The notes under the pieces are model-generated. The model had not been told where the DNA came from. It ran no database searches and worked only from the letters and a program-made list of their open reading frames with translations. Below are positions 1 through 22,616 of a stretch of 22,616 bases of DNA, one piece after another. Location: positions 1 to 22,616 of IMG/VR virus record IMGVR_UViG_3300020729_000109, one strand, 5' to 3'. Numbering within the stretch: position 1 is the stretch's first letter; the number at the start of each line of letters is the position of its first letter. A program made the position numbers and the translations under genes. The stretch is from a virus.

Positions 1-576
1 CATAACGATGTTCAGCGTCTTCTTGGGAACACCACCACGAGTGATCGCATTCAGCATCTCGATGTCGAATGGCATACGAGATTCCTTTTTGTGATAGTAC
101 TCGTATCGCTGAGGAGCATTCTCGACGTAGTCGTGACCGACGTTGGTATCGAACGTGACCGACAATGCCTTCTGCAGAATGTTGGGAATCATTCCCGGAG
201 CCGTGTCCTTGCGTTTACCATCGATGATCGCGATCGATTCCATGACGGCCAGAAAGACCGCACGTTCCTGACACCACTTCTCGGTTTGATGAATCAGCCA
301 ATCGTGATCAACCTTCTCAGGTGTAATCAACTCTCGAATGACCTCGGCCGCATGATTTCGAGTCTCCAGCGATCCCTTGGTCGAAGATTCGAGCTCGATG
401 GTCAAAGCCGGAGAAGTCGGAATCTTGTTGTACTTGAGAATGAAGTCGAGGATGAGCTCGTAAGCCACTCGTTCTCCACCCTCGAAGTACTCGGGCTTCA
501 CGTGAGGCATTGCCTTGCGACAATATGCCTCATCGTTCACAAACGTCTTAAGAATCAGTCTCTGTAAGTTTTCCAT
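1..576 (-). CDS. 41: Replicative DnaB-like helicase, T4 gp41 type (N-terminal part; cut by window edge)
   Basis: This reading frame is open from an ATG at 576 down to base 1 without a stop, so only the first 192 codons are present. The start MENLQRLILKTFVNDEAY and the later VGHDYVENAPQRYEYY, MPFDIEMLNAIT and RGG...LNIVM align by eye with T4 gp41 (VGHDW..., VPFKLRILNKIT, KGG...LNVLM). This is the helical N-terminal domain plus the linker leading into the RecA-fold motor; the Walker A loop would lie just outside the window. The family is a hexameric 5'-3' helicase that unwinds the fork and works with the primase and polymerase. The start overlaps the end of the preceding gene by 29 bases. It follows uvsX and a gp40-sized gene, the same order as in T4. 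I am confident of the family; the catalytic half cannot be checked here. Confidence 0.88.
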   Translation of the reverse strand, partial: MENLQRLILKTFVNDEAYCRKAMPHVKPEYFEGGERVAYELILDFILKYNKIPTSPALTIELESSTKGSLETRNHAAEVIRELITPEKVDHDWLIHQTEKWCQERAVFLAVMESIAIIDGKRKDTAPGMIPNILQKALSVTFDTNVGHDYVENAPQRYEYYHKKESRMPFDIEMLNAITRGGVPKKTLNIVM

Positions 577-895
577 TATATTCTTTCTTGCCAATCTTCG
601 ATCCGGGACTCAGCAGAATCTCTCTAAGAATGTCGCCGGCATATTGATGAAACTTCAAATCATTCATGAACTTAGTGTTATGAAGGATCGTGTAGTTGAA
701 CGATAGCTTGGCCACTCCAAGCTCGGGATCTTCAGTGACTCGTACCCAGTCGTAACTGTACACGGTTCCCTTGAAGGGTCCGGTCAGTAATTCTATCACG
801 GCATTGGTGTCTTGTACAGTCTGAAAGAAACCAATGCGATAGTCGACGTCCTCAATCGGATTCGTCTTCAGCCCCAGAGCTCTTGCGAGTAGCAA
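548..895 (-). CDS. Small protein between uvsX and helicase; candidate gp40-like protein
   Basis: The conserved part reads EDVDYRIGFFQTV, then ELLTGPFKGTVYSYDWV and FHQYAGDILREILL. No ATG lies near its natural beginning. I chose a TTG at 895, giving 115 residues; an ATG at 919 would add 8 residues but overlap uvsX more deeply, by 68 bases. The TTG start still overlaps the uvsX end by 44 bases, and the 3' end overlaps the helicase start by 29 bases, suggesting translational coupling. T4 has gene 40 (about 114 residues, a head-vertex assembly chaperone) at exactly this place between uvsX and 41. The gp40 identity is therefore inferred from position and length, not from a motif I can verify. The protein is soluble, mixed alpha/beta in appearance, with no signal or membrane segment. 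Confidence 0.6.
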   Translation of the reverse strand: MLLARALGLKTNPIEDVDYRIGFFQTVQDTNAVIELLTGPFKGTVYSYDWVRVTEDPELGVAKLSFNYTILHNTKFMNDLKFHQYAGDILREILLSPGSKIGKKEYNGKLTETDS

Positions 896-1922
896 GCATC
901 TCTTTGTGGCCCATTGCATAACGATTCTTAACATATTCTTTGAAGTCGGTCTTCTCGTAGATGGTGTTCCAAAATGAATCATCGAAGGTCTGATCGGCAC
1001 GAAGCTTCTTGCTCAGGTCCTTCTTGCTCTTTGGATCATGTGCGACATACCATCCAACTTGAGGCTTGAGCACGTATCCGCCGTCGACGGCAATATCAAG
1101 CAAACCGGAATTGCGTTCGATACCGCCTTCCCAAGACACGGAGATCGGAATCTTGGACTTCTCACGGACGAAGCGTGACTTCTCGACGTTGATGTTGAAG
1201 TGATAGCCCTTCATCTCATCTCCGTTTTTGTCCTGAGAACGCCCGATGATCCATGCCGTATCGGCGGAATATACTATTCCAGTGCCACCCGATATGACAG
1301 GTTTCGAATACATCTCCTGTGTCATGTAGATGTGTGCGATTCCGATAAGAGGAATGTCTTTCAAAGATAGCATCGGAGTGACCATGCGGAACAAACCCTT
1401 GAGCGCCTTGGCTCGAGTCATGTCGGCTACGGACTTCTCATTGATCGCATCCTCGATTTCTTTCTTTGAGGCTAAATTGCCGATCGAGTCGATCATGATG
1501 ATGACCTTGTCGCCGCGATTGATGTTCTGGAGCTGAGAGACCAGATCGAACTTGAGTTCTTCGACATTCGTGATCGGCGTATGAAGGACTCGAGAGGGAT
1601 CGATGCCGAACGAGGTGAAGTAAGACCGCGGAGATCCAAACTCGGAGACGTAGAACATGCACACGGCATCCGGATTCTGCTTCAAGTACGAAGCGACCAT
1701 GAGCAGACCGAAGCTCGTCTTGAAGTGTTTGGATGGACCGGCCAGAACCGTGAGGCCAGAAGTGAGGCCTCCATCGATAGAACCCGAAAGGGCCACGTTA
1801 ATCATGGGCACTTCGGTTCGAGTGAACTCTTTCGTGCCGAATAGTTTCGAGTCGGCCATGACTTCGGCACCGTCGATCTTGGATGCTTTCTTGAGACGTT
1901 CGAGTAATGATGTTGATGACAT
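852..1922 (-). CDS. uvsX: UvsX-like RecA-family recombinase
   Basis: This is a 356-residue RecA-fold recombinase that coats single-stranded DNA and drives strand exchange in recombination-dependent replication. The Walker A loop is GPSKHFKTS at residues 62-70 and Walker B is VIIMID ending at Asp145. Other stretches match T4 UvsX closely by eye: PMINVALSGSIDGG, NPDAVCMFY, GNLASKKE, SVADMTRAKALK, GGTG.VYSADT and EKSR. T4 UvsX is about 391 residues, and the difference is a shorter acidic C-terminal tail (here ending SSGAEDESD). The ATG at 1922 is preceded by an A-rich stretch without a Shine-Dalgarno sequence and lies 3 bases after the stop of the small upstream gene. The next gene begins inside its last codons. 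I am very confident of the family. Confidence 0.96.
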   Translation of the reverse strand: MSSTSLLERLKKASKIDGAEVMADSKLFGTKEFTRTEVPMINVALSGSIDGGLTSGLTVLAGPSKHFKTSFGLLMVASYLKQNPDAVCMFYVSEFGSPRSYFTSFGIDPSRVLHTPITNVEELKFDLVSQLQNINRGDKVIIMIDSIGNLASKKEIEDAINEKSVADMTRAKALKGLFRMVTPMLSLKDIPLIGIAHIYMTQEMYSKPVISGGTGIVYSADTAWIIGRSQDKNGDEMKGYHFNINVEKSRFVREKSKIPISVSWEGGIERNSGLLDIAVDGGYVLKPQVGWYVAHDPKSKKDLSKKLRADQTFDDSFWNTIYEKTDFKEYVKNRYAMGHKEMLATRKSSGAEDESD

Positions 1923-1925
1923 AAA

Positions 1926-2102
1926 TTATTTTTTCTTGGATGATGCGATGATTACTTCATGATTTTCTTCAAGCGTGTCGGACACTAAATTGATGACCAA
2001 TTCCGGAGTTACGATAGAACACCAGTCATTCTCTTCATCTTCACAGAAGTCTGAAACTTTCTTCATGTAAAGCTCATATAGTTTCTTTCGATCGATCTTC
2101 AT
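1926..2102 (-). CDS. Small conserved phage protein upstream of uvsX
   Basis: A 58-residue protein beginning MKIDRKKLYELYMKKVSDFC and continuing ENDWCSIVTPELVINLVSDTLEE. I use the ATG at 2102 rather than an in-frame ATG 21 bases upstream, because proteins of this kind that I recall from T4-like genomes start with MKxDRxKLYxLYM and the upstream residues (MVYIKQT) come from A/T-rich leader. It looks all-helical and acidic with a lysine tail. It has no membrane segment and no recognisable catalytic motif. It ends 3 bases before the uvsX start, so the two are probably cotranslated. The function is unknown; its constant position next to replication genes in related phages hints at an accessory replication or regulatory role, which is inference. 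Confidence 0.75.
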   Translation of the reverse strand: MKIDRKKLYELYMKKVSDFCEDEENDWCSIVTPELVINLVSDTLEENHEVIIASSKKK

Positions 2103-2144
2103 TGTTTGTTTAATATAAACCACTCCAATTTGTTTGTACAGCTA

Positions 2145-3344
2145 TTAAGAAAAGAATGTTTCCAGAGAAGAAGCGTTCTCGATGCGATCGTGATGATTAT
2201 CCTGAATCACAAAGTCGGAATTGACGAAGTCAAGTTTACCCTCCAGATACTTTCGAACCATGCGAGCCGGATGACGAGCCGTAGTAACCGGAACGTTCTG
2301 ACAGACATGATTAAGATTGCGCAGAGGATTCAGAAGCTGAAAGTCCAGAGGCATCTTCATGATGGAGAGGACTTCGCGGACATTGAGGAATCGATCCTCG
2401 CAATGATGAGTCAGATGCGTGGGCATGTGACCGACAAAGGCACCGATGACTCCACATGGAACCTCGATCTGCTTGCGCATGATGTTGCCTCCCATGCCAA
2501 GCTTCAGATGCATGGTTTTGCATCTTTCGGCGTGCTTGGAGAAGCCATTACGAGCCATCCATTCGGAGACTTTCATGTAGTCGTGTCCGGATGATTCGAT
2601 CGTTCGAAGGACATTGATCGTTCGTGTTAGCGACTCAGTATACTGACGATGTGACATGCCGCCGAGAATTTCCTCGAGCAGGTAACGGTAATAAGGATCT
2701 TGAGAAGGTACTTTTTCATTGGCTAAAATCTGAAACATCGGATCGTTTTTGGCGCAGCGTTTGGCCAGATCAATCGTCTCCTCGATACGTTCGGATTTAG
2801 CATTCTTGTCCGTGTACTCGAGGAGAGGAACACGATCCTTCTCCTTCCAGAAGAAGTAGAACGTGCGTTCGCGAACCTGAGAGAGTCCATGAAGGCGAGA
2901 GGCCGTACGAAAGATGGAGAACGTGTATCCGTTCTTGTGCCCAATCTTGCGAAGGCGATCAACGACCGGCTGACCAAGCTTGGACGCCAATCGCGGCGCA
3001 TTCTCACCCCACATAACACGAGGACGAACGTTCTCGAGCACGTACTCCGCCGAACGGTACATCCACTCATTCATCTTGGAATTTGAAGCCGCGGATTGTG
3101 ATAGAGAAGAGAGTCCGCTACATGGACAGACCGTGTTGACCACATCAACCGAGTGTGAATGCTTCTGACCCTGATCGAGTAGAAAGTATGGCACCTCGTT
3201 ATTGTAGTAGTTGAGTAGATGAGCGTCATTGTCCTTGAATGGAGAGAACGAGAGGATGTAGTCCGGTCGAGTATTGTCGAACTCGAGTTGCTGAGCGATG
3301 GTCTCTCCGCCGATTAGAGGAACTATGGATGCGTGTTTAATCAT
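2145..3344 (-). CDS. DNA (cytosine-5)-methyltransferase-like protein
   Basis: The 399-residue protein carries the ordered motif set of C5-methyltransferases. A divergent motif I is SIVPLIGGETIAQQ (residues 6-19). Motif IV is VCPCSGLS with the candidate catalytic Cys75. Motif VI is GENAPRL (113-119) and motif VIII is GLSQVRERTFYFF (153-165, Gln156, Arg158, Arg160). The C-terminal LNVREVLSIMKMPLDF (320-335) and HVCQNVPVTTA (346-356) match motifs IX and X. Residues 180-315 would be the target-recognition region. Family members flip out a cytosine and attack C6 with the cysteine. The start overlaps the end of the upstream SGNH-like gene by 4 bases (ATGA). Motif I lacks the usual FSGxGG, so the cofactor or product may differ. 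In a phage that may already hydroxymethylate cytosine this enzyme is unexpected. Confidence 0.8.
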   Translation of the reverse strand: MIKHASIVPLIGGETIAQQLEFDNTRPDYILSFSPFKDNDAHLLNYYNNEVPYFLLDQGQKHSHSVDVVNTVCPCSGLSSLSQSAASNSKMNEWMYRSAEYVLENVRPRVMWGENAPRLASKLGQPVVDRLRKIGHKNGYTFSIFRTASRLHGLSQVRERTFYFFWKEKDRVPLLEYTDKNAKSERIEETIDLAKRCAKNDPMFQILANEKVPSQDPYYRYLLEEILGGMSHRQYTESLTRTINVLRTIESSGHDYMKVSEWMARNGFSKHAERCKTMHLKLGMGGNIMRKQIEVPCGVIGAFVGHMPTHLTHHCEDRFLNVREVLSIMKMPLDFQLLNPLRNLNHVCQNVPVTTARHPARMVRKYLEGKLDFVNSDFVIQDNHHDRIENASSLETFFS

Positions 3345-4459
3345 GCAAAGAATTCTTCGAGGATAGTCGTGTGATTGTTCATATCTGATTTATTCATCTT
3401 CTTCAGAGACTTTTTCTTGTCCGGCACTGGAAATTCAGACGTACCATTCCAGTGAGGATAGAACTCTCGAGAGAGGTGAATCGAATGAGGTTTCTCCATG
3501 TATTTGAAATCGAGCTCTCCCTTGGAGTTTAGAAGGTAATCGGTCCAACGAATGAAGCGAATCCCTCTACCTTTACAAAGATTTTCAAGATCTCGATTAA
3601 ATACTCTGCGAATATCATCTCTTTGTTGCCAAGAACCCCAGAAAGGTTTGCCTTTATAGTAACCAGTCTTAGGAAGCTTACGTGACTCATTTTCAATTGG
3701 AAGGAGTTCATAGACTGATTTGTTTTTAATAGATAATGCATCTACGGCTTGCACATATCTTTTGGCCAATGAAGTAGCATTTTCAAAGGCATCACCCTCG
3801 ATGCGGCACAGATGATGGCGCACGTCGATGTTGCCAAAGTAACACTCTATAGATGATACCCTATCAAGGCTCGTGAATTCATCGATGAACGTATTCAGGC
3901 CAGTGTTCAGAGCGCCGTTCAGAGTCTTGAACGGCACGGAGTTCACGGTCCATCCCGGTCGATGCATGCAGATGGCATGAGAGTCTCCAATGACGATCTT
4001 GTCCGTGACGTGTGGAAAGCGAACTCGAGTCGACTCGAGGCGCATGCGCTTGAGATTCGCCAGATCCGTCTCGAGCCATTCGGGCTGAATCTCCTTGGAG
4101 TTCTTTCGAGCATTCTCGATGCGTTCGGCAATCATCTCATCGATGGCCGGAAAGTCAACGGCCAGAGAGTACACCTTCCCTCTGAACTTCGAGAAGTTAC
4201 GAATGTTCCATGCATATGGAAAGGATTGAACTCCGCCAAAGAGGTTCAGTGTACCGGTCCAATCGGAACCCCAATACACATACACAACATCATACTCATT
4301 ATGATCTTCATGGGCATTACCGGCCCAATTGACGTCAACGCGATCATACTTGCCGGTCTGACGAATCTGATCCGCGTAGATGACGCCTTGTGCGGATCGA
4401 TGGGATGCCAGACGAGGAACTATCGGAATGAAGGGTGCGGTTACAAGAGCTTTCATCAT
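3341..4459 (-). CDS. SGNH/GDSL-hydrolase-like protein in the modification block
   Basis: A 372-residue protein that starts at one of two adjacent ATGs (4459 or 4456). A GDSH motif near residues 158-161 (block I, nucleophile Ser160 if real) is followed by FGNIDVRHH near 208-216, which resembles block III (GxND). There is a late His-rich stretch, PHSIHLSREFYPHWN, where the Asp/His block V would fall. SGNH enzymes are esterases, acyltransferases or deacetylases. Preceding residues 1-130 form a separate alpha/beta-looking part containing VVYVYWGSDWTGTLNLFGG, which I do not recognise. There is no signal peptide, so it should act in the cytoplasm. It overlaps the C5-methyltransferase-like gene by 4 bases and lies 19 bases after the gene upstream. 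The context suggests a role in decorating DNA bases. The fold call is moderate and the function is unknown. Confidence 0.62.
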   Translation of the reverse strand: MMKALVTAPFIPIVPRLASHRSAQGVIYADQIRQTGKYDRVDVNWAGNAHEDHNEYDVVYVYWGSDWTGTLNLFGGVQSFPYAWNIRNFSKFRGKVYSLAVDFPAIDEMIAERIENARKNSKEIQPEWLETDLANLKRMRLESTRVRFPHVTDKIVIGDSHAICMHRPGWTVNSVPFKTLNGALNTGLNTFIDEFTSLDRVSSIECYFGNIDVRHHLCRIEGDAFENATSLAKRYVQAVDALSIKNKSVYELLPIENESRKLPKTGYYKGKPFWGSWQQRDDIRRVFNRDLENLCKGRGIRFIRWTDYLLNSKGELDFKYMEKPHSIHLSREFYPHWNGTSEFPVPDKKKSLKKMNKSDMNNHTTILEEFFA

Positions 4460-4478
4460 GTAAGTATTATATCGCACT

Positions 4479-5540
4479 TCAGACTTCTGTAAATTCCAAA
4501 GTAGCGCGATCGTAATTTTTATCCCAGAGACGACGCGTCGTGTGCCCATTCAGCACGACCTTGCCTTCCGGATGCTTGGCCAGATCGAAATCCATCGGAA
4601 AGATCCAATCATAAGGAATACGCTTCGTTGGATGTTTTACGCCATGATGGATAAAAATAGACTTTGCAAAAAAACATGACTTATCCTCTACGTTCAGCAT
4701 CTTCTGCGAAGTCATAGGATTGTCTGGATGCTCACAGAGGTAACTCATCTGAGAAAGCCACACGTTGGCCTGATGATTCTTTGGAACGAACTCGCCGTCC
4801 GCATCGATCTCATACTTCACCTTGCCGTTGACGTTCTCGAGGAAGATCTGATGCATGCCGTCGAAGTGTCCGGTGCCGCCGAAAAGGACAGACTCCGGAT
4901 CGACGAGATGAGGATAGGCCATTGCGACGTATCGAGCCGTGTTCTTACACGGATAGAGCGGAGAACGAAAGTTTTGTTCCTTCTTGAAGTGAGCCTCGAG
5001 GATCTTGGCAAACTGCATCATCGTGTACCTCTTGCCGTTTGTAAGGTGATGATGCAGAGCATTCGCCGCTTTCAGCGGTCCAGTCAGGAGCCACTCCTTC
5101 ACGTCCGTACCCTTGGGATAGTAGATCTGAAAGAGGTCCGAACGGGCATGGCGATTATGCTTGAAGTGTTCGCGAGTCTTATCGATGCCGTGGGTCATCA
5201 GATGAGTTAGAGTACCCCAATGCTCATTGGTAAACGAGAAGACGAGGGCGTACCAAAGACGATCACGAGAGTCTTTTACTCCTGTCATGAGCTCCACGAA
5301 AGGATGTTCATGCCAATGAAGACGATGGGAGAAGATCTGATAGTCTTCTCGAAGGAGACGATCTTCTCGCTTATCAAACTCTCGGCAGAATTCAAAGAAC
5401 TTCTCGAGCCTCTCGTCTTGAGTCCACTCACGCATCCAAGAATCCGTAGGCTTACCGTCTTTCAATAGTACCTGCGTCGTATTTGGATACTCGATGTTGC
5501 GATAGGGAATGGATCCCTCGATGAAAGGCTCGAGACTCAT
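4479..5540 (-). CDS. Possible helical base-modification protein, distantly like thymine pyrophosphorylases
   Basis: A 353-residue protein with no signal or membrane segment. Its most conserved-looking part is YPCKNTARYVAMAYPHLVD (residues 196-214), then VLFGGTGHFDGMHQIF (218-233), WLSQM (261-265) and LNVEDKSCFFAK (282-293). A DEC/LCEF-like acidic-cysteine-lysine element after a glycine turn is also what I see in the 402-residue protein encoded at 7389-8597. Both recall the helix-hairpin-helix-type alpha-glutamyl/putrescinyl thymine pyrophosphorylase group of hypermodified phages. That likeness is by eye and weak. The C-terminal part (VKHPTKRIPYDWIFP) is strongly conserved-looking but unfamiliar. 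It starts 1 base before the stop of the small gene upstream and lies between a PLP-like and an SGNH-like gene. I am sure it is a gene and unsure of its role. Confidence 0.6.
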   Translation of the reverse strand: MSLEPFIEGSIPYRNIEYPNTTQVLLKDGKPTDSWMREWTQDERLEKFFEFCREFDKREDRLLREDYQIFSHRLHWHEHPFVELMTGVKDSRDRLWYALVFSFTNEHWGTLTHLMTHGIDKTREHFKHNRHARSDLFQIYYPKGTDVKEWLLTGPLKAANALHHHLTNGKRYTMMQFAKILEAHFKKEQNFRSPLYPCKNTARYVAMAYPHLVDPESVLFGGTGHFDGMHQIFLENVNGKVKYEIDADGEFVPKNHQANVWLSQMSYLCEHPDNPMTSQKMLNVEDKSCFFAKSIFIHHGVKHPTKRIPYDWIFPMDFDLAKHPEGKVVLNGHTTRRLWDKNYDRATLEFTEV

Positions 5541-5541
5541 G

Positions 5542-5766
5542 TTATTCGCGTTCTTCGACTGAATCGGCGATCTCGAGGAGCGAATCAGCGATCAGACGAG
5601 CCGCGCGAGGCTCGAACGTAAACGTCGTTACGTCTTCCTCGTTCTCGATGTACTTCAGCGTAACAAACCCCGGGGCCTGTTGATCCTGCTCGACGAGCCA
5701 ATGATAGTAGCCGTGACAGTCACTGATTTTTACCGTTTTTTCCCGTGTGTATGTTTCGTTGCTCAT
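5542..5766 (-). CDS. Small hypothetical phage protein (74 aa)
   Basis: A 74-residue acidic protein. It has a beta-rich front (VTLKYIENEEDVTTFTF) and a C-terminal helix, ARLIADSLLEIADSVEERE, that would suit a dimerising or partner-binding helix. I do not recognise the family. The ATG at 5766 follows an A-rich run (AAAAAAACAATAAACAAT) without a Shine-Dalgarno sequence, and the gene ends 1 base before the start of the 353-residue gene, so translation of the two is probably coupled. Codon use and GC content resemble the downstream block rather than the AT-rich genes immediately upstream. It may therefore be the first gene of a transcript that begins in the AT-rich 52-base gap before it. Confidence 0.7.
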   Translation of the reverse strand: MSNETYTREKTVKISDCHGYYHWLVEQDQQAPGFVTLKYIENEEDVTTFTFEPRAARLIADSLLEIADSVEERE

Positions 5767-5804
5767 ATTGTTTATTGTTTTTTTATCTCGATCCGAATTA
5801 TTAC

Positions 5805-5816
5805 TTATCTAGATAA
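5805..5816. promoter_or_regulatory. 12-bp palindrome in AT-rich gap (operator candidate)
   Basis: TTATCTAGATAA is a perfect 12-bp palindrome in the 51-base gap between the stop at 5818 and the ATG at 5766. The surrounding sequence is very AT-rich. It could be a dimeric repressor site or chance. There is no U-tract, so it is not a convincing terminator. Confidence 0.25.
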
Positions 5817-5817
5817 A

Positions 5818-6018
5818 TTATAGGGTCTCATTTTTGAACAGAGATTTCAATCTTTTCCAAAACGACTTAAACCAAAAATTTCTAATATGGCTACAAACAG
5901 GACAATACTCCAATTGATATTCAGCGGTATTAGTCCAGTGAAAGTGACGTTTTGAATGGTCACACGCGATTGATTGGGCTTCCATTGTTTTGTTGATATT
6001 TGTGTCTTTATCGTTCAT
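5818..6018 (-). CDS. Small cysteine/histidine-containing hypothetical protein (66 aa)
   Basis: A 66-residue protein with ACDHSKRHFHW (residues 19-29) and YCPVCSHIRNFWF (38-50). The CDH...H and CxxC pairs could form one zinc site. The tail KSFWKRLKSLFKNETL is basic and aromatic, like a short amphipathic helix. Similar CxH...CPxCG mini-proteins are frequent in phages, but I cannot name a family. The start codon overlaps the stop of the YopX gene (ATGA). An internal ATG at residue 12 could also serve. It is much richer in A and T than the neighbouring replication and modification genes, as is the YopX gene, so the two probably arrived together. Confidence 0.6.
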   Translation of the reverse strand: MNDKDTNINKTMEAQSIACDHSKRHFHWTNTAEYQLEYCPVCSHIRNFWFKSFWKRLKSLFKNETL

Positions 6019-6431
6019 TTTAGTAAATCCTTATTTTCAAATATGTTGCCAACCACCTCGAAATCGCACAAAACATCCACCATCGAATACCACCATGTAT
6101 AATCTGCAGATTTGTATTTTCCAAAAGCAAACGCACAATCTTCAGATGAATACCACACCTCAGCATTTTTTACATTTTCGGCTTCAGGCCCATGAGTCAT
6201 TCCATATTCAGTGAAATTTACAATATCACCTTCATATATCTCTTTACCATTTTTATCTTTGAGTCCTGTGTATTGTTGAATCACATAATCGCCATCATCA
6301 ATATTGGATATTGTTATTTGATTGCCTGTGTGATGCCATAGTAATTGTCCACCACTACAGGAATAAAATGGAATATCCGTAAAATGTTTGGTGGTATTGC
6401 ACCAGACTCTAAACTTAATTTCTCTATTCAT
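6015..6431 (-). CDS. YopX-family phage protein
   Basis: A 138-residue protein with the YopX signature. It opens with MNREIKFRVWC, has VIQQYTGLKDKNGKEIYEGD at its centre, and ends FEVVGNIFENKDLL. YopX proteins are common in phages and prophages of many bacteria. They form a beta-rich domain, and their role is unknown. The ATG at 6431 follows GAATAATATAAAAT with no Shine-Dalgarno sequence. The end overlaps the start of the 66-residue gene by 4 bases, and the previous gene ends 8 bases upstream. Base composition is clearly more AT-rich than in the flanking modification genes, which fits a mobile accessory pair inserted into the block. The family call is firm and the function unknown. Confidence 0.9.
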   Translation of the reverse strand: MNREIKFRVWCNTTKHFTDIPFYSCSGGQLLWHHTGNQITISNIDDGDYVIQQYTGLKDKNGKEIYEGDIVNFTEYGMTHGPEAENVKNAEVWYSSEDCAFAFGKYKSADYTWWYSMVDVLCDFEVVGNIFENKDLLK

Positions 6432-6439
6432 ATTTTATA

Positions 6440-7381
6440 TTATTCATTCCACATGCGACTGCGGTCCAGATCACCGAAGTCTTTCCACTTGCGCTGAGAG
6501 TTGATGCGCTTCACGTCAACCTTCGAGAGGTTGCGATTGATGTGAGCGTCCGAGCCGACATTGATGAATATCGCACCTGGCTTTCCGTCTTTGACGAATC
6601 CCTCCCATGCCTTGGCATCGTATGCGGCCGTGGACGGGAACGGCATAGTCTTGGCACACTTATGAGGAGTCAAAAATGGCATCGTGGCCGAAACCACCTT
6701 GGCATCGCCGATCTCTCCCTTATGAATGTTTCGAGCCACGGCGACTCCATATGCTTGAGCCGTCGGCCATCCGATCTGCAATGCACGGACCATCGTGCCA
6801 GTAGAAACCGCACACCAGATTTCCGTGGGCTCATCGCCGATGATTTTTGTAATCGTATTGGCCATGTTGGCCAAGCCAGCCGTGACCATGGGGTTTCCGG
6901 TCAGACCAAATGGAAGGTATTGAGCATTGTTGGCCTCGGCCCACTTACGTGCATATGAGTTGAGAACCGGCATCGCGGCGATCTTGAAGAATCGAAGGTC
7001 TACATGTGAATACGCGGCCAGAGATCCTTGATGATTGGAAACTTCCGAGGATGCCGGACAGAAGAAGACGCACTTCTTACCATACATCTCCGCGAGCATC
7101 GCAATAGCATCCGGAGCATGACCCTGGCGAGGGGCGCAGTACACGAGCGTATCCTTATTCGTCTCGGCGATCACTCGCTCTCCGCCAAAGGCTTTTAGTC
7201 CACCTGGTGCCAGATCCGCGCGCAAAATGTACTTATCTTTAAGGCGTTCAACGATCGGCTCGGCGATCTTGGACTTAAACGTCCCCCAGATCTCCGCATA
7301 GTATTGTTTGGCCTCAGATCGAGACATGCCCATCGGAATATCCTTGTTGCTTCCATCCGTAACTATCGTATATGGTTTCAT
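6440..7381 (-). CDS. PLP-dependent fold-type-II-like protein (TrpB/ACC-deaminase-like)
   Basis: A 313-residue protein starting at ATG 7381 (the open frame continues upstream but only into the preceding gene). Its layout resembles fold-type-II PLP enzymes. A Lys63 sits in PGGLKAFGGER (residues 59-69). An APRQGHAPDAIAMLAEMYG segment (83-101) stands where SSGNHG...A...A..G normally stands. A phosphate-loop-like CAVSTGTMVRALQ (190-202) follows. The canonical N/S-G-N-H-G motif is altered to RQGHAP and the usual GGTGG to STGT, so PLP binding or activity may differ, and a phosphoribosyl- or nucleotide-binding role is possible. PLP enzymes take part in thymine hypermodification in some phages, where amino-acid adducts are decarboxylated. 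The gene lies 7 bases after the pyrophosphorylase-like gene, supporting a joint pathway. The fold call is moderate. Confidence 0.6.
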   Translation of the reverse strand: MKPYTIVTDGSNKDIPMGMSRSEAKQYYAEIWGTFKSKIAEPIVERLKDKYILRADLAPGGLKAFGGERVIAETNKDTLVYCAPRQGHAPDAIAMLAEMYGKKCVFFCPASSEVSNHQGSLAAYSHVDLRFFKIAAMPVLNSYARKWAEANNAQYLPFGLTGNPMVTAGLANMANTITKIIGDEPTEIWCAVSTGTMVRALQIGWPTAQAYGVAVARNIHKGEIGDAKVVSATMPFLTPHKCAKTMPFPSTAAYDAKAWEGFVKDGKPGAIFINVGSDAHINRNLSKVDVKRINSQRKWKDFGDLDRSRMWNE

Positions 7382-7388
7382 GGCAAAA

Positions 7389-8597
7389 TTATTTAGTGGG
7401 GAACTTATCAGGCACTCCGATCCAGTCCTTGAAGTCAGAATGGGATTGAACAAGCTTGATGTAGGCCTGTGGAGTCAGATTGTTCGCCTTCAGCACCTCG
7501 TCGTAATAGAAGTTCTGTGTTGAATCGTTGAACGTCTTCACGAGGCCGAGCTTAAGCATAGGAAGCTGACGACCGTACGGATGAATGATCTTCGTGGAAC
7601 TGAATACTCGATCTCGATCGATCGTATTGTAGGCTTCTCCCAGGCGAACATACGATGTCACCCAACGAATGTAGTCACAGCAAACATCTTCGCAATCGTA
7701 AGGCACACTGCCGGTATCTTTGCATGCCATCTCCATGACCGAGTCTAGAAAGTCTTCGGTCTTCATCTTCTTGAGGGGACGAGCCAGGTACGAGATACAT
7801 TCGATCGCATTGGAACCATAGAAGAACATCGAGTCGCGAACGACGTATTGAGGATACCAGTCGGCGATGTCGGCCACGATCGCCGCGTACTGAAAGTGAT
7901 ACTGTCTCAGGCCATTTCGCACGTTCCAGTCAAGCATGAAGCTTCCGATCTCTCGAAGAGTCTTCTTCTGACCCTTCACGAGCCAATCGGCCAGATCTCG
8001 TGCCAGTCGTGGAGCATACTCACAAAGGAAGTAGTCTCCTCCACGTTTGTACTTCGATGAAGGCTTGGGAAACGCCGGAAACTGATAACCCACGGATGTG
8101 TAGAATGAGTTCGACTCATGACGGACCATCTCGCACATATCCTCGATCGTCTTGGCTCGATGAAGCTTGAAGAGGAGCGTGTTGTGATACCCCGAGGGTT
8201 TCTGAGCGTAGTTGATGCCAGAACCACACACTCGATGAAGGATGAAGATGTAGAGCCATTCGGCCAGAGAGAAGTCATCATGCTTTCCAGTCCAGTCATG
8301 AGCCACTTGACTCCTCTGCTCGGTGATCATTCCGGCTTGCATCTTCTTCCAGTACGGATGACGATCGGTCCATCCATAGAAGACATCATTGACGATCTGA
8401 GAGAATCCGGCATACTTACGCTCGACGACGTCGTACAGTTCGACATGTTCCATGAGATCATCACCCATCTTCGATTCTCGATGAGTCATCATTCCGTATG
8501 GAGGCAGAGAGGAGACATTGCACTTGGTCTGTTGCTCTCGAGCCAGATCGTAATACCGCAGAAAGTCCTGATAGTATGGAGTCGCTTCAATTTTCAT
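7389..8597 (-). CDS. Alpha-glutamyl/putrescinyl thymine pyrophosphorylase-like protein (base hypermodification)
   Basis: A 402-residue, mainly helical protein; I use the ATG at 8597, which overlaps the dCMP deaminase end by 11 bases. Elements recalling the HhH-glycosylase-like pyrophosphorylase group are FILHRVCGSGINY (residues 118-130), GYHNTLL (136-142), QYHFQYAAIVADIADW (232-247), a glycine turn FYGSNAIECI (259-268) and CEDVCCDYIRW (302-312). The last element is like the LCExxKY signature of the group. In phages such as phiW-14 and SP10, relatives displace pyrophosphate from a phosphorylated hydroxymethyl pyrimidine in DNA and attach an amine or amino acid. The substrate here is unknown. 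It sits between dCMP deaminase and the PLP-like gene. I see no separate 5-hydroxymethyl-dU kinase in this window; it may lie elsewhere. Confidence 0.6.
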   Translation of the reverse strand: MKIEATPYYQDFLRYYDLAREQQTKCNVSSLPPYGMMTHRESKMGDDLMEHVELYDVVERKYAGFSQIVNDVFYGWTDRHPYWKKMQAGMITEQRSQVAHDWTGKHDDFSLAEWLYIFILHRVCGSGINYAQKPSGYHNTLLFKLHRAKTIEDMCEMVRHESNSFYTSVGYQFPAFPKPSSKYKRGGDYFLCEYAPRLARDLADWLVKGQKKTLREIGSFMLDWNVRNGLRQYHFQYAAIVADIADWYPQYVVRDSMFFYGSNAIECISYLARPLKKMKTEDFLDSVMEMACKDTGSVPYDCEDVCCDYIRWVTSYVRLGEAYNTIDRDRVFSSTKIIHPYGRQLPMLKLGLVKTFNDSTQNFYYDEVLKANNLTPQAYIKLVQSHSDFKDWIGVPDKFPTK

Positions 8598-9045
8598 AAT
8601 ATTGAATCCAATCGTATTCAATTCCGGCTTCCGCAAAGAGTTCTTTAGTAAAGTCACATGACTTAATCCATTGCTCGGCCACGATCTGTCGTGGAACGAC
8701 CACGCGTTTAATACCAACCTGAATGATTCCCTTGGCACATTCAGAGCAAATTGGTAAGCCAGTGGCATAGAGAGTTGCTCCTTTCAGAGAAACACCATGT
8801 TCGACCGCGTTGTAGATCGCATTCATCTCGCCATGAACAATATACTTGTATTTGACTTCACGAACATTTAGACGATCTGGATTATCCTCAATTCCACTAG
8901 GAAAGCCATTGTAGCCAGTAGACAAAATCTTTCGATCTCGAACAACAACCGCTCCAATACGAGTCGATGGATCTTTGGACCATGATGCGACTTGTCGAGC
9001 CATGTCCAAAAATCTTATGTCCCATTTGTCGACTTCAGTTTGCAT
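8587..9045 (-). CDS. Deoxycytidylate (dCMP) deaminase
   Basis: A 152-residue zinc-dependent deaminase. HGEMNAI (residues 71-77) supplies His71 and the proton-shuttling Glu73. PICSECAKG (98-106) supplies zinc ligands Cys100 and Cys103. The N-terminus KWDIRFLDMARQVASWSKDP is typical of phage and eukaryotic dCMP deaminases. The enzyme turns dCMP into dUMP, feeding thymidylate or modified-pyrimidine synthesis. The start at 9045 lies inside the last codons of the TS-family gene (11-base overlap). Its own end overlaps the next gene by 11 bases, so these three are coupled. Length and motifs are complete and I see no defect. Confidence 0.96.
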   Translation of the reverse strand: MQTEVDKWDIRFLDMARQVASWSKDPSTRIGAVVVRDRKILSTGYNGFPSGIEDNPDRLNVREVKYKYIVHGEMNAIYNAVEHGVSLKGATLYATGLPICSECAKGIIQVGIKRVVVPRQIVAEQWIKSCDFTKELFAEAGIEYDWIQYYEN

Positions 9046-9781
9046 AGGGGCGTACTTTAGGATAGAACTTACGATATTCTTCCTTACTTATCGAGTGCTG
9101 TCCAGTCAGATCGAAATGATCGATCAGATAGAACTGACTCGAATAGACATGTAAATTTCCAACGTTCCAGACGATGTGACCCAGATCGACGTTGGATTCC
9201 GTCAAACGATTGTAGTCATTCAGAAGCTTCTTCAATACATGAAGCTGCCAGGCGTAGTCGTTACGATATCCAGCCCAGGCATCGTTGCTTCGCATCGAGA
9301 CGATGGCATGCATGGAATTCTCACGAATGAAGTACTGAACCGTGTTCGTGCAGATGAAATCCGACATGCCGTCCTTACAGAAGTCTTCATGCATGGAAGG
9401 ACGCGTGTAGATCATGATCGCACGACGTGAATTCTTATTGCAGATGAGTTCTCTCAGGCATCCGTCATATTGACTACCATTCTCCTTCGACCAGATGCAC
9501 CATCCATAGTTCGAGTTGATCAATCCATTGGGCGTCGCGATCTTCTTCCAGATCTCTGGAACCTTGGCGGGAATGTCATTCACGTTTAGTGACTTTGACT
9601 CATACCATTGAAGCTCACGCTTCACGTAGTCGTCATTCACGGAGCCAAAGATCGTCGGCTCATCGGCCATGAATTGAACTCCAATGATCTCGACGGTCAG
9701 AGCTCCGGTCTTGTCGATCGTGAAGTTCTCGTTCCTCAAAAGATCCGAGAACTCTTTGCGAATGTTATTGATGTTCCACAT
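9035..9781 (-). CDS. Thymidylate-synthase-family enzyme, probable dCMP hydroxymethylase (T4 gp42 position)
   Basis: A 248-residue member of the thymidylate synthase superfamily. Cys144 in FICTNTVQYF is the expected nucleophile. MRSND (residues 163-167) matches the phosphate-binding RSxD, and HIVWNVGNLHVYSS (202-215) matches the GD.H.Y segment (His211, Tyr213). The residue 31 after the catalytic Cys, which is Asn in dUMP enzymes (Cys146 to Asn177 in E. coli), is Asp175 here (GYRNDYAWQ). Asp at this site is the known mark of dCMP hydroxymethylases such as T4 gp42. In T4, gene 42 also lies between 43 and uvsX. The product is therefore probably 5-hydroxymethyl-dCMP. The start overlaps the upstream stop as TAATG. 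An AAGGAGG lies 10 bases before the ATG but encodes the upstream protein's lysines. dCMP methylation is an alternative. Confidence 0.85.
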   Translation of the reverse strand: MWNINNIRKEFSDLLRNENFTIDKTGALTVEIIGVQFMADEPTIFGSVNDDYVKRELQWYESKSLNVNDIPAKVPEIWKKIATPNGLINSNYGWCIWSKENGSQYDGCLRELICNKNSRRAIMIYTRPSMHEDFCKDGMSDFICTNTVQYFIRENSMHAIVSMRSNDAWAGYRNDYAWQLHVLKKLLNDYNRLTESNVDLGHIVWNVGNLHVYSSQFYLIDHFDLTGQHSISKEEYRKFYPKVRPYAN

Positions 9782-10146
9782 TATCCCTTGACCTCCTTCT
9801 TGGGACGATTAAAAATGTCATGATTTGCTTTTTGACCATCCATCTTGCCTCGACAGTATGAGACGATGAACGAGCAATAGTTAGCCATGTCCTTGGCCGA
9901 GTCCTCGATCGATTCGAAGTTGGGTTGATAGTTTGGATCGTTTAGCATGGCTGAAACCACGGATTCCAAACGAAGCTTCTTGGCATGGACGATGTCCATC
10001 AGAGTCAAAATGCCATTTGGATAGTAATCGGCTTGCTTGATTCGAGACACGGCATTTTGATAGTCCACGCCTTTACGAGTCTGCAATTCAATACATTCTT
10101 GTAAGACGCGAATCGATTCACGAGATGTTGATAGAATAGGTGACAT
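9781..10146 (-). CDS. Small conserved phage protein, Nmad1/DUF1599-like
   Basis: A 121-residue helical protein. I chose the ATG at 10146 (MSPILSTSRESIRV), preceded by ATTTT, over one 18 bases upstream. The core RKGVDYQNAVSRIKQADYY, followed by GILTLMDIVHAKKLRLESV and then FESIEDSAKDMANYCSF, has the K-x-DY...DI..K..RL...EDS..D..NY pattern of a phage family that I associate with nucleotide-modification-associated domain 1 and the MazG-like helical folds. The assignment is from memory of the pattern and is uncertain. It is coupled to the TS-family gene through a TAATG overlap, which fits a role in nucleotide metabolism. It has no signal or membrane segment. The 60 bases before it (10165-10225) hold a small CGGC/GCCG hairpin but no gene. 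Confidence 0.68.
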   Translation of the reverse strand: MSPILSTSRESIRVLQECIELQTRKGVDYQNAVSRIKQADYYPNGILTLMDIVHAKKLRLESVVSAMLNDPNYQPNFESIEDSAKDMANYCSFIVSYCRGKMDGQKANHDIFNRPKKEVKG

Positions 10147-10225
10147 AAAATGAAGAGACATCATACGGCATTGAGCCGCTGAAGTATAGTAAATTGTTTC
10201 TCAGAGATAGTCCGGCTTCAGACGT

Positions 10226-10522
10226 TCATTTGTAGTAGTTTGGGTTGGTGCAGCAGCCGCAGCAGCCATGCGTCGGGTCTTTTTGGGCGCGTTGGCAGTC
10301 GGGGTCGGGGTGGCCGACTCCGCAGCGGCAGATTCGTTCGGTGATGCCTCGGTCGGTGCGGTAGTTCAGCGGCCAGTAGCGCATCGTGTGGTTGCTCGGG
10401 TTGTGGACGGGGCAGTGGTTACCAGCGCAGGCGTCTGGGTCGTGGGTGACGAATGCCGACCAGTATTCCCGTTCGTGCGGCAATAGTTCGCCTAATCGTC
10501 CAAGCTTTTCTTTATTTGTCAT
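10226..10522 (-). CDS. GC-rich cysteine/histidine protein of actinophage type (98 aa)
   Basis: A 98-residue protein. The segment HTMRYWPLNYRTDRGITERI is followed by CRCGVGHPDPD and then HGCCGCC. This arrangement is one I know from small proteins of actinobacterial phages, where HPDPD and HGCxGCC are strongly conserved. The eight cysteines and several histidines suggest a zinc-bound fold; the function is unknown. Its DNA is visibly richer in G and C than every neighbouring gene and uses CGG, CCG and GCG codons, so recent transfer from a high-GC phage is likely. The start overlaps the stop of a 35-residue membrane peptide as ATGA. Alternative readings on the other strand in this stretch are artefacts of the high GC. 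Confidence 0.8.
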   Translation of the reverse strand: MTNKEKLGRLGELLPHEREYWSAFVTHDPDACAGNHCPVHNPSNHTMRYWPLNYRTDRGITERICRCGVGHPDPDCQRAQKDPTHGCCGCCTNPNYYK

Positions 10523-10626
10523 GGGCGTTTTTGATGGTCGATGAAGTCCTTGATCAGGTATACGATCACGACTAAGTCGATGATGATTCCATTGATCGTG
10601 TAGATGTGTTGCATTGTATGTTGCAT
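10519..10626 (-). CDS. One-pass membrane microprotein (35 aa)
   Basis: A 35-codon frame: a short MQHTMQH front, then a hydrophobic stretch NGIIIDLVVIVYLIKDFI that could cross the membrane once, then a basic tail HQKRP. The stop overlaps the start of the 98-residue gene (ATGA), which is the strongest sign that it is real. The start is 6 bases after the encoded CCA of tRNA-Glu. The first codons are duplicated by a 12-bp tandem repeat, so either of two ATGs (10626 or 10614) can serve. Tiny membrane proteins of this size occur in many phages and can affect host envelope processes. No specific role can be read here. Confidence 0.55.
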   Translation of the reverse strand: MQHTMQHIYTINGIIIDLVVIVYLIKDFIDHQKRP

Positions 10627-10630
10627 TGTA
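10607..10630. repeat. Perfect 12-bp tandem repeat duplicating a start codon
   Basis: The plus-strand unit TGTTGCATTGTA occurs twice without a gap. On the minus strand it gives ATGCAACA twice at the front of the 35-residue membrane peptide, so the start codon and first codons are duplicated in frame (12 bases = 4 codons). This is typical of slippage or short duplication. Confidence 0.9.
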
Positions 10631-10632
10631 AA

Positions 10633-10707
10633 TGGTGACGCTATCGAGAATCGAACTCGAGCTGTCTCCTTGAGAGGGAGAAGTCCTAACCGCTAGACCA
10701 TAGCGTC
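10633..10707 (-). tRNA. tRNA-Glu (anticodon CTC), CCA encoded
   Basis: Read on the minus strand, the acceptor GACGCTA pairs with TAGCGTC, the discriminator is A and CCA is encoded. The anticodon stem is TCTCC/GGAGA with loop CTCTCAA, giving anticodon CTC (reads GAG, glutamate). The T arm has the standard TTCGATT loop (GTTCGATTC). The D arm contains AGCGGTTAGGA. All four arms are intact. It lies between the 214-residue gene (6 bases upstream) and the membrane microprotein. Confidence 0.96.
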
Positions 10708-10713
10708 GATGGA

Positions 10714-11358
10714 TTAGTTATAGTTCTGAGTCTCGTTGTCTCGACACTCACGACAACGCAGAGCGATCCAGTGATTGGACCTCGACTTCACATCATGATT
10801 TGATCCACAGGCCTCGCATGTTCGTGCGGACCAGGACTCGGCCATGGAGATCAAGCCATCCACATATTCGTCCGAGACATTCTTGTAGATACGCAGAGTT
10901 CCGAACTTCTCCTTGACCTGTTCAAAGGTAACTTGAGGATGAACCTTTCGACCAGAGAGCTCTAGGTAAAATATCCATCTGGCGTCCCATCTGTCTCGAA
11001 AAGCCACCAGTTTCTTCCATTGACCGTCATATCGAGCATATTCAGGAGAACTTACCGGAAAGCTTTGTGGAACTCCGGCCTTCGTGATGAAGTGCCGATA
11101 AGCCCAACGATCGATGAATCGATTGTAGAAGCGATGCCACTCACGAAATACCCAGTAAGTGATCGGACTATACTTAGGAACATATTCATCACGATCACAG
11201 TGATGTTGAATTTGTGCACAGAGTGTGTCGAGGATGTCATACCATCCGTCGTCACATTCGATTCCCCAGCACATACACGTCTCCGTCATTGGCTTCGACG
11301 CGGAGGCAAAGATCTTTGGATACTTGTCGTAAAGGGATTTTTGTTTTTTAGGTGTCAT
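10714..11358 (-). CDS. Conserved phage protein with C-terminal zinc site (214 aa)
   Basis: A 214-residue protein with a front CMCWGIECDDGWYDILDTLC (residues 28-47). The C-terminal part is VTFEQVKEKFGTLRIY, SDEYVDGLISMAE and SARTCEACGS...LRCREC. The two CxxC pairs at the end look like a zinc ribbon. I recognise the combination of CxCGxxxGDGW, the VKEKFGTLRxY element and the CExCG tail as a widespread phage hypothetical family with no known role. The ATG at 11358 follows directly on the U-rich tail of a three-way-junction RNA (TTTTTTTATT-ATG), so that structure may influence its expression. No membrane segment is seen. Trp and Tyr are abundant in the middle (YWVFREWHRFYNRFIDRW). Confidence 0.82.
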   Translation of the reverse strand: MTPKKQKSLYDKYPKIFASASKPMTETCMCWGIECDDGWYDILDTLCAQIQHHCDRDEYVPKYSPITYWVFREWHRFYNRFIDRWAYRHFITKAGVPQSFPVSSPEYARYDGQWKKLVAFRDRWDARWIFYLELSGRKVHPQVTFEQVKEKFGTLRIYKNVSDEYVDGLISMAESWSARTCEACGSNHDVKSRSNHWIALRCRECRDNETQNYN

Positions 11359-11372
11359 AATAAAAAAATCGA

Positions 11373-11451
11373 GCCGAATCGGAGTAAGCCGTTGTCGAGT
11401 GACTAGTATCTTACCGGACGGGGCATGGAGCCCCTTGTCCTCCGATTCGGC
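11373..11451 (-). ncRNA. Candidate structured RNA: perfect three-way junction with U-tract
   Basis: An 11-bp perfect helix (GCCGAATCGGA at 11373-11383 with TCCGATTCGGC at 11441-11451) closes two inner hairpins with almost no unpaired junction bases. One is GTAAG/CTTAC (11384-11388 with 11410-11414). The other is GGACGGGGC/GCCCC-tt-GTCC (11416-11424 with 11430-11440). On the minus strand the outer helix is followed 4 bases later by seven U residues, then by the ATG of the 214-residue gene. I found no T-loop or D-arm, so it is not a tRNA. It lies 4 bases downstream of tRNA-Met in the transcript. It may be a small RNA with its own terminator, a processing element, or a leader of the downstream gene. 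Confidence 0.55.
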
Positions 11452-11455
11452 AAAT

Positions 11456-11530
11456 TGGGAGCAGGGGACGGAATCGAACCGCCGACCTGGTGGTTATGAG
11501 CCACCCGATCTACCACTGATCTACCCTGCA
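11456..11530 (-). tRNA. tRNA-Met (anticodon CAT), CCA encoded
   Basis: On the minus strand the anticodon stem GGTGG/CCACC encloses loop CTCATAA, giving anticodon CAT. The D arm is GATC...GATC with TA before it (positions 8-9), and the T arm is GGCGG-TTCGATT-CCGTC. The acceptor is GCAGGG/CCCTGC with a possible unpaired T1/T72, then C and encoded CCA. It lacks the three consecutive G-C pairs of an initiator anticodon stem. Elongator Met is the first choice; a lysidine-modified Ile tRNA cannot be excluded from sequence alone. Confidence 0.93.
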
Positions 11531-11620
11531 GTTAAAATTTATTCTGAGATAATTCTATCATGAAAGGCCGCATCTCAGTCATTCGGCCACTTACTCACTT
11601 CCGCTACCGCTCTAAACATA

Positions 11621-11697
11621 TGGCGCGAGTGACGGGGCTCGAACCCGTAACCTCTGCCGTGACAGGGCAGCGCTCTAACCAATTGAGCTACACCCGC
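11621..11697 (-). tRNA. tRNA-Asp (anticodon GTC), CCA encoded
   Basis: On the minus strand the acceptor GCGGGTG pairs with CACTCGC, the discriminator is G and CCA is encoded. The anticodon stem CTGCC/GGCAG encloses CTGTCAC, giving anticodon GTC. The D arm (AGCTCAATTGGTTAGAGC) and T arm (ACGGGTTCGAGCCCCGT) are canonical. It is the first of three tRNAs in transcript order. The 90 bases between it and tRNA-Met hold no gene. Confidence 0.97.
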
Positions 11698-11701
11698 TAA
11701 A

Positions 11702-11910
11702 TTAAATATCCCGCTGCAAGTGTCCACCGGAATTTTCAGCAGTATTTGCCCACTTGCACTTCGTTCGAGCTTTCCTCAGCGTATCGCCTAGTATATTCCC
11801 GAATCTCGTCCGGCAAAGGAACGGGATAAATTGGAGCGTCGCGGGCGGTTTCCCTGATCGATCAGAGAGGACGTCCTGTCCAATCGACTTGACCCGCAAC
11901 GCATTAAGAT
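11702..11910 (-). other. Non-coding stretch upstream of tRNA cluster, with palindromes and inverted repeat
   Basis: I see no convincing protein gene here; a 65-codon frame exists only from a TTG and has no recognisable features. The stretch holds two palindromes almost back to back (CTGATCGATCAG at 11854-11865 and AGGACGTCCT at 11868-11877). It also holds an 8-bp inverted repeat (TGCAAGTG at 11715-11722 with CACTTGCA at 11751-11758). On the minus strand TTTGCC (11812-11817) and TATACT (11790-11795), 16 bases apart, resemble a sigma70-type promoter reading toward tRNA-Asp. The likely content is a control region or leader for the tRNA transcript; a structured RNA is also possible. Confidence 0.4.
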
Positions 11911-12081
11911 TTAGGCCGGACGAGGACGATGGCCACAGATGTATGACTGCTCGAGCAAACTCGGACCCGACTTGCCATATCGACTTGCCGACGCGGCCAC
12001 CTTGGGCTTCTTGGACTTTCGCTTGGCACCGATGTTGACTTCGAGGATCGCAGGTTTATTACGTTTGGAGTTGTTGTTCAT
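11911..12081 (-). CDS. Small basic hypothetical protein (56 aa)
   Basis: A 56-residue frame whose front half is strongly basic (SKRNKPAILEVNIGAKRKSKKP) and whose end is SLLEQSYICGHRPRPA. Its ATG at 12081 overlaps the stop of the 51-residue cysteine-rich gene (ATGA), the same coupling used throughout this genome, and this is the main reason to accept it. The charge suggests nucleic-acid binding, but there is no known motif. It is the last protein gene before the tRNA cluster. I do not recognise a family. Confidence 0.5.
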   Translation of the reverse strand: MNNNSKRNKPAILEVNIGAKRKSKKPKVAASASRYGKSGPSLLEQSYICGHRPRPA

Positions 12082-12233
12082 GTATGTTGTGATTTATCTA
12101 TGACGATGGATTCAGACATGCATCGATCACAGTAGCAGTTGCCGTACTCATCTACACGCATCTGAAAGACGTCGTGTAGGTCGTGACAGCACTGGCACTC
12201 GATCAGTCCGTATGTCTGATCATCTTCGTCCAT
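12078..12233 (-). CDS. Small zinc-ribbon-like protein (51 aa)
   Basis: A 51-residue acidic frame with two cysteine knuckles, CQCC (residues 13-16) and CYCDRC (33-38). They are separated by about 16 residues, the spacing of a mini zinc ribbon. The sequence between them (VFQMRVDEYGNCYC) looks like a beta hairpin. The stop overlaps the next ATG (ATGA). It begins 45 bases after the end of the UDP-galactopyranose mutase gene, a gap that holds no other feature. Proteins like this occur widely in phages with unknown roles. The call rests on the cysteine pattern and the coupling. Confidence 0.62.
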   Translation of the reverse strand: MDEDDQTYGLIECQCCHDLHDVFQMRVDEYGNCYCDRCMSESIVIDKSQHT

Positions 12234-12278
12234 TGCCAGATCATATTACCATGAAAGGTTCAGAAGTACACGGCGAAA

Positions 12279-13271
12279 TTACGACAGAATTCGATCGACT
12301 CGAATCATCACTTGCTTGACGGCCATCCACATGTCGAGGTAAGTATAGGTTGCCAATCGTCCCAGGAAGATTGTCTTCCTCTCCGCATCAGCCAGCTTCT
12401 TGTATTCCATATAGACCTTCAGGCCTTCTCCGAATGGGATTGGATAGAACGGAACGTCTTCATTTCCGCAAGTCTGAGGATACTCCTCGGTGATGACAGT
12501 CAATCCTTCATGATTTGCAGTGAAGTAACCGTGATCGTACTTTCGAGTGTAGTCGTTCGTTCTATTGTTCTCGTTCTGAATGCAAAACGGCATGCGCTCA
12601 CTCGTTACTTTATGAACGAATCTGAGAGAACGATAAGGAAGGACACCGAATCGAAAGTTGAAGTACTCGTCGACCTTTCCAGTGTAGACGATCAGGTCTG
12701 TCGAGTGCTTCTTCCATTCGTCTGAGGCGCATCCGAGCTCTACAGGAATGCCTTCGAGCATGGCTTCGAACATTTTCGTGTATCCGTTTCGGGGAATGCA
12801 CTGATACTTCTGGCCTTCGAACCAGGTGGGATCGTCACAATCCTTGGTCTTCGGGATGCGATTCGTGATGCTTGCTGGGATTTGATCGAACGGAACTCCC
12901 CATTGCTTTTCGGAGTACTCACGAAACATATACTCAATGATCTCTTCCTGAGACAGCTCGCGACCAATCTCGGCGACGGTCTTTCGAGAATATGGAAGCG
13001 ATACTAGCCCAAGGCGAGTGTTTCCCTTCGGCTGAAGCTTAAATGGAGTCCATTCTGTGAAACGGGATAGGAATTCAAACACTCGCTCATCGTCCGTGTG
13101 AAAGACGTGAGGGCCATAGTTGTGAACCGTCACTCCACATACATTGGAATCATAGCAGTTACCGCCGATGTGCTTGCGCGAGTCGAAAATGCGGCACTCA
13201 TGTCCGGCATCGGTCAGGAGTCGTGCGGCCGTGATGCCAGAGAGGCCGCATCCGACGACGTTAACTTTCAT
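12279..13271 (-). CDS. glf: UDP-galactopyranose mutase
   Basis: A 330-residue FAD enzyme that converts UDP-galactopyranose to UDP-galactofuranose, the donor for galactofuranosyl transfer. The N-terminal Rossmann loop is GCGLSG (residues 8-13). GGNCYD, NYGPHVFHT, YSEKQWG, GYTKMFEAML, FRFGVLPYRSLRF, EEYP, FYPIP and FLGRLATYTYLDMWMAVKQ follow in the family order. Bacterial Glf proteins are usually about 370 residues; the difference appears as shorter loops, and all the signature motifs I expect are present. The start overlaps the methyltransferase stop by 4 bases. It is the last gene of the glycan operon and implies that one neighbouring transferase uses galactofuranose. Confidence 0.95.
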   Translation of the reverse strand: MKVNVVGCGLSGITAARLLTDAGHECRIFDSRKHIGGNCYDSNVCGVTVHNYGPHVFHTDDERVFEFLSRFTEWTPFKLQPKGNTRLGLVSLPYSRKTVAEIGRELSQEEIIEYMFREYSEKQWGVPFDQIPASITNRIPKTKDCDDPTWFEGQKYQCIPRNGYTKMFEAMLEGIPVELGCASDEWKKHSTDLIVYTGKVDEYFNFRFGVLPYRSLRFVHKVTSERMPFCIQNENNRTNDYTRKYDHGYFTANHEGLTVITEEYPQTCGNEDVPFYPIPFGEGLKVYMEYKKLADAERKTIFLGRLATYTYLDMWMAVKQVMIRVDRILS

Positions 13272-13921
13272 AGCTTTTCAAATTCAGGCAGACGTATGGT
13301 CTTCGTCAGGATGTCGAGGAGATGGTTTCGTTTCTCAAATGTAGCCTGCCAATCTTTGAAGTTCTGCTGAGGAGAAAATTGCTTTTTCACTTGCACGAAC
13401 GTCATTCCCCATGATTCCGGATAATGTTTCGACTCGACAAATTCAGTCTTTTGATCCAGACTCGAGATGCCGAAGAACGCTTTGACCGCTTCTTCTGGCC
13501 TTTCCCAGACTATGCCTCCGTACATATCGTGCTTGTCTTTCGGCCATGCGGTGTCATGGAATACGACATAGCCACCTTCCCTGATGTGAGGGAACCAGAA
13601 GAATAGCTCACAAAGAACCTGCTCTTTGATGTGGCACGTGTCAATGAAGAGCAGGTCGATGGATCCTTTGTTCCAGTGTTTGCCGATCGTAACTGAGTCT
13701 CCGAGTATGAATGCATATCGTTCATGATTCGTCAGATAAGATGGAACCTGAGCAGAGTCAATGTCGACTCCGTGCACTCTATTATTTCGAGCAGAAGCAT
13801 CGCGAATCATCATCATCGACGACTCTCCGCTTCTAACGCCTAGATCCACAAACATTCTGTCGGATCCAAGCGAATCGACGGTTTGTGCTAGAATCTCTTG
13901 ATTTGGTCCTAGATCGTTCAT
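13268..13921 (-). CDS. SAM-dependent methyltransferase of the glycan operon
   Basis: A 217-residue class I methyltransferase, similar to the Methyltransf_24/cephalosporin-hydroxylase-like group. The SAM loop is VDLGVRSGESS (residues 25-35), the acidic ribose-binding residue lies in HGVDID, and IDLLFIDTCHIKEQV, followed by GGYVVFHDTAW, completes the fold with a metal-site-like D...H pattern. Such enzymes in glycan clusters often O-methylate a sugar. It overlaps the GT-B glycosyltransferase upstream and glf downstream, each by 4 bases. The substrate is inferred from context only. No membrane segment or signal is present. Confidence 0.82.
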   Translation of the reverse strand: MNDLGPNQEILAQTVDSLGSDRMFVDLGVRSGESSMMMIRDASARNNRVHGVDIDSAQVPSYLTNHERYAFILGDSVTIGKHWNKGSIDLLFIDTCHIKEQVLCELFFWFPHIREGGYVVFHDTAWPKDKHDMYGGIVWERPEEAVKAFFGISSLDQKTEFVESKHYPESWGMTFVQVKKQFSPQQNFKDWQATFEKRNHLLDILTKTIRLPEFEKL

Positions 13922-14802
13922 AATAAGTATTCCTTGATTTGCATGTCCAAGTCAGAACATTGATGTTTAAGAATGTTTTTACTATTAGCAAATTCGTCTA
14001 TAATCGTCTCATATGAAGTCAGACATCGTCGAATCACTTCACCTATCATTCGGTGATCGCCGAGTTTATACATGTCTGGAACCGTTACGTCTTCACTAAA
14101 AGCCGCTGAACCTTTACGATTTGTGATAACACAGTTACCGAAAAGCAAAGCTTCACGAGGGATTCGATCCTTTCCAGGATGATTCCCAAAGTCTATATAA
14201 ATCTTGCTCTTGCACAGGAGATCGATGACCTGTTCTCGATTCAGTCCTGAGATCGGTCTGAAGTCGATGTTCGGATTCTCCGTCATGATCTGCATCGTCA
14301 CTTCGTACCCCTTGGCCGGATTATAGCATACGAAGTCTTGCTTCTCTGATAGAGGAATGTCTTGAATCGTATTGGCACCAAAGATGTAATCGTTCAGCAT
14401 GTGAACATTCTTAGCTCCATTGCGAGTGACGTAGTCGTAAGCGTACCGCGACTGACAGAAGTGAGTAATTGAGGTGTCGTGAAAGTCCTGAAACTTAGAA
14501 TGATTGTTGTCAACGCTTAGCCACCAGATAGCCCGTGATATCGATTTGAATGAAGGAAGCATCGCGGTCCACACTTCAGGAACGATTAGTAGACTTTCAG
14601 CTTCGTCTGGAACAGAGAATCCATACTCTGAAAACTTGTAGTGAGCATAGATGTTTAGGACCGGATTCGAGCAATGACGATCAAAGATCGGTATAGCTTT
14701 ACCTCCAAGTCGATTGATGCCGTCGATCAACTGATACAATGATTCGATCCCTCCGGCCTGATACTGAGCCGGAGTCATCACATAAATTGCTTTGAATCTC
14801 AT
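13918..14802 (-). CDS. GT-B fold glycosyltransferase (GT4-like)
   Basis: A 294-residue protein. The front has GGIESLYQLIDGINRLGGKA (residues 17-36), the acceptor-side loop of GT-B enzymes. The back has YIDFGNHPGKDRIPREALLFG and then CVITNRKGSAAFSED, which matches the donor-binding S...E.G..LEA...G.PVI pattern, with Glu in REALLFG as the nucleotide-sugar contact. It transfers a sugar from an unknown donor. The protein is shorter than most GT4 enzymes (about 370) but both Rossmann halves seem present. It overlaps its upstream and downstream neighbours by 4 bases each. The donor cannot be told; galactofuranose is possible because glf lies two genes on. Confidence 0.75.
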   Translation of the reverse strand: MRFKAIYVMTPAQYQAGGIESLYQLIDGINRLGGKAIPIFDRHCSNPVLNIYAHYKFSEYGFSVPDEAESLLIVPEVWTAMLPSFKSISRAIWWLSVDNNHSKFQDFHDTSITHFCQSRYAYDYVTRNGAKNVHMLNDYIFGANTIQDIPLSEKQDFVCYNPAKGYEVTMQIMTENPNIDFRPISGLNREQVIDLLCKSKIYIDFGNHPGKDRIPREALLFGNCVITNRKGSAAFSEDVTVPDMYKLGDHRMIGEVIRRCLTSYETIIDEFANSKNILKHQCSDLDMQIKEYLL

Positions 14803-15500
14803 GTGCGCACGTACTTTCTTCTTACATATTCAAGTTCAGATTGCTTCTTCGCATCGCTAACCAAAGACGAGCTTATCTGATTCGAATGCTCGCGATTTGC
14901 CACCGTGATCTGATTGCAGATCGCTGGAAGCCCATGCTTATCATACAGCTGCTTATAGTAGTCGACATCCATCAGCCATATCAAATTCTCATCGAATCGC
15001 AGGACGTTTTCATTCTTGAACATAATGACACTCGGCGAGCTGATAGTATTTGTGCCATATTGAATCTCATCATGATAGAATGGAAAGTTCGGTCGTTCCA
15101 GCCTGACACCGTCCGGAGACTGGCATGAAGCCGTTGCCAACCAGTAGTTTTGACTTCCCGCGAAACAGAACATCATTGCTTCAAGACTTCGATCGGAAGT
15201 TAGGAAGTCATCTTGAAAGAGTGGCTTTATCACCTTTCCACATGCGTGATGAATCGCATTGTTGGTATTGTGAGAAGAGTTACCTCGATTCATCGCTTTA
15301 ACATATCGAATGAGTAAACGATCATTCCATCGTTCGCATAGTCGATTGATCCCATCGTCGATGCTCTGATCGGACACGATCACTTCGAAAGACTTGAATG
15401 TCTGACGAGTTAGTATTGAAAATGAATGTTCAAGGTAAGCGACGCCTTGACCGGCCATTTCATAAGTTGGAATGCATATCGATACGATCGGATCGTTCAT
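14799..15500 (-). CDS. Family 2 glycosyltransferase (GT-A)
   Basis: A 233-residue GT-A enzyme. VSICIPTYEMAGQG (residues 6-19) is the opening beta-strand and loop, FEVIVSDQSIDDG (38-50) is the nucleotide-binding segment, and FQDDF carries the metal-binding DxD-like acidic pair. WLMDVDYYKQLYDKHG resembles the later acceptor/base motif (ED.D). It transfers one sugar to a growing glycan in the cytoplasm. There is no membrane segment, so it is not a polymerising synthase. The start ATG overlaps the stop of the GT10 gene. A donor cannot be assigned from sequence. Confidence 0.88.
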   Translation of the reverse strand: MNDPIVSICIPTYEMAGQGVAYLEHSFSILTRQTFKSFEVIVSDQSIDDGINRLCERWNDRLLIRYVKAMNRGNSSHNTNNAIHHACGKVIKPLFQDDFLTSDRSLEAMMFCFAGSQNYWLATASCQSPDGVRLERPNFPFYHDEIQYGTNTISSPSVIMFKNENVLRFDENLIWLMDVDYYKQLYDKHGLPAICNQITVANREHSNQISSSLVSDAKKQSELEYVRRKYVRT

Positions 15501-16327
15501 AGCTTGGGTAGATTTAGATTCTCAAGTATTTCACTCAGGCGATAGAAATAGTCACCCCAGTAGAGAGCCCTCCGGCAGTTATCTTCGATTGCCTGACTCC
15601 TCTTATGATAGTCTTCTTCCGTTAGACCATTGACGATTTGAATGAGTTCGTTCTCGTCATTGAACGTGATGTACCCATCTGGATTGAAGAAGTCTGATAG
15701 ATTTGGACATCCCCAGTATATGGGAACGGTCTTGGTCAGGAAGCTGTCAATCACTTTCTCCGTAAAGTAGTTCTTATTCCTCGAGTTTTCGACCGCGATA
15801 TGGAACATGCTTTTCCAGCATACTACTTTGTCTTGAGGTTCGCATTGAAAGATCCAGCTGTTTGGAGTTGTCACTGAAGATCGAGAGTTGAAGATGCTGT
15901 GTCTAAGCCGATGACCCTCGATGGCATTCTTGACACCGCAAAGAAATGAAGTTTCAAACTTCTTTTCATTGATGCTGATATTCTGATATGTCCGCTTGTT
16001 GTCCCAGATGAAAGACGTACCAAAGGGAAACATCATGGAGTTTGGACACTTTGACAGTATTGAATCTCCCCAAGTCAAAATCAAATTAAAAGCTCGATGA
16101 TTTGTGATCGCCCAGTCGTGTAGACCAAACAATTGATTCGGTTCCTGTATGACGAGTATGTTACATGCGCTAAGTTTCAGCTGATCTGTATTCGGAATAA
16201 AGTCGGTGAATACGGTAACGTTCCTATCGGAGAAGTCGACTTTTTTGCTCGGAAGAATGAAGTCTTCTCCAGTCAGAAGAGTCTTCTCATAAAGAGAAGG
16301 TGGTATGAAGGTCGAGAAGAATTTCAT
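15497..16327 (-). CDS. GT10 family alpha-1,3/4-fucosyltransferase
   Basis: A 276-residue protein with the GT10 signature in its second half. FHIAVENSRNKNYFTEKVID is followed by TKTVPIYWGCPNLSDFFNPDGYITF, corresponding to F.lafENs...dYvTEK...al..gtVPv..G..n...f.P..SfI. The Glu-Asn and Tyr-x-Thr-Glu-Lys residues bind GDP-fucose. The front half (WGDSILSKCPNSMMFPFG) is the acceptor-binding part and is shorter than in Helicobacter enzymes. I use the ATG at 16327, which overlaps the stop of the GT11 gene by 4 bases. Such enzymes add fucose to GlcNAc-containing glycans, as in Lewis antigens. GDP-fucose must come from the host, because no fucose-synthesis gene is in the window. Confidence 0.9.
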   Translation of the reverse strand: MKFFSTFIPPSLYEKTLLTGEDFILPSKKVDFSDRNVTVFTDFIPNTDQLKLSACNILVIQEPNQLFGLHDWAITNHRAFNLILTWGDSILSKCPNSMMFPFGTSFIWDNKRTYQNISINEKKFETSFLCGVKNAIEGHRLRHSIFNSRSSVTTPNSWIFQCEPQDKVVCWKSMFHIAVENSRNKNYFTEKVIDSFLTKTVPIYWGCPNLSDFFNPDGYITFNDENELIQIVNGLTEEDYHKRSQAIEDNCRRALYWGDYFYRLSEILENLNLPKL

Positions 16328-17139
16328 ATAATGATCCAGTTTTTCTGATACAGGTCGCTGATATTTGCCTCCGCCAGGTGCTGACGAAACCACACAGACG
16401 GAGCTATAACTTTCTTATTTGGATTAGAGTTTAGCCAACTTCCCCACCATGAGAACGTTGAGTTTGCGATGATATTGTGCTGGCACAGGGACATCAGGCA
16501 TAGCTCGACGAACTGATTGTTAGCCGTGCAAAGACGGACCGAATCGCTCGGACGAATCTTTTGCCCCAGGAATGCCGGATCGTCCGTGATGTAGACGAAG
16601 TCATATGGCTTATCCAAAAAGTTCTCTTCAATGGCCCTATGGTAATATGTTTCATCGCATAAGCCATGCCATGTATTTTGCACATAGTCACCTCGCCGAA
16701 CATGAATCGATACCGTCTCATGATCAGGACGAAGATATTTCTTGGCTTCTTCGATGATCTCGGGTTTGAAAGTGAATTCACGTCGTACCCGATCTTCAAT
16801 GTGTTCAAAGTATCGATGAGTTTGAAAGTATCCACGTAGACATACATTATCACCTGTATGAAAGAATTTCTCTTGAAAATGAAATTCATTTGGACTATTC
16901 TCAATGGCAAACTTATACTCGCCAGGAACACAATCCTTACACGACAGATTAAATGCCTTATCAACCGTCATGGCGTGAAAGGTATTATCAATCGGAAATT
17001 CTTTCCACGTAAGAGAATTTCCATATCGTCGATCGATTCCCCAATCGAGATTCTGTTTAGTCGCGATGCCCATCAGAGCCGCATATTGAAACATTTGATT
17101 GCCCAACCTCCCATTAGGTCCTATGAGTGCCGTAATCAT
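16324..17139 (-). CDS. GT11 family alpha-1,2-fucosyltransferase
   Basis: A 271-residue protein with all GT11 motifs. GRLGNQMFQYAAL is near the start (residues 10-22), VSIHVRRGDYV is the central GDP-fucose-binding HxRRGDY, and NIIANSTFSWWGSWLN is the C-terminal motif. The ATG at 17139, 4 bases after the upstream stop, places the first motif at the usual distance from the N-terminus; longer frames upstream are read-through into the GT2 gene. It adds fucose in alpha-1,2 linkage, usually to a galactose. It is directly coupled to the GT10 gene. Two fucosyltransferases of different linkage in tandem in a phage are uncommon. Confidence 0.95.
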   Translation of the reverse strand: MITALIGPNGRLGNQMFQYAALMGIATKQNLDWGIDRRYGNSLTWKEFPIDNTFHAMTVDKAFNLSCKDCVPGEYKFAIENSPNEFHFQEKFFHTGDNVCLRGYFQTHRYFEHIEDRVRREFTFKPEIIEEAKKYLRPDHETVSIHVRRGDYVQNTWHGLCDETYYHRAIEENFLDKPYDFVYITDDPAFLGQKIRPSDSVRLCTANNQFVELCLMSLCQHNIIANSTFSWWGSWLNSNPNKKVIAPSVWFRQHLAEANISDLYQKNWIII

Positions 17140-17143
17140 AATA

Positions 17144-17839
17144 TCATTTATAGTATTTTTCCGCACGAGGTAGTCCATCTGCTCCATTGACGAAGACGAT
17201 GGCCTCAGGTGGAGGAACTTTGCCGTGACCGGTATAATGAACGGCAAACTTAGTCGTATAGTTTACCGTAGGCTTGAAAGATCTCGCCACATGTTGCTTA
17301 GGCAAATGATGCCAGAAGATACGATCTCCGATAATACCGAGTTTCTTCTCCTTAAATGTCCAGAATCCGATGAGATTGAAAGCCGATCGAGCGATCAGAT
17401 AGCAATTCGTATCACAAAAGTTAACGCCGTCGGATTCGAGGCACGTGGCAATGACTTCACCTTGCAGATCTCGCAAAGTCCTTCCAGTCGTAACGATCGG
17501 AGTCTGATCCGTAACTTTAGATATAGCCTCGGCTACGTGATCGGATTCATACCAACAGTCCGCATCGAGGAAGCACACGGCGTCGAATCCTTGATTACAG
17601 GCAATGGCCGCACCAATCGCTCGTGGAGTGTCACCATAGTCTCCGCAGTTTGGAATCGAAAAATGACGATTCTTGCCGAATTTCACGCTCGGTAAATCAT
17701 CGATCCAGGCTTGAGGATGACCATCCGCAACAATGAAGTGAGACACATATGGGTGAGTCTGACTCGTCACGGAACGCATGCATCTGACCAGAGTATCGGG
17801 ATCTTCCTTGTAGTAGGGAGTAATGACGGCGACATTCAT
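17144..17839 (-). CDS. Family 2 glycosyltransferase (GT-A)
   Basis: A 231-residue GT-A enzyme starting at ATG 17839 (MNVAVITPYYKED), 4 bases after the primase stop. The opening strand VAVITPYYKEDPDTLVRCM, the segment HFIVADGHPQAW and the metal-binding FLDADCWYE (DAD, near residues 118-126) are the family features. GDRIFWHHL and FKPTVNYTTKFAVHYTGHG lie where acceptor binding is expected. It is the first gene of the glycan operon. The frame remains open far upstream into the primase gene, but those residues are rich in Arg and Pro and are not part of the fold. The donor is unknown. There is no membrane segment. Confidence 0.9.
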   Translation of the reverse strand: MNVAVITPYYKEDPDTLVRCMRSVTSQTHPYVSHFIVADGHPQAWIDDLPSVKFGKNRHFSIPNCGDYGDTPRAIGAAIACNQGFDAVCFLDADCWYESDHVAEAISKVTDQTPIVTTGRTLRDLQGEVIATCLESDGVNFCDTNCYLIARSAFNLIGFWTFKEKKLGIIGDRIFWHHLPKQHVARSFKPTVNYTTKFAVHYTGHGKVPPPEAIVFVNGADGLPRAEKYYK

Positions 17840-17843
17840 AAAA

Positions 17844-18794
17844 TTATCTAGACGCTCCACGAAGTGCAAAGGAAATGGCTCGCGCGGCCTCGGTCTCCAT
17901 GCCTCGATTCTTATACCACGATCCGGTATCTCGATCGAGCTCACGACATAGATCGGCGATCTCTCTTGCCGTGATTGGATATCCGCGACGAATCGCCGTG
18001 GCGGCAATCGAGGACATGACCTGATACATCTTCAAGTACCAGCCGGTCGACGAGATCGATCGATACTGATTGATGAGCTCGCGCTTTACGAACGGACAGT
18101 TACGGTATGATGTCCACGAATACTTATGACCATTGGTCAATTGACTTCTCTGATGCTTCTCGATGGCCTTCTGCACGTGTTCTGGCAGATTGTCGAGGAT
18201 TCCAGTGGAATGCTTCTCGACATATGGCCATCGGCTCATGAGTTCATATGGATTCAGAGCCGGACCCTTATTCGAGAAGATGAAGTTGTACGCGTTTGGA
18301 TACTGAGCCGGAACATAGTACATGCGACTGAGATCCTTGGTCTGCGGATCGGCCAGGGACTTAAACTCCTTGTTCAGCGCATACCAGAAGTGCCTGATCT
18401 TATCGGCCGAAATCGCACAAGTTAACTCGAGGACGACTCGAAACTTCGGATGCTCCTTCTTCGAAGAGGCCGACGAGTAGATCACGGAGCGATAGAGCGA
18501 AAACGCTTTCACGGCATCGTCATAGCCACCGACTGGATACTCATCGACGTCGATGGCCGCCCATTTGGCCCAGCAGTCGACGTTGGCGTTAGATCTAGTG
18601 GTACCTGGCTTGAAGATCGCCGGAGTGATCAGAGGAGACGCATCCTTGCAGAATCTTTCTTCCTTCTTGGGCTTGTATCCGGGGACTCTGGACAGCTCAT
18701 ATAAAAGCGACTCAAGCTCGTCAAAGGAATCGAATTCCATTCGACGATGAGTCTTGTTATCGAAGATCGACTTGAATATAGTCAAAGCTATCAT
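17844..18794 (-). CDS. Archaeo-eukaryotic-type primase (AEP/prim-pol)
   Basis: A 316-residue protein with the AEP catalytic layout. AAIDVDEY carries the metal-binding Asp82 and Asp84. YSSASSKKEHPKFRVVLEL (106-124) is the second catalytic block, with Arg119. DLSRMYYVPAQYP (154-166) is the third block that is typical of phage and plasmid prim-pols. Residues 240-310 (YLKMYQVMSSIAATAIRRG, TAREIADLCRELD, TEAARAISFAL) resemble the helical PriCT domain that follows these primases. It would make primers for the polymerase encoded upstream. T4 instead uses the DnaG-like gp61, so this is a replacement or addition. The protein has no helicase part. A 6-bp hairpin (GTATGA/TCATAC) lies 5 bases before the ATG. 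Confidence 0.78.
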   Translation of the reverse strand: MIALTIFKSIFDNKTHRRMEFDSFDELESLLYELSRVPGYKPKKEERFCKDASPLITPAIFKPGTTRSNANVDCWAKWAAIDVDEYPVGGYDDAVKAFSLYRSVIYSSASSKKEHPKFRVVLELTCAISADKIRHFWYALNKEFKSLADPQTKDLSRMYYVPAQYPNAYNFIFSNKGPALNPYELMSRWPYVEKHSTGILDNLPEHVQKAIEKHQRSQLTNGHKYSWTSYRNCPFVKRELINQYRSISSTGWYLKMYQVMSSIAATAIRRGYPITAREIADLCRELDRDTGSWYKNRGMETEAARAISFALRGASR

Positions 18795-18840
18795 GATGAA
18801 GTATGAGCATCATACCATGAAGCTCGGCAAACGTAAACGT

Positions 18841-19254
18841 TTATTTTTCGTATGCCTTCGAAATGATTCCATGATTGTTGGAATGATCAGGCGCTTTCCA
18901 TCCCGGCTCTTTTATCAAATCCGGAAGTCCCCAAGGATTCGGACGAGACGCCTTAATGCCAACCTTCTTGTTCATGTTGGCGCGCAGAACTTCTTCCCAA
19001 GCTTCCTGAGCGTCGACGTCGTATGCATCCAGAGTGCCGATGGCTACGACGCAGAGATCGATCAGCGCATCAACGATTTCTTCGGCATCACCGGCCTCAA
19101 CGGCCTTCATTCCCTCATTGAGTTCCTCTTGCAGAAAGCGAAAGCGAAAGCTGAGGTACTCGCGTAGGTGTTCCTTCGATAGCGTGAGAGTCTTGGTCTT
19201 CACGCCGTAATGCTTATGCATATCCTTGATGTCTTGATTCCAGTTTAAGCTCAT
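18841..19254 (-). CDS. All-alpha NTP pyrophosphohydrolase (MazG/PRA-PH-like)
   Basis: A 137-residue helical protein with the EExxE...ExxD metal-binding pattern of the MazG superfamily. QEELNEG gives Glu43, Glu44 and Glu47, and EEIVDALID gives Glu59, Asp62 and Asp66. The later AWEEVLRANMNKK is also typical of the phage phosphoribosyl-ATP-pyrophosphohydrolase-like members. The family hydrolyses (d)NTPs to monophosphates, removing unwanted nucleotides or feeding the dCMP/dUMP pool used by the enzymes at 8587-9781. The last 30 residues (GLPDLIKEPGWKAPDHSNN) are a variable tail. It starts 5 bases after the small gene upstream. The 46 bases to the primase hold only a short hairpin. Confidence 0.85.
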   Translation of the reverse strand: MSLNWNQDIKDMHKHYGVKTKTLTLSKEHLREYLSFRFRFLQEELNEGMKAVEAGDAEEIVDALIDLCVVAIGTLDAYDVDAQEAWEEVLRANMNKKVGIKASRPNPWGLPDLIKEPGWKAPDHSNNHGIISKAYEK

Positions 19255-19259
19255 AATGA

Positions 19260-19475
19260 TTATTGATTGATGATTAAGTTTCGAGAATTTAGAATGTTGT
19301 GAAGTTCCGTGCGAATCGCATTGACTTCATCATAGTTGGAAAGTTTCTCATACTTGAGTCGACGCCGTAGGTATTCATCAAGCTCCTGAATCGCGAACTT
19401 GTACTGTGTACCATTGATGGCATCAGCGTGTTGTTCCTCTTCTTCGGGCAGATTGAATTCTAGTATTGCTTTCAT
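19260..19475 (-). CDS. Conserved small phage protein (71 aa)
   Basis: A 71-residue helical protein beginning MKAILEFNLPEEEEQHADAI, followed by GTQYKFAIQELDEYLRRRLKYE. I recognise this opening (short beta strand, acidic loop, then a D.aL.eld..LR..lKY helix) as a small family found in very many tailed phages. The function is unknown. The start ATG overlaps the upstream stop as ATGA, which fixes the start; a longer open frame upstream is spurious. It probably shares one transcript with the polymerase C-piece and the NTP pyrophosphohydrolase. Confidence 0.82.
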   Translation of the reverse strand: MKAILEFNLPEEEEQHADAINGTQYKFAIQELDEYLRRRLKYEKLSNYDEVNAIRTELHNILNSRNLIINQ

Positions 19476-19699
19476 GCTATGTCCTTGAAGATATGTTCGG
19501 CCCATTCGGAAATATGTCGGCACGACCATCCTTGCTCGATGAGTACCTCGGAGATCGCCGCGCTCAGATTTGAAAACACTCCAATCGATCGATTGTTGAA
19601 TGCCACGACGAATGTCTCATTTGCGGTCGTCGATGACCTGTGAATGGTGTATTGACCGATGTACCAGTATTGACCGTTGTTATCTGTTGCTTTCGTCAT
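19472..19699 (-). CDS. Small hypothetical protein following the polymerase C-piece (75 aa)
   Basis: A 75-residue protein. I use the ATG at 19699 (MTKATDNNGQYWYIGQYTIH), 4 bases after the polymerase stop, rather than an in-frame ATG inside the polymerase gene. The front half is a beta-rich domain (YWYIGQYTIHR and ETFVVAFNNRSIGVF). The back half is helical (AAISEVLIEQGW and HISEWAEHIF). I do not recognise it. Its end overlaps the next gene by 4 bases. It lies in the polymerase-MazG-primase transcript and could be a replication accessory, but nothing in the sequence proves this. Confidence 0.62.
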   Translation of the reverse strand: MTKATDNNGQYWYIGQYTIHRSSTTANETFVVAFNNRSIGVFSNLSAAISEVLIEQGWSCRHISEWAEHIFKDIA

Positions 19700-19703
19700 A
19701 ATC

Positions 19704-20783
19704 TTAAAAGAAGCTTTCAAGGCTACCGACATCTTCGGACGTCCAGCCGATCGACTTTAGAATCAGATCGAGAGGTTCCAAGAACGTCTTCTCGAATTGA
19801 GTGTCATAGTCGACAGAATTATGTAGGCCGAATTCCTTCGGCAGATCTCCTGCGGCCGGAAAGGCGATCACGTTCTCCTGAATCTCATTTGGAATCTTCA
19901 GATACACGAAGCGAATCTTGTCGCCAGACTGAATGCCTCGATAGGTGGATGTCAGGCCCTTGGCCTCGATCCAGTGATTGTACAGAAGTGCTCCACGAAC
20001 GTGAATCGGTGTTCCCTTCTGATAGATGGTTCCATTACTCTGCCAACCATCAACATCTGAAGTTCCTCGAGGAAAAGCGACTTCTCGAGGACTCATGGAA
20101 GAAAACTGCTTGCGAAATTCCGCGATGGCTTCCTGAGTAGCCGCCTTATTGCCAGTCATAATGATCTTGAACATGCGCTTCATGGCCGAACGGCAGACGG
20201 CCGGAGTCGACGACTTGATCGCTTCAATACCCATGATCTTTAGCTTGGGTTCCGTGTACCGCACTCCCTCATTGTCCAGAACGTTTAGAATGTACCGCTT
20301 CTTGGCCGTCCATACCGCACGATCCGCGATGGCCTCGCGCTTCATCTCCATGCGATTCACGTAAGCGTAAGTGGTCTTGGCCAGTCCGTCGAAGGCCTTG
20401 GTTAGTTCCAGACCGATACCCTTCTCGTAGAATTCATTGAGAAAAGCCACTGAATCCTTGGGCTTAAACTTGTCAACGACGTCCTTCAGACATACGTACA
20501 CGGAATCCGTATCGACGGCCAGCACACGATCCTTTGGCTTCGTTTCTTCCATCATCGCCGACACCCAGCGATTGACGGTCTGCTCGGCCAGTCGAATCGT
20601 CGTCTGACCGGACAGAGTCACGGCCTCGGCCACCTTAATGTTGAAGTAGCGGAAAAAACGATTTCCGAGTGCTCCGTACAAACTATTGAGAAGTACCTTC
20701 AGTGACTGTTGTTCGATTTCCAAGTTAGAAATCTGGGTATCGAGTTCTTTCAATTCCTTTTGCAATAATAAAAATTCACTCAT
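19704..20783 (-). CDS. 43: Family B DNA polymerase, C-terminal piece (fingers helix, palm, thumb; gp43 type)
   Basis: This 359-residue piece completes the polymerase whose front half lies at 21719-22616. It starts with an amphipathic helix (EFLLLQKELKELDTQ), then motif B KVLLNSLYGALGN (Lys29, Asn33, Tyr36, Gly37), and motif C VLAVDTDSVYV (Asp91, Asp93). TAKKRYILNV, EPKLKIMGIEAIKSSTP and VRGALLYNHW match T4/RB69 gp43 by eye. The final SLESFF resembles the C-terminal sliding-clamp-binding peptide of gp43. It has its own ATG, overlapping the endonuclease stop (ATGA). It cannot work alone, because motif A and the exonuclease are in the other piece. The two must assemble as a heterodimer. The break is in the tip of the fingers. 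Confidence 0.95.
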   Translation of the reverse strand: MSEFLLLQKELKELDTQISNLEIEQQSLKVLLNSLYGALGNRFFRYFNIKVAEAVTLSGQTTIRLAEQTVNRWVSAMMEETKPKDRVLAVDTDSVYVCLKDVVDKFKPKDSVAFLNEFYEKGIGLELTKAFDGLAKTTYAYVNRMEMKREAIADRAVWTAKKRYILNVLDNEGVRYTEPKLKIMGIEAIKSSTPAVCRSAMKRMFKIIMTGNKAATQEAIAEFRKQFSSMSPREVAFPRGTSDVDGWQSNGTIYQKGTPIHVRGALLYNHWIEAKGLTSTYRGIQSGDKIRFVYLKIPNEIQENVIAFPAAGDLPKEFGLHNSVDYDTQFEKTFLEPLDLILKSIGWTSEDVGSLESFF

Positions 20784-21688
20784 AAATTCACATCATTTAT
20801 ACTCTCAAAGCACTCCATTTTGCTTTTCTGAATGTCGACGTCGGTAAATCTGACTATTTGATAACCGGCAGAAATAGCATCCTTTGTGTGCTTTGAATCT
20901 TTAATTTTTTGTTCTTCGGTCTGATGCCAATATACACCATCTATCTCCACGAGAAGTTTCTTTGAAGGAATATAGAAATCATATCTATGACCCTTCGATT
21001 TAATTTGATATTGCCTAACATACTCAATTCCAAATGAGTTGCACCATACAGCAAAATCTCTCTCAGGCTTGGTGAATGAATATGAATTTGAAATGCCAGG
21101 TCGATGCACTCCAATTATACCACTATTCGCAAGATTTCTAGCATGCTGTTTTCTATCGTCGGTCCAATAAACACTCTGATCGTTTAATGGAATGTCATGA
21201 AGCTTAAGTCTGGATAGAATCGTATTATTAGTAGTTTTGAAAATTTTTGCAATGTCATTCGAGCTCTTTTTTTCATCTCTGTACATGCTGATTATATCTT
21301 CATCCGGTAAATCCTTTAAGAGTGATTCTGAGATTCTCTTCCTCTTCGCCGGTGTATTTTTCGTATTGATCAAGTCAGGAAATTGTCGCCGGATTCTTTT
21401 ATAGAAATCCGTGTAATTGAGATGATCTCTTATGCATATCGCTCTTAAACTTTCGCCGCTTTTGAGTTCGCCGGCAATCCGCAAAATGATAGCGTCATCC
21501 AGTGTTATATTCTTTGCGGTGTTTTTATTGTATGCATGTCTGATCGGAATTATCCCTTTCAAAGATAGCTCTCGAATAGCAATACGGTATGAAATTCCCA
21601 ATCGTTCGCAAATCTCTGGTAAATTCATAGTTTTATTCATCGAAAGTATGGTATCAATATGCAAGTCGATGCTTATTTTACGTGACAT
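20780..21688 (-). CDS. Vsr/DUF559-like homing endonuclease inserted in the polymerase gene
   Basis: A 302-residue, AT-rich gene filling the gap between the two polymerase pieces. Three helix-turn-helix-like segments lie at about residues 20-45 (LPEICERLGISYRIAIREL), 75-100 and 138-162 (SNDIAKIFKTTNNTILSRL). The C-terminal nuclease domain has Glu209, YDFYIPSKKLLVEIDGVYWH (Asp237, Glu248, Asp250, His255) and YQIVRFTDVDI, the Vsr/very-short-patch-repair-type fold seen in EDxHD homing endonucleases of fractured phage genes. The N-terminal modules would recognise the polymerase gene and the C-terminal domain would cut it, spreading the insert. The ATG is preceded by a perfect hairpin and the stop overlaps the polymerase C-piece start. 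No intein or intron features accompany it. Confidence 0.85.
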   Translation of the reverse strand: MSRKISIDLHIDTILSMNKTMNLPEICERLGISYRIAIRELSLKGIIPIRHAYNKNTAKNITLDDAIILRIAGELKSGESLRAICIRDHLNYTDFYKRIRRQFPDLINTKNTPAKRKRISESLLKDLPDEDIISMYRDEKKSSNDIAKIFKTTNNTILSRLKLHDIPLNDQSVYWTDDRKQHARNLANSGIIGVHRPGISNSYSFTKPERDFAVWCNSFGIEYVRQYQIKSKGHRYDFYIPSKKLLVEIDGVYWHQTEEQKIKDSKHTKDAISAGYQIVRFTDVDIQKSKMECFESINDVNL

Positions 21689-21722
21689 ATAGCTATGAAT
21701 GTATTATTATTTTCATAGCTAT
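21689..21722 (-). promoter_or_regulatory. Perfect 11-bp hairpin directly before the endonuclease start codon
   Basis: ATAGCTATGAA (21689-21699) and its exact inverse TTCATAGCTAT (21712-21722) flank a 12-base AT-only-plus-one-G loop. In RNA the 3' arm touches the AUG of the endonuclease and the 5' arm contains the UAG stop of the polymerase N-piece. It would hide the initiation region after the polymerase piece is translated, as hairpins do before several T4 homing endonuclease genes. There is no U-tract, so it is not a standard terminator. Confidence 0.6.
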
Positions 21723-22616
21723 TTATCATTATTTTGCTTCAATTGTTCAATCTTTTTTACAATAATTTCACGTTTTCTTTTTAATGAAAGGGTTTCATTT
21801 TTTGCGAGTTTTCTTTTAGTATACAGCTCCTCAACCAGAGTCGGAATGATGCCCTTCACGTCCTTTCGAAAGCACGCTCCGTTGGCCGCAACACAGACTC
21901 CAGGATCCTCGTCGAAGAGCGGCTTACCGGTCAACACGGCATCGATGATCTGATTCGGATCGACCTTCATCGTCACGTGTGAGATGTAGGTTTCCGGAGA
22001 CATGTTGTACTGCACGATGAGATTAGGATACTCCGAGTTGATGTCACATGAGAGCACCCACTCATGCATTCCTTGCTGAACGTCCTTGACGTATCCACCA
22101 GCAAACTGAGGCACATGAGATGGAGGCTCGGATTGAAAGGGAACGACGACATTCCTATTGGCCAGCTTTCGAAAGATGATGGAATCCCAGATCGCCGTGG
22201 TTCCCAAAGTGTCCGCGTAATTCACACCACCCATGTATGACATCATCATCACAAGTTGAATCAGACCGAGCTTCTCTTCGAGGCGATCTACGAGCTCCAC
22301 ATCTTTTATGTTGTACTCCAAAAATTTTTGATGATCCGCATGATAGAGGTCATCGAGAGTGCCTTCATATTCCAACTTGCTTTCGTCGAGAACAACCTTG
22401 GCGATGTGATCGAGCGTGTACTGTTCCTGAGCACCATACGTGTAGCCAAACTTCTGAAAGAGATCCATGTAGTCAAGCTGTTGAATGCCGACGAGCTCAT
22501 ACATCAGCTGCATGCGACCTTTGAGCTTTACTTCCTTGGATTCAATGATGTTCCAGGGACTTAGCATCTTCGAAGCCTCTTCTCCACCAAGCTTGGAGAT
22601 TCGAGTGGCCAGATAC
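21719..22616 (-). CDS. 43: Family B DNA polymerase, N-terminal piece (3'-5' exonuclease end and palm motif A; cut by window edge)
   Basis: The frame is open to the window edge (in-frame codons from 22615), so the true start lies outside; the visible part is 298 residues. YLATRISKLGG, QQLDYMDLFQKFGYTYG and HQKFLEYNIKDVELV (exonuclease motif III, Tyr and Asp of YNIKD) match T4/RB69 gp43. Next come WDSIIF, then motif A LSCDINSEYPNLI with the catalytic Asp, where the usual SLYPS is NSEYPN, and then YNMSPET and GIIPTLVEELYTKRK. The piece stops with a lysine-rich helix (LKRKREIIVKKIEQLKQ) about where the first fingers helix reaches the tip. The remaining motifs are in the piece at 19704-20783. The last 100 bases are far more AT-rich than the rest. 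Confidence 0.95.
   Translation of the reverse strand, partial: YLATRISKLGGEEASKMLSPWNIIESKEVKLKGRMQLMYELVGIQQLDYMDLFQKFGYTYGAQEQYTLDHIAKVVLDESKLEYEGTLDDLYHADHQKFLEYNIKDVELVDRLEEKLGLIQLVMMMSYMGGVNYADTLGTTAIWDSIIFRKLANRNVVVPFQSEPPSHVPQFAGGYVKDVQQGMHEWVLSCDINSEYPNLIVQYNMSPETYISHVTMKVDPNQIIDAVLTGKPLFDEDPGVCVAANGACFRKDVKGIIPTLVEELYTKRKLAKNETLSLKRKREIIVKKIEQLKQNNDK

Follow-up and report, generated by a model that had tools for sequence, protein, structure and literature searches.

A gp43-type phage DNA polymerase broken at the fingers tip, with a Vsr-like nuclease gene between its two pieces

How does a viral DNA polymerase gene come to be divided in two, and can the enzyme survive the break? The question is raised by a stretch of 22,616 nucleotides (the window; IMG/VR record IMGVR_UViG_3300020729_000109, positions 1 to 22,616), in which a gp43-type polymerase is encoded as two pieces with a nuclease gene between them. 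We consider it probable that a free-standing homing endonuclease gene arrived here with its own finger halves and left behind a two-chain polymerase, which presumably is still active.

Organization of the split polymerase locus

Both polymerase frames are open and conserved (Table 1). The N-piece matches the profiles phrog_262 (E = 1.4e-92) and phrog_2062 (E = 1.1e-90), and the C-piece matches phrog_262 (E = 6.4e-125) and phrog_1918 (E = 8.4e-118); the two separate frames jointly match gp43 and are broken within the fingers, with about the first 212 family positions lying off the contig. The N-piece and the nuclease gene are in one frame, yet four in-frame stops (TAG, TGA, TAA, and TAA) lie between them, which excludes a single-base error joining the two.

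Table 1. Features of the split polymerase locus in the window
Feature	Position	Strand	Description and basis
Polymerase N-piece (gp43-type family B; 3' part)	21719-22615	-	298 aa encoded within the contig, the 5' part lying beyond its end; open reading frame and profile matches
Parts of the N-piece			exonuclease motif III (D105), motif A (DINSEYP), fingers residues R268 and K272, 33-residue tail ending in QNNDK and the stop
Predicted RNA hairpin	21683-21728	-	stem takes in the stop codon of the N-piece and two nucleotides of the start codon of the nuclease gene
Vsr-like/EDxHD-class (DUF559) nuclease gene	20780-21688	-	302 aa; open reading frame and domain matches
Parts of the nuclease			N-terminal portion, helical in a low-confidence model; nuclease domain at about residues 206-298, with D237, E248, and H255
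ATGA overlap	20780-20783	-	nuclease stop and C-piece start
Polymerase C-piece	19704-20783	-	359 aa; open reading frame and profile matches
Parts of the C-piece			32-residue head, motif B (KVLLNSLYG), motif C (DTDS), rest of palm and thumb
AT-rich tract, proposed mobile unit	20688-21820	-	N-piece tail to C-piece head; composition

The N-piece aligns with residues 225-502 of RB69 gp43, and the alignment of the C-piece starts at residue 550. The N-piece retains D105 (RB69 D327), D191 (D411), R268 (R482), and K272 (K486), while the C-piece carries KVLLNSLYG at residues 29-37 and AVDTDS at residues 89-94. The nearest intact relative, L006, is about 80% identical to the window polymerase and is its sister in the tree (support, 100/98); in an AlphaFold2 model (mean pLDDT, 88.1), its fingers consist of two helices, residues 468-496 and 502-532. 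Alignment to this model would place the break in the tip loop between the two finger helices. By eye, the head of the C-piece has a heptad-like pattern. All six near relatives that cover the break site (L006 and L008-L012) are intact.

Much of this agrees with a first-pass annotation made from the sequence alone. Its proposal of two separate proteins is matched by the open reading frames, the phrog matches, and the RB69 alignments, and the pieces cannot be joined by correcting a single-base error. Likewise, the RB69 alignments of both pieces and the L006 model agree with its position for the break, and an active site divided over two chains, as it had proposed, is in keeping with the checked active-site residues being kept across both pieces. 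Exonuclease motif III and motif A are present in the N-piece as it had described, but the piece is incomplete: it starts at RB69 residue 225, and therefore the earlier exonuclease motifs are off the contig.

Compared with four intact relatives, the N-piece had a pN of 0.096-0.120 and a pS of 0.59-0.76, and the C-piece had a pN of 0.131-0.201 and a pS of 0.61-0.75, with synonymous sites near saturation in the comparisons of both pieces. Much of the selection measured on the pieces may predate the split.

The nuclease between the pieces

The protein encoded in the gap scores 31 bits against PF04480 (cut-off, 20.6) and 18.1 bits against the Vsr model PF03852, which is below the cut-off of 27. It also matches phrog_503 (E = 1e-12), phrog_559 (E = 9e-12), and the structure of I-Bth0305I (PDB 3r3p; E = 2.3e-5). 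On these matches, we assign the nuclease domain to the Vsr-like/EDxHD class. D237, E248, G251, and H255 are invariant in all six aligned sequences, the window included; in the 3r3p alignment, alanines stand opposite D237 and H255. The N-terminal portion is predicted to form three helical triplets in a poor single-sequence model (pLDDT, 45.3), and no HTH domain was matched in Pfam at E 0.01.

Two exact-peptide scans, one of viral and one of genome contigs, found no relatives of the nuclease, and the gene was absent from the records of all six nearest relatives, a weak negative with no positive control. In all, no close relative was found, either at the gp43 fingers tip or at any other site. More distantly, I-Bth0305I, named a mobile intron protein, has a similar nuclease domain but does not lie inside gp43, and a Hef-like protein of Vibrio phage VAP7 matches the window nuclease over 92% of its length (23% identity; E = 5e-3), although its gene lies between structural genes rather than inside gp43. 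The gene between the polymerase pieces is probably a selfish DNA-cutting gene.

Comparison with known split polymerases

Aeromonas phage 25 (DQ529280) has the fingers-tip break with a nuclease gene between gp43A and gp43B. Unlike the window, however, its nuclease is annotated as GIY-YIG rather than Vsr-like (phrog_314, E = 3.5e-46; Pfam GIY-YIG models below cut-off), 43B contains a group I intron as well, close to NSLYGALN, and the fingers are of the long T4 type. According to a review (PMC2988022), 43A and 43B of this phage co-purify and have polymerase activity. Vibrio phage vB_VmeM-32 (KU160494) combines the fingers-tip break with a DUF559 protein in the gap, annotated merely as hypothetical (PF04480, 22.2 bits; cut-off, 20.6); this protein, at 178 aa, is smaller than the window nuclease and has only remote similarity to it, and in that record, unlike in the window, the polymerase coding sequence has additional breaks. 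The same break occurs in the Aeromonas phage 65 group (NC_015251 and at least some relatives), as 43A/43B, but with no gene in the gap of phage 65 itself, and in Acinetobacter phage 133 (HM114315), as gp43A/gp43B, but with eight small annotated genes in the gap, none listed as a nuclease.

The first-pass annotation was right to place a Vsr/EDxHD-type nuclease in the gap, as the PF04480 and 3r3p matches indicate. Its suggestion that the break point and the nuclease type may be new fails, because these four named phages break at the same place and one of them has a DUF559 protein there. Split gp43 in Aeromonas phages is indeed known, but the link that it drew to MobE is wrong: phage 25 has a GIY-YIG gene, and mobE sits in nrdA of Aeh1. 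The latter, as outlined in the same review (PMC2988022), is a free-standing homing endonuclease gene that splits nrdA into two working chains; it differs from the window in the enzyme affected and in having an HNH nuclease.

Recurrence of the break and length of the fingers

Searching phage genomes for the same break, we found splits both with and without a nuclease in the gap. Among the matches listed, 31 of 242 surveyed loci were broken at the fingers tip, which is no estimate of frequency, because the queries were all C-pieces of split polymerases and no more than 80 loci were taken per query, a cap that three of the four queries reached, giving a biased set. Loci with the N-part missing (L007, L023, L142, L145, L212, and L214) were left out; L118, L120, and L204 have their break elsewhere and were scored as lacking a tip split; L151 has a further break besides the one at the tip; and L165 and L004 are one phage. 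The content of the gap varies: it may be a nuclease gene, with three or more nuclease classes represented, a 2OG-oxygenase-like gene, or small genes, and some gaps are empty.

On a tree of 79 hand-chosen rows, the trait changes at least 11 times, gains and losses not being distinguished, and nine of these changes are forced by starred branches. These rows include all 23 split rows of a 151-row tree, which was reduced from 239 rows at 92% identity and carries a long-branch warning. The window is placed among intact polymerases on the 79-row tree. Breakage at the fingertip, or its reversal by rejoining, has thus happened repeatedly, with different nucleases and cargo in the gap.

The finger ends of the window comprise 33 + 32 residues, compared with 48 in intact relatives. 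Within the short-fingered clades, the splits have 57-89 residues and the intact polymerases 42-55 (202 of 202 loci); the one exception among the splits, L112 with 37 residues, has a misassigned start. The head of the C-piece was counted from the first in-frame Met or, for L170 and L171, which lack one, over the whole stretch past the stop. T4-like splits have 71-83 residues versus 86 in intact RB49 and 93 in intact Aeh1. Because these splits are not longer than those two intact polymerases, lengthening is no general rule, and we rejected lengthened fingers as a general adaptation; the pattern holds for the short-fingered clades.

Origin of the split

In the reading that we favor, an unbroken polymerase gene would be cut by the nuclease close to the conserved DNA of motif B, and a split donor, serving as the repair template, would pass on the nuclease gene together with its own two finger ends, the outcome being two polypeptides. 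The N-piece would provide the exonuclease, motif A, and the equivalents of RB69 R482 and K486, and the C-piece would add the thumb along with motifs B and C. We think it most likely that the chains come together along the two helices of the fingers, which are a little extended at the tip, and work as one polymerase. The C-piece is probably translated by termination-reinitiation at the ATGA overlap, and the hairpin over the nuclease start may hold nuclease synthesis low.

A comparison in another lineage offers a direct example of such a transfer. L107, which is split and has a nuclease, is 87-98% identical to the intact L095 outside a tract around the nuclease gene, but the identity falls to 45-67% in the roughly 330 bp that precede that gene and the 90-120 bp that follow it. 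Over the same flanks, L107 matches L151 at 80-92% identity, and L151 has the same nuclease (75% identity). By these values, the tract that holds the L107 nuclease includes foreign fingers sequence, about 330 bp on one side and 110 bp on the other, and the break appears to have spread together with the cutting gene.

The AT-rich finger ends of the window fit co-conversion of this kind. GC content is 0.235 in the N-piece tail, 0.20 in the spacer, 0.365 in the nuclease gene, and 0.344 in the C-piece head, and it is 0.491 and 0.509 in the two polymerase bodies. Amino acid identity to L006 drops to 25-40% in the outermost windows of both finger ends, while the fingers of L006 and L008 are still 70-90% identical. 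Because N-piece codons ~211-230 also drop, to 40-60% identity with intact relatives, a drop in identity is by itself no sign of the tract. As no close relative of the nuclease was found, the case for co-conversion in the window lineage is one of composition and similarity.

Alternatively, the split may have come first, for example when a different element was lost or a short sequence inserted, and the nuclease gene may have moved later into the gap, a safe place. This order was raised for phage 25 in the review cited above (PMC2988022), and it accords with the 14 of 34 fingers-tip splits that have no gene in the gap (the 31 surveyed loci plus the window, L245, and L246) and with the non-nuclease genes found in others. 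For the window we consider it rather unlikely, since its six near relatives covering the site are intact and GC is low from the finger ends right through the nuclease gene; moreover, empty splits may equally mean nuclease loss, as L112 compared by eye with L098, L105, and L115 suggests. Somewhat less plausible is a plain insertion of the nuclease gene, with finger ends that drifted later and no co-conversion. Rapid divergence would be expected of a weakly constrained tip, and helices rich in lysine favor AT-rich codons, but third-position GC is 0.176 in the N-piece tail versus 0.608 in the N-piece body and 0.417-0.854 in the same region of four intact relatives, and the L107/L095 pair shows that a tract was replaced in another lineage.

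It is very improbable that the polymerase is dead, belonging to a decaying gene or a defective phage: although the locus is known from a 22.6-kb fragment alone, the active-site residues checked are retained, the two frames remain open and show conservation, and split polymerases are maintained in phage isolates. Least credible is an overlooked intron or intein, or a recoding event, that joins the pieces into one chain; despite the group I intron near the same place in 43B of phage 25 and the split-intein PolB described for phage MIJ3 (PMC6892783), we rejected it, as no group I intron was matched in Rfam at the gathering threshold in the window or up to E = 5 within 20500-22000, the Pfam matches of N-piece, nuclease, and C-piece at E 0.01 included no intein family (in line with the first reading of the locus), and the four in-frame stops follow the N-piece.

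The hairpin at the nuclease start has a minimum free energy of -21.9 kcal/mol (z = -3.20), with 1 of 200 dinucleotide shuffles as good, and control of nuclease translation is a possible role. With mononucleotide shuffles, z at the gene start is -3.9 in the window and -2.7 at the L070 oxygenase gene but just -0.7 to -1.6 for five further nuclease genes. A hairpin as a general feature of the nuclease start was rejected on these values, and because other loci mostly show weaker z, we treat it as a local observation.

Implications

Returning to a homing endonuclease that would have brought its own finger halves, we tentatively extend the idea beyond the window, with somewhat less than even confidence, to the fingers-tip break as a trait that can be transferred. 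On this view, three or more classes of homing endonucleases would use this spot and carry the split and adapted finger halves with them, so that an essential polymerase would be broken without being inactivated; after nuclease loss, the split would remain as a scar or a cargo slot. Split gp43 is described from a few isolates in the papers and annotated records consulted here, and the survey adds how often this one spot has changed state, which marks the fingers tip as a place where family B polymerases split naturally. The intact and split sister pairs, L095/L107 and L006/window, offer tests of how a cut enzyme is tolerated and of whether the split travels with the nuclease.

Split polymerase and gap gene in the window

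The window is a 22,616-base IMG/VR virus record whose minus strand encodes a gp43-type polymerase N-piece (3' part only), a 302-aa nuclease and a 359-aa C-piece. Each piece matches full-length phrog_262 and also a family of half length, phrog_2062 (502 positions) for the N-piece and phrog_1918 (382 positions) for the C-piece; the existence of these half-length families hints that split halves are present elsewhere too. The N-piece ends in TAG, the nuclease starts 33 bases on in the same frame with three further stops between, and the nuclease stop and C-piece start overlap in ATGA. A predicted hairpin (−21.9 kcal/mol, z −3.20, equalled by 1 of 200 dinucleotide shuffles) spans the N-piece stop and reaches into the nuclease start codon, and hairpins predicted at the starts of other nuclease genes were weak by comparison. 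As the first-pass annotation had held, neither a group I intron at the split (RNA family search) nor an intein domain in the polymerase or nuclease products was found. The family B polymerase profile matched only the N- and C-pieces in the window record, although a second polymerase gene may lie elsewhere in this incomplete genome; the six near intact relatives (L006, L008-L012) gave one match per record, the records being possibly fragments.

Coordinates and assignments of features in the window and the surveyed polymerase loci
Record	Feature	Coordinates	Assignment or remark
Window	Polymerase N-piece	21719-22615 (−)
Window	Gap nuclease	20780-21688 (−)	DUF559/Vsr-like
Window	Polymerase C-piece	19704-20783 (−)
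Window	Sugar/glycan block	12279-17247	UDP-galactopyranose mutase, methyltransferase, glycosyltransferase families 10 and 11
Window	Three tRNA genes	10633-11697	Adjoin sugar/glycan block
Window	C-5 cytosine DNA methylase family gene	2145-3344	PF00145, E = 6e-9; close to uvsX and helicase gene
L005	Gap nuclease		GIY-YIG
L246 (vB_VmeM-32)	Gap nuclease		DUF559
L107	Gap nuclease		phrog_655, homing-endonuclease type
L151	Gap nuclease		phrog_655 type, assigned by 75% identity to that of L107
L112	Gap nuclease		HNH, phrog_374
L070	2OG-Fe(II)-oxygenase-like gene	3499-4005	PF13640, E = 3.2e-8; cargo inside an essential gene, likewise L086 and L087
L118, L120	HNH gene breaking polymerase between motif A and fingers	~2942-3650	PF01844, E = 4.9e-9 in L118
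L248 (vB_SagM-GXN1)	Vsr-like nuclease sequence, intein-like sequence and apparent large terminase sharing a single long frame (by eye)	~1700-2700	No feature annotated there

The break was placed at the tip of the fingers, and this is borne out. In alignments with RB69 gp43, the N-piece stops at residue 502 and the C-piece takes up at residue 550; N-piece D105, D191, R268 and K272 lie opposite RB69 D327, D411, R482 and K486, while KVLLNSLYG and AVDTDS are both on the C-piece. In the structure model of L006, the window's intact sister (pLDDT 88.1; first PDB match RB69 gp43, 2dy4_B, Z 45.8, rmsd 4.6, 823 residues), the finger helices are at 468-496 and 502-532, and the ELY-to-NSLYG distance is 48 residues in L006 versus 33 + 32 in the window. 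In RB69, R482, K486 and the lysine of motif B bind the incoming nucleotide. With the break at the tip, a working active site would need both chains.

By sequence, the gap gene appears to encode a Vsr-like/EDxHD-class nuclease, in agreement with the initial reading: it scores 31 bits against PF04480 (DUF559; cut-off 20.6) and matches PDB 3r3p (I-Bth0305I, titled a mobile intron protein) at E = 2.3e-5. Vibrio phage VAP7 has a Hef-like homing endonuclease that aligns over 92% of the length (23% identity, E = 5e-3). D237, E248, G251 and H255 are identical in all six aligned sequences, the window's included, and 3r3p has alanines opposite D237 and H255. The sole phage match below 1e-5 was Streptococcus phage vB_SagM-GXN1 (E = 2e-7), covering 38% of the nuclease; the structure model of the window nuclease was too poor for use.

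Known phages with the same break

Neither the break point nor the nuclease type, both thought possibly new, proved to be so. Aeromonas phages 65 and 25, Acinetobacter phage 133 and Vibrio phage vB_VmeM-32 are all split at the tip like the window, but the gap between 43A and 43B is empty in phage 65, holds a gene annotated GIY-YIG rather than Vsr-like in phage 25, and holds eight small annotated genes in phage 133. In vB_VmeM-32, the gap encodes a 178-aa DUF559 protein, so a deposited record already has the window's nuclease class at this position, labelled only as hypothetical. The polymerase coding of vB_VmeM-32 is interrupted at several places and a SegG-like gene divides its uvsX-like coding; the record also bears a HintC note, and the whole indicates a heavily invaded replication region. 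According to a review (PMC2988022), 43A and 43B of phage 25 co-purify and polymerise. The window's locus is a real, well-formed case of a known kind: gp43 in two pieces plus a free-standing homing endonuclease gene.

Recurrence of the tip split

Four C-piece scans of viral contigs plus three named phage loci gave, among the matches listed, at least 242 loci: 202 intact, 34 split and 6 without the N-part. Among these matches, 31 of the 34 split loci, some of them near-copies, are broken at the tip, and L118, L120 and L204 elsewhere; with the window, Acinetobacter phage 133 and vB_VmeM-32, tip splits number at least 34. In six of these 34 the gap contains a nuclease gene. These nucleases represent three classes or more, namely GIY-YIG, HNH-like (from two PHROG families) and DUF559/Vsr-like (two remote members). 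A 2OG-oxygenase-like gene occupies three gaps (seen by profile scan in L070 and by eye in L086 and L087), phage 133 has several small genes there, and 14 gaps have no gene. The remaining 10 (L059, L069, L168-L173, L175, L176) each hold one short gene (about 85-90 codons); L168 matched phrog_527 (E = 2e-4), L170 had no match when scanned, and the other eight were judged by eye, as was a common KKGDVVSLVT.TGEFVGKF-like sequence.

A quick tree of 151 rows puts the minimum for the split at 10 changes, of which starred branches force 8. In a careful tree of 79 rows, which also included intact Aeh1 and RB49, the minimum is 11 (11-12 across bootstraps), with 9 forced in the same way; such counts do not separate splitting from rejoining. 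Intact L006 is the window's sister (100/98), and the remainder of their group is intact. The literature searched, which took in few subscription papers, yielded no description of this recurrence.

Apparent transfer with the nuclease

The split locus L107 and intact L095 are sister polymerases (100/100 in the 79-row tree) with C-parts 97% identical and DNA 87-98% identical beyond the junction. Identity is only 47-67% over ~330 bp ahead of the N stop and 45-78% at the start of the C-piece (first 90-120 bp). In both tracts, L107 matches L151 at 80-92% identity; L151 carries the same nuclease yet stands apart from the sister pair and is mostly 65-90% identical to L107 away from the junction. This is the pattern predicted by homing with co-conversion of flanks, in which the nuclease gene would travel together with its own split finger ends. 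By eye, the finger ends of L112 (HNH gene) resemble those of L098, L105 and L115 (without it), as if the split had outlasted the loss of a nuclease; the 79-row tree does not group them, so the finger ends may also have been transferred.

In the window, GC is 0.235 in the N-tail (third positions 0.176), 0.344 in the C-head and 0.365 in the nuclease gene versus 0.491 and 0.509 in the polymerase bodies, and 0.41-0.58 in the matching region of four intact relatives. Identity to L006 drops to 25-40% at the finger ends, whereas L006 and L008 fingers share 70-90%. Such AT-rich, divergent ends are compatible with co-conversion, but a second N-piece stretch distant from the junction is likewise low in identity to intact relatives, and a donor was not found in nuclease peptide scans of viral and genome contigs or in the six near-relative records (no positive control). 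Measured selection on the pieces may mostly predate the split. Fingers in short-fingered clades span 57-89 residues in splits versus 42-55 in all 202 intact loci listed; longer fingers fail as a general mark of splits in the T4-like group (71-83 versus 86-93 in intact loci).

We consider the recurrent split, apparently transferred in one case, a more interesting result than the window's own split.
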